Part shown: positions 1-64,000 of the stretch, in pieces
Position numbering within the stretch: position 1 is the stretch's first letter
Layout of the letters: every line of letters starts with the position of its first letter
NCBI RefSeq assembly: GCF_001636345.1
Contig: NZ_KV440945.1
Coordinates: 958,975 to 1,022,974, forward strand
Length of the DNA stretch: 64,000 nt
Direction: 5' to 3'
From: Cytobacillus gottheilii
GTDB lineage: Bacteria > Bacillota > Bacilli > Bacillales > Cytobacillaceae
Notes under the pieces: model-generated
Database searches by the model: none
What the model was told of the DNA's origin: nothing
The model's input: the letters and a program-made list of their open reading frames with translations, nothing else
Program-made: the position numbers and the translations under genes

Positions 1-319
1 ATTAGATGCTCAAGAAGAACAAGGTATATAAACTCTTGCTTTTACAAAAGTATCAATTAATTTTTGAATTTTAACACTTTGAGATTATAGTTATTCAAAG
101 TCTAGATTCAGTCAAAAAATCTTTTCACATCTAACGGAAAGTGCCAATTCAGGAACCCTTTTGTAAAAAGCAACCTCTTAAAAAGATACAGTAATCTATG
201 TTATCATAAGAACTAGTTTCCTAGGGTGAAGTTAGTAATTGCTATTAAAAATTGCTGCTAATAACGAATAGTATACAAATAGATTACTATTTTAGGAAAA
301 CAGTTTTAGGAGGTATTTG
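1..319. other. Window-edge intergenic stretch
   Basis: AT-rich non-coding sequence upstream of the MscS gene. I see no convincing reading frame, RNA structure or repeat. A strong ribosome binding site (AGGAGGT at 308-314) ends it and serves the next gene. Confidence 0.6.
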
Positions 320-1411
320 ATGAATTGGGCTTTATTTTATGATGTTGAAATGTGGACGCAAATAGGAATATCTATAGGGATTTTCCTGTTATTTTTAGTG
401 TTTAGGAAGTTATTTTCTAAATATGTTTACTCGTTAATTCTTCGGTTGAGCAGAAAAGCTCCAACGGACATCCTGACACATATTTTTGTGTCGTTTGAGA
501 AGCCGCTGCAATGGTTATTTATTATTATTGGAATTGAGCTTGCGGCGGGTTATTTCCCTTACGCAGAACCAGGGATTCTATTTGATCGTATTATACGTGC
601 ATCAGTAATCGTATTGATCACATGGGGATTATACAACTTAGCTTCGGCGTCATCCATTTTCTTTGCTCAGGTAAAGAGTCGCTTTAAATTAGAAATTGAT
701 GATATTTTAATCCCGTTTATGTCCAAGGCTATTCGCTTAATCATAGTTGCCATTAGTTTTACGATCATTGCACAAGAGTTTGGTTATAATGTAACAGGAT
801 TTATCGCTGGGCTTGGCCTGGGTGGTGTGGCAATTGCGTTTGCTGCAAAGGATGCAATCGGAAACCTGTTCGGCGGTTTTATTATAATTACTGAAAAGCC
901 GTTTACGATCGGTGACTGGATCATGACGCCAAGTGTGGAAGGAACCGTAGAGGATATTACTTTCCGGAGTACCAAGGTCCGTACATTTGCAGATGCGATC
1001 GTAACTGTTCCGAATAATACGTTAGCAAATGAGTCGATCACCAATTGGAGTAAAATGGGGAAACGCCAAGTAAGCTTTAATATTAAAATTTCTTATGAAA
1101 CACCGAAAGCCAAACTATTAAAAGTCGTGCGGCAAATGGAAGAGGAAATTAAAGGTCATAGCGAAGTGCACCCTGACTCAATCCTTGTCCGCTTTGACAA
1201 ATATCAGGAAAATGGCTATGAAGTTTTCATCTATTTCTTTACAAAATCAACGGCTTGGGATGAGCATTTACGAGTGAAAGAAGAGATTAATTTTAGATTG
1301 ATTGAGATTCTTGAAAATGAAGATGTGTCTATTGCGTTACCAAGCAGAAAGCTGTATGCAAGTGAGCCAGATGATGATAAGGGTAGCTTGCCGGCACCAC
1401 AGGAGTCATAA
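320..1411 (+). CDS. MscS-family mechanosensitive ion channel
   Basis: 363-residue membrane protein expected to open a pore when membrane tension rises and to release osmolytes. Hydrophobic helices lie near residues 14-32, 63-79, 91-108 and 137-152. The glycine/alanine-rich pore helix typical of MscS follows at about 159-180 (GLGLGGVAIAFAAKDAIGN), then the conserved beta domain with KPFTIGDWI and a soluble C-terminal alpha/beta domain. The start is ATG 320, five bases after AGGAGGT; a TTG three bases earlier would sit almost on that site. It appears monocistronic, closed by a strong terminator. Four predicted helices make it longer than minimal MscS, as in the YkuT/YbdG branch. The family is clear; the exact subfamily is not. 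Confidence 0.9.
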   Translation: MNWALFYDVEMWTQIGISIGIFLLFLVFRKLFSKYVYSLILRLSRKAPTDILTHIFVSFEKPLQWLFIIIGIELAAGYFPYAEPGILFDRIIRASVIVLITWGLYNLASASSIFFAQVKSRFKLEIDDILIPFMSKAIRLIIVAISFTIIAQEFGYNVTGFIAGLGLGGVAIAFAAKDAIGNLFGGFIIITEKPFTIGDWIMTPSVEGTVEDITFRSTKVRTFADAIVTVPNNTLANESITNWSKMGKRQVSFNIKISYETPKAKLLKVVRQMEEEIKGHSEVHPDSILVRFDKYQENGYEVFIYFFTKSTAWDEHLRVKEEINFRLIEILENEDVSIALPSRKLYASEPDDDKGSLPAPQES

Positions 1412-1417
1412 GCTAAG

Positions 1418-1446
1418 AAAAAAGCTGCCGTCAAGGCAGCTTTTTG
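1418..1446. terminator. Bidirectional Rho-independent terminator
   Basis: Perfect AGCTGCC/GGCAGCT stem with a short loop, flanked by an A-run and a T-run, so it can end transcription from the MscS gene on one side and the convergent PPC-domain gene on the other. Confidence 0.9.
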
Positions 1447-1473
1447 TTCTATTAGTAACCAAATTTATAAGAT

Positions 1474-1995
1474 TCATTTTTCACTATTAAGCTCCAGAAA
1501 GGCTGGCTCTGTCTTTCCTTTTTCTAACGGATATAATTGATATCCGCCTGTTTCAGAATCAAAGCTCCTCAAAACGGTCATATTTTTGATTTCCTTTAAA
1601 ACGAGATCAACGGTTAACACTTTATTTTCGCCTTTGATTAAATGACCGCCAAAGACGGCACCGTTGTGGTCACACATGGTTCCGTGTATATGGGTTTCAA
1701 ATTGATCATCTCTTTGACAGACAATTCCCGTTCCATTCAGAAATTCAATTGGACCATTCCGGCTGATAAGCTCTCCGTAGCCAGCACCGATATTTGTCTC
1801 GGGCTTTTCCACCAAGTATACATAACCAGCTTTTTTAAGACTGCCAAAACAGCTGCTGATTGTAGCATATTTCATCTGATTTGCTCTGCAGACCTCTTCA
1901 ATTCCAGAAAGTAAATCTGTACCAGGCAGCAGCCGGGCAACAACCGTTTTTCCCTCAAAACCTTCAGCAAAATGTGCACGTACAGTATGAGTCAT
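1474..1995 (-). CDS. PPC/DUF296 domain protein
   Basis: 173-residue protein with one PPC (plants and prokaryotes conserved, DUF296) domain spanning nearly its whole length. Diagnostic features are the early GTDLLSGIEEVC helix region, the HIHGTMCDHNGAVFGGHL segment with histidines in the family's metal-binding position, and the following TVDLVLKEI strand. In plants the domain accompanies AT-hooks and helps bind DNA; bacterial stand-alone versions are uncharacterised trimers, so no function is assigned. The start follows a good GGGAG site (GAGGGAGAAAAGTATG on the minus strand). It converges on the MscS gene and seems to be transcribed alone. Confidence 0.8.
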   Translation of the reverse strand: MTHTVRAHFAEGFEGKTVVARLLPGTDLLSGIEEVCRANQMKYATISSCFGSLKKAGYVYLVEKPETNIGAGYGELISRNGPIEFLNGTGIVCQRDDQFETHIHGTMCDHNGAVFGGHLIKGENKVLTVDLVLKEIKNMTVLRSFDSETGGYQLYPLEKGKTEPAFLELNSEK

Positions 1996-2063
1996 ACTTT
2001 TCTCCCTCTCGCATATATTTCTAACTAGTATATATTAAGTTTTAATTTTTTGAAAAAAAGATA

Positions 2064-2092
2064 TTGACATTCATTAATGGTTCATGTAGATT
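2064..2092 (+). promoter_or_regulatory. Sigma-A-type promoter for the first met operon
   Basis: TTGACA at 2064-2069 and TAGATT at 2087-2092, separated by 17 bp and about 40 bp upstream of the S-box aptamer. Confidence 0.6.
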
Positions 2093-2131
2093 TTACCAAT
2101 AAGGTTACCAAAAATTAAATATACTTGATTG

Positions 2132-2250
2132 TTCTCTTATCAAGAGTAGCTGAGGGACTGGCCCTGTGAAGCTCGGCAACCGTTCATTTAACAGAATGAA
2201 TTGGTGCTAAATCCTGCAAAACACGTTTGTGTTTTGGAAGATAAGAGAGG
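2132..2250 (+). promoter_or_regulatory. SAM-I (S-box) riboswitch 1
   Basis: Classic S-box aptamer: P1 strands TTCTCTTATC and GATAAGAGAG enclose the conserved AGAGTAGCTGAGGGACTGG, GCTCGGCAACC and GGTGCTAAATCC blocks. The 3' P1 strand AGAGAGG (2244-2250) can instead pair with CCTCTCT at 2274-2280 of the downstream terminator, giving the usual switch: SAM-bound P1 frees the terminator, and without SAM the antiterminator forms. It should therefore reduce metQNP expression when SAM is plentiful. Confidence 0.95.
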
Positions 2251-2270
2251 AAGCGTATCTTTGTATGCTT

Positions 2271-2308
2271 ATGCCTCTCTTTCTTTTGAAAGAGAGGCAT
2301 TTTTATTT
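2271..2308 (+). terminator. S-box 1 regulatory terminator
   Basis: Perfect 13-bp stem (ATGCCTCTCTTTC and its complement) with a TTTT loop, followed by a T-rich run. It is the expression platform of the riboswitch just upstream. Confidence 0.92.
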
Positions 2309-2335
2309 AAAAAAATTTCTTTAGGAGGAACGAAC

Positions 2336-3163
2336 ATGAAAAAATGGGCAATCATCTTATCATCAATTTTATTAACTGGATTTTTAGCAGGCTGTGGGAG
2401 TGACAGTGCCTCTGGAGATGAGGCTGAGCCGCTAAGTGAAGAAAAGCTTCTGATTGGCGTTACCGCTGGGCCGCATGAACAAATTGTTGAAAAGGTTAAA
2501 GAGGTTGCTGCGAAGGATGGCTTAGAGCTTGAATTAAAAGTATTCACGGATTATGTGCTGCCTAATACATCGCTTGCAGAAGGTGATTTGGATGTAAACA
2601 GCTATCAGCACGAACCGTTTTTAGATCAATTTAATGAGGATCATAATACAGATCTAGTGCCTGTAGGAAAAACGATTCTGAATCCAATGGCCGTTTATTC
2701 AGATGAATTTGGAAGTATTGAAGATCTGCCAAATGGAGCTAAAATTGGTTTGCCAAATGATCCGACAAACGGTTCACGTGCATTGTTTATCTTAGAAGAA
2801 GCTGGACTTATTAAACTGATTGACGAGAAGAGAGAAACGGCCTCTATTTATGATTTAGAAGAGAATCCAAAAGAATTTGAGTTTATTGAACTGGATGCAG
2901 CGCAAATTCCAAAGCAATTAAGTGAGCTGGATGCTGCTGCCATTAACACGAATTTTGCTTTAGAAGCCGGACTTAATCCAAAAGAAGATTCAATTCTCCT
3001 TGAGTCAACGAATTCTCCATATGTTAACTACATCGTTGTCCGGGCAGAGAATGAAAATGATCCTGTGCTTGAAAAGCTCAGAAATGCGTATCAGTCTGAA
3101 GAAGTGAAGAAATTTATTGAAGATGAATTCAAAGGATCTGTCATTCCGAGCTGGGATGAATAA
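2336..3163 (+). CDS. metQ: Methionine ABC transporter substrate-binding lipoprotein
   Basis: 275-residue lipoprotein that captures methionine outside the membrane and delivers it to MetNP. The signal peptide ends in a lipobox (LAGC, Cys about residue 20). The mature NlpA/MetQ fold shows the family motifs GVTAGPHEQI, FTDYVLPNTSL, NSYQHEPFLD and LPNDPTNGSRAL. The start is ATG 2336 after TTTAGGAGG; upstream in-frame codons lie inside the riboswitch and are excluded. It is the first gene of an S-box-controlled metQ-metN-metP set, an order different from the second copy in this window (metN-metP-metQ). Confidence 0.95.
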   Translation: MKKWAIILSSILLTGFLAGCGSDSASGDEAEPLSEEKLLIGVTAGPHEQIVEKVKEVAAKDGLELELKVFTDYVLPNTSLAEGDLDVNSYQHEPFLDQFNEDHNTDLVPVGKTILNPMAVYSDEFGSIEDLPNGAKIGLPNDPTNGSRALFILEEAGLIKLIDEKRETASIYDLEENPKEFEFIELDAAQIPKQLSELDAAAINTNFALEAGLNPKEDSILLESTNSPYVNYIVVRAENENDPVLEKLRNAYQSEEVKKFIEDEFKGSVIPSWDE

Positions 3164-3190
3164 TCTTTTAATCTAGATTCCGATGAAAGA

Positions 3191-3231
3191 AGAATGCTCG
3201 CTCCAGCTGCAAGGGACGCGAGCACCATTCT
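3191..3231 (+). other. Stem-loop between metQ and metN
   Basis: AGAATG...CATTCT and GCTCGC...GCGAGC arms form a bulged hairpin in the 132-bp gap. There is no T-run, so it is more likely an RNA-processing or stability element favouring metQ than a terminator. This role is inference. Confidence 0.4.
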
Positions 3232-3295
3232 GCTATCATATTCGGTCACACATTATTTCTATTGAATGGCTGATCAGACTTGAAGGAGGTACAGC

Positions 3296-4309
3296 ATGAT
3301 TGTATTGGAAAATATATCGAAAACTTTTTCAGGAAAAAAAGGAGATATTGAAGCAGTTCGGAATGCCAATATTGAAGTGAAGACAGGAGAAATCCATGGA
3401 GTCATCGGCTATAGCGGTGCTGGTAAAAGTACATTAATCCGCTGTGTAAATCTGCTCGAAAACCCAACCTCGGGCAGGGTGATTATTGGAGGAGAAGATC
3501 TCACTTCCTTATCAGAGCAGAATCTACGTGAAAAAAGAAAGAAAATCGGCATGATTTTTCAAGGGTTCAATTTATTAAAAACGGCAACTGTCTATGATAA
3601 TATTGCCATTCCTTTAAGATTAATTGGCATCCAGAAGAAAGAAGTCGGCGATCGAGTAAAAAAATATTTAGAGATTGTGGGTTTAGCAGATAAAGTGAAT
3701 GCTTATCCAAGTCAGTTATCAGGAGGACAAAAGCAGCGGGTCGCCATAGCCAGAGCCCTGGCCCAAGAACCTGAGCTGCTGCTAAGCGATGAAGCAACAA
3801 GTGCGCTTGATCCGGAAACAACAGATTCGATTCTCGAGCTGCTTTTAAAAATCAATAAAGAGCTGGGCATTACCATTCTGCTCATTACACATGAAATGAA
3901 CGTCATTCAAAAAATATGTGATTATGTATATGTGATGGAACAAGGCAGTATTATCGAGCAGGGAACAGCCATTGAATTGTTTTCCAATCCGCAATATCCA
4001 ACGACCAAAAAGTTTTTAAACACGATCGCACAGCGCAAGCTTTCATCCTCGCTTATTCAGCAGTTAAAGTTATCAGGAAATGTGCTCAGACTTACTTTTT
4101 TAGGCGAATCGACGGGACAGCCGCTGCTGGCGCTCGTGAGTCAAAAATTTAATGTAAAACCCAATATACTAACCGCTAATATCATTGAATTGAAAAACGG
4201 AATTGTCGGGAATATAAGTATCCACTTGCTCGGTGAAAAGCAGGATATTGCCGCTGCTCTCAGCTATTTAGAAGAGCATGGAGTAAATGTAGAGGAATTG
4301 GAGGGATAA
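3296..4309 (+). CDS. metN: Methionine ABC transporter ATP-binding protein
   Basis: 337-residue cytoplasmic ATPase that powers methionine import. Walker A is GYSGAGKST (about 38-46), the ABC signature LSGGQKQR lies near 140, and Walker B with DEATSALD lies near 160-170. The C-terminal 80 residues form a NIL/ACT-like domain, which in MetN proteins binds methionine and causes trans-inhibition. The start is ATG 3296, following AAGGAGG. Only four bases separate it from metP, so the two are translationally linked. It is homologous to but clearly different in sequence from the second metN at 50.2 kb. Confidence 0.95.
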   Translation: MIVLENISKTFSGKKGDIEAVRNANIEVKTGEIHGVIGYSGAGKSTLIRCVNLLENPTSGRVIIGGEDLTSLSEQNLREKRKKIGMIFQGFNLLKTATVYDNIAIPLRLIGIQKKEVGDRVKKYLEIVGLADKVNAYPSQLSGGQKQRVAIARALAQEPELLLSDEATSALDPETTDSILELLLKINKELGITILLITHEMNVIQKICDYVYVMEQGSIIEQGTAIELFSNPQYPTTKKFLNTIAQRKLSSSLIQQLKLSGNVLRLTFLGESTGQPLLALVSQKFNVKPNILTANIIELKNGIVGNISIHLLGEKQDIAAALSYLEEHGVNVEELEG

Positions 4310-4313
4310 CAAA

Positions 4314-4985
4314 ATGGATCGATTTCAGCAATTTACAGATCAGTGGCTGCCGATTATCGGCAAGGCAGTCGTAGAGACTTTCCAAATGGTCGGTGTTTCA
4401 CTTTTATTTTCCATTTTAATTGGTGTGCCCCTCGGCATTCTCGTTGTTCTAACAAGGCCTGGCCAATCGCTGCATAACAAATGGGTGTATGGCGGCTTAA
4501 ATTTAATCATTAACATTATTCGTTCTGTGCCCTTTATTATTTTACTATTCTTTATTCTGCCTTTTACCAAATTTATCGTCGGGACAACGATCGGAGTCCA
4601 AGGAGTTATTGTTCCGCTTGTTATTTATACAGCACCGTATATTTCCAGGCTCATAGAAACAGCTTTATTGGAAGTGGATAATGGGGTGCTGGAGGCCTAT
4701 AAAGCAATGGGCATCAAGACACGTCAAATTATTTGGAATGTGATGCTGCGTGAAGCACGCCCTTCTCTTATCTTAGGGTTAACGATTGCTACGGTCGGCT
4801 TAATTGGAGCAACCGCAATGGCTGGACTTGTTGGAGCAGGTGGTTTAGGGGACTTGGCTTATAGGTTCGGGCATCTACGTTATGAAGTTGACGTGATGTA
4901 TGCAACGGTTCTAATTTTAATCATCTTAGTGCAAACCATTCAAACCATTGGCAACAGATTGGCCGCCCGTTTGAAAAAGGACTAG
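4314..4985 (+). CDS. metP: Methionine ABC transporter permease
   Basis: 223-residue inner-membrane permease (MetI/MetP family) with about five hydrophobic helices. The EAA-type loop that contacts the ATPase is visible around EAYKAMGIKTRQIIWNVML, and the conserved GATAMAGLVGAGGLGDLA stretch follows. It pairs with MetN and MetQ to move methionine and probably its analogues. The start is ATG 4314, preceded by GGAGGG inside the end of metN. A beta-oxidation-like gene follows after 41 bp with no terminator between. Confidence 0.94.
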   Translation: MDRFQQFTDQWLPIIGKAVVETFQMVGVSLLFSILIGVPLGILVVLTRPGQSLHNKWVYGGLNLIINIIRSVPFIILLFFILPFTKFIVGTTIGVQGVIVPLVIYTAPYISRLIETALLEVDNGVLEAYKAMGIKTRQIIWNVMLREARPSLILGLTIATVGLIGATAMAGLVGAGGLGDLAYRFGHLRYEVDVMYATVLILIILVQTIQTIGNRLAARLKKD

Positions 4986-5026
4986 TGTATTTTGCGAGAT
5001 AAGAATCATAGAAAGGAGGATGAACA

Positions 5027-5800
5027 TTGGAAGAACTCTATTGGAAGAAGGAAGGGCGGATTGCGAGCATCATTATCAACCGCTCTCATAAAAAAAATGC
5101 ATTCAATTTACACATGTTTCAGAAGCTTTCCGTTCTGCTGGATGAGATTGAAAATGATGATGAAGTAAAAGTACTCGTACTGTGCGGTGCAGATGAGTCT
5201 GCTTTTAGTGCCGGTGCGGATATCAGTGAATTTTTACAGAATCGGACTTCGGCAGAGAAAGCGAAACAGTATAATAACATTGCTCTGGAGACGGTTGAAA
5301 AGCTTTACCATTTCCCAAAACCCACTATTGCAGCCATACGAGGTTTAGCGATTGGCGGCGGATTAGAATTGGCACTTTCTTGTGATTTCAGATTTGCCTC
5401 ACAAGAAAGCCTCCTTGGCATAACGGCTGCAAAATTAGCGATTATCTATAATCTGGCAAGCACGAAAAGGCTTATTGATGCTGTTGGAACATCAATTGCT
5501 AAAGACATGCTTTATACAGGAAAGCTTGTGAAAGCGCCGGAAGGAAAAGAGATTGGACTTGTGCACCATATACTCCCGAAAGATGAACTTTTAACAACAG
5601 CATATGATTACGCTAAAGAGCTTTCTGAGAAGTCTTCACTGGCGTTAATCGGAACAAAGAAAGTCATTCATGCCGTTTTAAACGGTGCCATTGAAGAAGA
5701 TGAAAAAATCGAGCAGCTCATCCTGGCCTCTTTTGAAAGTGAAGATTACCAGGAAGGCATTCAAGCGTTTCTAGAAAAGCGAAAACCAAATTTTAAGTAA
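5027..5800 (+). CDS. Enoyl-CoA hydratase/isomerase family protein (crotonase fold)
   Basis: 257-residue crotonase-superfamily protein expected to act on an acyl-CoA. The oxyanion-hole segments are present: FSAGADISEF near residue 63-72 and AIRGLAIGGGLELALSCD near 103-120. The segment that usually carries the catalytic glutamate (PE.KLG..PG.GGT in hydratases) reads LGITAAKLAIIYNLASTKRL here, so classical water addition is doubtful and the substrate is unknown. It uses a TTG start at 5027, seven bases after AGGAGG. It sits between metP and a 2-hydroxyacid oxidase gene with short gaps, so it probably shares their transcript. Confidence 0.8.
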   Translation: MEELYWKKEGRIASIIINRSHKKNAFNLHMFQKLSVLLDEIENDDEVKVLVLCGADESAFSAGADISEFLQNRTSAEKAKQYNNIALETVEKLYHFPKPTIAAIRGLAIGGGLELALSCDFRFASQESLLGITAAKLAIIYNLASTKRLIDAVGTSIAKDMLYTGKLVKAPEGKEIGLVHHILPKDELLTTAYDYAKELSEKSSLALIGTKKVIHAVLNGAIEEDEKIEQLILASFESEDYQEGIQAFLEKRKPNFK

Positions 5801-5814
5801 GGATGGTGACGTAA

Positions 5815-6963
5815 ATGGCTGTTCCTGTAAATAGTAAGGATGCCTTATTGCAAAATATGAATGCAGGCGATTATTTTCCCATTTCATACGAAGAGCTGGA
5901 AGAGCGTGCACAGACGGTGATGTCAGCAGGTGCTTTTGGATATGTACGCTCTGGAGCCGGTGGTGAAGAAACATTAAGAAGCAATCGGACAGATTTTCAA
6001 AAACATTCCATTGTGCCAAGAGTATTAACAGATGTATCTAGTATTAATACAAGCATCACACTTTTTGGAAAACAATATGACCATCCCTTCCTGCTTGCAC
6101 CAGTTGGCATGCTAAAGCTTGCTCATGAGGGTGCTGATTTAGCTGTCGCTCAGGCAGCTGCACGCTATGGAATTCCATTTGTGCAAAGTACGGTTTCAAG
6201 TTATTCCATTGAGGAAGTAGCAGAAGTTTCCTCCCTAAGTCCAAAATGGTTTCAGCTTTATTGGTCAAATAATCGCAGTGTTTCCTTCCATATGGCTGAA
6301 CGAGCTGAAAAGGCAGGCTTTGAAGCAATCGTTTTAACAGTAGATACCGTGATGCTTGGCTGGAGAGAAGAGGACTTGCGGAACCGATTTTCCCCTCTTA
6401 AGCTTGGCTATGGCAAAGCTAATTATGAAAGTGACCAGGTATTTCTCCAATCTCTTCCTGATGAAAGTGAAGAAAGCATCATTCAAGGTATACTAAATAA
6501 TATCCATCATCCGTCTTTAAATTGGGAAGATGTGGCTGAGCTTAAAAAACGAACGAAGCTGCCGATTCTTTTGAAGGGAATTCTGCATCCCGAAGATGCC
6601 AAATTAGCGGTTGAGAATGGAATTGATGGCATCATTGTCTCAAATCATGGCGGCAGGCAGCTGGATGGTATCATTTCTGCAATTTCAGCATTGCCAGCGA
6701 TCGCCGAGATAGTTAATAAACAAATTCCCGTGCTGTTTGACAGCGGCATCCGCCGTGGAGCAGACGTAGTGAAAGCAATTGCGCTTGGAGCAGACGCGGT
6801 GTGCATCGGCAGACCTTTTGTATATGCGCTGGCAGCTGGGGGACAAAAAGGAGTAGAAAAGCTGCTCGAGAATTTTATTCAGGAAACAAAGGTGTCCATC
6901 TCATTAGCTGGTGCCTCCAGTATTGCCGGGCTTTCCTCTGTGAAATTGGTTCAAACAACTTAA
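5815..6963 (+). CDS. FMN-dependent 2-hydroxyacid oxidase (lactate oxidase/2-monooxygenase-like)
   Basis: 382-residue TIM-barrel flavoprotein of the glycolate oxidase/lactate oxidase/FMN lactate dehydrogenase family, which oxidises L-2-hydroxyacids to 2-oxoacids. The active-site block SNHGGRQLDG (about 275-284) carries the catalytic His and substrate Arg. The FMN phosphate site is DSGIRRGADVVKAIALGADAVCIGRP (about 305-330), and LAPVGM near 83 contacts the flavin. The physiological acid cannot be read from sequence. It starts at ATG 5815, 14 bp after the crotonase gene, and is followed after 12 bp by a CoA-transferase, suggesting a small pathway acting on a hydroxy or branched acid. Confidence 0.85.
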   Translation: MAVPVNSKDALLQNMNAGDYFPISYEELEERAQTVMSAGAFGYVRSGAGGEETLRSNRTDFQKHSIVPRVLTDVSSINTSITLFGKQYDHPFLLAPVGMLKLAHEGADLAVAQAAARYGIPFVQSTVSSYSIEEVAEVSSLSPKWFQLYWSNNRSVSFHMAERAEKAGFEAIVLTVDTVMLGWREEDLRNRFSPLKLGYGKANYESDQVFLQSLPDESEESIIQGILNNIHHPSLNWEDVAELKKRTKLPILLKGILHPEDAKLAVENGIDGIIVSNHGGRQLDGIISAISALPAIAEIVNKQIPVLFDSGIRRGADVVKAIALGADAVCIGRPFVYALAAGGQKGVEKLLENFIQETKVSISLAGASSIAGLSSVKLVQTT

Positions 6964-6975
6964 AGGGAGGTGCAG

Positions 6976-8124
6976 ATGATGACACAGGCACTAAGCGGAA
7001 TGAGAGTGATTGATGCAACCCAAATCTTAGCAGGCCCTTACTGTACTATGGTTCTAGGTGACATGGGGGCAGAAGTGATCAAAGTGGAAAAATCTCCTGG
7101 CGGCGACGATACAAGACGAATGGGCCCTTACATTGACGGAGAGAGCCATATGTTTATGATGGTCAACCGCAACAAAAGAGGAATTTGCCTTAACTTGAAG
7201 GAAGAGGAAGACAAACAAGTCCTCTATGAACTTGTGAAAACAGCAGATGTGTTTATTGAAAACTTTCGCCCTGGTGTGGCAGCAAAACTGAAGATCGATT
7301 ATGAGACATTAAAAGAGCTTAACCCCGGCATCATTTATTGTTCAATTTCTGGTTATGGGCAAACAGGTCCATACAGAAATAAAGGCGGCTTCGATATTAT
7401 GGCACAAGGCTTGTCTGGCATCATGGATATGACAGGAGAAAAGGATGGAAAGCCTGTTAAGGTCGGCATTGCCATTCATGATATCGCAGCAGCACAAACG
7501 GCTATTCAGTCGGTGCTGACAGCCTATATCCATAAGCTGAAATCAGGTGAAGGACAATATATTGATGTCTCTCTTGTCGATTCAGCTTTAGCATGGACCG
7601 TATGGGAGGCGGCAGCCTATTTTGGAGAAGGACAGCTTCCGAAACGAAATGGAACAGCTCACCGTGCCGCGGCTCCGTATCAAGGTTATGCAACTGGAGA
7701 TGGCTTTATTTTAATCGGTGCTGCCAATCAAAAACTTTGGGAAAAGTTTTGTCTGTATGTAGTGGATCAACCCCAATGGCTTGAAGATGAGCGCTATGCA
7801 ACCAATTCTTTAAGAAATGAGCATGCCCTGCAGCTTGAAGTGGATATCGAGAATGTGCTGCGAACACATTCATCCGCTCATTGGCTTGCATTACTTGAAG
7901 ACAACGGCATTCCTTCTGGACCAATTTATTCCTATGATCAAACGATGAATGATCAGCATATCCAGGAACGTGAAATGATCCTCGAATACGAACACCATCA
8001 ATTTGGGACTTTGAAAACATTGGGTTTTCCCGCAAAATACTCACAAACTCCTGCCAAACTATCAAAACCTGCTCCAAGATTAGGAGAACATAACGAAGAG
8101 ATTCGCGCCGAGCTTGGTTTATAG
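6976..8124 (+). CDS. Class III CoA-transferase (CaiB/BaiF family)
   Basis: 382-residue enzyme that moves CoA between carboxylic acids. Family hallmarks are the N-terminal LAGPYCTMVLGDMGAEVIKVE (about 15-36), NRNKRGICLNLK, and GFDIMAQGLSG around residue 140, which contains the aspartate that forms the acyl anhydride in this family. Its substrate is unknown. ATG 6976 is chosen because it lies five bases after GGGAGG; a second ATG follows directly. It is the last gene of the metQNP-crotonase-oxidase-transferase run and is followed by a terminator. Confidence 0.88.
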   Translation: MMTQALSGMRVIDATQILAGPYCTMVLGDMGAEVIKVEKSPGGDDTRRMGPYIDGESHMFMMVNRNKRGICLNLKEEEDKQVLYELVKTADVFIENFRPGVAAKLKIDYETLKELNPGIIYCSISGYGQTGPYRNKGGFDIMAQGLSGIMDMTGEKDGKPVKVGIAIHDIAAAQTAIQSVLTAYIHKLKSGEGQYIDVSLVDSALAWTVWEAAAYFGEGQLPKRNGTAHRAAAPYQGYATGDGFILIGAANQKLWEKFCLYVVDQPQWLEDERYATNSLRNEHALQLEVDIENVLRTHSSAHWLALLEDNGIPSGPIYSYDQTMNDQHIQEREMILEYEHHQFGTLKTLGFPAKYSQTPAKLSKPAPRLGEHNEEIRAELGL

Positions 8125-8133
8125 GATTGGGGG

Positions 8134-8167
8134 AAGTGGTTTGTCATATGGCAAGCCGCTTTTTTAT
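8134..8167 (+). terminator. Rho-independent terminator after the CoA-transferase gene
   Basis: AGTGGTTTG pairs with CAAGCCGCT (with G-U pairs) around an eight-base loop and is followed by T6. It closes the 2.3-8.1 kb gene run. Confidence 0.8.
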
Positions 8168-8204
8168 GTGGGTCGGCAGATTGGATATGTGGGGAGAATG
8201 GGGG

Positions 8205-9117
8205 TTTGATAGGAAAGAGCGGATGTTTGATGGGAAAGTCGTGAAAATTGATAGGAAAGAGCGGAAATTTGATAGGAAACTCAAACATTTTGATAGGAAA
8301 CCCAGAAATTTTGATAGGAACCCCAAAAAATCTTTTAGGAAACTCATAATTAGCAGGGTAAATCAACTTTGGCGGGCAGGAACATGGTTAGGGTTTTCGT
8401 GAAAAGAGAGTAATTGCGTGATTAATCGTTATTTTTAGGATCAAAAAAGCGGTTTGATAGGAAAAAGCGGTTTTTTGATAGGAAAACTGAAAAAATTGAT
8501 AGGAAAGAGCGGAATTTTGATAGGAAACCCAAACATTTTGATAGGAAACACAGAAATTTTGATAGGAACCCCAAAAAATCTCTTAGGAAACTCAGAATTA
8601 GCAGGTAAATCTATTTTGGCGGGCAGGAACATGGTTAGGGTTTTCGTGAAAAGAGAATAATTGCGTGATTAATCGTTATTTTTAGGATCAAAAAAGCGGT
8701 TTGATAGGAAAAACCGAATTTTTGATAGAAAAACTGAAAAAATTGATAGGAAAGAGCGGAAATTTGATAGGAAACCCAAACATTTTGATAGGAAACGCAG
8801 AAATTTTGATAGGAACCCCAAAAAATCTCTTAGGAAACTCATAATTAGCAGGTAAATCTATTTTGGCGGGCAGGAACATGGTTAGGGTTTTCGTGAAAAG
8901 AGAATAATTGCGTGGTTAATCGTTAATTTTAGGCTCAAAAAAGTGGTTTGATAGGAAAAAACGGATTTTTGATAGGAAAACCGGAAAAATTGATAGGAAA
9001 AAGCGAATTTTTGATAGGAAACTTGATAAGTTTGATAGGATAAAACAAAAATTTGATAGGAACCCCAGAACTTTTGATAGAAACCCCAAACAGTTTGATA
9101 GAAACCCCAAATATCTT
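8205..9117. repeat. 21-bp-phased intergenic array, GATAGGAAA core, in 247-bp units
   Basis: The word TTTGATAGGAA recurs at exactly 21-bp steps: 8208, 8229, 8250, 8271, 8292, 8313, 8334; 8456 to 8582; 8703 to 8829; and 8950 to 9097, with variable bases between. These blocks are nested in near-identical 247-248-bp units starting at 8205, 8453, 8700 and 8947. The units also share an inter-block segment (GGCGGGCAGGAACATGG and GAATAATTGCGTG). Open frames through it encode only seven-residue repeats on either strand and lack ribosome sites, so it is treated as non-coding. Function unknown. Confidence 0.9.
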
Positions 9118-9307
9118 ATCAGCAATCCAAAAATAAGCTAGTTCTATAAACCATTTTTTCTCTAAAAAGCAAAAACCAATCCATTATTAAGCCGTTTTCT
9201 TCTGTTAATTAGTTCATCTAAGAGTCAAAAACCGGAATTTTGATAAGAAACTCAAAAAAACTAACAAACCAACAACCCCTTCACAGTACTTTTCCAGCTG
9301 TTCCATC

Positions 9308-9343
9308 AAAAAATCAGTGAGAAAGGAAAGCCTCCCACTGATT
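9308..9343 (-). terminator. Terminator after the HTH/membrane protein pair
   Basis: On the minus strand AATCAGTG and CACTGATT form a stem followed by T6, just past the end of the membrane-protein gene. Confidence 0.8.
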
Positions 9344-9359
9344 CAAGCTGCCGTTTTGT

Positions 9360-9800
9360 CTATTCATCCTCATCTTCTTCAAACACTTCTTCCTTCCGTT
9401 TTCTCAAGCGGTATATATAATAAGAAGGAACTAGGCCACAGATAAAAATAATGCCGCCGATGATCGCACCATCCCATATTCCATAGCCAGGTGTATTGGC
9501 TGTAAGGATGCCTACAATCAGACTAATCATTAAAGTAACTATCGCACTAATCTGAAGTGACCGATTGGACTGAGTTAAAGTGCGCTCACTGTCAACACTA
9601 ATGTTCATCGATAAGTAGGCAAGCACGACCGTGGTCACCATAAACACTAGCCAAATCGGGTTATTACGCATTTGATCTATTCCGCCTTGTAAAAATTCAT
9701 AGAAAAGAATGGCGAAAATGCCTAGTGACTGGACAGCAAAGGCAATTCTAATGTTTTTTAAATTCTTCATGATTAGACGTTCATCAGTTATTTTCTTCAC
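9360..9800 (-). CDS. Small four-helix membrane protein of unknown function
   Basis: 146-residue protein with four hydrophobic segments (roughly residues 18-33, 44-62, 78-96 and 105-125) and an acidic, charged tail (KRKEEVFEEDEDE). I do not recognise a named family. The start is GTG 9800, nine bases after AGGAGG on the minus strand. Its beginning overlaps the end of the upstream XRE regulator by 17 bp, so the two are translationally coupled. Such HTH plus small membrane protein pairs are common in Firmicutes, where the regulator often controls its own operon; the role is inference only. Confidence 0.7.
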   Translation of the reverse strand: MKKITDERLIMKNLKNIRIAFAVQSLGIFAILFYEFLQGGIDQMRNNPIWLVFMVTTVVLAYLSMNISVDSERTLTQSNRSLQISAIVTLMISLIVGILTANTPGYGIWDGAIIGGIIFICGLVPSYYIYRLRKRKEEVFEEDEDE

Positions 9801-10005
9801 TGTTAAATTCCTCCTCGCTAATCCAAAAAATTTCATCCAATTGAGCGTTTACTCTGTAGCAAATTTGCAGGCACAATTTCAGGGAAGGGTTATATTTTCC
9901 TTTTTCAATCAAACTGATCGTTTGCCTTGTAATGCCCACACCGTCCGCCAGCTGCTGCTGAGTTAGATTTGCTTTTATTCGAGCCAATTTCACATTGTTT
10001 TTCAT
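9784..10005 (-). CDS. XRE-family transcriptional regulator
   Basis: 73-residue Cro/CI-type helix-turn-helix protein. The HTH covers residues 4-58, with the recognition pattern LTQQQLADGVGITRQTISLIEKGKYNPSL, typical of the short YozG/PadR-independent XRE class that has no sensory domain. Start ATG 10005 follows GGAGGG. It overlaps the downstream membrane-protein gene by 17 bp and probably autoregulates the pair. Confidence 0.88.
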   Translation of the reverse strand: MKNNVKLARIKANLTQQQLADGVGITRQTISLIEKGKYNPSLKLCLQICYRVNAQLDEIFWISEEEFNSEENN

Positions 10006-10049
10006 AGCAGCCCTCCATATTGAAAATGTAAAATATAAATTACATAACA

Positions 10050-10080
10050 AAAAAGAACCTGAAATGATCAGGTTCTTTTC
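10050..10080 (-). terminator. Terminator after the first MMPL gene
   Basis: AAAAGAACCTGA and TCAGGTTCTTTT form a near-perfect stem with a T-run on the minus strand. It separates the MMPL gene from the downstream XRE gene. Confidence 0.9.
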
Positions 10081-10098
10081 AACAGCAAATCAATAATT

Positions 10099-12213
10099 TT
10101 ATTCCTGCTTTTCCTTCTCTGCATGCTCATCCTTCTCCAGCATGACAATCAGTCCAGGCAGGAGCACGCCGCGGATCAGGAAGGTATCTAGTAAAATCCC
10201 AACGGCAACAATGAAGCCAAAGACGAAGAGCAGCTGAATCGGCTGTGTCATTAAGACAGCAAAGGTTGCGGCAAGAATAATCCCCGCAGAGGAAATGACT
10301 CCGCCTGTACTAGAGACAGCCAGTTCAATAGCTTTTTTAACAGGATATTTTTTGCGTTCTTCCTGAAAGCGGGACACAAGAATGATATTGTAATCAATGC
10401 CGAGTGCCACAAGAAAAACAAAGGCATATAAGGGCACGCGATTGCTGATGGCACTAATATCAAAGAATAGGTCGGATAAAAATAACCCTAATCCTAAAGC
10501 AGACAGCAGTGATACTAAAATGGTTCCAATCATATAGATTGGCATTTTAATCGATCTTGTTAAGAAGATCAGCATCACAAAAATAAGAATCGTCTCAAGT
10601 GCGACTATTACAATAATATCGCGATTGTTCACATTGCGGTCATCCACTAGACTTGCCGTTTCGCCTGCAAAGTATAAATTGCCTTCTAGATTTGTTGTTT
10701 CGATTATATTATCCGATTCTTCAATTGTCTGTTCCATAGCATCAATGACTTCTTCTGAATAGGGATTTTCATCATATGTGACTGAATAGGAGATCACCTT
10801 AGAATCATCGGTTGTTTCTGAGATTGAAACACTTCTTACTAATAATTGATCTTCCAGGGCTAATCTTAGATTTTCAGCATCATCTGGTGTGATCGCTTCT
10901 TCTGCTTCATAGAGAACCGTTGCAGGAGCTATATCCCCTTTGGCAAACTTCTCAGATAGCAGTTCATAGCCTTGTCTTGAAGGCATATCCTCTGGAAAAG
11001 ACTTAATGGTATCAAACTCATAATGAAGGTTGAATAGATTTAAGGATGATACAATTAAGAAAACAGCAATGATCGATACTGCCGTGCCTGGTTTCTTCAC
11101 AACGATTCGAGCGACTTTACTCCAAAATGAGTTCTTATTAAGTTGTTCATCGCCCACCTTAGGCACCTTCGGCCAGAATGCTTTGCGTCCAAAAAGGGTG
11201 AACAATGCTGGCACTAATGTGACTGAAGCAAGCATAATAATCACCATTGCGGTTGCAAAGGTTGGGGCAAAATTACGATAATCGCCTGACTGAGCGAAAA
11301 ATAAGACAAGCATGGCTGCGAGCACGGTTCCCCCTGAGAAAAAGACAGGCAAGCCCGTTTCGCGCATGGCTGATTTCATGGAATCGAAGCGGTCTTCATA
11401 TCTCTTTAATTCTTCACGATAGCGAGAAAAGACGAAAAGTGAATAATCAATAACAGCTGCAAACAATAAGATCGACATGATGGATATGGTTTGCTGGCTG
11501 AGATCTAATCCCGAGGCTCCAAGGAATCCGAGTGATTTCATTACAACCTGGTATACAAAACCAGCTGCGAGTAATGGAATAAGTGCAAGCAATGGTGAGC
11601 GGTAGATGACAATTAAAAGAATTAAGATTAAGCCAACTGTAGAGAACAGCAATACTAAATCGGCCCTTGAGAATAAATCTACAGAATCAGATGAAATGCC
11701 TGCAGGTCCAGTAATAAATAATTCAAGATCGGATTCTTCAGCAATAATGTCACTGATCTGATGGTTTGCATCCTGGATTTCCTTCGTTTCCATTGAATCC
11801 TGATAAATTAATGGAAGAGATGCAGTTGTTTGATCTTCAGAAACAAAGGATTCAACTGCAGCTGGAGGAAGCGCGGCGAGAGGAATTAGTTCCTTGATTC
11901 CATCTATTTGTTCATTTTCTATAGCTTGAAAGGCAGAAACGAGTTCTTCAGTACTTAGATCCCCGCTATCTCTATGAAACACGAGTATAGCTGGAATTCC
12001 GTTTTCGCCTTCGAAATATTGGTTTTGCTTACTTTCTGCAATAACTGATTGTGCATCATCAGGCAAGGAAGCGATATTTGAAACCTCATAATCCTTATGA
12101 TTAGGCCCGAAAATCGTAAATAAGACAGTGACAGCGAGCCATGCGGATAATGTAATCCACATTCCTTTTTTCGTGGAAACCCAGTCTGTGACTGCTCGCA
12201 GAAAACCTTTCAT
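10099..12213 (-). CDS. MMPL/RND-family exporter
   Basis: 704-residue membrane transporter of the MMPL group within the RND superfamily, which typically exports lipids, siderophores or drugs using the proton gradient. The fold is duplicated: a first helix near residue 16-36, a large extracytoplasmic domain, a bundle of helices around 180-340 containing DYSLFVFSRYREEL, then a second extracytoplasmic domain and a second bundle with the equivalent DYNIILVSRFQEE near 600. The start ATG 12213 follows AGAGGAG. The upstream tetR gene reads in the same direction, and two inverted repeats lie between them. Substrate unknown. Confidence 0.88.
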   Translation of the reverse strand: MKGFLRAVTDWVSTKKGMWITLSAWLAVTVLFTIFGPNHKDYEVSNIASLPDDAQSVIAESKQNQYFEGENGIPAILVFHRDSGDLSTEELVSAFQAIENEQIDGIKELIPLAALPPAAVESFVSEDQTTASLPLIYQDSMETKEIQDANHQISDIIAEESDLELFITGPAGISSDSVDLFSRADLVLLFSTVGLILILLIVIYRSPLLALIPLLAAGFVYQVVMKSLGFLGASGLDLSQQTISIMSILLFAAVIDYSLFVFSRYREELKRYEDRFDSMKSAMRETGLPVFFSGGTVLAAMLVLFFAQSGDYRNFAPTFATAMVIIMLASVTLVPALFTLFGRKAFWPKVPKVGDEQLNKNSFWSKVARIVVKKPGTAVSIIAVFLIVSSLNLFNLHYEFDTIKSFPEDMPSRQGYELLSEKFAKGDIAPATVLYEAEEAITPDDAENLRLALEDQLLVRSVSISETTDDSKVISYSVTYDENPYSEEVIDAMEQTIEESDNIIETTNLEGNLYFAGETASLVDDRNVNNRDIIVIVALETILIFVMLIFLTRSIKMPIYMIGTILVSLLSALGLGLFLSDLFFDISAISNRVPLYAFVFLVALGIDYNIILVSRFQEERKKYPVKKAIELAVSSTGGVISSAGIILAATFAVLMTQPIQLLFVFGFIVAVGILLDTFLIRGVLLPGLIVMLEKDEHAEKEKQE

Positions 12214-12233
12214 TTCTTCTTCTCCTCTCAAAG

Positions 12234-12247
12234 TGACAGTTGTGTCA
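12234..12247. promoter_or_regulatory. Inverted repeat TGACA-N4-TGTCA (candidate TetR operator 1)
   Basis: Perfect 5+5 palindrome GTTG-spaced, 21 bp before the MMPL start codon. An identical-armed repeat lies 68 bp away at 12302. Position and duplication suggest the operator of the adjacent TetR-type repressor. Confidence 0.6.
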
Positions 12248-12301
12248 TTTTAACTATATAGAGGTCTGTAATAGACCTGCTGTAATCATTATCTTTATAA
12301 A

Positions 12302-12315
12302 TGACACTTCTGTCA
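12302..12315. promoter_or_regulatory. Inverted repeat TGACA-N4-TGTCA (candidate TetR operator 2)
   Basis: Second copy with the same arms and a CTTC spacer. It overlaps the stop codon of tetR and lies upstream of the MMPL gene. Confidence 0.6.
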
Positions 12316-12888
12316 ATTATTATGTGCAAACATTCCGGATTGAAGCATTTCTTTAATTGAGCTTACCCAGACTGATTGGGGGATGCCAAAATGGTTTGGA
12401 ATAGCGATGGATTGAAAAATATAGCCCAAAATGAGCGTATCAGGCAAATGGGGTTTTAACATGTTTTCCTGCTTGCCGAGGCTAATAAAATCCTGCAAAT
12501 GCTTATACATATCAATTTGCATTTCCATCAATCTTTGCTTATTTTTTTTCACAACCTCAGTAGAGGATTGCACTTGTTTGCCGATCTCTATTAATCGGTG
12601 CAAGTTGGAATTCTGAAACATAAACGTAATCAGAAAATCAAATTGTCCGTTAAAGTCACTGATATGACTGATTTGCTGCAGCTCTTTATGGGACTGTTCC
12701 ATTTCAAAGATCATATAAGCAGTAATTAATTCATCTTTATTTTCAAAGTATTTATATATGGTGCCTCTGGCCACATTTAAGGCGTCTGCCAGATGACTGA
12801 ATGTAAATCCTTCATACCCATTATTTAATAGTAAAGGCTTCACCTGTTTGTATAATTCCTCAAGTGAAAATTTGCGTTCCCGTGCCAT
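12313..12888 (-). CDS. TetR-family transcriptional regulator
   Basis: 191-residue regulator with an N-terminal TetR helix-turn-helix (residues about 8-54, containing FTFSHLADALNVARGTIYKYFENKDELI) and a helical ligand-binding C-terminal half. The start is ATG 12888 after AGGTGAG. It precedes the MMPL exporter gene on the same strand by about 100 bp. Two copies of TGACA-N4-TGTCA lie in that gap, one covering this gene's stop codon, so it most likely represses the exporter until a ligand is bound. The ligand cannot be inferred. Confidence 0.9.
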   Translation of the reverse strand: MARERKFSLEELYKQVKPLLLNNGYEGFTFSHLADALNVARGTIYKYFENKDELITAYMIFEMEQSHKELQQISHISDFNGQFDFLITFMFQNSNLHRLIEIGKQVQSSTEVVKKNKQRLMEMQIDMYKHLQDFISLGKQENMLKPHLPDTLILGYIFQSIAIPNHFGIPQSVWVSSIKEMLQSGMFAHNN

Positions 12889-13115
12889 AAAAAACTCACC
12901 TCATTCCTTATTATAGGGTATTTTGCCGGCTCATACTAAACGAAAAATGAAATTAACTTTATATGGAAAAATTTTGTTGGGATTATAAAATATTCTTTGC
13001 AATACACGCTGAAAACAATTACACTTTTTCTGAGAAAATATCGCAGCTATGAACAAGTGTAAGGTTGTCTTATAATAAAAAAATAAGAGTTTATATTAGA
13101 TTTGGAGGATATAGC

Positions 13116-13604
13116 ATGGCTAAAATAAAATCTATACAGATCGACGGGGAAAATATAGTTTATTTTAATAGTGCCATCTATTTGTTCCATGCTAATTCCG
13201 GCTGTACCCTGCAATTAGATATAATTGTCAGTGAAATTACCATTAAAAAGTATACTGATAGAGAAAGTCATATTATAGAAGTGGAATTGGAGAATGGCAG
13301 TCTGGTTACTTCATTTATGACCGTGAATATATTGCCTGGAAGGATTCCTCACTTAAATTTTGTCAGTGAAGTGGAGGATGCTGATGAATATAGTGAACTG
13401 CCGGCAGTTCACGAAAACGATCTTAATTTTCCAGATATAGAACAAGGCATTACGTTAGAAGAAATTCGTAAAGTAGAGATGCCATATGAAAAGGTTGCCT
13501 TAAAATTGACCTTGCCTATAGATCAGGCTGAATGGCTGCAGCAGAAAACCAAAAAAGAATTGAATGCTATTTTTAAAGAACTGTTAGAGGGAAGAATGAA
13601 ATAA
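13116..13604 (+). CDS. Hypothetical protein
   Basis: 162-residue soluble protein that I do not recognise. The N-terminal half is rich in short beta strands (IKSIQIDGENIVYF, LQLDIIVSEITIKKY, HIIEVELENGSLVTSFM). The C-terminal half is acidic then helical and ends with an amphipathic helix (QAEWLQQKTKKELNAIFKELLEG). There is no signal peptide or membrane helix. The start ATG 13116 is chosen for the GGAGG seven bases upstream. It is monocistronic, with its own terminator, between the TetR and MarR exporter modules. Confidence 0.65.
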   Translation: MAKIKSIQIDGENIVYFNSAIYLFHANSGCTLQLDIIVSEITIKKYTDRESHIIEVELENGSLVTSFMTVNILPGRIPHLNFVSEVEDADEYSELPAVHENDLNFPDIEQGITLEEIRKVEMPYEKVALKLTLPIDQAEWLQQKTKKELNAIFKELLEGRMK

Positions 13605-13637
13605 GAATCTCTTTTAACTAATTACACATTCTACTTG

Positions 13638-13667
13638 CATCGCATAAATATATGCGATGTTTTTTTG
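13638..13667 (+). terminator. Terminator after the hypothetical gene
   Basis: Perfect 9-bp stem (CATCGCATA and its complement) with a four-base loop and T7. Confidence 0.92.
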
Positions 13668-13701
13668 CCTGAAAATGAAAGTGCACTATGGAAAATTTTT
13701 A

Positions 13702-13747
13702 TTGACAAGAGATATCATTTTTCATAAAGTTAACTATATTAATAGTT
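13702..13747 (+). promoter_or_regulatory. marR-MMPL promoter with candidate MarR operator
   Basis: TTGACA at 13702-13707 provides a good -35 with a weak TAAAGT -10 at 17 bp. Just downstream, AACTAT-ATTA-ATAGTT (13732-13747) is an inverted repeat placed to block transcription, consistent with autoregulation by the MarR protein encoded next. Confidence 0.5.
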
Positions 13748-13801
13748 CATGTGTTGAATAATTAAAGTAGAGAATAATTTTATAAAGAGGTGAATATATA
13801 C

Positions 13802-14272
13802 ATGGGGGAACATTCGATAAAAGATCTTATTGATCGTTATATTGAAATTTCATTTATTGTAAACCGCTGTGGACAGAGCCTGGTGAAAAGTCAGGTTGGC
13901 AGTGACTTAACGTATGATCAGCATTATACGTTGCGTCATATTTATAAATCCGGTTCATGTACATCGTCAGAGCTTGCAGAAGTGTTTGATGTGAAAAAAA
14001 GCGCAATTACAGCCATTATTACAAGGCTGTGGGAAAAAGGACTTATACTGCGGACACGGGATGAGAGTGATCGCAGGGTGGTCTATTTGACGCTGACAGA
14101 CAAAGCAAAGGCGTTATTCGAAGATACAGAAGAACGTATTCAGAAGTTAGTAGAGTCACTGATTAATAACTTTGAAGAAGATGAAATCAATCAATTTATG
14201 GATTCATTTGAGAAGCTTAAGAACTTTATGCTGCAAAGCAAAGAAAATATTCAGACGGAGGAGACAAAGTGA
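13802..14272 (+). CDS. MarR-family transcriptional regulator
   Basis: 156-residue winged-helix regulator. The DNA-binding part spans about residues 35-105, with SSELAEVFDVKKSAITAIITRLWEKGLI as the recognition region and RDESDRRVVYLTLTDK as the wing; flanking helices form the dimer. Start ATG 13802 follows AGAGGTGA; the in-frame GTG at 13790 lies inside that site. Its stop overlaps the GTG start of the downstream MMPL gene (GTGA), so the pair is translationally coupled and the regulator very likely controls the exporter. B. subtilis has the comparable yusO gene in the corresponding region. Confidence 0.9.
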   Translation: MGEHSIKDLIDRYIEISFIVNRCGQSLVKSQVGSDLTYDQHYTLRHIYKSGSCTSSELAEVFDVKKSAITAIITRLWEKGLILRTRDESDRRVVYLTLTDKAKALFEDTEERIQKLVESLINNFEEDEINQFMDSFEKLKNFMLQSKENIQTEETK

Positions 14273-17200
14273 GTACAATCATCAAACGAAAATGGCTTGT
14301 CATCATTGCATGGATTGCTATTGTTGCTGGACTTTTTCTTGCCGCTCCGAGCATGGGAGACCTTGTTCGTGAAAAAGGTCAAATTACCGTGCCAGATGAA
14401 TACTCTTCAGCACTTGCAGGTGAAATTATGTCTGAGGTGCAAGAAGATGAAGGCGGCGGCAATGATACAGGAGTCGCTTTGGTATTTCACAATGAAAATA
14501 AGCTGAATGAAGAAGATATTCAAGAGGCTGAAAGAGCGATTCGGTTACTGGAGGACCAGCAAGAAGAGCTTGGAATTACAGAGATTCTAACTCATTTTAA
14601 TGAAGAATCACTAAGAGATCAGCTTGTATCAGAAGACGGAAAAGCAATACTGGCTCAAGTTACCGTGAACTGGAACGACCGTGAAGCAAAGGAGCTAAGT
14701 GATGCTTTATATACAGCGGTTGAAGATGTAAAGGTTGACCATTATTACACAAGTGAATGGATGATCAGTGAGGACGTGATGACGAGCTCACAGGAAGGAC
14801 TGAAGAAAACAGAGGGCATTACAGTAGTATTTATAATAGCTGTTTTATTGCTTGTTTTCAGATCGGTCATAGCACCGTTAATCCCGCTTGTCACAGTTGG
14901 ACTTACCTATTTGGCATCGCAGTCAATTGTCGGTTTTCTTGTTGATCATTTCGACTTTCCGATTTCAAGCTATACACAGATTTTCCTTGTTGCCGTTCTT
15001 TTTGGTATAGGGACAGATTATTGTATTTTGCTTTTAAGTCGTTATAAGGAAGAGTTGAGTCATTCAGAGAGTATCACCGACGCCATCATAGCTACTTATA
15101 AAAATGCTGGAAGAACGGTATTTTTTAGTGGTGTAGCAGTGATGATTGGATTTGCAGCGATTGGTTTCTCGCAATTTATTCTTTATCAGTCCGCGGCCGC
15201 TGTGGCGATTGGGGTAGCGATTTTGCTTATTGCCCTTTTTACCATCGTTCCATTCTTTATGGCAGTCCTGGGCAAAAAGCTGTTTTGGCCATCAAAAGGA
15301 TCGGCAGAGCATGCAGACAGCAAGCTATGGGGAACGGTTGGCAAGTTCTCTTTAGCAAGGCCGTTTATTGCCTTGCTGATTGTTGCTGCCGTATGTGTAC
15401 CTTTCTTAGCCACATATGATGGAGAGCTTTCATTTAACTCGCTTGAAGAAATTAGCGGAGATGTGAATTCCATCAAAGCATTTAATGCGATTTCTGACAG
15501 CTTTAGTCCTGGTGAATCCATGCCAACACAGGTTGTTATCCGAAATGACGAAGAAATGGATTCAACTGAATATATCAGTCTGGCAGAGAAAATCAGCGAT
15601 GAGCTATCACACATTGACTTAGTTCAAAGTGTCCGCTCGGTTTCAAGGCCAACGGGAGAAGTGATGGATGATTTATATGTCGGATCTCAGGCGGAAACAC
15701 TCGGAGATGGAATTGGAGATGGCCGTGACGGAGTTGAACAAATTCGGGACGGCTTGAATGAAGCAAACACAATGCTTACAGATCAAGCTCCACAGCTGGA
15801 ACAATCAACAGCTGGAATTAACCAATTAATAGATGGAACAAATCAGGCGAAAACAGGCCTTGAAATAATTCAGACAAACCTATCAACGATTGAGCAGGGG
15901 TTACGGGAAACTTCAATGGGCTCAACTGAGATTATTGCAGGATTAGAAAGAGCGAAAGCTGGCGTTCAGCAGCTGGCAGGTGTATATGAACAGTTGGGCA
16001 TCGGTTATCAAGATGCTGCTGAAAATTTAGCTCAAGTATCGGATGGACTATCAAAAGCAAATTCAGCTTTGTTTAGTCACTTAGAAGGAAAGTATACAGA
16101 TTTAAGTGAAGATGCTGTTTACAATCAGCTGAAGAATCAAATTAATGCATTACAGGGAAGTCTGCCGGATATTGTAAATGGAATTAATCAAGGAAACAAT
16201 GCATTCCAAAATGCAAATAAAGAGCAAAACAATATAGTTGCAGGATTCGACCAACTGCTTGCAGGACTTGAAAAGCAGCAGGCTGGCTTAGAGCAAATGG
16301 CAAATGGCCAAGGGCAGATTGTCGGCAGGATGCCTGAATTAACCGATGGTTTAGCTGGTATTGCGACTGGGCAGGAACAATTGCTTGCAGGCTTTGGAGA
16401 TCTTGATGGACAGATCGGCGAATTAACAGATGGACTCGGCCAAAGTGTTGATGGCTTAACAGAAGTGTCTGACGGACTTGGGTCTGCGCAAGACTATTTA
16501 ACGGGTTTAGCAAATAGCTCAGACGCGTTTTATTTACCTGAGGATGTGCTTGGCAGTGACGATTTTGCTCAAGTCCTAGATGTCTATTTATCTGAGGATC
16601 GCAAAGTAATGACACTGGATGTTATTTTCGAAGCAAATCCGTATTCAAATGATGCAATCAGCCAAATTCCTGAAATTAAGGACACTGTTGAAAAAGCAAC
16701 TAAAGGAACAAAGCTTGAAAATGCAGTTGTTGCTGTTGGCGGACCAACAAGCATGAATGCTGATTTAGGAACAATGAGTGATCAGGATTACACCCGCACA
16801 GTTATTTTAATGCTTGCTGGTATAGCGATTATTCTTGTTTTCTTGTTCCGATCACTTATCATGCCGCTGTATTTAATCGGCTCACTGATTCTGACATATT
16901 ATACTTCTATGGCGATCAATGAAGTAATTTTTGTCAACATTCTTGGCTACTCAGGCATTAGCTGGGCTGTTCCATTCTTTGCTTTCGTTATTCTTGTTGC
17001 ACTTGGTGTGGATTACAGTATCTTCCTGATGGATCGTTTCAATGAGTATCGGGACTTGTCTGTATCTGAAGCAATGCTGTTATCGATGAAAAAGATGGGT
17101 ACAGTAATCATTTCGGCTGCTGTCATCCTAGGCGGGACTTTTGCGGCGATGATGCCTTCTGGAATGCTGTCGCTTCTGCAAATTGCAGCGATCGTCATTG

Positions 17201-17298
17201 TAGGATTATTCCTCTATGCACTTGTCATTCTGCCATTGTTTATCCCGGTCATGGTGAAAAACTTTGGTGCTGCCAACTGGTGGCCGTTTAAACGATAA
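14269..17298 (+). CDS. Large MMPL-family transporter with a long extracytoplasmic helical domain
   Basis: 1009-residue MMPL/RND-type transporter. Helix bundles lie at about residues 180-340 (with GTDYCILLLSRYKEEL) and 850-1000 (with GVDYSIFLMDRFNEY), the two DY-containing relay segments of the family. Between them, about residues 480-770, is a long glutamine- and glycine-rich region with repeated patterns such as LxDGLGQxxDGLxEVSDGL, likely a helical extracytoplasmic domain like those of YdgH- and YhgE-type proteins. The GTG start at 14269 overlaps the marR stop. It probably exports hydrophobic compounds; the substrate is unknown. Terminators flank its end. Confidence 0.88.
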   Translation: MSTIIKRKWLVIIAWIAIVAGLFLAAPSMGDLVREKGQITVPDEYSSALAGEIMSEVQEDEGGGNDTGVALVFHNENKLNEEDIQEAERAIRLLEDQQEELGITEILTHFNEESLRDQLVSEDGKAILAQVTVNWNDREAKELSDALYTAVEDVKVDHYYTSEWMISEDVMTSSQEGLKKTEGITVVFIIAVLLLVFRSVIAPLIPLVTVGLTYLASQSIVGFLVDHFDFPISSYTQIFLVAVLFGIGTDYCILLLSRYKEELSHSESITDAIIATYKNAGRTVFFSGVAVMIGFAAIGFSQFILYQSAAAVAIGVAILLIALFTIVPFFMAVLGKKLFWPSKGSAEHADSKLWGTVGKFSLARPFIALLIVAAVCVPFLATYDGELSFNSLEEISGDVNSIKAFNAISDSFSPGESMPTQVVIRNDEEMDSTEYISLAEKISDELSHIDLVQSVRSVSRPTGEVMDDLYVGSQAETLGDGIGDGRDGVEQIRDGLNEANTMLTDQAPQLEQSTAGINQLIDGTNQAKTGLEIIQTNLSTIEQGLRETSMGSTEIIAGLERAKAGVQQLAGVYEQLGIGYQDAAENLAQVSDGLSKANSALFSHLEGKYTDLSEDAVYNQLKNQINALQGSLPDIVNGINQGNNAFQNANKEQNNIVAGFDQLLAGLEKQQAGLEQMANGQGQIVGRMPELTDGLAGIATGQEQLLAGFGDLDGQIGELTDGLGQSVDGLTEVSDGLGSAQDYLTGLANSSDAFYLPEDVLGSDDFAQVLDVYLSEDRKVMTLDVIFEANPYSNDAISQIPEIKDTVEKATKGTKLENAVVAVGGPTSMNADLGTMSDQDYTRTVILMLAGIAIILVFLFRSLIMPLYLIGSLILTYYTSMAINEVIFVNILGYSGISWAVPFFAFVILVALGVDYSIFLMDRFNEYRDLSVSEAMLLSMKKMGTVIISAAVILGGTFAAMMPSGMLSLLQIAAIVIVGLFLYALVILPLFIPVMVKNFGAANWWPFKR

Positions 17299-17306
17299 AT
17301 AATTTG

Positions 17307-17345
17307 AAAGGCAGCGATTTCCTGTTATGGAGTTGCTGCCTTTTA
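17307..17345 (+). terminator. Terminator after the second MMPL gene
   Basis: AAAGGCAGC and GCTGCCTTT form a stem around a longer loop, followed by a T-rich run. Confidence 0.75.
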
Positions 17346-17365
17346 TATTTTTGTACATGGTCAAA

Positions 17366-17401
17366 TAAAAAAAGCACCATTTTATGATGAAAAAGGTGCT
17401 C
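17366..17401 (-). terminator. Terminator after the DUF4097 gene
   Basis: On the minus strand AGCACC and GGTGCT close a hairpin that is followed by T7. Confidence 0.8.
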
Positions 17402-17414
17402 CTTTTTAAAAATA

Positions 17415-18371
17415 TTAATTAATCTCAGCTGAACCGCTTGTTACTCGAACATTGACTTCATGTGTCCCAGCTCCGCTTTTACCAGTAAAGCCATCATCGC
17501 TTTCGGATTTGTTTTCTAATGGAAGGTTCGCAGATATATGCCCGCTATTATATTCGCCTTTTATGGTATAGTCTCCATCATCTGGTAAATCAAGCTGAAG
17601 TCGTCCAGAGCTTGCACGAAGATCAATATCATCTGTAACTTCTTTAAAGGAAGCTGTTAATCGGCCGGAGGATAACTCTCCTGTTAATCCGCCAGTCATG
17701 TTATCTAGTGAGAAATCTCCTGAACTTAGATTTGCCTTAATATCATCCGCTGTTATGCTGTCCCCATCAATTCTTCCGGAAGATGCTTTAAGAGATACAG
17801 ATTCTGCAGTAACATTGTTAATATCAGCTTTTCCGGAACTTATGGAAAAATCACTTACTTTGGCTTCAATACCATCAACGCTCATCACGCCAGAAGTAGC
17901 CTCAAGTGAAACCGTTTCTGCTAGGATGTTTTGGACATTTATTTTTCCTGAACCTAATTTAACATCCATCTCGTCAAGCTGCCAATCATTTTCACCATTT
18001 ACGTCAATCGTGCCAGATCCGCCTCTAATGGATAAAGTGCGGTCAAATGTCTCAGGAACATGAATGACAATCGTTGCTGTTCTATTAAAGGGGCTGCTGA
18101 ACCAAAACTTACGTTCATACTTTATTTTCAATGTGTCGCCTTCCTCTGTGACATTAACTTCCCCTTTTCCTTCAAGCTCTGTTTCTAAATCATCACCGCT
18201 CGTTCTTTGAATTGTCGCATTTGCACCTTCTAATTCAATTGCGATTTCTTCAATATTGGAACCAACTTTGCCATTAGATGCACTGCTTCCAAGCGGCAGC
18301 CATTGGTAGGCAGTAGTAGCAATAACATATAAGCTCACTAATACTAAAAATATGATAAAAATTCTTTTCAT
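17415..18371 (-). CDS. DUF4097 family adhesin-like beta-repeat protein
   Basis: 318-residue membrane-anchored protein. An N-terminal hydrophobic helix (residues 3-22) anchors or exports it. The rest is a repetitive beta-strand domain of the DUF4097 type, with recurring units built on S-SG-x-(I/L/M) turns such as ATSGVMSV, ISSGKADI, ASSGRIDG, LSSGDFSL, ELSSGRLT and ASSGRLQL, as expected for a beta-helix. B. subtilis YvlB/LiaG-like proteins share this domain and respond to cell-envelope stress. Start ATG 18371 follows AAGGAGG. It is divergent from an ECF sigma factor gene, so envelope-stress control is plausible but inferred. Confidence 0.82.
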   Translation of the reverse strand: MKRIFIIFLVLVSLYVIATTAYQWLPLGSSASNGKVGSNIEEIAIELEGANATIQRTSGDDLETELEGKGEVNVTEEGDTLKIKYERKFWFSSPFNRTATIVIHVPETFDRTLSIRGGSGTIDVNGENDWQLDEMDVKLGSGKINVQNILAETVSLEATSGVMSVDGIEAKVSDFSISSGKADINNVTAESVSLKASSGRIDGDSITADDIKANLSSGDFSLDNMTGGLTGELSSGRLTASFKEVTDDIDLRASSGRLQLDLPDDGDYTIKGEYNSGHISANLPLENKSESDDGFTGKSGAGTHEVNVRVTSGSAEIN

Positions 18372-18553
18372 AAATCCTCCTTGTTGTACTCTGTTTTCCT
18401 TATTTTACTATAAAATAAGGAAAGCGGTATTGAGCCATAGCAGGATTCTGATATAAGACTTGAGGAGTATAAGTACTGAGTATATTTAAAAGCAGGTCTT
18501 TTCTCTGCGCCTTTCAAAAATTTGAGTATAAATAGGTATCTTTCTAAAAAAGT

Positions 18554-18583
18554 GAAAACCTTTTGCTTATTCAGCGGTCTAAT
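18554..18583 (+). promoter_or_regulatory. Candidate ECF-sigma-dependent autoregulatory promoter
   Basis: GAAAACCTTTT at 18554-18564 resembles the GAAAC -35 of ECF promoters. CGGTCTAAT at 18575-18583 resembles the CGTCTA -10, at suitable spacing, about 30 bp before the sigma gene start. Confidence 0.45.
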
Positions 18584-18614
18584 ACATATAGAAATTAGGG
18601 CAGGGGGGAACGGT

Positions 18615-19139
18615 GTGGAGCTCGAAAAGGCTGTCGTCCGAAAAGCTCGGCGAGGAAATGATGAGGCATTCCTTTTCATCATTAACACCATTAAATTAGA
18701 TTTATATAAAACAGCATATGCTTATCTGCACAATCGGGAGGATGCCCTTGAAGCTGTCCAGGAAGTCACAGTCCGAATTTATCAAGAGATAAAAAAATTA
18801 CGGAAAGAGGCTTTCTTTAAAACTTGGGCAATCAAAATTATGATCAATTATTGCAATGACGTGCTGCGAAAAAGAAAGCACACAGTGCTGAATGATGAAC
18901 TTGTGCATGTGAGCGGTAAAGCGGATAGCTATACATTGTTAGAGATAGAAGATGCCATGAACCAGTTAGATCAGCGTTCTCGAGAAATTCTGACACTGAA
19001 ATATTTTCATGATATGAAACTCAAAGATATCGCCATTACTTTGGAATGCCCGGAAGGAACAGTAAAAACCTGGCTGAACAAAGCCTTAAAATCATTGCGG
19101 AAACTGCTGGATGAGAAAGGCGGAATGTCACATGTTTGA
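18615..19139 (+). CDS. ECF-type RNA polymerase sigma factor
   Basis: 174-residue extracytoplasmic-function sigma factor. Region 2 spans about residues 15-80 (AYLHNREDALEAVQEVTVRIYQEI matches the -10-binding segment). Region 4 spans about 115-170, with LKYFHDMKLKDIAITLECPEGTVKTWLNKALKSLRKLL as its HTH. The GTG start at 18615 lies seven bases after AGGGGGG, with VELEKAVVRKARRGNDEAF as the natural beginning. Its end overlaps the downstream DUF4179 gene by 8 bp, the usual arrangement for a sigma factor and its membrane partner. An ECF-like promoter precedes it. Confidence 0.9.
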   Translation: MELEKAVVRKARRGNDEAFLFIINTIKLDLYKTAYAYLHNREDALEAVQEVTVRIYQEIKKLRKEAFFKTWAIKIMINYCNDVLRKRKHTVLNDELVHVSGKADSYTLLEIEDAMNQLDQRSREILTLKYFHDMKLKDIAITLECPEGTVKTWLNKALKSLRKLLDEKGGMSHV

Positions 19140-20445
19140 GAAAGAAGAAAAAAATTTAATCGGATGGAAAAAGGCGTATGATGAATTACTATATCCTGCA
19201 GAAGATATAGATGCTGCAATTCAAGCAGGTTTTCAGAAAGGCAGGCAGCAAAAGAAGAAGGTTATGCGAAAAAGATGGCTATATAGTTCTGCGGCTGCTG
19301 CGGTATTCTTCATCACCTTCTTTGTCAGCATCCGCTACTCAAATGTATTGGCAAATTATATAGCGGTTATTCCAGGCATGGAAAAGGTCGTCGAGAAGAT
19401 CCGCTATGATAAAGGGCTATTGGCTGCCGTGGAGAATGACTATGTGCAGGAGGTTGGCGTTTCTCAGGAAAGGAATGGCTTGAAGGTAAATATAGATCAT
19501 GTCATTGCAGATGAATATGGAATGGTTCTTTTTTATTCCATCGAGTCAAATGAAAACCAAACGAACTATCAGATCCATGACTTAGAGCTGAAAAGTGCTA
19601 AAGGGAAAGACCCAGTGATGGCTACGAGCGGATATGGTGTTGATTTTCCAAGTGATACTCCAAGAAATAAAGTAGATACGACTGCAGAGCTGTTTTTCAG
19701 TGAACCATTAGAAACAACTGATTTTATATTAGATTTAGAAGTAGGAACAGGCACGCAAAAAGAGCAATTCGAGATTCCTTTTTCTTTAAATAAATCGCTG
19801 GAACAAAAGAAAACTTACGAAGTCAATAAGACTGTATCAATTGAGCAGCAGAACATTACTATAAAACAAGTGGAAATCTATCCGCTTAGGGTAGCAGTTA
19901 CCTTAGAAATGGATGAAAGCAATAGTAAAAAAATACTTTCATTTGATGATTTAAGACTTGTTGACGAACATGGGGAAGCCTGGACAAAAATATCCAATGG
20001 TGTTACCGCTAATTATATAAATGAGCATGAACAAATTTTATATTTGCAAAGTAATTATTTTAAAGAACCAGAAGAGTTATATATTGTTCTAAATCGCTTG
20101 CAGGCCATTGATCGTGAGGATGATACGGTAGTTGTTGACACAAGCACAGAGGAAATTGTAAAACAGCCTAAAGGAGACCTTCTTTCAGATTTGGAGGTTA
20201 TCGGAAATGATGTGTGGTTTAAGTTGAAAACAGAGAAAGAGTTTAATTACTCTTTATTCAGTTCTGCGAAGGACGCAAACGGGAATGATTACTATCATGG
20301 CAATATGGTTGAGGGAACTGTTGAAAATGGAAAGCAAAGAATGGGTGTTCATTTGGAATCCGCTAAGGTTGCCAATCCCTTAACATTAGAACTTTCCTTT
20401 TACCCAGAATGGGTTAGGGGAGGAGCAAAAGTAAAAGTAAAGTAA
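19132..20445 (+). CDS. DUF4179 membrane protein, probable sigma-factor partner
   Basis: 437-residue single-pass membrane protein. The N-terminal ~40 residues are cytoplasmic, a transmembrane helix lies near 46-66 (LYSSAAAAVFFITFFVSI), and the extracellular part begins with a DUF4179 domain (VVEKIRYDKGLLAAVENDYVQEV and following) and continues into beta-rich DUF5643-like sequence. Genes of this type regularly follow ECF sigma factors in Bacillus and are thought to act as anti-sigma or sensor proteins. ATG 19132 overlaps the sigma gene by 8 bp. The anti-sigma role is inference from position and topology. Confidence 0.82.
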   Translation: MFEKEEKNLIGWKKAYDELLYPAEDIDAAIQAGFQKGRQQKKKVMRKRWLYSSAAAAVFFITFFVSIRYSNVLANYIAVIPGMEKVVEKIRYDKGLLAAVENDYVQEVGVSQERNGLKVNIDHVIADEYGMVLFYSIESNENQTNYQIHDLELKSAKGKDPVMATSGYGVDFPSDTPRNKVDTTAELFFSEPLETTDFILDLEVGTGTQKEQFEIPFSLNKSLEQKKTYEVNKTVSIEQQNITIKQVEIYPLRVAVTLEMDESNSKKILSFDDLRLVDEHGEAWTKISNGVTANYINEHEQILYLQSNYFKEPEELYIVLNRLQAIDREDDTVVVDTSTEEIVKQPKGDLLSDLEVIGNDVWFKLKTEKEFNYSLFSSAKDANGNDYYHGNMVEGTVENGKQRMGVHLESAKVANPLTLELSFYPEWVRGGAKVKVK

Positions 20446-20460
20446 CAGTAACATTTAGTA

Positions 20461-20495
20461 GGCCGATGGTACTCTCATTTACCATCGGCTTTTTC
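20461..20495 (+). terminator. Terminator after the sigma/DUF4179 operon
   Basis: Perfect 10-bp stem GCCGATGGTA with its complement, then T5. Confidence 0.93.
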
Positions 20496-20509
20496 TGTGA
20501 TTAAAATGG

Positions 20510-20647
20510 TTAAGAATCTAAATCTGTTTTATCCTTTTGATCTTTATTCCGCTTGTTTCCTTTACTGTTATCGCCGCTAACGATATGAGCCGTATCATTG
20601 CTTGGTGAGTTTTGATTTTTGCTGCCTTTGTTAGGTGTTCTAGTCAT
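20510..20647 (-). CDS. Small hydrophilic protein (45 aa)
   Basis: 45-residue, Lys/Asn/Ser/Asp-rich protein (begins MTRTPNKGSKNQNSP, ends KDQKDKTDLDS) with no hydrophobic segment. It has a very good ribosome site (CAGGAGGAAATTTTCATG on the minus strand) and a clean stop, and lies convergent to the DUF4179 gene. Its composition resembles small spore-associated proteins of Bacillus, but I cannot place it in a named family. Confidence 0.6.
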   Translation of the reverse strand: MTRTPNKGSKNQNSPSNDTAHIVSGDNSKGNKRNKDQKDKTDLDS

Positions 20648-20936
20648 GAAAATTTCCTCCTGTCTTTGTTGAAGACATTAAATTTGTACATTCATGGTTT
20701 TCCCAGTTAAGGAAAAGATCATGAGTGGAAATCCGTGTAAAAATGTTCCGTTTGGTAAAGATAAGAACAGGGAAAATACTCATCATTACAATTGGCAAAG
20801 CTATATAAAATGCTCATTGTTGCAGGAGTTGCTTTTGGATTATAAGAAAGAAAGAGCAATTCTCTTTACAGCAAGGTGGGCATGTAATATGATAGCTAAT
20901 GCTGACAAAACTAATCGGGATTAGGGGGTTTGTAAC

Positions 20937-21764
20937 ATGAAAAAGAATTCTATTCTATTGATCGTAATGTTAAGCTTTGCCTTGCTTCTTGCAGCCTGCG
21001 GAAATAACAATGAAGCAGAGCCGGAAAATACGGGCGGAGCAGATGAAAATACAAATGAAGAAGATTTACTGGCTAAAGTTAAGGAAGAGGGAGAATTGCT
21101 GATTGGAACAGAGGGAACTTATCCTCCATTCACATTCCATGACGATAGCGGAGAATTAACAGGTTTTGATGTTGAAGTTGCGAAAGAGGTTGCAGAACGT
21201 CTTGGTGTTGAACCTGTATTTATGGAAACACAATGGGATGCTATGTTTGCCGGATTAGACTCAAAACGTTTTGATATGATTGCCAACCAAGTTGGGATTA
21301 GACCAGATCGTCAGGAGAAATATGACTTCTCAGAGCATTATATTACTTCTTCTGGTGTATTAATTACCCATAATGATAACGATACAATTAAAGATTTTGA
21401 GCATATTGAAGGATTAAAAGCGGCACAATCCATGACAAGCAACTATGCTGATATTGCCCGTGAATATGGTGCAGAAATCGTGGGGGTGGAAGGGTTTAAC
21501 CAGGCAATTGAACTAATCAACTCTCAGCGCGCTGATGTCACAATAAACGATAATTTATCTTTCCTTGATTTTAAAAAGCAAAAACCAGATGCTCCAGTGA
21601 AAATGGTAGCAACAATGGATGATGCGTCTCAAAGCGGATTTATGTTCCGTAAAGGAAACGAGCCATTTATCGAGGAAGTAAACAAAGCATTAGAAGAAAT
21701 GATTGAAGACGGAACATATTTAGAAATCTCTGAGAAATGGTTTGGTGAAGATGTACTTAACTAA
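20937..21764 (+). CDS. tcyA: Cystine/amino-acid ABC transporter substrate-binding lipoprotein
   Basis: 275-residue lipoprotein of the SBP_bac_3 family. The signal peptide ends with LLAAC (Cys about 21), followed by an Asn/Glu-rich linker. The binding domain shows [56 protein letters not shown] and a C-terminal [15 protein letters not shown], which closely match TcyA-type L-cystine binders. Start ATG 20937 follows AGGGGGTT. The permease gene overlaps its end and the ATPase follows, making a complete importer. Cystine specificity is inferred from family resemblance; another polar amino acid is possible. Confidence 0.85.
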
Positions 21765-22449
21765 TATTTTTACAGATCCAGAACGGATTGACCGTCTGAT
21801 TAGTATCGCTAAAAGCTCCCTTCTGCCTTTGCTGGAGGGAGCCATTTCCTATACAATTCCATTGGCTCTGATTTCTTTTGTAATCGGACTTACATTGGCT
21901 GTTTTAACAGCATTAGCTCGAATTTCAACGATAAGAGTACTGCAGATTATTGCTAGAGTTTACGTTTCAGCTATTCGAGGAACACCGCTATTAGTGCAAT
22001 TATTTCTTATTTTTTACCTGCTGCCAGCGCTAAATATTATTATTGATCCATTTCCTTCGGCGGTGATTGGATTTTCCTTAAATGTAGGAGCGTATGCATC
22101 GGAAGTAATTCGGGCCGCTATTCTATCGATCCCAAAAGGTCAATGGGAAGCTGGCTATTCTATGGGGATGTCTTATCAGCAGCTGTTAAAAAGAATCATT
22201 TTGCCCCAGGCGTCAAGGGTATCAATTCCTCCGCTTTCAAATACATTCATAAGCCTGGTAAAGGATACATCATTGGCTTCCATGATTCTCGTTACAGAAA
22301 TGTTTAGAAGGGCACAAGAAATAGCAGCAACTAATTATGAATTCATACTGCTTTATTCAATGGCTGCTTTAATCTATTGGGTGATTTGCTTCGTACTTTC
22401 CGTTTTACAAGGATTTATGGAAAAGAGACTTAATCGATATGTGTCATAA
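21751..22449 (+). CDS. tcyB: Cystine/amino-acid ABC transporter permease
   Basis: 232-residue HisM/TcyB-type inner-membrane permease with about five helices. The N-terminal [21 protein letters not shown] motif and the [14 protein letters not shown]-type segment ([21 protein letters not shown]) are characteristic of polar amino acid permeases. The ATPase-contact loop is [24 protein letters not shown] 21751 is the most plausible start; in-frame GTG 21745 and TTG 21742 lie just upstream within tcyA, which it overlaps by 14 bp. Confidence 0.88.
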
Positions 22450-22483
22450 GCATTCCTGTATATAGGAGAAGGAGTTTAGATCA

Positions 22484-23218
22484 ATGATTACACTAAAAGG
22501 ACTGCATAAGAAGTTCGATGAATTGGAAGTGCTCAAAGGGATTGACCTGCAAGTGGATCGAGGCAAGGTTGTTGTGGTTATTGGTCCTTCAGGATCAGGT
22601 AAAACAACATTGCTGCGCTGCATAAACGTGCTGGAAACACCTACAGCAGGTGAAATTTCAATTGATAATCAAACATTAGATTTTACTGACTCTGTTTCAA
22701 AAAAAGCCATTTCTTCTTTTAGAAGATTGACAGGGATGGTATTTCAAAGCTACAACTTATTTCCGCATATGACAGCACTCGGCAACGTAATGGAAGGTCC
22801 ATTAACTGTTAAAGGCGAAAACAAAGAAGCTGTCAGAAAAAGAGCAGAGGAATTATTATCAAAAGTTGGTCTTGGCGATAAACTTGATTACTATCCGTTT
22901 CAATTATCCGGCGGTCAGCAGCAGCGTGTGGGAATAGCACGTGCTCTGGCAATGGAACCAAAGGTAATGCTCTTTGATGAGCCTACCTCTGCACTTGACC
23001 CGGAACTTGTCGGAGAAGTGCTAAAGGTCATGAAAAACCTTGCTTCTGAAGGGATGACGATGGTTGTGGTTACCCATGAAATGAGATTTGCCGAAGAAGC
23101 GGCTGACGAAGTGATCTTTATGGACGGCGGCCACATTATCGAACGCGGAGCTCCAAGCCAAATCTTTACGAATCCAAAAGAAGAACGAACAAAGCAATTT
23201 CTCAATATGATTCAATGA
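22484..23218 (+). CDS. tcyC: Cystine/amino-acid ABC transporter ATP-binding protein
   Basis: 244-residue ATPase of the polar amino acid importer group. Walker [10 protein letters not shown] lies near residue 32-40, the Q-loop [17 protein letters not shown] near 86-103, the signature [19 protein letters not shown] near 143, and Walker B with [16 protein letters not shown] near 164-180. It starts at ATG 22484 after AGGAGAAGGAG, 34 bp past the permease, and a terminator follows. It energises the TcyAB pair. Confidence 0.9.
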
Positions 23219-23223
23219 GCATG

Positions 23224-23250
23224 ACCCCGTGGATGGAAACGGGGTTTTTT
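23224..23250 (+). terminator. Terminator after tcyABC
   Basis: ACCCCGT and ACGGGGT form a stem followed by T6. Confidence 0.9.
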
Positions 23251-23295
23251 GTTTTTTAATAGAAAGGGAGAAAGTAATAAAAAGATACATTGAAT

Positions 23296-23410
23296 GATCG
23301 AAAAAAGGAGGGAAATGATCGAAAGTGTCTGGGAAATGATTAAGGAATTTCGGGAAATGATCGATATGGTCTTTAGATTGATTGAAAAAGTCTTAAGATT
23401 GACCGAAAAC
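23296..23410. repeat. 21-bp-phased array, GATCGAAA core
   Basis: GATCG, GATTG and GACCG-type words followed by A-runs or preceded by GGGAAAT recur exactly every 21 bp at 23296, 23317, 23338, 23359, 23380 and 23401. The spacing is identical to the GATAGGAAA array at 8.2 kb but the word differs. The remaining sequence to 23638 holds nothing I can identify. An open frame through it (23294-23572) encodes a seven-residue repeat and is not treated as a gene. Confidence 0.75.
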
Positions 23411-23638
23411 ACCATATACAAGCAGGGGGATTTAGCAATATACCTTTCAATTGAAACGAAAAGCCCGCCGGAAAGCGATTATTCTGGGGGTGATATCAAA
23501 ATCACTAAAAAAAAAATGCTCCCAAAATGGAAGCAATTAAAAGGGGGATTTACACTTGTACAAATAGTATGAGCAAATCTTTTTCATTCTATACATAAAT
23601 TTTTGAAAATTTTTAAAAGGGAGAATACTAAGCGTGAT

Positions 23639-24391
23639 TTAGTTCAAAAAATCATTAATCTGATAGATGACTCCACTCTTGGTTTCTGTGTCTAGAAGAA
23701 GGGAGACAAAAATATTTGCGACCGTTTCCGGTGCACGGAGAAGACCGTCTTCCTTATAACCTTGAAATTTAGCAATGTCAGTGAATTGTTCTTCGCTGGA
23801 GGTGCGGATCTCTCCTTGCATATCTGTATCCATAATGCCTGGATTAAAGGCAAAAATCTTATGGGATGTGCCAGCGGTTTCTTGTTCCAGCGCGACCGTT
23901 TGTGTAAACATATTCAGAGCAGCTTTTGTACTGCAGTACACACTCCAGCCTTCAATCGGACGCTGGGCGGCACCAGAAGTAATATTTGCTATAGTCACTT
24001 TTTTATCTGTTATTTTAAGCAGCATATTCGTCATGATGATAGGAGATATCAGATTGATTTGGGTGCTATCAGTAACAGTTTGAGGATGTAAATGACCAAC
24101 TGTATGTATGGGCGCAACTGTTCCGGCATTATGGATCAGAAAAACTTCTTCCATGTCAGGCTGGTTCACCTTTTCATACACCTTTGTAAATGTGTCTTCC
24201 ACTTCCGATCCGTCTGCGAGATTACAAGGGAAGTGATAATAGCTTTGTCCATTTTCAGCAGCAATGTTGTGTAGTGTGCTATTCTCTGAACGGGAAATCG
24301 ATATAATCGAATACCCTTCTTCCGCAAGTTTTTGAGAGATCGCTGCACCGAGACCCCTTGAAGCTCCTGTTACAATTGCAATCTTTTTCAT
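23639..24391 (-). CDS. Short-chain dehydrogenase/reductase, YueD/sepiapterin-reductase-like
   Basis: 250-residue classical SDR using NADP(H). The nucleotide-binding motif TGASRGLG lies at residues 8-15, the structural HNAG at about 87-90, the catalytic Ser in ITSGAAQR near 137, and the YCSTKAALN motif (Tyr and Lys) near 151-159. After the active site the chain reads FNPGIMDTDMQGEIR. The overall sequence resembles B. subtilis YueD, a benzil reductase of the sepiapterin-reductase branch, suggesting reduction of a diketone or similar carbonyl. The natural substrate is unknown. It is transcribed alone. Confidence 0.85.
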   Translation of the reverse strand: MKKIAIVTGASRGLGAAISQKLAEEGYSIISISRSENSTLHNIAAENGQSYYHFPCNLADGSEVEDTFTKVYEKVNQPDMEEVFLIHNAGTVAPIHTVGHLHPQTVTDSTQINLISPIIMTNMLLKITDKKVTIANITSGAAQRPIEGWSVYCSTKAALNMFTQTVALEQETAGTSHKIFAFNPGIMDTDMQGEIRTSSEEQFTDIAKFQGYKEDGLLRAPETVANIFVSLLLDTETKSGVIYQINDFLN

Positions 24392-24535
24392 GAAATCACT
24401 CCGTTCTTTTCTTTTATCTGCAAGTATTAGTCTACTTCATTAAAACAAAGAAGCAGATGATGTGAAAGTAAATCAGCTTGATTTAGGTTTATTGTTAGTG
24501 TGATTATATAAATCTGCATGTATAGCCAGGACAGC

Positions 24536-24566
24536 AAAAAAGCATAGATTGGAAAATCCATGCTTC
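24536..24566 (-). terminator. Terminator after the tungstate transporter operon
   Basis: AAGCATGGATT and AATCTATGCTT form a stem (one mismatch) followed by T6 on the minus strand. Confidence 0.85.
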
Positions 24567-24580
24567 TTCACTCATTCTTC

Positions 24581-25312
24581 TTAATTTAAGACCATACCAT
24601 TTAAAAAGTGTTTTGTGTTTTCTGCGGGGGAGTTTAAGACATCTTCCGTGCATCCGATCTGACCTAGTTTGCCATCTATTAAAACAGCGAGCCGGTCTGT
24701 CAGGAATTTAATCTCTTCTAAATCATGGCTGACAAATACGGCTGTGGTTTCTGTTTCTTGCAGTAATGGCTTCAAGTCTTTTAGTAGTTTTACCTTAGAA
24801 GGATAGTCAATAGCAGAAAAGGGTTCATCCATAAATAAAATTTTTGGCTGTAAAACAAGTGCTCTGGCCAAGTTAACCCGCTGTGCTTCGCCGCCTGAAA
24901 GAAAGCGGGCATTTCTGTTGGCGAGATGAGAAATGGATAGCTGCTCAAGCCAATACTCGGTGCGCTCTTTTATAATAGATCTAGGAATCTTTCTTAATTT
25001 TAAGCCGCTGGAGACGTTCTTGGCTGCCGTTGTATCCAGGAGAAGGCTTTGCTGCATAACCACAGCAAGTTCTCTTCTGATTGCAAGTGGTATAGATGCA
25101 GCTGTATATGGTGCTCCTTCAAATTGAATCGTTCCGCTGCTCTGTGACTCAAGGAAGGACATCAGTTTAATGAGTGTACTTTTTCCGGCACCGTTTGGGC
25201 CGATGATGCCGAGAATTTCACTTTTATATAAGGAAAGATCCTGTACTTCTAGATAGGTTTTAGCTGCTCTCTGGTAAAGAAGATTGTGAACAGATAAGAT
25301 CGTTTTTTTCAT
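24581..25312 (-). CDS. tupC: Tungstate/molybdate-type ABC transporter ATP-binding protein
   Basis: 243-residue ATPase. Walker A is GPNGAGKST near residue 36-44, the signature is LSGGEAQRVNLARALVLQP near 138, and Walker B with DEPFSAIDYPS follows near 160. It overlaps the upstream permease gene by 4 bp. It is the last gene of regulator-tupA-tupB-tupC and therefore probably powers oxyanion uptake. Without the C-terminal TOBE domain of ModC, it fits TupC-type systems better than ModC. Confidence 0.85.
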   Translation of the reverse strand: MKKTILSVHNLLYQRAAKTYLEVQDLSLYKSEILGIIGPNGAGKSTLIKLMSFLESQSSGTIQFEGAPYTAASIPLAIRRELAVVMQQSLLLDTTAAKNVSSGLKLRKIPRSIIKERTEYWLEQLSISHLANRNARFLSGGEAQRVNLARALVLQPKILFMDEPFSAIDYPSKVKLLKDLKPLLQETETTAVFVSHDLEEIKFLTDRLAVLIDGKLGQIGCTEDVLNSPAENTKHFLNGMVLN

Positions 25313-26007
25313 TGTATCTGCTTCCTTTGCTGGAGAATTGTAAGCAGGAATGTTATCGCAAAAGCTAGTCCCATTAAGATGAAGGAGAGGGCAAGAGCCA
25401 CATCAAAATTTCCTTTTGAAACTTCCATCACTATGGACGTTGTTAAGATTCTTGTCTCGCCAAGAATGTTGCCGCCTACCATCATGGCTGCTCCCACCTC
25501 TGCAATCACACGGCCAAAGCCCGCCATAACAGCAGCCATAATGGCAATTTTGGTTTCCTTCATTAAGAGAAAAATCATTTGTACTTTAGAAGCACCAAGC
25601 GCTTTAATCTGCAGAAGAAGTTTTTTGTCTATTTGCTGAAAGGCGCTTGACGTTAAACCAATAACAATAGGCAGTGAAACGAGTATTTGAGCGAGTATTA
25701 TCGCAAATGGGCTATATAATAAGGAAAAAGAGCCGAGCGGGCCATTTCGCCACAGCAGCATCGTAATCCACAGTCCAGCAACCACAGGCGGCAATCCCAT
25801 CCCAATGTTAATGAGGGATAGAAGAAGACGCCTGCCTCGAAATGATGAGAGGCCAAGCGCTACTCCGAGCGGAATGCCGACAATCGTGCTGAAGATGACT
25901 GCTGATAAGGACACGCGGAGGGTGAGCAGTGTAATTTCTACTAATTGCATATCACCTGTTGCCAGCATGCTAAACGCTTGTTTTAGACCCTCTATCAGCA
26001 GTTCCAT
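25309..26007 (-). CDS. tupB: Tungstate-type ABC transporter permease
   Basis: 232-residue permease with about five to six membrane helices. FSTIVGIPLGVALGL opens the transport domain, and the ATPase-contact loop is IKALGASKVQMIFLLMKETKIAIMAAV. The conserved FGRVIAEVGAAMMVGGNI and ETRILTTSIVMEVSKGNFDVALAL match TupB/WtpB-like permeases. It lies 24 bp after tupA and overlaps tupC by 4 bp. Confidence 0.87.
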   Translation of the reverse strand: MELLIEGLKQAFSMLATGDMQLVEITLLTLRVSLSAVIFSTIVGIPLGVALGLSSFRGRRLLLSLINIGMGLPPVVAGLWITMLLWRNGPLGSFSLLYSPFAIILAQILVSLPIVIGLTSSAFQQIDKKLLLQIKALGASKVQMIFLLMKETKIAIMAAVMAGFGRVIAEVGAAMMVGGNILGETRILTTSIVMEVSKGNFDVALALSFILMGLAFAITFLLTILQQRKQIQ

Positions 26008-26031
26008 CTGTATCCTCCCCAGCCTGTATCT

Positions 26032-26895
26032 TTATTCTGTATATTTGAAGAATAATGCTTCACCATATTCGTCTTTTCCAAACTCTTCTATTACTTTTTG
26101 TGTCTCATGACTGACCATAAAATCCCCAAAGGCTTCTGCGCCTTCTGCATATACTTTGTTGTGCTTCTCAGGGTTTACTTGCATAACGTGGTAAATATTT
26201 AATAGGTCTTCATCGCCTTCAACCAGGATACTTAAGCCCAATGTATCCTGGTGTGCTAAAAATGTAGCACGGTCCGTTAATACATAGCCGCCTCTGTCAG
26301 CAGCAATTTGCAGAGTGTCGCCCATTCCTTGTCCTGTCTCCGTATATCCGCTGTTTTCAGATGGCGTAATACCTGCGGCTTCCCAAATGCCAAGTTCTTT
26401 CTTATGTGTGCCTGAATCATCTCCACGAGAAATAAACACTGCGTTTTCTTCAGAAATTTTCACAAATGCTTCTTGAACAGGAAGTCCTGAAACTCCAGCT
26501 GGGTCTTCTTTTGGACCGATCATTATAAAATCATTGTACATAACTCGTTTACGATTAATGGCATCTCCGCTGTCAGCAATCTCCTGTTCGGCTGCAGGTG
26601 CATGAACTAAAAGGACATCTGCTTCACCTTGTGTTCCCATTTCAAGTGCTTGGCCGGTGCCAACAGCAATTGTTTTTACATTGATGTTTTCTTCTTCTTC
26701 AAAAATGGGGATTAATTCGTCAAGTAAGCCGCTATCTTGTGTGCTAGTAGTGGTCGCTAAGATTAAGTCTTTGGGTTCTTCAGCACTTTGAACATTGCCA
26801 TTTGATTCAGCTGGTGAGCCTTGGCATCCTGCTGCGAATAAAAGTAATGCTGTCAGAATAGTTAATAATAATAAACGAGAATGTTTCAAGTTCAT
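26032..26895 (-). CDS. tupA: Tungstate-type ABC transporter substrate-binding lipoprotein
   Basis: 287-residue lipoprotein: an N-terminal signal peptide with lipobox LFAAGC (Cys about 24), then the hallmark LATTTSTQDSGLLDELIPIFEEE of TupA-type oxyanion binders. Also present are GQALEMGTQGEADVLLVHAPAAE, the SRGDDSGTHKKE segment and TLQIAADRGGYVLTDRATFLA. TupA proteins bind tungstate very tightly in preference to molybdate; the actual preference is inferred from family only. It follows the regulator gene by 8 bp, within one minus-strand operon. Confidence 0.9.
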   Translation of the reverse strand: MNLKHSRLLLLTILTALLLFAAGCQGSPAESNGNVQSAEEPKDLILATTTSTQDSGLLDELIPIFEEEENINVKTIAVGTGQALEMGTQGEADVLLVHAPAAEQEIADSGDAINRKRVMYNDFIMIGPKEDPAGVSGLPVQEAFVKISEENAVFISRGDDSGTHKKELGIWEAAGITPSENSGYTETGQGMGDTLQIAADRGGYVLTDRATFLAHQDTLGLSILVEGDEDLLNIYHVMQVNPEKHNKVYAEGAEAFGDFMVSHETQKVIEEFGKDEYGEALFFKYTE

Positions 26896-26903
26896 TCCTC
26901 CAA

Positions 26904-27803
26904 TTATCTGCTGTCATATGTAATACGTCCAAACTGACTGCCATCATATCCTGCAAGAGCATCTATATGTTCTCGAAAGCTGGTCAGTTCGAGCACATCC
27001 ATAATATGCTGCAGAGCGTTTTCATTTTTTTGAGTCCACTTAAAAACCAAATCAAACTGTTCTACTGCCACGGGAATGAAGTCGAGGTTCAGTCTGCTTG
27101 CTGCTGTTTTAATGCCAAAGGTGGCATCGGCATTTCCGCTGCTGATATGAGATGCGGCAGATAAATGAGTCCATTCCTCATGTTCATAACCATTGATCAC
27201 AAGCGGATTTATCTTTTTTTCTGAGAGAATCGTATCAAATAAGAATCGAGTGCCAGATCCTTTTTGACGGTTAACGAATATAAGGTCATTTCTCTCCAGG
27301 TCTTTTATTCCTTCAATGTTTTGTGGATTTCCTGCTGCGGCAATAAGTCCTTGCTCACGGGCAGCCAGCCGCATAACAGTAATCTTTTCATGAACGAATA
27401 ACTGATGAATAAAAGGGAGGTTATACATTTTAGAAATTGGATCAAGCAGGTGAACAGCAGCAATATCACATCGGCATTTATATAACTCCATTAAACCTTC
27501 GAGACTGCCAATATAGGAAGGCTGAATGCTGATATCTAAGTCTTCTTTAGAAACATATTGAACAAGTGACTCTACTAAAAAATCATGGCTGCCCGCTAAG
27601 CGAAGCTGACTGGATTGCGATTGTTTAACTGGCGCTGACATTTTCCCAGCTTTTAATCGATTCAGTTCCCGTTCTTCAATCCTCATTTTCTTGCCAACTT
27701 TAAATGAAGCAAGTTCACCTCTTTTAATGAGTTCATATACCGTATGTTTTGAAATCTTTAATAAGGCAGCTACTTCATCTGGTGTATAGATCTTATTATG
27801 CAA
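26904..27803 (-). CDS. Oxyanion-responsive regulator: excisionase-type HTH fused to a PBP-like sensor domain
   Basis: 299-residue two-domain protein. Residues 1-55 form an excisionase/MerR-type HTH (YTPDEVAALLKISKHTVYELIKRGELASFKVGKKMRIEE). From about 65 to the end it resembles a periplasmic-binding-protein-like molybdate/tungstate sensor (COG1910 type), including RQKGSGTRFLFDTILSE and GNADATFGIKTAA. It heads the tupABC operon and so likely senses tungstate or molybdate and adjusts uptake or cofactor genes. The start is an ATG at 27803, the minus-strand AAAGAGGGGATGATGTTTGC region giving the ribosome site. A long inverted repeat lies just upstream. Confidence 0.85.
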   Translation of the reverse strand: MHNKIYTPDEVAALLKISKHTVYELIKRGELASFKVGKKMRIEERELNRLKAGKMSAPVKQSQSSQLRLAGSHDFLVESLVQYVSKEDLDISIQPSYIGSLEGLMELYKCRCDIAAVHLLDPISKMYNLPFIHQLFVHEKITVMRLAAREQGLIAAAGNPQNIEGIKDLERNDLIFVNRQKGSGTRFLFDTILSEKKINPLVINGYEHEEWTHLSAASHISSGNADATFGIKTAASRLNLDFIPVAVEQFDLVFKWTQKNENALQHIMDVLELTSFREHIDALAGYDGSQFGRITYDSR

Positions 27804-27826
27804 ACATCATCCCCTCTTTCGGACTA

Positions 27827-27876
27827 CATAACAAAATTACTATGGATAATGAAGCAAAGATGTGACTTTTGTTATG
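27827..27876. promoter_or_regulatory. Inverted repeat CATAACAAAA...TTTTGTTATG upstream of the tup operon
   Basis: Perfect 10-bp arms (27827-27836 and 27867-27876) separated by 30 bp, directly upstream of the regulator-tupABC operon. It is a candidate autoregulatory operator. The rest of the 366-bp gap to 28169 holds no gene I can see. Confidence 0.45.
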
Positions 27877-28169
27877 TTTGGTGAAGGTATGTTGTGAAAA
27901 TATAGATTTTGTCACAGAACGTTCAAAACTAACGAGATGACGGAATCATGTTGAACATGTATACTTTTCGGTGCAAAGGGAATTATGGGATTTATTCATT
28001 GAAGAAGTAAAGATCGAGAGAAAAGAAATGAATGACAGTATGATTTTAAATTTTCAATACAGATAAATAAATCCCTGAATTAATTAAGAATATTAGAGAA
28101 ATTTCATGGATTTTTCACATTTGGAATGTATCTTCAAACCATACCGACTAGCAGAAAGAGGGAAATGAG

Positions 28170-28607
28170 TTGAAAAAGTGGATAGTAAGCTTAGGTTTAA
28201 TTTCAATTGTCTTAGCTGGATGTGGAAATAACGGAGATGATTCAAATAATAACGAAGAGGTTCCGGTATTTGTTGAAGCAAGCTTAGATGTTCCGGAAAG
28301 TGCTGAGTTAGGGGAGGAAGTATCATTTACGGTTACGGTAATGCAAGGAAGTGAACCGGTCGATGATGCCGATGAAGTCGTTTTTGAAATTTGGCAGGGA
28401 GAAGATAGAGAGCAGAGCGAAGAAATAGAAGCTGTCTCAGAAGGCGATGGGAAATATACAGTCCAAAAAGCATTTGCTGAAGATGGCGTTTATTCTGTTC
28501 AATCACATGTAACAGCAAGAGATTTGCACACAATGCCGAAGAAAACGATTACGGTAGGAAATGCTGCTGATGCTGATCAAACTGAACAGGAAGAAGACAA
28601 TTCATAA
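28170..28607 (+). CDS. YtkA-like domain lipoprotein
   Basis: 145-residue lipoprotein. The signal peptide ends at VLAGC (Cys about 18), followed by an Asp/Asn-rich linker, then a single immunoglobulin-like YtkA/FixH domain (about 38-128) with LGEEVSFTVTVMQGSEPVDDADEVVFEIW and DGKYTVQKAFAEDGVYSVQSHVTAR. The tail is acidic. YtkA-type domains are linked to copper or redox handling in some species, but the evidence here does not go beyond fold. It uses a TTG start at 28170 after GAGGG and is monocistronic. Confidence 0.82.
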   Translation: MKKWIVSLGLISIVLAGCGNNGDDSNNNEEVPVFVEASLDVPESAELGEEVSFTVTVMQGSEPVDDADEVVFEIWQGEDREQSEEIEAVSEGDGKYTVQKAFAEDGVYSVQSHVTARDLHTMPKKTITVGNAADADQTEQEEDNS

Positions 28608-28694
28608 GAGCTCATAAATAATATGCTCAGTCACAAGTGCTGTTTCATACGAACAAATAGGAACTTAACTAACTGCAGCAATGTCTGCAAAAAC

Positions 28695-28726
28695 AAAAGC
28701 ACATAGGTAATCCTAGTGCTTTTTAT
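28695..28726 (+). terminator. Terminator after the YtkA-like lipoprotein gene
   Basis: AAGCACATAGG and CCTAGTGCTT form a stem followed by T5. Confidence 0.8.
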
Positions 28727-28806
28727 TCTGCGTTCAATCCGCAAATCCCCGCTTAATGAGTTTTCAATTTATAATAGAAGAAACAGAGGGAAATTGGGGA
28801 GAGATT

Positions 28807-29592
28807 ATGATGACTTGTACACACCTGCATTTTCTTACATCAGTAGGGGTAAAGAAACCAAATAGCATTCGTAACAAAGATGTAATGTGTCCGTTCTGTG
28901 CAAGAGACCTTCTAACCGATATTATTGATACTGACGGTCCCATTATGTTATTAAAAAATAAGTTTCCTGTTTTACAAAAATCTTATCAAACCGTATTAAT
29001 TGAAACAGATGATTGCCATTCTGAGCTATCGATCTATCAAAAAGATCATTTATATCGTCTATTTCGCTTTGCCATTAATCATTGGATAAAGATGGAGGAA
29101 TCAGGGAAATATGAGTCTGTCTTGTTATTCAAGAATCATGGCCCACTTTCTGGAGGAAGCATTGCCCATCCGCATATGCAAATCATCGGTCTTGAAGATG
29201 TTGATTATACATTACATATAAAAGCTGAGGATTTTATTGGTTTAGAAATAGACAGCTATAAAGGTGCAGAATTTACTTTATCCACATTACCAAAAATTGG
29301 ATTTTATGAATTTAATGTAAAACTTGATGAACGAAAAGAGATTGAGCCATTTGCGCGTTATGTGCAAACAGCAGTACACTATATCCTTACGAATTTTCCG
29401 TTTCATTGTAATAGCTATAACCTTTTCTTCTATAAACTAGGGCAAGAGAGATATGCCAAAATTGTGCCGCGATTCGTTACAAGCCCATTATATGTTGGAT
29501 TTTCAATTCCGCAGATTCCGGATAATCTAGAATGGATGAAAGAGGATATACAAAAGCACTATTTTACAAATACAGAGCACTTCCATAATTGA
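28807..29592 (+). CDS. DUF4931 / GalT-like HIT-superfamily protein
   Basis: 261-residue protein related to galactose-1-phosphate uridylyltransferase. An N-terminal zinc-knuckle-like CPFC motif (about residue 28-31) and the catalytic-type GGSIAHPHMQIIGL (H-x-H-x-Q near 120-125) place it in the HIT superfamily; the DUF4931 label fits its length. It may transfer or hydrolyse nucleotidyl groups; the substrate is unknown. Start ATG 28807 follows GGGGAG; an earlier in-frame codon at 28756 lacks a ribosome site. Confidence 0.8.
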   Translation: MMTCTHLHFLTSVGVKKPNSIRNKDVMCPFCARDLLTDIIDTDGPIMLLKNKFPVLQKSYQTVLIETDDCHSELSIYQKDHLYRLFRFAINHWIKMEESGKYESVLLFKNHGPLSGGSIAHPHMQIIGLEDVDYTLHIKAEDFIGLEIDSYKGAEFTLSTLPKIGFYEFNVKLDERKEIEPFARYVQTAVHYILTNFPFHCNSYNLFFYKLGQERYAKIVPRFVTSPLYVGFSIPQIPDNLEWMKEDIQKHYFTNTEHFHN

Positions 29593-29755
29593 AAATATAA
29601 CCATTCACATTTAGAAGTTGTGATTTGTTCACTTTAAAAATATAATGAAATATTGAGTGCAAACGAAATTTGATTGCATGTTGATGTTCATTTTATATTG
29701 TAAATCACAGATTATGAAATTGTGCAGATTGTATTTGGTTTAAAGGAGAATCAAC

Positions 29756-30928
29756 ATGACTTCTAATAGAAATACACCCTCTAGGCTGGATTTTAGCCTT
29801 GTTCTTATATTAATGCTTTTATTTCTTGTTTCTTGTGTGTCTATTTATAGCGCCCAGACAACAGGTCAATATTTAGAAAATTTCCTGCTGAAGCAAATTG
29901 TCTGGTACGTCGTTGGTACATGCATCATTGCGGCAGTGATTACACTTGATTCTGATCAATTGCAAAAAATTTCTTGGTATACATACGGTCTGGGGCTAGC
30001 GCTGCTCGGCTTTTTAATAGTTGCTCCGGCTTCCATTGCGCCTGTTATTAATGGTGCTAAGGCATGGTATGTACTTCCAGGCTTAGGCTCTATTCAGCCG
30101 GCGGAGCTTGTAAAAGTCTTTCTAATCGTAATGCTGGCAAAAATAATTGAGCACCATCATCAAAAAAACATCGTCAAGACCATATCAACAGATCTTTGGC
30201 TGCTGATTAAGATTATAGGCATTACTGCAGCACCACTTCTTCTTGTCATGATGCAGCCTGACCTGGGAACAGCCCTGGTTCTTATAGCTATAATGCTTGG
30301 TTTAATATTTATCTCAGGTATTACGTGGAAACTGTTGCTTCCTATATTTGGAATAGGTATAACTCTTGTAGGGACAATCTTTTACTTTGTACTTTGGCAT
30401 CCAGAAATATTAGAAAAGTACTTAGGTGTGAAAGAATATCAATTTGGCAGGATCTATTCCTGGATTGATCCTTATAATTATCAAAGTTCGACAGGCTTCC
30501 AGCTGACACGTTCTCTTCTCGCCATCGGTTCAGGTGAAACAACTGGAAAAGGCTATGGTACGAGAGAAGTCTATTTGCCTGAGAGTCATACCGATTTTAT
30601 TTTTAGTATTATTGGAGAAGAATTTGGGTTTATTGGAGCAAGTGTTGTTATAAGCTTATTCTTCCTGCTTATTTATCATCTGACAAAAATCGGCATGGAA
30701 ACCAAGAATAAGTTTTATACATACATCTGCGTGGGTGTCATTAGTATGATCACCTTTCATGTTTTTCAAAATATCGGCATGACTATTGGAGTGCTGCCGA
30801 TCACAGGTATTCCGCTTCCATTTATTAGCTATGGCGGAAGTTCTCTAATGGGCAATATGCTTGCAATGGGTCTTATATTCTCGATCCGTTACCATTATAA
30901 AAAATATATGTTTTCTAATACAGATTAA
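29756..30928 (+). CDS. rodA: FtsW/RodA/SpoVE-family (SEDS) peptidoglycan polymerase
   Basis: 390-residue polytopic membrane protein with about ten helices. SEDS signatures are present: LVKVFLIVMLAKII, MMQPDLGTALVL (near 160-172), YGTREVYLPESHTDFIFSIIGEEFGF (near 264-290, including the catalytic aspartate region) and the C-terminal TGIPLPFISYGGSSL. SEDS proteins polymerise lipid II glycan strands together with a class B PBP. Length and sequence fit RodA (elongation) or a paralogue; exact role uncertain since no partner PBP is adjacent. Start ATG 29756 after AAGGAGA. Confidence 0.88.
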   Translation: MTSNRNTPSRLDFSLVLILMLLFLVSCVSIYSAQTTGQYLENFLLKQIVWYVVGTCIIAAVITLDSDQLQKISWYTYGLGLALLGFLIVAPASIAPVINGAKAWYVLPGLGSIQPAELVKVFLIVMLAKIIEHHHQKNIVKTISTDLWLLIKIIGITAAPLLLVMMQPDLGTALVLIAIMLGLIFISGITWKLLLPIFGIGITLVGTIFYFVLWHPEILEKYLGVKEYQFGRIYSWIDPYNYQSSTGFQLTRSLLAIGSGETTGKGYGTREVYLPESHTDFIFSIIGEEFGFIGASVVISLFFLLIYHLTKIGMETKNKFYTYICVGVISMITFHVFQNIGMTIGVLPITGIPLPFISYGGSSLMGNMLAMGLIFSIRYHYKKYMFSNTD

Positions 30929-30957
30929 AAAGAGCGGCATATACGCCGCTCTTTTTT
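30927..30957. terminator. Bidirectional terminator between rodA and gerC
   Basis: AGAGCGGC/GCCGCTCT stem with flanking A- and T-runs. It overlaps the gerC stop codon and serves both convergent genes. Confidence 0.9.
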
Positions 30958-32026
30958 AATCTATTACGCCTGTTTCTTCAATTGTCACATCTGCTTCTAT
31001 GCGGATATCGAGATTAGCATAATTATCTTTAAACTTTTTCAGGTCAAAACCTCTCGTCTGCGTACGATAGTATTTCCCGATACCAATCGGATCCGAGCCT
31101 TTTTCCTGAAATCTTTGAACAAGCTGGCTGCATTCATCTTCAATTTTTCTTTGTACTGCGTTTTCAATTTCCTTCACAATTTGTTCAGTGAGTTTATCAC
31201 CAGTGAATTCTTTAACAATACCTTTTACATTAATATGTATGGTCAATTTATCCCGATCGCTATCATTTATCTTGAAATGATGTTTAGATCTAATACTATG
31301 AACAGATGCTTCATTATCTTTTGATAAATCAACATTGAAGTACCCGCTGCTGTATTTGTCTACTAATAATTTGAAATAAAACATATCATCCTTTTCAATA
31401 AAATCAACTGCAGAATCATCCTTAAAGATGGTCATTCCTGAGATTTCAACTTGGTTTGGGCTTTTTTTGTGGAGCTGCGGCAAATAAACATCTTTTCCTT
31501 CTTGATAAAAATCATGTAGAAAAAGATGCAGGTTTGATTCTGGAATATCACGGTCATTAATATTATGCGACAATAAATTATATAAGTAATTGCTGTTGCC
31601 TCTTGAGCCATATTCTCCTTTTAACAGTTCTTGAGCGCTGCCCCTTGATGTTGTCAGAAAGATTCTCGAGCCAACAGTGGCATCTCTCTGAAAGGCATCA
31701 ATGAAATCAATAATGCCATTTTCCGCGAACTTTTCTTCAAAAACAACGATCCGGATGCCGCCTGTTACGAGCGGTTCAGAGGATTGCTTTTGAGCATCTG
31801 ACAATACACTTCTTCTTAACGTAGATTCTGATATATAGGTAATATCTTTAATGGATTGATCAGGCAGGTAATCTTGAACCAGATAAGTGCCAATAAAACG
31901 ATCCTCTTCTATCTTGTCAAAGCCTGCTCCCACAATAATGTTTACATCATCGATAATTTCAGACTCGACACAGCCTGCTAAAAGGAGCAGAGGAGCACAA
32001 AAGAGGAACACTCTTACTATTTTCAT
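30956..32026 (-). CDS. gerC: Ger(x)C-family spore germination lipoprotein
   Basis: 356-residue lipoprotein subunit of a spore germinant receptor. The signal peptide has lipobox LLAGC (Cys about 19). The chain shows the Ger(x)C pattern: an N-terminal VGAGFDKIEEDRFIGTYLV domain, then middle and C-terminal domains ending in helices and beta strands (NYANLDIRIEADVTIEETG). It overlaps the gerB-type gene by 4 bp. Spore inner-membrane receptors of this family trigger germination in response to small nutrients; the ligand is not inferable. Confidence 0.9.
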   Translation of the reverse strand: MKIVRVFLFCAPLLLLAGCVESEIIDDVNIIVGAGFDKIEEDRFIGTYLVQDYLPDQSIKDITYISESTLRRSVLSDAQKQSSEPLVTGGIRIVVFEEKFAENGIIDFIDAFQRDATVGSRIFLTTSRGSAQELLKGEYGSRGNSNYLYNLLSHNINDRDIPESNLHLFLHDFYQEGKDVYLPQLHKKSPNQVEISGMTIFKDDSAVDFIEKDDMFYFKLLVDKYSSGYFNVDLSKDNEASVHSIRSKHHFKINDSDRDKLTIHINVKGIVKEFTGDKLTEQIVKEIENAVQRKIEDECSQLVQRFQEKGSDPIGIGKYYRTQTRGFDLKKFKDNYANLDIRIEADVTIEETGVID

Positions 32027-33114
32027 TGCTTTTTCACCTTCTTTGCAATCTTTACGGCAACAAGTAACATAGGTAAATAAATAAAATTGATAAAAAAACC
32101 TATTTTTCCAGTATAGTCATTGAGTATATTGATGGAAGCGCGTGTCTGAAAAAGGGAGCAGAGTATAACAATGATTCCAGCTATAAATAAAATTCCTTTT
32201 CTCTGCTGAACATGAAAGAGCCTCTTCAGAATTCGGGAGGCAGCCCATAATGAGATGCATATATTTGGCAGGATGATTAAGTTCCAGTTGGCAATTCCGA
32301 TGTATTCAAAACGCTCAACAAATGGAAATCGTGTAATTTGCCAAATAGAAAGAGTTGCCCATATGTTCTTTTGAAGCTGTCCTTCTGAAAAATAGCCGAA
32401 CGTGATAATAGCTAAAACTACGTACAGAAGGGTTGTCGATAATATAGCTAAATGTGCCCATTTTTTTGACTGTCTCGGATTCTTTATAAAGGGGTAGATA
32501 AATAATACAATCTCAAATCCAATATAAGTTAAGGTCATAGCGTAGGACCCCATGACAATATCTTTAATGGAGTGGTCCCACACAGGCAGCAATGACGTAA
32601 AATCCGAGAACTTAAAAGTAAAGCCAAGTGTCAGTACAAGATAAGTTGGCAGGACGAGTCCGAAAAAAGCTATCCCTGCAACTGTCCGAAACCCGCCTGC
32701 AACAATATAGATGCAAAGAGTTATAAAACCTAAGGCAAACCAAAATGTTCCCATCTCGGGGAAAATCCAGGTTTGAATGACTTCGATATAGGTTCTTAGC
32801 ACCGTCAGCATATATAGCATAAAATAAAGGATAAAAACACTGCTTAAAATTCGTCCCAGAAATCTGCCGGCAAAGTATTCATGAGCAGTTACAATATCAC
32901 CATCAACAGTCTCAGCAATTTTATAAATGGCCCACATTACTCCATGAATGACAAACCCGGCGATAATAATTGATATCCATCCATCATAACCAGCATAATT
33001 AGCAAGAATTCTCTGAAAACCAAGCACACCAATTCCAACCTGCATGGACATGACCAAATAAAAAACAAGAAATGGAGATATTTGCAACCTTTCTGGAACT
33101 GGCTGACTTGCCAT
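32023..33114 (-). CDS. gerB: GerAB/ArcD/ProY-family germinant receptor permease subunit
   Basis: 363-residue integral membrane protein with about ten helices, of the APC-related GerAB family. It opens with QISPFLVFYLVMSMQVGIGVLGFQR, typical of spore germination permeases, which are thought to bind the germinant. The start ATG 33114 follows AGAGGTGA. It is translationally coupled to gerC through a 4-bp overlap but separated from gerA by 409 bp occupied by a repeat mosaic, unusual for a receptor operon. Confidence 0.9.
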   Translation of the reverse strand: MASQPVPERLQISPFLVFYLVMSMQVGIGVLGFQRILANYAGYDGWISIIIAGFVIHGVMWAIYKIAETVDGDIVTAHEYFAGRFLGRILSSVFILYFMLYMLTVLRTYIEVIQTWIFPEMGTFWFALGFITLCIYIVAGGFRTVAGIAFFGLVLPTYLVLTLGFTFKFSDFTSLLPVWDHSIKDIVMGSYAMTLTYIGFEIVLFIYPFIKNPRQSKKWAHLAILSTTLLYVVLAIITFGYFSEGQLQKNIWATLSIWQITRFPFVERFEYIGIANWNLIILPNICISLWAASRILKRLFHVQQRKGILFIAGIIVILCSLFQTRASINILNDYTGKIGFFINFIYLPMLLVAVKIAKKVKKQ

Positions 33115-33167
33115 CTGTTTTCACCTCTTTGTTGAAATTGTCGCATAGGTTGTAGTGTTTAGTCTGT

Positions 33168-33523
33168 TTCGCCTTAGCTTGTCGCCCCTGAGCAAGCGCC
33201 CTCCGCTTTTCTATTTGTCCAGCTCCAGCGGCTAGCCCCTCGAGGTCTTAAGTCGACCCATCCAAAAGGTCAAAGAACGACCTTTAGGCTGTTTCGCCTT
33301 AAGCTTGGGACCCACAGGATGTGGGTAGTGCAGACGTTGCCACAGGACGTGGCGCTTTTAGTCAGCGTTCCTTAATGAGCAAGCGCCCTCCGCTTTTCTA
33401 CTTGTCCAGCTCCAGCGGCTAGCCCCTCGAGGTCTTAAGTCGACCCATCCAAAAGGTCAAAGAACGACCTTTAGGCTGTTTCGCCTTAAGCTTGTCGGGG
33501 CTGGGCGAGCCGCTTCCGCTTTT
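33168..33523. repeat. Palindromic repeat mosaic inside the ger operon
   Basis: A 115-bp segment at about 33191-33306 is repeated nearly identically at 33378-33492. Each copy has the blocks CAGCGGCTAGCCCCTCGAGG, TCTTAAG, AAAGGTCAAAGAACGACCTTT and GCCTTAAGCTT. Full copies fold as a long hairpin (AGCCCC/GGGGCT, CTTAAG, AAGGTC/GACCTT). The first copy is cut short by a different element with CCCACAGGATGTGGG and GCCACAGGACGTGGC hairpins (33307-33377). The second ends in the stop codon of gerA. Related elements occur at 44.5 kb. Confidence 0.9.
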
Positions 33524-35014
33524 CTATTCATCTATATCTTTTATTTGTTTTGCTTTGTTTTTGCTGAATCGGATGGGTTTTTCGGTCATTAGGAATCCTG
33601 GTCTTGTTGTCAGCTTGTTGAAGTGAAGTCTGATGACAGCATCTTTGAAATCCCTGGATCTTGGCGGGAAGAGCGGCTCTAAAAATGGTCTGCCTAGAGA
33701 TGTAAGGCGAAGCAAGTGTGTTAATAAGAAACAAAATGTAAATACGACGCCAACTAATCCCCATATACTCGCTAGTAATATAAATGGAAAGCGCAAAACT
33801 CTGATCGTATTGCCTATTTTATAAACGGGTGTTGTAAACGAAGCAAGAGCAGCTAAAGCGACAATAATGAGCAGTACATTACTTGTTATTCCCGCTTCTA
33901 CGGACGCTGTTCCAATAACGATCCCGCCTACGATCCCGATTGTCTGGCCAACCTTTGTCGGCAGTCTGGCCCCTGCTTCTCTGAGTAATTCAATGGTCAG
34001 CTCTAGAAAAAGTGCTTCAAGAACAGGCGGCAGCGGAATTTCACGCCTTGATGTAACCAGCGTTGCCAGTAAATCTTTCGGAATTAATTCATGATGATAT
34101 GTAAGTGCTGCTACATAAACAGGTGTCGCTAAAATAGAGAAAAGGACAGCAAAAACCCTTACTAACCGGAAGAATGATGCCAGTATCCAATTAAGAAAAT
34201 AATCTTCAAAAGCAGAAAAGAATTCGACTAAAGTAGTAGGCGTGATCAGCACGTTCGGAGAGCCGTCTACAATGATGGCGATTTTTCCCTCTCCTAAATT
34301 AGCAGCAACTCGGTCGGGTCTTTCTGTATCAAGCATTTGAGGAAAAGGAGAATTGGAATTATCAGCAATTAGTTGAACGATATAGGAGCTATCAACGATA
34401 ACATCCATTTCCACGTCTTGAAGCCGCTGCTTTACCGTATTAACGTTATCGACATTTGTAAGACCGTCCACATACAAAATGGCAACACGTGTTTTCGACA
34501 TACTTCCAAGTGTAACCTCTTCACATATTAATTCTTTTATGGGAAGCCGTTTGCGAATTAAGTTTAAGTTTTGCCCCAATGACTCAACAAATGCTTCTTT
34601 TGGACCGATAACGGAGAATTCAATTTCAGGTTGAGTGAGGCTCCGGACAATCTCTTTTTGAGCTGCTATGAAGGCAAAGCAATCTGGCTGTCTTTCCGTC
34701 ATAACCATGACATAGCCATTAAATAGCTTTTGTTCAATTTGTGAGAAGTCATCACTGATCTCGATATCTGCTACCGGAACAATTTCTTTTACATCCTGAA
34801 CCGTATTAAAGTTATCTTCTAATAATGAAGGGAGGGCATCCTTCTGAATGATCTGCTCATCTACTAATGAAGTCATGAAAACAAAACAAAACTTCGTTCC
34901 ATTCTTTTGATTAATGTAGTAAATTTTTTTAAAATCGGCAGACTTGCACAGCGAAGTTTCCCAGTTTTTCTTATCCTGATTTTTAGAGAAACGTTTTCTG
35001 AACCAATCTTTCAT
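33524..35014 (-). CDS. gerA: GerA-family germinant receptor subunit
   Basis: 496-residue subunit of a spore germinant receptor (GerAA/GerKA type). A large soluble N-terminal domain (to about 280) is followed by a membrane domain of four to five helices. Markers are LYVDGLTNVDNVNTVKQRL, LGEGKIAIIVDGSPNVLITPTTLVEFF, and PVYVAALTYHHELIPKDLLATLVTSRREIPLPPVLEALFLELTIELLREAGARLP. The start is taken at the second of two adjacent ATGs (35014), better spaced from GGTGA. It heads the ger gene set. Its stop codon lies at the edge of the repeat mosaic. Confidence 0.92.
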   Translation of the reverse strand: MKDWFRKRFSKNQDKKNWETSLCKSADFKKIYYINQKNGTKFCFVFMTSLVDEQIIQKDALPSLLEDNFNTVQDVKEIVPVADIEISDDFSQIEQKLFNGYVMVMTERQPDCFAFIAAQKEIVRSLTQPEIEFSVIGPKEAFVESLGQNLNLIRKRLPIKELICEEVTLGSMSKTRVAILYVDGLTNVDNVNTVKQRLQDVEMDVIVDSSYIVQLIADNSNSPFPQMLDTERPDRVAANLGEGKIAIIVDGSPNVLITPTTLVEFFSAFEDYFLNWILASFFRLVRVFAVLFSILATPVYVAALTYHHELIPKDLLATLVTSRREIPLPPVLEALFLELTIELLREAGARLPTKVGQTIGIVGGIVIGTASVEAGITSNVLLIIVALAALASFTTPVYKIGNTIRVLRFPFILLASIWGLVGVVFTFCFLLTHLLRLTSLGRPFLEPLFPPRSRDFKDAVIRLHFNKLTTRPGFLMTEKPIRFSKNKAKQIKDIDE

Positions 35015-35145
35015 CATTGATCACCATATGTTTTGGCATAGGTTTATTCTTACCGAAACTGGAAAACTTATGAATGATTTTTAAAATAGTTCAGATAGGA
35101 ATGAAATGAAAAAGGAAGGGATCGATGCGAGAAGGGAGCATATAA

Positions 35146-35277
35146 ACAGAAAAAAGAAATCCGCTATCCAACGGATTTCTTCTTGATATGAAACTCCTTT
35201 ACGAAAGAGGGGGGTAAGGGAGTTGCAAACATGGTGTAATTGTTGTCTGTCTATTGAAGCAGTTGACGAGTCATACA
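35146..35277 (-). ncRNA. fsrA: Candidate Fur-regulated, FsrA-like small RNA
   Basis: On the minus strand, ATGAAA-17 bp-TGTAAT forms a promoter whose -35 and spacer are covered by a perfect Fur box (35297-35311). The roughly 130-nt product would carry an AACTCC...GGAGTT hairpin with a C-rich loop (CTTACCCCCCTCTTTCG) and end in a strong terminator. A Fur-controlled sRNA with exposed C-rich stretches that bind ribosome sites is what is known for FsrA, the iron-sparing sRNA of Bacillus. The identification rests on these features and not on a database match; the 5' end is approximate. Confidence 0.6.
35148..35181 (-). terminator. Terminator of the candidate small RNA
   Basis: Perfect AAGAAATCCG/CGGATTTCTT stem and T6 on the minus strand. 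No protein gene upstream on that strand would need it, which supports an RNA gene here. Confidence 0.85.
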
Positions 35278-35296
35278 GCTTCAATTACACTGTAAA

Positions 35297-35311
35297 TGAA
35301 AATCATTTTCA
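35297..35311. promoter_or_regulatory. Fur box 1
   Basis: TGAAAATCATTTTCA is a perfect 7-1-7 palindrome matching the Bacillus Fur operator (TGATAAT-N-ATTATCA type). It covers the -35/spacer of the minus-strand small-RNA promoter. Confidence 0.8.
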
Positions 35312-35359
35312 TTTATGGGTTAATCATAATACAAACATATCCAGGTGTCAACCGATAAA

Positions 35360-35374
35360 TGAAAATGATTATCA
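35360..35374. promoter_or_regulatory. Fur box 2
   Basis: TGAAAATGATTATCA, a 7-1-7 Fur operator match, ends 22 bp before the TTG start of yusU and should repress it when iron is sufficient. Confidence 0.8.
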
Positions 35375-35396
35375 AAGTCATTTAGGGGGTATATAA

Positions 35397-35645
35397 TTGG
35401 AAGATCAGTTGAAAGAACAATTAGATGGGTTGCTAGAGAAATATACAGAACTGTTAATTGGCGATACAAGTATAGAAAATCAGAACAAAGTGAAAGCCTG
35501 GATCCTGTATTCCTTTATAGCAAAATCAATGCCGCCTCTTGTTAAACATTGGAATGCAACTTACCCGGATGGCAAGGAATCGATTAAAAATGTCATTGAA
35601 GAAATAAAACAGCTAAACGAGGAACATAAGGGAAGCAAGGAATAA
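35397..35645 (+). CDS. yusU: YusU-like (DUF2573) small protein, Fur-controlled
   Basis: 82-residue soluble, mostly helical protein (DUF2573 family as in B. subtilis YusU), with the central WILYSFIAKSMPPLVKHWN segment and a charged C-terminal helix. Function is unknown. TTG start at 35397, preceded by TAGGGGGT. A Fur box lies immediately upstream, so it is expected to be made under iron limitation. In B. subtilis yusU neighbours the Fur-regulated yusV, which supports a link to iron, though yusV is absent here. Confidence 0.75.
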   Translation: MEDQLKEQLDGLLEKYTELLIGDTSIENQNKVKAWILYSFIAKSMPPLVKHWNATYPDGKESIKNVIEEIKQLNEEHKGSKE

Positions 35646-35753
35646 GGTAAAGGAGAAGTCCCAGAGAACAAACTAAAAAAATATATCTACAGGTCAGAAT
35701 AATATTCAGCACTCAGAATCTGTCTGATCATACAGACCATAATTCCAGCCAAT

Positions 35754-35783
35754 AAAAAAAGCCGTACCACCAATGATACGGCT
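35754..35783 (-). terminator. Terminator after the CotF-like genes
   Basis: AGCCGTA/TACGGCT stem with T7 on the minus strand. Confidence 0.92.
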
Positions 35784-35792
35784 GAAAGGGAT

Positions 35793-36143
35793 TTACTGTA
35801 ATGTGTTTCCGCCATTTCCATAAGGAAATTGGCTGGAGTATCCTTGGAATTGCTGGTAAGATTGCTGCAGCTTTTGAGGTTCTGCAGCTTCAAGCTTGTA
35901 CCATCCTTTTTGAAACATTAAGTTATAGAGATTACGCTGTTCATTCTGTGTGTCAGTAAAAATGTTTAATACATCCTGATAAAGAGCTTGGTGGCTTGCT
36001 TCATTTAAGAAAGTGCTATAAGAATCTGTCATGTATTTTTCCATTGTAAGTAAGTCACTTGTGAAATCACGATCATTCATTTGCGGAGTTTTAGGAATTT
36101 GTGTCTCTGGATTTTGTACTTTTTGCTGATTCTGATTCATCAT
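35793..36143 (-). CDS. CotF-like spore coat protein 1
   Basis: 116-residue protein of the CotF family. A Gln/Asn/Pro-rich N-terminus (MMNQNQQKVQNPETQ) is followed by a four-helix, ferritin-like domain (DFTSDLLTMEKYMTDSYSTFLNEAS and FTDTQNEQRNLYNLMFQKGWYKLE), and the C-terminus is Gln/Gly-rich. Such proteins are spore coat components. Start ATG 36143 follows GGGAGG; ATG 36140 is a possible alternative. It lies 12 bp after the second CotF-like gene and shares its transcript. Confidence 0.85.
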   Translation of the reverse strand: MMNQNQQKVQNPETQIPKTPQMNDRDFTSDLLTMEKYMTDSYSTFLNEASHQALYQDVLNIFTDTQNEQRNLYNLMFQKGWYKLEAAEPQKLQQSYQQFQGYSSQFPYGNGGNTLQ

Positions 36144-36155
36144 AATTCCTCCCAA

Positions 36156-36428
36156 TTACTGCTGCATGCCAGTAGATTGTTGATTTTGCTGATTCAAATG
36201 ACCAAGGATTCGCTCATAATGCTGCTGATGCATTTGTCCGCACCGTTCCATAGCTGCCTTTATTTCTTGATCCTGGCATTGTGTAGCATAGAAATGGGCT
36301 TTTTTCATAGCCAGTAAGTTCCATGAAAGCATATCAGTTAAATATAAAGAATCCTTTGAAGATATGATTTGAGGAGGCTGCTGCATGATTCCTTGCCCAT
36401 ACTCAGTTCCCATATTTTGCTGCTGCAT
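36156..36428 (-). CDS. CotF-like spore coat protein 2
   Basis: 90-residue helical protein, Gln/Met-rich at both ends (MQQQNMGTEYGQGIMQQPP and LNQQNQQSTGMQQ). Its core, SKDSLYLTDMLSWNLLAMKKAHFYATQCQDQEIK, corresponds to the first helices of CotF-type proteins. Start ATG 36428 follows GGAGGG. It forms a two-gene unit with the CotF-like gene downstream. An 8-bp inverted repeat (AACACGAA...TTCGTGTT, 36440-36465) lies in its leader. The 335-bp gap up to putM otherwise shows only promoter-like sequence. Confidence 0.78.
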   Translation of the reverse strand: MQQQNMGTEYGQGIMQQPPQIISSKDSLYLTDMLSWNLLAMKKAHFYATQCQDQEIKAAMERCGQMHQQHYERILGHLNQQNQQSTGMQQ

Positions 36429-36763
36429 AAATAATCCCTCCAACACGAAAGAAGTTTTGTTCGTGTTTATCATTCCACATAGGGTTATAATTATGCAGGA
36501 ATAACAATTCGACATATTTTTCACTTACTTATTTTCAGAATATTTAAAAGATGTTAAAATAGAAATGGTCAGGCTGCCTGCACACGTCCTTTTCGCTGAT
36601 TGCCTTGAGCAGCGAATTCATAGACAAATTCCTCCGAATGCTTCAGCTTTGACAGACCAATGTTTTTATCAAACTATAAGGAGTTTTCAACTATATATAA
36701 CTTTCCTATATGTTTTTTAAAAAGATGTCTAATCAAATCTATGACATTTGAGGAGGAGTGAGG

Positions 36764-37708
36764 ATGACGGCTTTAAGAAATATTTTTCTATTTTTATCGA
36801 AAAATAAAAGATTAACGATGGTTGCTAAAAAATACGGTTTTCGTTTCGGAGCCTCGCGATACATAGCAGGCAAGAATATAACAGAAGCAGTTGAAGTAAT
36901 AAAAAGTTTGGATCGAAAAGGATTATCTGTTACCGTTGATTGCCTTGGGGAATTTGTTGACAACGAAGCTGAAGCAAACGCAACTGCCAATCATTTGGTG
37001 AAATTAATTGAAACATTGGGACAAGAATCTCTAGATGCTGAGATTTCCGTCAAGTTAACATCCTTGGGTCTGGATATTTCAAACGATCTTGCGCTTAGAA
37101 ATATGAAACGAATTCTAGATGCAGCAGAACAGCAAAATATCTTTGTTACCATTGATATGGAAGATTCATTACGCTGCGGCCAGACATTGGAGATCTTTAC
37201 ATTACTTAAATTAAGCTATAAAGATATTGGCACAGTCATCCAAGCATATTTATATAGAACAATGGAAGACATGCATGTATTAAACCCATATTCGCCTAGT
37301 CTGAGATTAGTGAAAGGGGCATATAAAGAATCGCCAGAAGTCGCATTTTCAGCAAAACAGGCAATTGATGACAACTTTAAAAAAATTATAGAAATGCATT
37401 TGCGGAATGGACATTATACTGCTATTGCCACTCATGATGATGACATTATTGAATATACTAAGCAGCTTGTGACCAAATATCAGATTCCATATAGCCAGTT
37501 TGAGTTTCAGCTGCTTTATGGTGTGAAAGTAGATCGGCAGCTTGAGCTTCGCCGTGAAGGGTATAAAGTTCGCCTTTATGTTCCATTTGGAGAGGATTGG
37601 TTTGGTTATTATATGAGAAGGATGGCTGAGTATCCGGCGAACCCATTTTTACATAAAAATAAATTCACTGGAAAAAAGACAGGAATTCACCTGCTTCAAA
37701 AGGAGTAA
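36764..37708 (+). CDS. putM: Proline dehydrogenase
   Basis: 314-residue FAD enzyme that oxidises proline to pyrroline-5-carboxylate, the first step of proline catabolism (PutM/PutB/FadM group). Motifs of the TIM-barrel active site are visible: VTVDCLGEFV, AEISVKLTSLGLD, IDMEDS, LRLVKGAYKES, FEFQLLYGV and the C-terminal VRLYVPFGEDWFGYYMRRMAEYPAN, where the arginines bind the proline carboxylate. Start ATG 36764 follows AGGAGGAG. A TTGACA at 36649 is a possible -35. No P5C dehydrogenase gene lies nearby. As in B. subtilis, it sits beside the fad genes. Confidence 0.92.
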   Translation: MTALRNIFLFLSKNKRLTMVAKKYGFRFGASRYIAGKNITEAVEVIKSLDRKGLSVTVDCLGEFVDNEAEANATANHLVKLIETLGQESLDAEISVKLTSLGLDISNDLALRNMKRILDAAEQQNIFVTIDMEDSLRCGQTLEIFTLLKLSYKDIGTVIQAYLYRTMEDMHVLNPYSPSLRLVKGAYKESPEVAFSAKQAIDDNFKKIIEMHLRNGHYTAIATHDDDIIEYTKQLVTKYQIPYSQFEFQLLYGVKVDRQLELRREGYKVRLYVPFGEDWFGYYMRRMAEYPANPFLHKNKFTGKKTGIHLLQKE

Positions 37709-37920
37709 AAATAAATTCTGCTGTTACAGGCTGCCTATAACGCTCGCTTCATCGGTCTCTATACAGATTCGATTTTCCTCGGTGCTCTTTCTTTTAAGGG
37801 CAAGCGTTTAAACAGCCTGACATGATAAAAAATCATCTGCCAGAAAAGCGGTAAGATTGCATTAGATATGCAAGCAGAGACTTTTTGGTCATTATGAGTA
37901 ACAGGGAACCTTATTTTATC

Positions 37921-38052
37921 TTATTTTTTGAATTGATTATTTTGGCTATTGACTTTGCCGCCGCCGTCCGCTTCGACAGTAGGACCTGCATCTCCTTTAA
38001 CACTAGCAGCGCTGACACCAGCCTTTGAAGGATTCTTCTTTCTTTTTGCCAT
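37921..38052 (-). CDS. yuzL: YuzL-family small protein
   Basis: 43-residue protein beginning MAKRKKNPSKAGVSAASVKG and continuing with a Gly-rich segment to QNNQFKK. The Lys-rich start and KAGVSAASV motif are typical of the YuzL family of Bacillus, whose function is not known. The ribosome site GGAGGTGAGGAAACATG is strong on the minus strand. It lies divergent to the fad operon, matching the position of yuzL in B. subtilis. Confidence 0.85.
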   Translation of the reverse strand: MAKRKKNPSKAGVSAASVKGDAGPTVEADGGGKVNSQNNQFKK

Positions 38053-38169
38053 GTTTCCTCACCTCCATATTAGAGCAGGGGGTGCTCTAACTTCTTCCGT
38101 TCTAAAGTGCTTCATTTTTAAAATGAATATACTTGTTTATAAATATTTTCATTTTTCAGCCATTAATGA

Positions 38170-38198
38170 TTGCTTAAATATTGCAAATATTTTATTAT
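38170..38198 (+). promoter_or_regulatory. Candidate promoter of the fad operon
   Basis: TTGCTT at 38170-38175 and TATTAT at 38193-38198, 17 bp apart, with the FadR-type operator about 47 bp downstream. Confidence 0.4.
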
Positions 38199-38244
38199 AA
38201 TAATTAACAGGACACATTCAGTGATCTTTTTTTTAGAGTAAAAA

Positions 38245-38262
38245 TGAATGATTGTTCATTCA
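38245..38262. promoter_or_regulatory. FadR-type operator
   Basis: TGAATGA-TTGT-TCATTCA is a near-perfect palindrome that matches the FadR operator of Bacillus (TGAATGA...TCATTCA). It lies 23 bp before the fadN start, so long-chain acyl-CoA should relieve repression of the fad genes. Confidence 0.85.
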
Positions 38263-38284
38263 AAAAAGCAAGGGGGACGTAAAG

Positions 38285-40669
38285 TTGATTCAGCACATTA
38301 AAAAAGCAGCTGTACTTGGCTCAGGAGTAATGGGATCTGGTATTGCAGCTCATCTTGCAAATATCGGGATTCCGACTTTATTACTTGATATTGCACCAAA
38401 AGAATTAACAGAAGAAGAGAGTGCTAAAGGGCTGAAGCTAGAAGACCGTGTAGTCCGCAACCGTATTAGTGAAACAGGAAGACAAAAGCTGTTGAAACAA
38501 AAACCTGCACCTTTTACCTCTAAAGCCAATATCGCTTTGATTGAAGCAGGTAACTTTGAAGACGATATGGAACGCTTAAAAGAAGTTGATTGGATTATTG
38601 AGGTAGTTGTAGAAAATTTGGCCATTAAAAAGCAAGTTTTTGATTTAGTCGACACACATCGAAAACAAGGCAGCATTATAAGCTCCAATACTTCTGGTAT
38701 TTCTGTTGAGAAAATGGCAGAGGGACGTTCAGAAGATTTTAGAAAGCATTTTCTTGGTACACATTTTTTCAATCCTCCACGTTATTTAAAGCTTCTTGAA
38801 GTGATACCGACGTCTGAAACAGATTTAGAAGTTCTATCCTTTATGAAGAAATTTGGCGAGGATGTATTAGGAAAAGGGGTAGTTGAAGCGAAAGATACGC
38901 CTAACTTTATTGCCAATCGTATTGGTACGTACGGTTTGCTTGTAACGGTTCAGCAGATGTTAGAAGGCGGGTATAGCGTAGGGGAAGTGGACTCTGTCAC
39001 AGGTCCGCTCATTGGCAGGCCCAAAAGTGCCACGTTCAGAACACTTGATGTCGTCGGTTTAGATACATTCGCTCATGTTGCCAAAAATGTATACGATCAA
39101 GTAGAAGGTGCGGAGAAAAAAGTATTTGAAATACCAGGTTTTATACAAAAAATGCTGGACAACGGCTGGTACGGAAGTAAGTCTGGTCAAGGTTTTTATG
39201 TGAAACAAGGAAAAGACATACTCGAATTGAACCCTGAAACATTGGAATACATCCCGCGTCAAAAATTAAAAACTGAAGCAGTCGAAATGAGCAAGCAGCA
39301 AAAAGGAACAGCGAATAAAATGAAAGCGCTTGTATACGCAGATGATCGTGCCGGTCAGCTTCTCTGGAATATATTAAGCCCCGTTTTCTCATATTCTGCC
39401 CAATTGTATGGTGAGATTGCTGATGACATACAAGCAATTGATTCTGCCATGAAATGGGGATTTGGCTGGGAGTTAGGTCCGTTTGAAGCATGGGATGCCC
39501 TTGGAGTTGAGAAAGCTGTACAGAAAATGAAAGATTCAAACATAGACGTTCCAGCTTGGGTAACGGACATGCTCGCAAAAGGATTTACTTCCTTCTATAA
39601 AGAGGAAGATGGAGATCTTTACTTTTATCATCATGGCGAATATAAACCTATGGAAGAGAACGAAAAGGTTATCAGCTTAAAACGCTTGAAAAAGAAAAAT
39701 GGCGTTATTAAAAAGAATACTGGTGCCAGCCTGATTGATCTTGGAGATGGAGTTGCCTTGCTGGAATTCCATTCGCAAAGCAATGCCATTGGACTTGATA
39801 TTCTGCAGATGATCAACTTTGCTGTAGATGAGGTTGAAAAGAATTACAAAGGACTTGTAATCGGCAACCAAGGAATGAATTTCTGTGTTGGTGCTAATCT
39901 CGGCATGATTTTAATGGAAGCACAAGATGACAATATTTACGAATTGGATATGGTTGTAAGACACTTTCAAAATGCCATGATGAAAATTAAATATAGTTCA
40001 AAACCAGTCGTTGCAGCTCCGTTTGCGATGACATTAGGAGGAGGAGCAGAGGTTTGTCTGCCTGCTGCACATATTCAGGCTTCTAGTGAGACTTACATGG
40101 GACTTGTTGAAGCGGGTGTAGGCCTGATCCCTGGAGGAGGGGGCAATAAAGAGCTTTATATAAAACACTTAAGCAGCATGCCTAAAGGAGTAGACTTTGA
40201 TCTTCAGCAGGTTGCCAATCGAGTGTTCGAGACGATTGCCATGGCTAAAGTTTCTACCTCTGGTGAGGAAGCTAGAGAAAATAACTTCTTAAATAGTGCT
40301 GACGGCATCAGTGTAAATGGAGATCATTTGCTTTATGATGCCAAACAGGCTGTCATTTCCCTTCATGCCAAAGGATATACAGCTCCAGTTCGCCGAAAAG
40401 TCCCAGTCGTAGGAGAAACAGGCTACGCCACTCTCCTTTTAGGTGCTCAATCAATGGTTCGTTCAGGATATATTTCAGAGCATGATTTGAAGATTGCCAA
40501 AAAGCTGGCTTTTGTACTTGCTGGCGGCAAGGTGCCATACGGAACAGAGGTTGATGAGCAATACTTGCTGGATTTAGAACGAGAAGCTTTTTTAAGCCTT
40601 GTAGCTGAACCAAAATCTCAGCAGCGCATGCAGCATATGCTTTTAAAAGGCAAACCGCTTCGTAATTAA
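38285..40669 (+). CDS. fadN: 3-hydroxyacyl-CoA dehydrogenase/enoyl-CoA hydratase fusion
   Basis: 794-residue bifunctional beta-oxidation enzyme. The N-terminal half is an NAD-dependent 3-hydroxyacyl-CoA dehydrogenase: Rossmann GSGVMGSGIAAHLANIG near residues 13-29, SSNTSGISVEKMA, and the catalytic GTHFFNPPRYLKLLEV. The C-terminal part holds an enoyl-CoA hydratase-like region with GMNFCVGANLGMIL and AAPFAMTLGGGAEVCLPA, followed by the GLVEAGVGLIPGGGGNKE active-site segment. A TTG start at 38285 fits the AAGGGGG site. First gene of fadN-fadA-fadE, under a FadR-type operator. Confidence 0.95.
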   Translation: MIQHIKKAAVLGSGVMGSGIAAHLANIGIPTLLLDIAPKELTEEESAKGLKLEDRVVRNRISETGRQKLLKQKPAPFTSKANIALIEAGNFEDDMERLKEVDWIIEVVVENLAIKKQVFDLVDTHRKQGSIISSNTSGISVEKMAEGRSEDFRKHFLGTHFFNPPRYLKLLEVIPTSETDLEVLSFMKKFGEDVLGKGVVEAKDTPNFIANRIGTYGLLVTVQQMLEGGYSVGEVDSVTGPLIGRPKSATFRTLDVVGLDTFAHVAKNVYDQVEGAEKKVFEIPGFIQKMLDNGWYGSKSGQGFYVKQGKDILELNPETLEYIPRQKLKTEAVEMSKQQKGTANKMKALVYADDRAGQLLWNILSPVFSYSAQLYGEIADDIQAIDSAMKWGFGWELGPFEAWDALGVEKAVQKMKDSNIDVPAWVTDMLAKGFTSFYKEEDGDLYFYHHGEYKPMEENEKVISLKRLKKKNGVIKKNTGASLIDLGDGVALLEFHSQSNAIGLDILQMINFAVDEVEKNYKGLVIGNQGMNFCVGANLGMILMEAQDDNIYELDMVVRHFQNAMMKIKYSSKPVVAAPFAMTLGGGAEVCLPAAHIQASSETYMGLVEAGVGLIPGGGGNKELYIKHLSSMPKGVDFDLQQVANRVFETIAMAKVSTSGEEARENNFLNSADGISVNGDHLLYDAKQAVISLHAKGYTAPVRRKVPVVGETGYATLLLGAQSMVRSGYISEHDLKIAKKLAFVLAGGKVPYGTEVDEQYLLDLEREAFLSLVAEPKSQQRMQHMLLKGKPLRN

Positions 40670-40714
40670 TGAGGAGTTTCATAGATTCAAAACAGACGAA
40701 AGTGAGGGAATAGC

Positions 40715-41890
40715 ATGAGAGAAGCTGTTATTGTCGCTGGTGCAAGGACACCGGTTGGAAAGGCGAAAAAAGGAAGCCTTGCTGCCGTAAGACCGGATGA
40801 TCTCGGTGCACTGGTTGTAAAAGAAACACTTAAACGTGCCGGCAATTACGAAGGAAACATTGACGACCTGATCCTTGGCTGTGCGATGCCGGAAGCAGAA
40901 CAAGGAATGAATATGGCAAGAAATATAGGAGCATTAGCGGGATTGCCGCATACGGTTCCAGCTATTACGATTAATCGTTATTGTTCATCAGGGCTCCAAT
41001 CAATTGCATATGCAGCCGAAAAAATTATGCTTGGAAATGCAGATGCTATTATTGCAGGCGGTGCTGAATCGATGAGCTTAGTGCCGATGATGGGACATGT
41101 GGTTCGCCCAAATGTGAAATTGGCAGAAAATGCACCTGAATATTATATGAGCATGGGACATACAGCAGAAGAAGTAGCGAATAAATACGGTATTTCCCGG
41201 GAAGACCAGGATGCCTTTGCTGTCCGCAGTCACCAAAGAGCAGCAAAAGCCCTTCAAGAGGGGAAATTTAATGACGAGATTGTTCCAGTAGGTGTCACTC
41301 GCCGGACTGTTGGCGATGATCATAAGTTAATAGAAAAGCAGTTTCAATTTACTGAAGATGAGGGTGTTCGAGCTGAGTCTACGGTTTCAACTCTGGCAAA
41401 ACTTCGGCCAGCCTTTTCGGTGAAAGGAACAGTTACAGCCGGAAACTCGTCTCAAACAAGTGATGGAGCGGCAGCTGTGATGGTTATGGACCGGGAAAAG
41501 GCAGAGGGACTAGGGTTGGCGCCAATGGTAAAATTTAAAAGCTTTGCGGTTGGCGGGGTTCCTCCAGAAGTTATGGGGATAGGTCCAATTGTAGCGATTC
41601 CAAAAGCTTTAAAGCTCGCTGGATTAGAATTAAGTGATATCGGCCTGTTTGAACTGAACGAGGCATTTGCTTCACAGTCAATTCAGATCATTCGTGAGCT
41701 TGGATTGGATGAGGAGAAGGTTAACGTCAATGGAGGCGCCATTGCGCTTGGCCATCCGCTAGGCTGCACAGGAACCAAACTAACACTCTCCTTAATACAT
41801 GAGATGAAACGGCGTAATCAGCAATTTGGTGTTGTCACCATGTGTATTGGCGGAGGAATGGGCGCAGCGGGCGTGTTTGAATTAATTTAA
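40715..41890 (+). CDS. fadA: Acetyl-CoA C-acyltransferase (3-ketoacyl-CoA thiolase)
   Basis: 391-residue thiolase catalysing the last step of beta-oxidation, cleaving 3-ketoacyl-CoA with CoA. The acyl-accepting cysteine is in NRYCSSGLQ (near residue 91). The catalytic histidine and second cysteine lie in [16 protein letters not shown] and [13 protein letters not shown] near the C-terminus, with NEAFASQ near 315. Start ATG 40715 follows GTGAGGG. Between fadN and fadE, same strand, no terminators. Confidence 0.96.
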
Positions 41891-41968
41891 GGACAAATGA
41901 TTTAGCAGTATATATACATTTTTTGTTTAATATATTTTTAAAAAACAGAAGCTGAACGGAGGATAACA

Positions 41969-43753
41969 ATGTCAAACCAAACCGAAAAAGCAATTAAAGG
42001 CGGAAGCTTTTTAATTGAAGATGTCTCATATGAAAATGTGTTTACACCAGAGGACTATACAGACGAACAAATTATGATTGCCAAAACCACAGAGGAGTAC
42101 GTGATCAATGAGGTGCTTCCAGAGGTCGAGCATCTTGAAAATCATGAATTCGATCGCTCTGTCAAACTATTAAAACAAGCGGGAGAACTTGGCCTGCTAG
42201 GAGCTGATGTGCCTGAAGAATACGGCGGCCTAGGCCTTGATAAAATCAGCTCTGCTTTAATTGCTGAAAAGATGTCCCGTGCCGGAGGATTCTCCATTTC
42301 TCACGGAGCACATGTTGGAATTGGCTCATTGCCAATCGTGCTATTTGGAAATGAAGAGCAAAAACAAAAATATCTTCCTCCACTCGCAACTGGAGAAAAG
42401 CTTGCTGCCTATGCTTTAACGGAGCCAGGCTCTGGATCAGACGCATTGGGAGCAAGAACAACGGCTAAACTGAACGAAGCAGGCACTCATTATGTGTTAA
42501 ATGGTGAAAAACAGTGGATCACAAACGCTGGTTTTGCAGATGTGTTTGTTGTATATGCCAAAATTGATGGAGAGCACTTTTCTGCCTTTATAGTCGAGAG
42601 AGAATATGAAGGTGTATCTGTTGGACCAGAGGAAAAGAAAATGGGGATTAAGAGCTCATCGACACGAACATTAATCCTGGAGGATGCGCTTGTACCGAAA
42701 GAAAACCTGCTCGGTGAATATGGAAAAGGTCATATTATTGCATTCAATATTTTAAATATTGGCCGTTATAAATTAGGTGTAGGAGCAGTTGGAGCATCTA
42801 AGCGGGCATTTGAGGTTACGGTAGAATATACAAACCAGCGCCAGCAGTTTAAAACGCCTATTTCCCAATTTAACTTAACAAAAGAGAAGCTTGGCACAAT
42901 GGCTTCCAAATTGTATGCAGCAGAAAGCTCTGTTTATCGAACAGTAGGTTTGTTTGAAGACCGCATGAGCAGATTGTCAGAAGAAGAAGTAAAGGATGGC
43001 AAAGAAGTGGCGAAATCGATTGCTGAATATGCAATTGAATGCTCTTTAAATAAGTTTTTCGCAACTGAAGTACTCGATTATGTAGCTGATGAAGGTGTTC
43101 AGCTTCATGGCGGCTATGGATTTATGGCAGAATATGAAATTGAAAGAATTTATCGTGATTCAAGAATCAACCGCATCTTCGAAGGAACAAATGAGATTAA
43201 CCGCTTGTTAGTTCCTGGCACTTATTTGCGTAAAGCCTTCAAAGGCGAGTTGCCATTATTCGAGAAAGCACAGGCGCTTCAAGAAGAATTAATGATGCTG
43301 ATGCCAGAAGAACCAGGTGACGAACCTCTTGCACAGGAAAAATATCTCGTGAAAAATGCAAAGAAAATTGGCCTTTTGGCAGCTGGCTTAGCAGCACAGA
43401 AATATGGCAAAGCATTAGAAAAAGAGCAAGAGATTCTAGTAAATGTTGCTGATATCGTATCGAATGCTTATGCAATGGAATCAGCTGTTCTGCGCACCGA
43501 AAAAGCCATTGCGGCAACAGGGGCAGAGAAAAACAACCAAAAACTCCTTTATACGCAAATTTTCTGTCAGGAAGCGTTTAATGAAATAGAGCAAATTGCA
43601 AAAGAGACACTTGTAGCAGTTGAAACAGGTGATGGCCTGCGCATGATGCTGTCAGCATTGCGAAAATTTACTCGTCATACGCCTATTAACGTGATCGCTA
43701 AGAAACGCGAAGCATCTGAAAAAATCATCGATGCTGAACGCTACGTACTTTAA
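41969..43753 (+). CDS. fadE: Acyl-CoA dehydrogenase
   Basis: 594-residue FAD acyl-CoA dehydrogenase that performs the first step of beta-oxidation. The first 380 residues form the standard fold: LGLLGADVPEEYGGLGLD, YALTEPGSGSDALGARTTA, WITNAGFADVFVVYAKI, and QLHGGYGFMAEYEIERIYRDSRINRIFEGTNEINR, with a catalytic-type glutamate in GGYGFM...FEGTNEIN. A C-terminal extension of about 170 residues is typical of the large Bacillus FadE (YusJ) class. Start ATG 41969 after GGAGGAT. Confidence 0.95.
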   Translation: MSNQTEKAIKGGSFLIEDVSYENVFTPEDYTDEQIMIAKTTEEYVINEVLPEVEHLENHEFDRSVKLLKQAGELGLLGADVPEEYGGLGLDKISSALIAEKMSRAGGFSISHGAHVGIGSLPIVLFGNEEQKQKYLPPLATGEKLAAYALTEPGSGSDALGARTTAKLNEAGTHYVLNGEKQWITNAGFADVFVVYAKIDGEHFSAFIVEREYEGVSVGPEEKKMGIKSSSTRTLILEDALVPKENLLGEYGKGHIIAFNILNIGRYKLGVGAVGASKRAFEVTVEYTNQRQQFKTPISQFNLTKEKLGTMASKLYAAESSVYRTVGLFEDRMSRLSEEEVKDGKEVAKSIAEYAIECSLNKFFATEVLDYVADEGVQLHGGYGFMAEYEIERIYRDSRINRIFEGTNEINRLLVPGTYLRKAFKGELPLFEKAQALQEELMMLMPEEPGDEPLAQEKYLVKNAKKIGLLAAGLAAQKYGKALEKEQEILVNVADIVSNAYAMESAVLRTEKAIAATGAEKNNQKLLYTQIFCQEAFNEIEQIAKETLVAVETGDGLRMMLSALRKFTRHTPINVIAKKREASEKIIDAERYVL

Positions 43754-43760
43754 GAAGATT

Positions 43761-43788
43761 GCTCCCTTCAATACGGAGGGAGCTTTTT
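43761..43788 (+). terminator. Terminator after the fad operon
   Basis: GCTCCCT/AGGGAGC stem followed by T5. Confidence 0.92.
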
Positions 43789-44013
43789 ATATGAAGTACT
43801 TTTTGTAGAACACTCACATACAACCAATCTATTCCGCTGTATTTCCCAGTTTGTAGGTATATAATCAATTAAATTCTGCTGTAGGAATACACCGGCTGTT
43901 ACTTAGTCAGATACCAAATTTGTTATGAAAAATAGGCCATATATGATACTATTCTTTTGAAGATAATAGTTTTAACACTAGCAAGGATATGTTAAGATTG
44001 GATGGTGAAAACT

Positions 44014-44373
44014 ATGGCGCATACATTTTATTGGTACCCTAAATGCGGTACATGCCGTAATGCGAAAAAATGGCTTGATAAGCATCAAATTTCTTACGAA
44101 GCAATACATATTGCCGACAATCCGCCTTCTCGCGATGAGCTTGCAGAGCTTTATAAAAAAAGCGGATTAGAGCTAAAAAAATTCTTTAATACAAGCGGAA
44201 TGAAATACCGTGAACTTGGCTTAAAGGATAAAGTAAAAACCGCATCTGAGGATGAGCTTTTAGATATCTTGGCTTCAGACGGAATGCTCATAAAAAGGCC
44301 AATTCTAACCGACGGTTCAAAGGTGACGGTTGGTTTTAAAGAAGATGAGTATGCAAAAACGTGGCTCGCTTAA
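44014..44373 (+). CDS. yusI: ArsC/Spx-family thioredoxin-fold protein
   Basis: 119-residue protein of the arsenate reductase/Spx superfamily. It begins TFYWYPKCGTCRNAKKWLD with a CxxC (residues about 11-14), then KKFFNTSGMKYRELGLKDK and a C-terminal IKRPILTDGSKVTVGFKEDEY, which is the ArsC-like substrate loop. Spx itself binds RNA polymerase; YusI-type proteins are of unclear role. ATG 44014 is preferred because GGTGA lies five bases upstream; ATG 44002 is in frame but lacks a site. The position between fadE and gcvH matches B. subtilis. Confidence 0.85.
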   Translation: MAHTFYWYPKCGTCRNAKKWLDKHQISYEAIHIADNPPSRDELAELYKKSGLELKKFFNTSGMKYRELGLKDKVKTASEDELLDILASDGMLIKRPILTDGSKVTVGFKEDEYAKTWLA

Positions 44374-44460
44374 CCGAAGATTTACGTAACGAGAGAGCTA
44401 TAAAAGCTTATACTGGCTTAATTTCAGAACGAGATCAATTTTGAATAGTGTCTAGCAGCT

Positions 44461-44858
44461 GAGCAAGGCGCTTACACTTTTCTGAGTGTCTAGTTTCAGC
44501 GCCTAGCCCCTCGAGGTCTTAAGTCGATCTGCCCTAAAGGTCAAAGAACGACCTTTATGTCATCTCGCCTTAAGCTTGTCGGGGCTGAGCAAGGCGCTTA
44601 CACTTTCCTGAGTGTCTAGTTCCAGCGCCTAGCCCCTCTAGGTCTTAAGTCAATCCAGCCAAAAGGTCAAAGAACGACCTTCTGTCTGGCTCGCCTTAAG
44701 CTTGTCGGGGCTGAGCAAGGCGCTTACACTTTTCTAAGTGTCTAGTTCCAGCGCCTAGCCCCTCGAGGTCTTAAGTCGATCTGCCCTAAAGGTCAAAGAA
44801 CGACCTTTATGTCATCTCGCCTTAAGCTTGTCGGGGCTGAGCGAGGCGCTTGCACTTT
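44461..44858. repeat. Three tandem palindromic repeats, 126-bp period
   Basis: Three copies beginning at 44487, 44613 and 44739 (126-bp steps) share TGTCTAGTTCCAGCGCCTAG, CCCCTCGAGGTCTTAAGT, AGGTCAAAGAACGACCTT and GCCTTAAGCTTGTCGGGGCT. Each folds into a long imperfect hairpin (AGCGCC/GGCGCT, AGCCCC/GGGGCT, CTTAAG, AAGGTC/GACCTT). Copy 2 differs from copies 1 and 3 in the inner arm, yet keeps pairing (AGCCA with TGGCT), suggesting RNA or DNA structure is maintained. They fill the gap before gcvH; the 44374-44460 stretch before them shows nothing else. Confidence 0.9.
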
Positions 44859-44899
44859 TCTTTAGATCATAGATACACATATAAATGGAGGGATAGTAA

Positions 44900-45283
44900 A
44901 TGAGTGCACCAAAAGAATTACGATATTCAAAAGAGCATGAATGGGTTAAAACAGAGGGAGAGAAAGTCCGTATTGGAATAACAGACTTTGCACAATCTGA
45001 GCTTGGTGACATCGTATTTGTTGAGCTTCCAGAAGTTGGCGATGAATTAAAAGTCAACGAACCTTTCGGCAGTGTGGAATCTGTAAAAACAGTTTCAGAA
45101 CTATATGCACCAGTAAGCGGTAAAGTTGTCGAAGTTAACGAAGAATTAAGCGACAATCCAGAATTCGTAAACGAATCTCCATATGAAAATGCTTGGATGG
45201 TAGTAGTAGAGTTGTCAGATGCTAGTGAAGTTGACAGCCTTATGGATTCTGAGCAATATGATGAAATGGTAAAAGAAGACTAA
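44900..45283 (+). CDS. gcvH: Glycine cleavage system H protein
   Basis: 127-residue lipoyl carrier of the glycine cleavage system; in Bacillus GcvH also serves as the lipoate relay to other complexes. The lipoyl-lysine lies in [18 protein letters not shown] (about residue 63). The HEWV start and GYLPxVG-like surroundings ([14 protein letters not shown]) are standard. Start ATG 44900 follows GGAGGG. It stands alone with its own terminator. Confidence 0.96.
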
Positions 45284-45290
45284 TATATGT

Positions 45291-45323
45291 GAAGCCAGCC
45301 TTTTTAAAGGGCTGGCTTTTATT
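45291..45323 (+). terminator. Terminator after gcvH
   Basis: AAGCCAGCC/GGCTGGCTT stem followed by a T-run. Confidence 0.9.
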
Positions 45324-45475
45324 ATATGGTTCTAATAGGAAACCTTTGAACACAACCAAAGTTTCTCCGTACCTTCTAAAAGGAAAATTACACATTTGTA
45401 TAGAATAGTGAATATAGTACATAAAATATACAAATTAGGGCGGCAATATAATCCTACTACTCCAAGGTGATGAAT

Positions 45476-45832
45476 ATGTTTGATTACAATTCTGAAAAGG
45501 TTATTATTGTGGAAGGCACTTCTGACAAAAGGAAAGTGAAGGACATTATTCGAGAACCCGTTGAGATTATCTGCACCAATGGCACCATAAGCGTCACAAA
45601 GCTGGATGAATTGATTGATGAGTTATTTGATAAGGATGTATATATATTGGTAGATGCCGATGACGCGGGTGAAAAACTTAGAAAACAGTTTAAGCGGGAG
45701 ATGCCAGAGGCGGCTCATCTGTATATTGATAAAATGTACAGAGAGGTTGCCACAGCACCAGTGCATCACTTGGCGACAGTTCTTTTAGGTGCTAATATTG
45801 ATGTTTACACAGAGTATTTAGATAGAGGTTGA
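45476..45832 (+). CDS. yusF: Toprim-domain protein, YusF-like
   Basis: 118-residue single-domain Toprim protein, related to the small Toprim proteins of the RNase M5 type. Metal-binding motifs are VEGTSDKRKVKDII (Glu near residue 13) and VDADDAGEKL (DxD near 60-62). Toprim domains cut or rejoin nucleic acids, but YusF has no assigned substrate. ATG 45476 is the best start after AAGGTGATG; earlier in-frame ATG/GTG lie within that site. It is coupled to yusE. Confidence 0.85.
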   Translation: MFDYNSEKVIIVEGTSDKRKVKDIIREPVEIICTNGTISVTKLDELIDELFDKDVYILVDADDAGEKLRKQFKREMPEAAHLYIDKMYREVATAPVHHLATVLLGANIDVYTEYLDRG

Positions 45833-45837
45833 GTATT

Positions 45838-46143
45838 ATGCTTGAATGGTCACAGCAAGAAATTGAAAGTGCGTTGAAGAATGATTTTTCAGGATTTATT
45901 TATTTGTACACACCTATGTGCGGCACATGTCAAATGGCCGGCAAGATGCTTACTGTGGTAAATGAGTTATTAACAGAATCCGCAATAAGGAAGGCAGATC
46001 TAAACTATATGCCGACACTTGCAGAGAAGTGGAATGTCGAAAGTGTTCCATGTCTGTTGATCGTTCATAATGGTGAAGTTACTGAAAAAATATATGCCTT
46101 TCATTCAGTTCCTTATTTATTGGAAAAAATGTCTGGTGTATAA
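45838..46143 (+). CDS. yusE: Thioredoxin-like protein, YusE-like
   Basis: 101-residue thioredoxin-fold protein with redox motif CGTC (TPMCGTCQMAGKML, about residues 27-30) and the cis-proline region SVPCLLI near 75. The start is ATG 45838 after AGAGGT at the end of yusF. Probably reduces cytoplasmic disulfides; partner unknown. The yusF-yusE pair lies next to gcvH in B. subtilis as well. Confidence 0.85.
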   Translation: MLEWSQQEIESALKNDFSGFIYLYTPMCGTCQMAGKMLTVVNELLTESAIRKADLNYMPTLAEKWNVESVPCLLIVHNGEVTEKIYAFHSVPYLLEKMSGV

Positions 46144-46144
46144 G

Positions 46145-46179
46145 AGAAAGGCTGGGAGCTAATTCCTAGCCTTTTCTTT
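46145..46179 (+). terminator. Terminator after yusF-yusE
   Basis: AAAGGCT/AGCCTTT stem with additional inner pairing and a T-rich tail. Confidence 0.8.
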
Positions 46180-46440
46180 GTTTTCAATGTTTCTTAGTAT
46201 AAGGTTGTTGGTTTAATTAGGCATGCTGTTAAGAGTGCATTTTAGCAATGCAAAAAGAATGCTGCCAGTTAGGCAGAATATCTTCACAATCATAAAAACA
46301 GTTTGAAGCGAATGTTGTTTTTTAGTAAATGTATCGTTTTGTCATCGAAATATATTTACAATTGCCTTTATTAAGAATATTATATTTAGGGATGCGAAAT
46401 ATTAACAAAATTTCTAAAGAAGTCTTGAGGCGATAAGAGC

Positions 46441-47703
46441 ATGTTCTATAAAGAGTGGGTTCACCAAATTAAAGGATATAATCAAAATATCCGGCGTGCC
46501 TTTCTAGCCAATATTTTTACACAAATTGGTTTAGGTATTTTTATGGTTATTTACAACTTTTATATTCGTGAATTAGGCTATTCGGATGGGATGAATGGGC
46601 AAGTGATTTCATTGACATCTCTGGCAACGGCAATCATCCTTATTCCAGCAGGCTTATTAAGCGATCGGTTTGGCAGAAAAAACATTATGCTTTATGGTGC
46701 AATCGCAACCGGAGCCGTCTTGATGATCCGCAGCCTGGCTGAAGGGCCGGCAATGTTATTATCGGCTGCTTTTGCAACTGGGCTAACATCTGCTTTTTTA
46801 CAAGTCTCAAGTATTCCTTGGCTCGCTGAAAACTCTCGAGCAGAACAAAGGGTGCACTTATTCAGCATTCACTTTGCCATTATGACTGGGGCAAATGTCA
46901 TTGGCAACCTCAGCGGCGGATTATTAACTGATTTCTTCTCATTGTTTATGTCACAACTGAACGGCATAAGAGTTACACTGATGCTGGGAGGTATTATCTT
47001 CCTAATTGGAATCTTCCCGATTATAAAGTTCCAAGAAAGCCGCAAGGTAACGAATTCTATTGATAAATCTAAGTCTGATTCCGTAAAGGCTGCCTTGTCG
47101 GCAAGAAAAGATAGTTTAAAGATTGTCGTTCTATTTGCAGTCGCACAATTAATTATTGGTGTCGGCGCAGGATTAGTTATACCTTACTTAAATCTATATT
47201 TTTCAGATCGTTTTGCCGCTTCAAACTCAGCAGTCGGGATGATTATCTCACTTGGGCAGGCAATGACTGCAGTAGCCATGATTATCGGACCTAAAGTAGT
47301 ACAAAGATTTGGTGAAGTGAAAGCGGTCGTTATTTTACAGCTATCATCACTGCCATTTTTACTCTTAACCGCTTATACAGAACAGCTTTGGCTTGCAGCA
47401 ATCGGCTTTCTTTTCCGGCAGGCTTTAATGAATGCGGGAAATCCTATACAAATGTCACTGATGATGTCAAAAGTTGACGATTCTATGAAAGGATTTGCCA
47501 GCTCTGTGAACCAGATGGTCTTTAATTTAGGCTGGGCAGTTATGGGACCTGTTTCAACGGGTATTGTGATGATGTATGGTTCTTATTGGGGATACGCTAC
47601 TGTTTTCACGATTACGGCGATCCTGTATTTAATAGGTTCACTTTATTTCCTCATTGTCTTTAAACGCTTTAATCCTAAAAAAATCGCACAAATGACAGCG
47701 TAG
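46441..47703 (+). CDS. Major facilitator superfamily transporter
   Basis: 420-residue MFS protein with twelve predicted helices in two halves. The family loop motif GLLSDRFGRKNIMLYG lies near residue 71-86, between helices 2 and 3. The half-way cytoplasmic loop is around 195-220. It may export drugs or metabolites; the substrate cannot be read from sequence. It starts at ATG 46441 with a weak upstream site (TTGAGGCGATAAGAG). A terminator follows. Confidence 0.85.
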   Translation: MFYKEWVHQIKGYNQNIRRAFLANIFTQIGLGIFMVIYNFYIRELGYSDGMNGQVISLTSLATAIILIPAGLLSDRFGRKNIMLYGAIATGAVLMIRSLAEGPAMLLSAAFATGLTSAFLQVSSIPWLAENSRAEQRVHLFSIHFAIMTGANVIGNLSGGLLTDFFSLFMSQLNGIRVTLMLGGIIFLIGIFPIIKFQESRKVTNSIDKSKSDSVKAALSARKDSLKIVVLFAVAQLIIGVGAGLVIPYLNLYFSDRFAASNSAVGMIISLGQAMTAVAMIIGPKVVQRFGEVKAVVILQLSSLPFLLLTAYTEQLWLAAIGFLFRQALMNAGNPIQMSLMMSKVDDSMKGFASSVNQMVFNLGWAVMGPVSTGIVMMYGSYWGYATVFTITAILYLIGSLYFLIVFKRFNPKKIAQMTA

Positions 47704-47740
47704 CCTGCTCTCAACTGACATATTTCTCAGGAAATAATCC

Positions 47741-47780
47741 CAGACAATACCGTAATAGCAGCGGTCATTGTCTTTTTTTT
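47741..47780 (+). terminator. Terminator after the MFS gene
   Basis: GACAAT...CCG/CGG...ATTGTC bulged stem followed by T8. Confidence 0.8.
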
Positions 47781-47869
47781 GGTTAATTTGTTGAATAAAA
47801 TATGCAGGATAAAGATGCAGTTCCACGGAATAAAGCTTATATAGACTAAGAATTTTGAGGTGTACTCCA

Positions 47870-48190
47870 ATGGAACAGCTGGCTAAATCCTTTATTCAAG
47901 AATTAGGGCAAAAACAGCATGTCTTTCAAGTATTGCAGAATCGCAGGCTGACGGTGCATTTTCATAGCGAGGCTGAACACCTATATTTACGGATTGAAGA
48001 CGGGAGGGCTGATGTTACTTCTCAAATGGAATGTGAGATGGAGATTTATGGCCCTAAAACAACTCTGACTCATCTTTTTCAGCAAAAAATAAAGCTGCGC
48101 CAACTGATGAAAGAACAGCCAATCCAAATAAAAGGCCCTTTTCGCAGTATTCTTTTATTAGAAACAATTTTATATCTTGGAAAAAATTAA
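47870..48190 (+). CDS. yusD: YusD-like SCP2 sterol-carrier-fold protein
   Basis: 106-residue protein with an SCP2-like fold (beta strands LTVHFHSEAEHLYLRIEDGRADV, then the helical GPKTTLTHLFQQKIKLRQLM). It resembles B. subtilis YusD, which neighbours the methionine transporter genes there too. Likely binds a lipid or hydrophobic ligand; function unknown. Start ATG 47870 follows GAGGTG. Confidence 0.75.
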   Translation: MEQLAKSFIQELGQKQHVFQVLQNRRLTVHFHSEAEHLYLRIEDGRADVTSQMECEMEIYGPKTTLTHLFQQKIKLRQLMKEQPIQIKGPFRSILLLETILYLGKN

Positions 48191-48200
48191 TGGTTTCTTG

Positions 48201-48229
48201 TTGACTGGGTATATCCTATATGTTAAAAT
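48201..48229 (+). promoter_or_regulatory. Sigma-A-type promoter for metY
   Basis: TTGACT at 48201-48206 and TAAAAT at 48224-48229, 17 bp apart, upstream of the second S-box. Confidence 0.65.
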
Positions 48230-48254
48230 TTCAAACAAATATGAAAATTTAATA

Positions 48255-48358
48255 TTCTTATCAAGAGAGGTGGAGGGACTGGCCCTACGAAACCCGGCAA
48301 CCGGTTAATTACACGGTGCTAAATCCAGCAGAGCAGATGCTCTGAAAGATAAGAAGAG
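48255..48358 (+). promoter_or_regulatory. SAM-I (S-box) riboswitch 2
   Basis: P1 strands TTCTTATC and GATAAGAA enclose AGAGAGGTGGAGGGACTGG, AACCCGGCAACC and CGGTGCTAAATCC, the conserved S-box core. The 3' P1 side AAGAAGAG (48351-48358) can pair with CTCTTCTT (48375-48382) in the terminator, forming an antiterminator when SAM is low. Confidence 0.95.
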
Positions 48359-48370
48359 TTGTGAATTCCA

Positions 48371-48398
48371 GACCCTCTTCTTCTTGAAGAGGGTCTTT
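48371..48398 (+). terminator. S-box 2 regulatory terminator
   Basis: GACCCTCTTC and GAAGAGGGTC form a perfect 10-bp stem. The following T-run is short (TTTCGCT). Confidence 0.8.
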
Positions 48399-48476
48399 CG
48401 CTGTTACGAATTATCGTATGGAGCGAATGCAGCATGATGATACTCAAACGAAAACCAATTAAAAGGAGAGATCGAC

Positions 48477-49793
48477 ATGACTGAAAGGAAAAAAAATTAT
48501 CGTTTCGAAACATTGGGTATTCACGGAGGATTAGAACCGGATCCAGTAACCGGTGCTCGGGCAGTTCCAATTTATCAAAATAATGCTTATCAATTCAAAA
48601 ATACTGAACATGCTGCAAACCTTTTTGGACTAAAGGAACCAGGTTATATTTATACACGGATACATAATCCGACTGTAAGTGTGTTCGAAGAAAGAGTGGC
48701 ACTGCTTGAAGGTGGCATCGGCGCACTGGCTGTTTCAAGTGGTCAGGCTGCAATTACTTTATCAATACTAAATATTGCTGGTGCCGGAGACGAAATTGTC
48801 GCCGCATCTAACTTATACGGAGGCACCTATAATTTGTTCGCAGTCACATTGCCTAAGTATGGGATAAATGTAAAGTTTGTTGATCCGCAAGATCCGGAAG
48901 CTTTTAGAGAGGCAATTACGAATAAAACGAAAGCGGTATTTGCAGAAACAATTGGTAACCCCAGCTTAAAAGTGCTGGATATTGAAGCAGTAGCGACTAT
49001 TGCTCATGAAAATGGCATACCGTTAATTATTGATAATACTTTCCCTACTCCTTATCTGTGCAGGCCAATTGAATACGGTGCAGATATTGTGATCCACTCT
49101 GCCACCAAATGGCTTCTCGGCAATGGAACAACGATGGGAGGGATTATAGTAGATGGCGGCAAGTTTGACTGGAATTCACCGAAATTCCCAGGCTTTACTG
49201 AACCCGATCCAAGCTATCATAACTTAGTTTACAGTGAGGCGCTTGGTGAGGCTGCATATATCACAAAGGCACGTGTTCAGCTTTTGCGTGATCTGGGTCC
49301 AGCTTTAAGTCCGCAAAATGCATTCCAATTCACTTTAGGAATTGAAACTTTACACGTGCGAATGAAGGAACATGTGGCAAATACAAAGAAAATTATCAGC
49401 TATCTCAAAAGCCATCCTGCTATAAGTTGGCTGTTATACCCTGGAGATGAAGAACATCCAGACAAAGCTTTAGCAGATAAATATCTGCCAAAAGGTGCAG
49501 GGTCTGTTGTTGTTTTTGGCATTAAAGGCGGAAGAGAAGCTGGTGCTGCTTTAATCAATAACCTTAATCTTTGGGCACACGTTGCCAATGTAGGCGATGC
49601 GAAGAGTCTAATTATACACCCTGCAAGCACAACCCATCAGCAGCTGGATGAAGAGGCTTTAAAAATTGCGGGAGTGGCTGAAGATTTAATCCGTATATCT
49701 GTCGGAATTGAAAATGCAGAAGATTTAATTGAGGATCTAGAGCAGGCAATTGAGGCGGCAACAGGAATCACAACACTTGCCGCTAAAGCTTAA
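48477..49793 (+). CDS. metY: O-acetylhomoserine aminocarboxypropyltransferase (MetY-type sulfhydrylase)
   Basis: 438-residue PLP enzyme of the Cys/Met metabolism family. O-acetylhomoserine sulfhydrylases make homocysteine directly from sulfide. The PLP lysine lies in [20 protein letters not shown] (near residue 208), and the cofactor-binding [13 protein letters not shown] (near 88) and [16 protein letters not shown] (near 185) precede it. The length and [17 protein letters not shown] motif fit MetY rather than MetC/MetB. It is directly downstream of the second S-box. Confidence 0.93.
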
Positions 49794-49844
49794 ACAAAGT
49801 CTTATCAGTGTAGATATAGAATATTTTGGAATTCACTTTTTTAG

Positions 49845-49874
49845 TTGACACCCTTATCATGACCGTGATACGAT
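49845..49874 (+). promoter_or_regulatory. Candidate promoter for the second metNPQ operon
   Basis: TTGACA at 49845-49850 with TACGAT at 49869-49874 (18-bp spacer), about 50 bp before the third S-box. Confidence 0.5.
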
Positions 49875-49924
49875 AGCATTCGTAATTTATAAACGAATGT
49901 AAACGAATTGAATATAGATGTTTA

Positions 49925-50032
49925 GCTCTTATCAAGAGAGGTGGAGGGAAGTGCCCTATGAAGCCCGGCAACCGTCATGAAAATGAAATGGTGCCAATTC
50001 ACTCAAAGCTTATGGCTTTGATAGATGAGAGA
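49925..50032 (+). promoter_or_regulatory. SAM-I (S-box) riboswitch 3
   Basis: S-box core AGAGAGGTGGAGGGAAGTG, AGCCCGGCAACC and ATGGTGCCAATTC is closed by CTCTTATC/GATGAGAG-like P1 strands. A terminator of the platform type follows at 50046. It controls the downstream metN2-metP2-metQ2 set by SAM level. Confidence 0.93.
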
Positions 50033-50045
50033 AAGGACTTTTTTT

Positions 50046-50086
50046 AATGCCTTTCTGCTCATAACAGAAAGGCATTTTTATTTTTT
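50046..50086 (+). terminator. S-box 3 regulatory terminator
   Basis: AATGCCTTTCTG/CAGAAAGGCATT stem followed by two T-runs. Confidence 0.9.
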
Positions 50087-50225
50087 GCTAGTTTTCAAGA
50101 ATTGGAAAATTAGACTGGTTAAAAGATATTTTAATGTGTTTTCTGAAATTGAGGAGAATGAAAGGCATCGTCCAATCAAAAACTATTGTATAGGCAATGT
50201 CAGGAATGAGAGGGTGAAACAACAT

Positions 50226-51251
50226 ATGATTTCTATAAAAAATGCAAAGAAAATATTTGCAACGAAAAAAGGGAAGGTCAACGCGGTTGACCAAGTGAAC
50301 CTTGAAATCAAAGAGGGCGAAATTTTTGGAGTGATTGGCTACAGCGGTGCAGGTAAAAGTACATTAATACGAATGCTAAACGGTCTTGAAATTCCGACTG
50401 AGGGCAGTGTGGTTGTTGCTGGCAATGAGGTTTCCCGCATAAAAGGGAATAACTTAAGAAAGGCAAGACAAGAGATTAGCATGATATTTCAGCATTTTAA
50501 TCTGCTTTGGTCAAGAACCGTAAGAGAAAATATTGCATTTCCGCTTGAAATTGCGGGAGTTTCAAAGCAGGAAAGGTTGAAAAGAGTTGATGAGCTCATC
50601 CGGCTTGTTGGTTTAGAAGGAAGAGAGGATGCTTATCCATCTCAGCTGAGCGGAGGACAAAAACAAAGAGTGGGGATCGCCAGAGCATTGGCAAATAATC
50701 CAAAAGTGCTTCTATGCGATGAAGCTACCTCAGCTTTAGATCCACAGACAACAGACTCAATTCTTGAACTGCTTGTCGATATTAATGAACGACTTGGCTT
50801 AACCATTGTGCTGATCACACATGAAATGCATGTGATCCGGAAAATATGCCATCGTGTAGCCGTGATGGAGAATGGACAGATTGTTGAAGAAGGACCAGTT
50901 TTGGAAGTGTTTAAAAATCCACAGGCTTCTATTACAAAACGATTTGTTCAGCAAGTGACAGAACCGGAAGAAACAAAGGAGACTGTTCAGCATTTGCTCG
51001 ACTTATATCCACAAGGGCAGGTAATTCAGCTTGGCTTTGTCGGAGAAGCAGCAGAACAGCCGCTTATAACGAATTTAATTCGCAATTATTCTGTTACAGT
51101 TAATATTTTGCAGGGGAAAATATCCCAAACCCAAAATGGTTCTTATGGAACATTATTTATTCATCTTGATGGGGAACAGGCGGAAATTGCTAAGGCAATC
51201 GACTATATCCATTCCCAAAATGTTGGAGTGGAGGTGATTTCTAATGCTTAG
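50226..51251 (+). CDS. metN: Methionine ABC transporter ATP-binding protein (second copy)
   Basis: 341-residue ATPase. Walker A is GYSGAGKST near residue 38-46, the signature [19 protein letters not shown] near 140, and Walker B with DEATSALDPQTTDSILELL near 161-177. A C-terminal NIL domain for methionine feedback covers about 262-341. ATG 50226 aligns with MetN starts; GTG 50214 is an in-frame alternative after AGGAATGAGAGG. It overlaps metP by 8 bp. It is divergent in sequence from the first metN. Confidence 0.93.
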   Translation: MISIKNAKKIFATKKGKVNAVDQVNLEIKEGEIFGVIGYSGAGKSTLIRMLNGLEIPTEGSVVVAGNEVSRIKGNNLRKARQEISMIFQHFNLLWSRTVRENIAFPLEIAGVSKQERLKRVDELIRLVGLEGREDAYPSQLSGGQKQRVGIARALANNPKVLLCDEATSALDPQTTDSILELLVDINERLGLTIVLITHEMHVIRKICHRVAVMENGQIVEEGPVLEVFKNPQASITKRFVQQVTEPEETKETVQHLLDLYPQGQVIQLGFVGEAAEQPLITNLIRNYSVTVNILQGKISQTQNGSYGTLFIHLDGEQAEIAKAIDYIHSQNVGVEVISNA

Positions 51252-51912
51252 TTCTATACTGCCAAATGTCAATTGGGAATCAATGTGGGAAGCTACGACT
51301 GAAACATTATATATGACAGCTATTTCAGTTGTGGCGACGTTTATTTTAGGAGCTATTCTAGGCTTGCTTCTCTTCTTAACATCTAAAGGGAATATATGGG
51401 CGAATGCTCCTGTGAATAAAGTCATTAGTGCGTTCGTGAATATCTTTAGGTCTATTCCGTTCATTATCTTAATTGTACTGCTAATTCCATTTACTACGTT
51501 TTTAGTAGGTACAATGATTGGTCAAAATGCAGCGTTGCCGGCGCTTATTATTGGAGCAGCACCATTCTATGCCAGAATGGTTGAAATAGGCTTGAGGGAA
51601 ATAGATAAAGGTGTAATTGAAGCGGCTAAGTCAATGGGGGCAAAAACGAGTACGATTATTTGGAAGGTTTTGCTTCCAGAATCAATGCCAGCACTTGTTT
51701 CAGGTATTACCGTAACCGCAATTGCTTTAGTAGGTTACACGGCGATGGCGGGTGTAATCGGTGCGGGCGGTCTAGGTAATCTTGCGTATTTGGAAGGCTT
51801 TCAGCGTACTCGTCCTGATGTTACATTAGTTGCAACGATTATCATTTTAATTATTGTGTTTATTATCCAATTTATTGGTGATTTTATAACATCTAAATTA
51901 GACAAACGATAG
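51244..51912 (+). CDS. metP: Methionine ABC transporter permease (second copy)
   Basis: 222-residue permease of the MetI/MetP family with about five helices. The ATPase-contact loop is EAAKSMGAKTSTIIWKVLLPESMPALV, and the conserved VGYTAMAGVIGAGGLGNLA follows. It overlaps metN by 8 bp and precedes metQ by 12 bp. Confidence 0.93.
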   Translation: MLSSILPNVNWESMWEATTETLYMTAISVVATFILGAILGLLLFLTSKGNIWANAPVNKVISAFVNIFRSIPFIILIVLLIPFTTFLVGTMIGQNAALPALIIGAAPFYARMVEIGLREIDKGVIEAAKSMGAKTSTIIWKVLLPESMPALVSGITVTAIALVGYTAMAGVIGAGGLGNLAYLEGFQRTRPDVTLVATIIILIIVFIIQFIGDFITSKLDKR

Positions 51913-51924
51913 GAGAGAAAAAAG

Positions 51925-52776
51925 ATGAAAAAATGGTTAACATTTTTAGCAGCATTAACAGTAGCATTTGTAATTTCTGCTTGTGGTACTTCGGATGAAG
52001 GCAGTGAAGGCGAAAACGCAGGTGGCGGAGACGAAGCTGAAACTACAACACTTAAAGTAGGTGCTTCTAATGTACCTCATGCGGAGATCCTAGAAGAAGC
52101 TAAACCGTTATTAGAAGAAAAAGGAATTGAACTTGATATTACACCATTCCAAGATTACATTATGCCTAACAAAACATTAGAATCTGGAGAGATTGACGCA
52201 AACTACTTCCAGCATATCCCTTACTTGGATTTGCAAATCGAAGAAAATGGATATGACTTCGTGAATGCTGGCGCTATTCACATTGAACCTATGGGTATTT
52301 ATTCTCAAGAATATAAAAGCTTAGATGAACTTCCTGATGGTGCAACAATTATTATGAGTAACTCTGTTGCTGAGCATGGACGTATTCTTTCTTTATTAGA
52401 AAAAGAAGGTGTCATTAAGTTAAAAGAAGGCATCGATAAAACAAATGCACAAATTGAAGATATCGTAGAAAACAGCAAAAACATAAAGTTGGACACAGAT
52501 TATGAACCATCATTACTTCCGCAAATCTATAACAACGGTGAAGGTGATGCGGTAGTGATTAACTCCAACTATGCTATTGACGCAGGTTTGGATCCAATTA
52601 ATGATTCTATTGCAATTGAAGGTGAAGAATCACCATATGCAAATATCATAACTGTTCGCAGTGAAGATAAGGACAGCGAAGCAATCAAGACTCTTGTAGA
52701 AGTACTTCGTTCTAAGGAAATTCAAGACTTTATTCTTGAAGAGTACAAGGGTGCAGTAGTACCAGTAACTGAATAA
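51925..52776 (+). CDS. metQ: Methionine ABC transporter substrate-binding lipoprotein (second copy)
   Basis: 283-residue lipoprotein. The signal peptide ends with a lipobox-like VISAC (Cys about 20), followed by a Gly/Glu linker. The NlpA/MetQ motifs GASNVPHAEILEEAKPLL, DYIMPNKTLESGEIDANYFQH and PLPDGATIIMSN-like DGATIIMSNSVAEHGR are present. It is last in metN2-metP2-metQ2 and is closed by a terminator into whose 3' side a group II intron has inserted. Confidence 0.94.
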   Translation: MKKWLTFLAALTVAFVISACGTSDEGSEGENAGGGDEAETTTLKVGASNVPHAEILEEAKPLLEEKGIELDITPFQDYIMPNKTLESGEIDANYFQHIPYLDLQIEENGYDFVNAGAIHIEPMGIYSQEYKSLDELPDGATIIMSNSVAEHGRILSLLEKEGVIKLKEGIDKTNAQIEDIVENSKNIKLDTDYEPSLLPQIYNNGEGDAVVINSNYAIDAGLDPINDSIAIEGEESPYANIITVRSEDKDSEAIKTLVEVLRSKEIQDFILEEYKGAVVPVTE

Positions 52777-52784
52777 ATAAATTG

Positions 52785-52816
52785 AAAACTCCTGTTCAAT
52801 GCAGGAGTTTTTTATT
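52785..52816 (+). terminator. Terminator after the second metNPQ
   Basis: AAAACTCCTG/CAGGAGTTTT stem with T6, ending exactly where the group II intron begins (GTGTG at 52817). Confidence 0.93.
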
Positions 52817-53315
52817 GTGTGCCCGGCATGGGTGCAGGCTCTAGGGTGCGAGTCCCGAACGGCGAAGGCAGTAGTAGCCGTAGCTTAAGACAAGGATATG
52901 CGGGGTGACCCTCCTATCTGAAGGAAGTCGGCGGCAAACTTCCGCTCTGAGGAACACGAATCTCATATGAGGCTAGATGACATTGGGTGAGTCTGCAATA
53001 CAAGACAAAGTCCATACTGCCAAAGGTGTCACATAGTAAATGAGGCGGAGACATGGAAGGAAAGTCTGTACTCTTACCCGGGGAGAACCTGTCGATATGC
53101 CGTACTCATGCGGTAAGCCTATCCGTGAGGATAAGTTGAACGACAGGCGTCAGCAGAAGCCATAGTACTTATTCGCTTAAGAGGATAAGGAAGGGCTGAA
53201 CCGGTTATGGAAAATAGGAACTAGGCGTATCTTTCCATTCGATGAAACAGAAAACATAGTACCTGTTTAATGAAAGAAACGGTGAATCCGCGGGGGTCAT
53301 TAAACAGGGTGGAGA

Positions 53316-54626
53316 ATGAAAAGGACACAAACAGAACACCTATTTACGCGGGAGGTTATATCAATGTTAATGGAACGAATCATGTCACGGGAAAACCTAC
53401 TTAATGCGATTAAAAGAGTAGAAAAGAATAAGGGAAAACATGGAGTGGACGAAATGCCCGTCACTGCTCTTCGTGGACATATTATGCTCAACTGGAGCGA
53501 ACTGCGAAAATCCCTCTTCGAGGGAACCTATATCCCATCCCCCGTCCGTCGAGTCGAAATCCCGAAACCAGACGGCAAAGGGAAGAGGAAACTGGGAATC
53601 CCAACCGTGACAGACCGTTTCATTCAACAAGCAATCACCCAAGTGCTTACCAGAATGTATGACCCTAGTTTCTCTGAATGTAGCTTCGGCTTTCGCCCTA
53701 ACAGGCGAGCGCACCAGGCTGTTAAATTAGCCCAAAGCTATATAGAAGAGGGTTATCGATGGGTAGTCGACATTGACCTTGAAAAGTTCTTTGACAAGGT
53801 TAACCACGATAGATTAATGAGTAAATTAGCCATGAGGATAAAGGATAGTACTCTCCTCAAACTAATAAGACGGTTCTTAACCTCTGGTGTTATGGAAGGC
53901 GGACTTGTCAGTCCTAACCTTGAGGGGACACCGCAAGGTGGACCTTTAAGCCCTTTACTTTCGAATATTGTGTTGGATGAACTGGATAAAGAACTGGAGC
54001 GCAGAGGACATCGCTTTGTCCGCTACGCCGATGATTGTAATATCTATGTGAAATCTAAAAGAGCTGGAGAAAGAGTTATGAAGGCAATGACCCATTTTAT
54101 CGAGAGGAATCTTAAACTGAAGGTTAACAAGGATAAAAGTGCTGTAGACCGCCCTTGGAAAAGGAAATTTCTTGGGTTCAGTTTTACAAGTAATCTAAAA
54201 CCGAAGGTGAGAATATCTCCCCAATCAGTTAAACGGTTTAAAGATAAAATAAGAAAGCTTACAAGCAGACGAAGGTCAATTGCCATGGAAGATAGGATTC
54301 ATAACCTTAACCAATATCTAGTGGGATGGGTTAATTATTATCATTTAGCAGATACCCGTTCAGTAATCGCAAAACTCGAAGGATGGCTTAATCGAAGGTT
54401 AAGAATGATTCGATGGAAGGAATGGAAACTTCCCCAAACGAAGGTCAAGAAACTTATTAAACTAGGTGTTTCGAAAGGGAAAGCATATGAATGGGGAAAT
54501 ACAAGAAAGGCTTATTGGAGGATATCCAAAAGTCCAATTCTTCATAAAACATTAGGGAAAGCCTACTGGCTTTCCCTTGGGTTAAAAAGTATTTCTGCTA
54601 GATATGACTTACAGCGTTCGACTTAA
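53316..54626 (+). CDS. ltrA: Group II intron reverse transcriptase/maturase
   Basis: 436-residue intron-encoded protein. Reverse transcriptase blocks appear in order: RVEIPKPDGKGKRKLGIPTVTDRFIQQA (near 86-113), FGFRPNRRAHQAVKLAQ, VVDIDLEKFFDKVNHD, GTPQGGPLSPLLSNIVLDELD, and the catalytic RYADDCNIYVKS (near 240). A group II maturase (GIIM)/domain X region follows at about 300-400 (DRIHNLNQYLVGWVNYY). No endonuclease domain is visible, as in class C proteins. It starts at ATG 53316 after GGTGGAGA. It assists splicing and retrohoming. Confidence 0.95.
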   Translation: MKRTQTEHLFTREVISMLMERIMSRENLLNAIKRVEKNKGKHGVDEMPVTALRGHIMLNWSELRKSLFEGTYIPSPVRRVEIPKPDGKGKRKLGIPTVTDRFIQQAITQVLTRMYDPSFSECSFGFRPNRRAHQAVKLAQSYIEEGYRWVVDIDLEKFFDKVNHDRLMSKLAMRIKDSTLLKLIRRFLTSGVMEGGLVSPNLEGTPQGGPLSPLLSNIVLDELDKELERRGHRFVRYADDCNIYVKSKRAGERVMKAMTHFIERNLKLKVNKDKSAVDRPWKRKFLGFSFTSNLKPKVRISPQSVKRFKDKIRKLTSRRRSIAMEDRIHNLNQYLVGWVNYYHLADTRSVIAKLEGWLNRRLRMIRWKEWKLPQTKVKKLIKLGVSKGKAYEWGNTRKAYWRISKSPILHKTLGKAYWLSLGLKSISARYDLQRST

Positions 54627-54631
54627 TCGGA

Positions 54632-54663
54632 ACCGCCGTATACGGAACCGTACGTACGGTGGT
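54632..54663 (+). ncRNA. Group II intron domain V
   Basis: ACCGCCGTA and TACGGTGGT form the outer stem, a CG bulge interrupts, and TACG/CGTA closes a GAAC tetraloop, the standard catalytic hairpin architecture. Confidence 0.9.
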
Positions 54664-54701
54664 GTGAGAGGGATAAATGGAGGTTAATCGCCTCCCCCTA
54701 T

Positions 54702-55243
54702 CTCAATTAAAAATGTGCTAAGCCGATTGTGTCATGAATTGGAGTTTTGCGGATATTTTAAATTAACGACGGATCACCAGGTTAATGATGAGTGTAAAAT
54801 CCACTATTTGGGTTAGATAGCACAGCTTAATCGCGACTCCGATATCCTCTTTTTAAAATATCCAACTAGAAAAGTGGAACATTATCAGCAACTGACTTGA
54901 AATTTCACATATAACAATGAAATAAAATAATTCTAATTATAAATCTTCTCTAATTTCCTCGATAATTCAGCCTATCGGTAAGGGAACAAGTTCCTTTTAG
55001 ATAAAAGGAAGGCTAATTTCGAACATTGCTAAGATCATGACGATTTCCCAGCATTACTAAGGCTGAGTCATGTAATGCTTCCTTAGTCGGAACCATCATT
55101 CTATATTAAGAAATATCAGGTTTTACCGTTATTGTGTCGGGTATACAGTCAATGATACGATTTTATAGTAAATAATCCGCACAGCGGAAATTTGAAAGGA
55201 ATGGTTCGTTATTAACCAGCTAAACCTAAATTATACGAGTGAA
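54702..55243. other. Intergenic stretch between the intron and the small gene
   Basis: AT-rich sequence with many stops in every frame and no terminator, RNA or repeat I can recognise; possibly decayed sequence. Confidence 0.5.
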
Positions 55244-55396
55244 ATGGAAAAGGCCATGCGTGGAGCCCATGGAGTCGGATATGAGGTTTACAGCCGAAAG
55301 CATGATGTGCGAATGGAAGTTGAAGAAAAGCGGCAAAAGGAATATGTAGAAAGCCAGCGTATGGTTGCCGATTTAGAAAGAAAAGTACATTCTTAA
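55244..55396 (+). CDS. Small hypothetical protein (50 aa)
   Basis: 50-residue hydrophilic helical protein starting MEKAMRGAHGVGYEVYSRKH and ending MVADLERKVHS. I do not recognise a family. The only ATG is at 55244, with a weak GAGTGAA site. The same frame stays open upstream to a stop near 55193 (reading WFVINQLNLNYTSE), so an unusual start such as ATT is possible. A strong terminator immediately follows, which supports a real transcript. Confidence 0.45.
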   Translation: MEKAMRGAHGVGYEVYSRKHDVRMEVEEKRQKEYVESQRMVADLERKVHS

Positions 55397-55414
55397 TGTT
55401 ATATATATAGGAAG

Positions 55415-55448
55415 AAACCGGCTCATCTGTATTGAGCTGGTTTTTTCT
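55415..55448 (+). terminator. Terminator after the small gene
   Basis: AACCGGCTCA/TGAGCTGGTT stem followed by T6. The 358 bp from here to sufC holds the suf promoter and nothing else I can identify. Confidence 0.88.
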
Positions 55449-55689
55449 TTTGCAGTGATCATAAAGGAAATAAAATTAAGTCTTTCACGATCTTTATTTC
55501 AGGCTATTTTCACATACAATCCAAGTTAGTCGCAGAAAATAGTTAAATAGGATTCTGCACTGAATTTGAGCCTTTCAGAAAGGAGAGAATAACTTTAGAG
55601 CATACATATACTAAAAAGTTTAAAAAGACGGAAAAAAACTCTATAATTAGACATATTCTCTTATTCCATAGACGAATGTTCTGAAAGAG

Positions 55690-55718
55690 TTGATATCACT
55701 TTTCATTTGTTATAAGAT
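55690..55718 (+). promoter_or_regulatory. Candidate suf operon promoter
   Basis: TTGATA at 55690-55695 and TAAGAT at 55713-55718, 17 bp apart, about 90 bp before the sufC start. Confidence 0.55.
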
Positions 55719-55806
55719 TGTAATGAGAATAAAATGAGAATTAAACTAAGAGGTTTGCGGCAAAGCCGATTTATACAAATCTTTCATAATTGACGGAGGT
55801 ATTATT

Positions 55807-56592
55807 ATGGCAGCATCAACTTTAACAATTAAAGACCTTCATGTTGAAATTGAAGGCAAAGAGATATTAAAAGGTGTTAATCTTGAAGTTAAAGGCGGAG
55901 AGATTCACGCAATCATGGGACCAAACGGAACAGGGAAATCAACATTATCCTCTGCGATTATGGGTCACCCGAAATATGAAGTTACATCTGGCAGCATCGT
56001 AATGGATGGTGAAGATGTGTTAGAAATGGAAGTAGATGAGCGTGCTCAAGCAGGTCTATTCCTTGCTATGCAATATCCAAGCGAGATTAGCGGTGTAACA
56101 AATGCTGACTTCTTGCGTTCTGCAATGAACAGCCGCCGCGGTGAAGGCAATGAAATTTCATTAATGAAGTTTATCCGTCAAATGGATAGCAAAATGGAAT
56201 TTTTAGAAATGGACGTTGACATGGCACAGCGTTACCTAAATGAAGGATTCTCTGGCGGAGAGAAAAAACGTAACGAAATCCTTCAATTAATGATGCTTGA
56301 ACCAAAAATTGCAATCCTTGATGAAATTGATTCTGGATTAGATATCGATGCATTAAAAGTTGTTTCAAAAGGAATCAATGAAATGCGCGGCGAAGAGTTT
56401 GGCTGCTTAATTATTACTCACTATCAGCGTCTTCTTAACTACATTACGCCTGACCATGTACACGTAATGATGCAAGGCCGCATTGTAAAATCCGGTGGCC
56501 CTGAGCTGGCACAGCGTTTAGAGGCAGAAGGATATGACTGGATTAAAAAGGAACTTGGCATCGAAGACGAAACAGTTGGGCAAGAAGCGTAA
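55807..56592 (+). CDS. sufC: Fe-S cluster assembly ATPase SufC
   Basis: 261-residue ABC-type ATPase of the SufBCD scaffold, soluble in the cytosol. Walker A is GPNGTGKST near residue 38-46, the signature is FSGGEKKRNEILQLMMLEP near 149, and Walker B IAILDEIDSGLDIDAL follows near 170. The EKKR signature is typical of SufC. Start ATG 55807 follows GGAGGT. First gene of sufC-sufD-sufS-sufU-sufB. Confidence 0.96.
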   Translation: MAASTLTIKDLHVEIEGKEILKGVNLEVKGGEIHAIMGPNGTGKSTLSSAIMGHPKYEVTSGSIVMDGEDVLEMEVDERAQAGLFLAMQYPSEISGVTNADFLRSAMNSRRGEGNEISLMKFIRQMDSKMEFLEMDVDMAQRYLNEGFSGGEKKRNEILQLMMLEPKIAILDEIDSGLDIDALKVVSKGINEMRGEEFGCLIITHYQRLLNYITPDHVHVMMQGRIVKSGGPELAQRLEAEGYDWIKKELGIEDETVGQEA

Positions 56593-56609
56593 CAGTTAGG
56601 AGGATCACT

Positions 56610-59570
<2,961 letters not shown>

Positions 59571-59641
59571 CCATAAAACAATTTTGGGATAAAATATAGC
59601 CAAAGGATGATTCCTGAGGCAAAGAATGGAGGAATACGACG

Positions 59642-61039
59642 ATGGCAAAAAAGATGCCTGACATTGGCGATTACAAGTACGGATTTGCCGATAAAGACGT
59701 TTCCATTTTCCGATCAAAACGCGGTTTAACAAAAGAGATTGTTGAAGAAATTTCAAAAATGAAGGAAGAGCCTCAATGGATGCTGGACTTCCGCTTAAAA
59801 TCATTAGAGCACTTCTACAACATGCCAATGCCGCAATGGGGCGGAGATTTAGCGTCATTAAATTTTGATGAAATCACTTATTATGTAAAACCTTCTGAAA
59901 AGACTGAGCGTTCTTGGGATGAAGTTCCAGATGAAATCAAGCAAACATTTGATAAGCTTGGAATTCCTGAAGCAGAGCAGAAGTATTTAGCAGGTGTATC
60001 TGCTCAATACGAATCAGAGGTTGTTTACCATAACATGCAGGAAGATCTTGAAGCAATGGGGATCGTATTTAAAGATACAGACTCTGCACTTCGTGAAAAC
60101 GAAGAGATCTTCAAAGAGCACTGGGCAAAGGTTATTCCGCCAACAGATAATAAGTTTGCGGCCTTAAACTCTGCTGTATGGTCAGGCGGTTCTTTCATCT
60201 ATGTTCCAAAAGGGATCAAAGTTGAAACACCACTGCAAGCATACTTCCGTATTAACTCTGAGAACATGGGGCAATTCGAACGTACGCTGATCATCGTTGA
60301 TGAAGGCGCACATGTGCACTATGTAGAAGGCTGTACAGCTCCTGTTTATACAACAAACTCACTTCATAGTGCGGTTGTAGAAATCATCATTAAAAAGGAT
60401 GCATATTGCCGTTATACAACAATCCAAAACTGGGCAAACAATGTTTATAACCTTGTTACTAAGCGTGCAGTTTGTGACGCAAACGCAACAATGGAATGGA
60501 TCGATGGAAATATCGGTTCTAAATTAACAATGAAATACCCAGCTGTTATTTTAAAAGGAGAAGGCGCGCGCGGAATGACTCTTTCCATTGCATTAGCAGG
60601 TAAAGGTCAGCACCAGGACGCAGGTGCAAAAATGATTCACCTTGCACCAAACACGTCTTCAACAATCGTTTCGAAATCCATCTCTAAACAAGGCGGAAAA
60701 GTAACATACCGCGGAATCGTTCAATTTGGACGCAAAGCAGATGGAGCACGTGCAAACATTGAGTGTGATACGTTAATCATGGATAATCAATCAACATCTG
60801 ATACCATTCCATATAACGAAATCTTAAATGATAACATCTCACTTGAGCACGAAGCGAAAGTTTCTAAAGTATCTGAAGAGCAGCTGTTCTACCTAATGAG
60901 CCGCGGAATCTCTGAAGAAGAAGCAACAGAAATGATCGTAATGGGCTTCATTGAACCATTTACAAAAGAACTTCCAATGGAATATGCAGTAGAAATGAAC
61001 CGTCTTATCAAGTTTGAGATGGAAGGTTCTATTGGATAA
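59642..61039 (+). CDS. sufB: Fe-S cluster assembly protein SufB
   Basis: 465-residue core of the SufBCD scaffold where clusters form. Characteristic stretches are [98 protein letters not shown] and [23 protein letters not shown]. It starts at ATG 59642 after GGAGGA. Last gene of the suf operon; a terminator follows. Confidence 0.97.
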
Positions 61040-61049
61040 TCCTGCAGAT

Positions 61050-61082
61050 AAAAGACGAACCTTCGTGGTTCGTCTTTTTTTA
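61050..61082 (+). terminator. Terminator after the suf operon
   Basis: AAAGACGAACC/GGTTCGTCTTT stem followed by T7. Confidence 0.93.
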
Positions 61083-61099
61083 ATCCATTTGTTGAGTTT

Positions 61100-61170
61100 G
61101 GCGAATAAATAGGTGATCTTGGCGAAAATATGAATTTAACGGCGAATATATTTTTTTTACGGCGAATAAC
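61100..61170. repeat. 20-21-bp-phased short array, GGCGAATA core
   Basis: GGCGAA words at 61100, 61121, 61141 and 61161 are spaced 21, 20 and 20 bp, with AT-rich variable spacers. It resembles the arrays at 8.2 and 23.3 kb in period and intergenic position but uses a third core word. Confidence 0.6.
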
Positions 61171-61252
61171 CTGTTTAAATCATCATCCCGCTTCCTTTTA
61201 GAGGAAGTACTTTTTGTGTATTAGACTAGATCTTAAAAGATCTATCAATTAT

Positions 61253-61314
61253 TCAAACAATCATTTGACCATTAGAATAATCTTGCATATACTAATAATC
61301 AAATGAATGTTTGA
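61253..61314. promoter_or_regulatory. cadCA promoter flanked by two CadC-type operators
   Basis: TTGACC (61265-61270) and TATACT (61288-61293) with a 17-bp spacer form the promoter. TCAAA-N6-TTTGA occurs twice: 61253-61268, overlapping the -35, and 61299-61314, just past the expected start of transcription. This resembles the known CadC operator, so metals should release repression. Confidence 0.75.
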
Positions 61315-61330
61315 ATGAGGAGGGGATATT

Positions 61331-61699
61331 TTGAAACACGATGATATTTGCGAAGTGAGCTGTGTGGATGAGGTAAAAGTAAATCGAGTGAAAAATTCTA
61401 TCCAGCAGAAGGATACAATGTCAGTGGCACAAATATTTAAAGCTCTCTCTGATGACACAAGGATTAGAATCGCTTTTGCATTATGTGAAGAAGATGAACT
61501 ATGTGTATGTGATGTTGCTAATATTGTTGGCAGCACAATGGCTACTGCGTCTCACCATTTACGTCATCTTAAAAATCTTGGTCTGGCAAAGTATCAGAAA
61601 CGAGGTAAACTCGTGTATTATTCCTTGGATGACGAGCATGTCAGACAATTGATTCAAATAGCCTTTGCACATCAGCAGGAGGGAAAGCTTCATGAATAA
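61331..61699 (+). CDS. cadC: CadC-type ArsR-family metal-responsive repressor
   Basis: 122-residue winged-helix repressor. The N-terminal CEVSCVDE contains cysteines in the CadC type-1 site region, and ELCVCDVANIVGSTMATASHHLRHLKNLGL (near 56-85) carries the CVC metal motif of the alpha3 helix and the HTH. It senses Cd/Zn/Pb in its family. A TTG start at 61331 follows GAGGAGGGG. It overlaps the cadA start by 8 bp, forming one operon with it. Confidence 0.93.
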   Translation: MKHDDICEVSCVDEVKVNRVKNSIQQKDTMSVAQIFKALSDDTRIRIAFALCEEDELCVCDVANIVGSTMATASHHLRHLKNLGLAKYQKRGKLVYYSLDDEHVRQLIQIAFAHQQEGKLHE

Positions 61700-63818
61700 C
61701 TCCGAATTGCAGAAAAGTGTTTACCGCGTTCAAGGCTTCACCTGAGCAGGCTGTGCGACAAAGTTCGAAAAGAACGTCAAACACCTGGATGGTGTTTCTA
61801 ATGCAAATGTTAATTTTGGTGCATCTAAGCTTACTGTTTATGGTGAGACAACGATTGAAGAACTCGAAAAAGCAGGAGCCTTTGAAAACTTAAAACTGTA
61901 TCCTGAAAAGCAAAAAGTTGAAGAGAAAAAGATTCCATTTTTCCAAAAACATGGGACAGTCATTGCATCGCTTATATTCCTGTTAATAGGCTGGTTGGCT
62001 GCAGAAATATCAGGTGAAAATAGCATGGTTTCTATACTGGCATATGCCAGTTCTATTTTAGTGGGCGGTTATCGGCTCTTTAAAACAGGAGTTATGAATT
62101 TATTCCGTTTAGAGTTTGATATGAAAACTTTAATGACCATTGCAGTTATTGGTGCTGCTGTTATTGGTGAATGGGGTGAGGGTGCAACAGTTGTTATCTT
62201 GTTTGCGATCAGTGAAGCCCTTGAAACATACTCCATGGATAAAGCACGCCAATCAATACGATCATTGATGGACATTGCTCCTAAAGAAGCTTTAATCAGA
62301 AGAGGAAATGAAGAACGCTTTATTAATGTAGATGATATTCAAGTTGACGATATTATGATCGTTAAACCTGGGCAAAAAATAGCAATGGACGGAATCGTTT
62401 TAAAAGGAGTATCAACAGTCAATCAAGCAGCTATTACGGGTGAATCAGTACCTGTTTCAAAATCAATTGAAGATGAAGTTTTCGCAGGAACGTTAAATGA
62501 AGAGGGCCTGCTAGAGGTAAGAGTTACAAAACTTGTGGATGATACAACCATTGCAAAGATCATACAATTAGTTGAAGAAGCTCAGGCAGAACGGGCACCA
62601 TCACAGGCATTTGTAGATCGCTTTGCCAGGTACTATACCCCAATCATCATGCTGGTTGCACTTGCCGCAGCTGTTGTACCTCCTTTATTCTTCGATGGAG
62701 ATTGGGAGAAATGGATTTACCAGGGATTAGCTGTTTTAGTAGTCGGCTGTCCATGTGCCCTTGTTATTTCCACACCCGTATCCATTGTAACGGCAATTGG
62801 GAATGCAGCACGTAATGGTGTTCTGATCAAAGGCGGCATTCATCTTGAAGAAATGGGAGGAATTAAAGCAATTGCCTTCGATAAAACAGGGACCTTAACA
62901 AAAGGAGTTCCTGTGGTAACGGATTACCTTCCAAATACAGATATTGATTCTGATGAACTGCTGACTATTGTTGCAGCTTTGGAAAATGGTTCACAGCATC
63001 CGCTGGCTTCTGCCATTATAAAAAAAGCTGATGAAGAAGATTTAAAATACAAAAGTATATCGATTGAAAAATTCTTATCAATAACAGGAAAAGGAGTTAC
63101 AGGCTCAATACATGGCATAACCTATTATGTCGGCAGTCCAAGTCTATTTGAAGAAATATTAGAAAATGGATTATCAAATGAGCAGAAGGAAACGATCTCG
63201 CAGCTTCAAGAGCAGGGCAAAACGGTCATGGCTGCCGGAACATCTTCTAAAGTTTTAGGGCTGATTGCTGTTGCTGATGAATTAAGAACAAATAGTAAAG
63301 AGGTTATTCAAAAGTTACATTCATTAGGAATTCAAAAGACCATTATGCTGACAGGAGATAATGCTGGCACTGCAAATGCAATCGGCCAACAGGCAGGTGT
63401 TTCGGATCTAAAGGCAGATTTGCTGCCGCAGGATAAATTAACGTTTATTAAAGGTCTGCGAAGCGAATATGGCCGAGTGGCTATGGTTGGGGATGGTGTC
63501 AATGATGCTCCCGCTTTAGCAGCCTCTACAGTTGGTATTGCAATGGGCGGTGCTGGAACAGATACGGCTTTGGAAACAGCTGACATTGCATTAATGGCGG
63601 ATGATCTTGAAAAACTGCCTTTTGCAGTTAAGTTGAGCAGAAGAACATTAACCATTATTAAACAAAATATTATATTTTCCTTAGGTATTAAACTATTGGC
63701 TTTGCTGCTGGTTGTACCAGGCTGGCTTACACTGTGGATTGCGATATTTGCAGATATGGGTGCAACATTAATTGTTACATTGAATGGGTTAAGGCTGCTG
63801 AGGGTGAAGGATAAATAG
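61692..63818 (+). CDS. cadA: CadA-type heavy-metal P1B-ATPase with an in-frame TGA at the metal-site cysteine
   Basis: 708 residues if the TGA at 61743-61745 is decoded. From ATG 61692 (GGAGGGAAAGCTTC upstream) the frame reads [21 protein letters not shown], so the TGA stands exactly at the first cysteine of the HMA-domain CxxC. The rest is uninterrupted and complete: transmembrane helices, TGES, the ion-site GCPCAL, phosphorylation motif [17 protein letters not shown] and [13 protein letters not shown]. Such ATPases export Cd, Zn or Pb. Reading TGA as selenocysteine (UxxC) is favoured by the adjacent hairpin; a disrupted gene is the alternative, and a start at TTG 61995 would then give a truncated protein without the HMA domain. 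Confidence 0.75.
61746..61787 (+). promoter_or_regulatory. Candidate SECIS hairpin downstream of the cadA TGA
   Basis: Stem pairs: GTTC (61763-61766)/GAAC (61772-61775), GAC (61757-61759)/GTC (61776-61778), GTG (61753-61755)/CAC (61782-61784), CAG (61747-61749)/CTG (61785-61787), with an AAA bulge and small internal loops. The apical loop GAAAA starts with G, 21 nt after the TGA, within the 16-37 nt and loop-G rules for bacterial SECIS elements. No computed energy is available. Confidence 0.5.
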
Positions 63819-64000
63819 ATTTGAGGTTCGCTATCTAGGGAAACTCTGTATGAACTGAATTAAAAGCATGAAACTGACGGCCATGCTTACCAGTAATAAA
63901 TGTGCTATAAATGGATTATGAACTATAAAGCTCTATATCTTGCATTTTGCGTAAAATACACCAAATTGGGATATATTCATTATAAATAGAGAGGGGGATA
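63819..64000. other. Intergenic stretch at the window end
   Basis: No gene is seen. The last bases (GAGAGGGGG) look like the ribosome site of a gene that starts beyond the window. Confidence 0.4.

Follow-up and report, generated by a model that had tools for sequence, protein, structure and literature searches.

We conclude that cadA, at 61692-63818 of the window (the whole 64,000-nt stretch of Cytobacillus gottheilii DNA analyzed here), very probably encodes a selenocysteine (Sec)-containing P1B ATPase of the CadA type, with UGA 61743 decoded by the host's own SelA, SelB, SelC and SelD under the direction of an intragenic RNA element. The evidence we observed comprises the frame, its motif and domains, the Sec genes of the host, co-occurrence with selA, purifying selection and a conserved, covarying RNA; from these sequence data we infer Sec insertion at the UGA. 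A preliminary description of this DNA had already proposed a selenoprotein, and its proposal is supported by the sel genes, by the alternation of TGA with Cys codons, by the lack of other stops and by the conserved RNA.

Read directly in the sequence, the cadA frame runs from ATG 61692 to TAG 63816-63818, 709 codons including the stop, and its sole in-frame interruption is TGA 61743-61745 at codon 18. The TGA stands where the CxxC of the HMA domain has its first Cys (GFT-U-AGC). The codon-18 residue aligns with the first Cys of CTNC in the solved HMA domain 2aj0 (E 4e-25), whose structure entry is entitled 'Probable cadmium-transporting ATPase', and because of this alignment we place the residue in the metal site. 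The preliminary description had given both the 709-codon frame with TGA at codon 18 and the coincidence of that TGA with the first HMA Cys; both are borne out, and there is no further in-frame stop. In profile searches, CadA scored 615.8 bits with TIGR01525 (cut-off 346.25) and 533.8 bits with the cadmium subfamily TIGR01512 (cut-off 313.5); the copper subfamily TIGR01511 was also above its cut-off, narrowly (405 versus 397). The protein carries HMA, E1-E2 ATPase and HAD domains (Pfam PF00403, PF00122 and PF00702), a CPC at residues 353-355 that we take to be the transmembrane metal-site motif, and a DKTGT that is presumably the phosphorylation motif (Table 1). The gene before it encodes a cadC-like regulator (NCBIfam NF033788 HTH_metalloreg, 93.8 bits, cut-off 55; also Pfam PF01022) with an ELCVCD motif in its translation, and its 3' end and the cadA start at the ATG overlap by 8 nt. 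The nearest named relative found was Cytobacillus gottheilii, whose CadA is 97% identical and has the TGA too. Elsewhere in the window, directly before suf-like genes, the translation of an open frame at 53316-54626 resembles a group II intron reverse transcriptase/maturase.

Table 1. The cadC-cadA pair and its sequence features, in window coordinates
Feature	Position	Strand	Basis
ArsR/SmtB-family metalloregulator, CadC-like, start of the cadC-cadA pair	61331..61699	+	NF033788, PF01022, open frame
cadA, heavy-metal P-type ATPase, 708 aa with TGA taken as Sec	61692..63818	+	TIGR01525, TIGR01512, PF00403, PF00122, PF00702
HMA domain, residues 10-60	61719..61871	+	PF00403, 45.2 bits, cut-off 24.8
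TGA, codon 18, inferred Sec codon, presumed first metal ligand of HMA UxxC	61743..61745	+	codon counts, 2aj0 alignment
Putative SECIS hairpin 1, GUUC-GAAAA-GAAC core	61761..61777 (core 61763-61775)	+	loop 21 nt from UGA
Putative SECIS hairpin 2, AAACACC-UGGAU-GGUGUUU	61779..61797	+	loop 40 nt from UGA
CPC, residues 353-355, presumed transmembrane metal-site motif	62748..62756	+	read in sequence
DKTGT, presumed phosphorylation motif	62880..62894	+	read in sequence

Relatives of the gene were collected as tblastn matches that span codon 18, reach residue 600 and score at least 650 bits; 171 such matches yielded 135 distinct genes. Codon 18 is TGA in 95 of them, TGC in 23 and TGT in 17, so that TGA is widely conserved and alternates with Cys codons (95 versus 40). 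None of the 135 has a further in-frame stop, random or otherwise, in codons 11-680, in a sample where broken copies are under-represented because loci were chosen as best matches. Ahead of its tblastn match, one TGA-type copy (L135, from G124) has a second in-frame TGA at aligned codon 7, which either precedes the true start or marks a broken N-terminus. The TGC/TGT relatives are 68-79% identical to CadA along the gene. Whole-gene dN/dS is 0.06-0.10 against four of five relatives, the fifth (L188) being saturated at synonymous sites and giving no ratio; by these values cadA is evidently under purifying selection. Codons 1-17 are uninformative, since their ratios are scattered (0 to 0.84, two not computable) and codons 1-10 are variable.

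One alternative is that the truncated reading is itself functional: translation would restart downstream (e.g. at TTG 61995) to make an ATPase without the HMA domain, and the UGA would be a selenium-responsive switch. A 607-aa frame from 61995 does exist. Against a restart, however, codons 11-16, 5' of the TGA, keep their amino acids, comparison with five relatives gives a dN/dS of 0.10-0.18 for codons 19-80, and RefSeq records of two Cytobacillus plasmids give a single CDS with a protein accession through the UGA. These CDS imply that NCBI already translates the TGA as Sec, in tables that do not display the exception itself. We regard the restart reading as highly improbable.

The host genome (4.59 Mb, 99.86% complete by tool estimate) holds the full set of sel genes: selA, selB (374 bits, cut-off 242), a tRNA-Sec (selC) with anticodon TCA above the Rfam cut-off, and selD (406 bits) with one in-frame TGA. 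The selD product reads STKAG-U-GCK, and selD of this genome and of its relatives is Sec-encoded, with two tandem hairpins 3' of the UGA (L138:13241). As a separate observation, a formate dehydrogenase alpha-like frame (L155, G000:C1:419210 onward) contains a single TGA and, after it, a hairpin whose loop is GGUCU; its family match comes in pieces and lies below the cut-off, and it is a candidate for a further selenoprotein of this genome.

TGA copies of cadA keep company with selA. In a class-wide sample of 398 genomes, 86 have selA and 134 have a pump match at E <= 1e-250; selA occurs in all 19 genomes with a TGA copy versus 15 of the 115 other matched genomes (Fisher 3e-14), where at most two candidate places were scored per genome and further TGA copies could be missed. 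The single TAG copy (G282) and the single TAA copy (G401) are both in selA-less genomes. Each of the 193 genomes in the family sample has a pump match, and 172 have selA; among the matches listed, from 119 of these genomes, selA is present in 103 of 105 with a TGA copy and in five of 14 without one (Fisher 1e-8). The two genomes that have a TGA copy but lack selA among the matches listed, G169 and G171, also lack a tRNA-Sec over the cut-off; they share a genus code (g20) of which all 13 sampled members are without selA. The G171 TGA copy (L132:8511-8570) has the sole altered hairpin-2 loop among 74 tandem-hairpin rows, UGUAU for UGGAU, as if the RNA signal were decaying in a Sec-less host, and the contig also holds a Cys cadA copy at a distance of about 6 kb. 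The selD gene mirrors cadA, its TGA form going with selA. Matches were found in 92 of 101 genomes of the selD sample; among the matches listed, selD is intact and free of TGA in selA-less G066, G166, G167, G169, G175 and G192 (the last counted as selA-less by elimination) and partial in selA-less G174, and the remaining selD genes have one TGA each, that of G011 with a TAA as well.

Downstream of the UGA, two adjacent hairpins lie wholly within the coding sequence (Table 1); we call this tandem design type A. Folding energy by itself is weak evidence for it, because the 55 nt past the UGA (61746-61800) give a z of only -1.6 (15 of 200 shuffles as good); the narrower segment 61760-61798 gives z = -2.7 (4 of 200). 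Hairpin 1 folds weakly alone (-3.5 kcal/mol), hairpin 2 alone reaches -7.5 kcal/mol and both together -11.3 kcal/mol. What lifts the signal above chance is that the TGA and the hairpins recur in relatives. Across 84 distinct type-A genes (a set that leaves out L187, type B by its GGUUU loop), relative synonymous diversity reaches its minimum over 524 sliding windows at codons 24-35; it averages 0.23 at the 11 codons that can be scored in the range 24 to 36, versus 0.90 at the other scorable codons, and none of 20000 random sets was as low. At the scorable codons of the 24-35 stretch, 40 Cys genes show values of 0.52-1.43. The residues H-L-D-G-V stand at 94-100% in type-A genes and are variable in Cys copies. 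The preliminary description had noticed that codons past the TGA end first in C or G and then in T, as if an RNA structure were being kept: that pattern is a real RNA signature, but the hairpin it indicated is one of two that make up the signal.

Compensatory changes in relatives mark both hairpins. In an alignment of 74 distinct type-A sequences, 92.5% of cells are paired, compared with 34-46% in slid controls and 89.6% in column shuffles. Five pairs are changed on both sides, including G-C to A-U, C-G to U-A, A-U to C-G and A-U to G-C, and only one of 500 shuffles has as many; further pair types are unexceptional (32 of 500 shuffles as high), and kinship among the sequences inflates such covariation scores, as the tool itself warns. 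Within hairpin 1, two core pairs show compensatory change (GC to AU in four rows of 74, CG to UA in two). The pair at columns 20/34, one of 13, does not form in 60 of 74 rows, and helix 1 is therefore usually four pairs plus an outer one. Hairpin 2 has two-sided changes at two pairs (13 and three of 74 rows) and keeps the loop UGGAU in 73 of 74. All seven helix-2 pairs are retained by 74 of 85 type-A genes (a count that includes L187, type B by its loop), and at most four of the seven by 36 of 40 Cys genes. The Cys copy L134, from a genome (G124) that also has selA and a TGA copy, keeps all seven, as expected of a recent Sec-to-Cys change. An Rfam search of 61650-61950 at E up to 5 matched no family.

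A second design, type B, occurs in 10 distinct TGA genes, which belong to other families of the class and all lack the type-A hairpin 2. It is a single hairpin whose loop starts 16-17 nt past the UGA (e.g. CUGCUC/GAGCAG around the loop), with the loop (A/G)GUU(U/C) in 10 of 10 genes. The type-B alignment, which also takes in L190 with two broken pairs, has 95.5% of cells paired versus 30-49% in slid controls; three stem pairs show two-sided changes, a number equalled in 11 of 500 shuffles, the tally of further pair types is unexceptional (138 of 500), and RNAalifold added a covarying loop-closing pair.

The published bacterial SECIS model (PMC13188914) specifies a loop of 3-9 nt, a stem of 4-16 bp, a G in the first two loop positions, 16-37 nt from UGA to apical loop and a minimum free energy of -7.5 kcal/mol or lower; the usual loop has G and then G or U, and some elements fail the model, indicating distinct classes (PMC13188914). 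Type B fits it in loop length, loop bases and spacing. Both type-A hairpins agree with the model in loop, stem and loop G: hairpin 1, at 21 nt, lies in the distance range and its GAAAA loop departs from the usual G-then-G-or-U pattern, and hairpin 2 has G-G in its UGGAU loop but at 40 nt falls outside 16-37 nt. The Sec form of selD in the same genomes, like cadA, has tandem hairpins after its UGA (24 loci, 21 distinct, from the host genome and relatives). In 20 of the 21 distinct sequences the second loop reads AGUUU or GGUUC and lies at 33 nt, within the published range, unlike the 40 nt of cadA. Because of the type-B fit, the spacing and loops of the hairpins and the tandem in selD, hairpin 1 is probably a spacer and hairpin 2 the SelB-binding site; the type-A tandem may be a distinct SECIS class.

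The conserved RNA bears on the two remaining alternatives. A suppressor tRNA or general reassignment might cause the UGA to be decoded as Cys or some other residue, and this would also account for the alternation of TGA with Cys codons. But the host has a standard tRNA-Sec with anticodon TCA, TGA is the stop of eight among 46 ORFs of 150 aa or more in a mechanical listing for the window, TGA copies track selA, and a SECIS-like RNA would be needless; we give this reading next to no credence. A pseudogene or sequencing error, in which the TGA is a nonsense codon, whether genuine or artefactual, might be entertained because TGA is one base from a Cys codon, two selA-less genomes hold TGA copies and the compared genes are best matches, favoring intact ones, but it is exceedingly improbable given the strong selA association, the conserved RNA and the dN/dS of 0.06-0.10, and for the family the counts read in these sequences refute it: 95 of 135 distinct genes share the TGA, and none has another stop in codons 11-680.

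We therefore keep to Sec insertion and propose the following mechanism. SelA, SelB, SelC and SelD would decode UGA 61743 as Sec, directed by the RNA element inside the coding sequence; hairpin 1 most likely shortens the distance to the UGA and hairpin 2 most likely offers its UGGAU loop to SelB. When Sec is available, the full pump would be made, with U-x-x-C in place of C-x-x-C in its HMA clamp; when Sec is absent, translation would end at codon 18. The upstream cadC-like repressor presumably induces the cadC-cadA pair on metal exposure, and CadA most likely exports metals of the Cd, Zn, Pb or Hg class, with Sec presumably among the ligands of the N-terminal HMA clamp. Selenolates are deprotonated at neutral pH and bind soft metals with higher affinity. 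In the HMA site such a ligand could favor capture of Hg or Cd, or could keep the site active under oxidation; the preliminary description had likewise suggested that a Sec-containing HMA domain could differ in its affinity for soft metals.

On a FastTree tree of the 135 genes (HMA columns excluded, arbitrary root), Sec/Cys requires at least nine changes. Cys genes L083, L134 and L073 with L075 are nested in Sec clades, a placement that suggests loss of Sec. A large clade of Cys genes from many Firmicutes likewise branches among Sec genes, on a tree of arbitrary root and moderate supports built from sequences chosen for their similarity to the query. Plasmid records with a relative of the pump number 1913, the majority of these relatives being less than 60% identical; codon 18 was read in two of the records, both Cytobacillus, and these large plasmids carry Sec-cadA (L151, L152). 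A metal island (L137:1221-6857; also L131, L136, L144 and L195) is shared between G047 and four further genomes, together representing five genus codes, at 98.9-99.95% identity over 5.3-6.9 kb. Its ORFs, named by reading translations, are CadD-like, cadC-like, Sec-cadA, methyltransferase-like, MerR-like and cysteine-rich. One of its hosts, G169, has neither selA nor a tRNA-Sec over the cut-off. Such near-identity indicates that Sec-cadA moves between hosts, even into ones without Sec genes. We offer more tentatively, at somewhat less than an even chance, the broader view that Sec-CadA is old and common in Bacillaceae, uses a distinct spacer-hairpin SECIS, has been converted to Cys repeatedly and travels on metal-resistance islands; the conversions possibly include the ancestor of the Cys-CadA clade found in many Firmicutes.

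Selenoprotein families already in print include the 'cation-transporting ATPase E1-E2, UxxC' (PMC2398784, PMC5029168, PMC9312934 and PMC13188914), with counts of 25 and 32 in its table row in PMC5029168; searched by term, PMC12013277 and PMC1794560 did not mention this ATPase. A 2026 review places the ATPase among predicted Sec-containing transporters, allows that Sec is perhaps a metal ligand in some other selenoproteins (SaoB, SaoC and UXX-star), and states that metal-detoxification roles need study. The published UxxC ATPase (ABB15669.1) is likewise a heavy-metal P1B ATPase with Sec first in UxxC, by a comparison of descriptions in which it is a table row or a list name, given without SECIS or metal details; unlike the published entries as described there, the Sec-cadA reported here is in Bacillaceae and common. 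In open-licence PubMed Central text we found no paper on Bacillaceae Sec-CadA, its RNA or its mobility beyond family-level listings, and no account of the abundance in Bacillaceae, of two SECIS designs, one of them tandem, in one gene or of transfer into Sec-less hosts. Cys-CadA (HMA yardstick 2aj0/2aj1) has the same domain order as Sec-CadA but has CxxC and has mostly lost SECIS helix 2. The UxxU metal-binding (seleno)protein NF041115 is HMA-like and matches CadA residues 7-49 weakly (28.7 bits, below its cut-off of 95); its profile has 74 positions, and unlike CadA it is not an ATPase.

The Sec residues known so far serve mostly in redox catalysis. Repeated swaps of Sec and Cys in one metal-binding domain amount to a natural experiment on whether a selenolate alters metal selectivity, delivery or oxidation resistance, and two SECIS designs at one cadA UGA make a good system for probing what SelB requires. 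A gene finder that halts at the UGA would miss the metal-binding domain of Sec-CadA pumps. If the proposed history is true, a selenoprotein gene can land in hosts unable to decode UGA, decaying or waiting there. For the bacteria that carry it, Sec-cadA would tie heavy-metal resistance to selenium supply.
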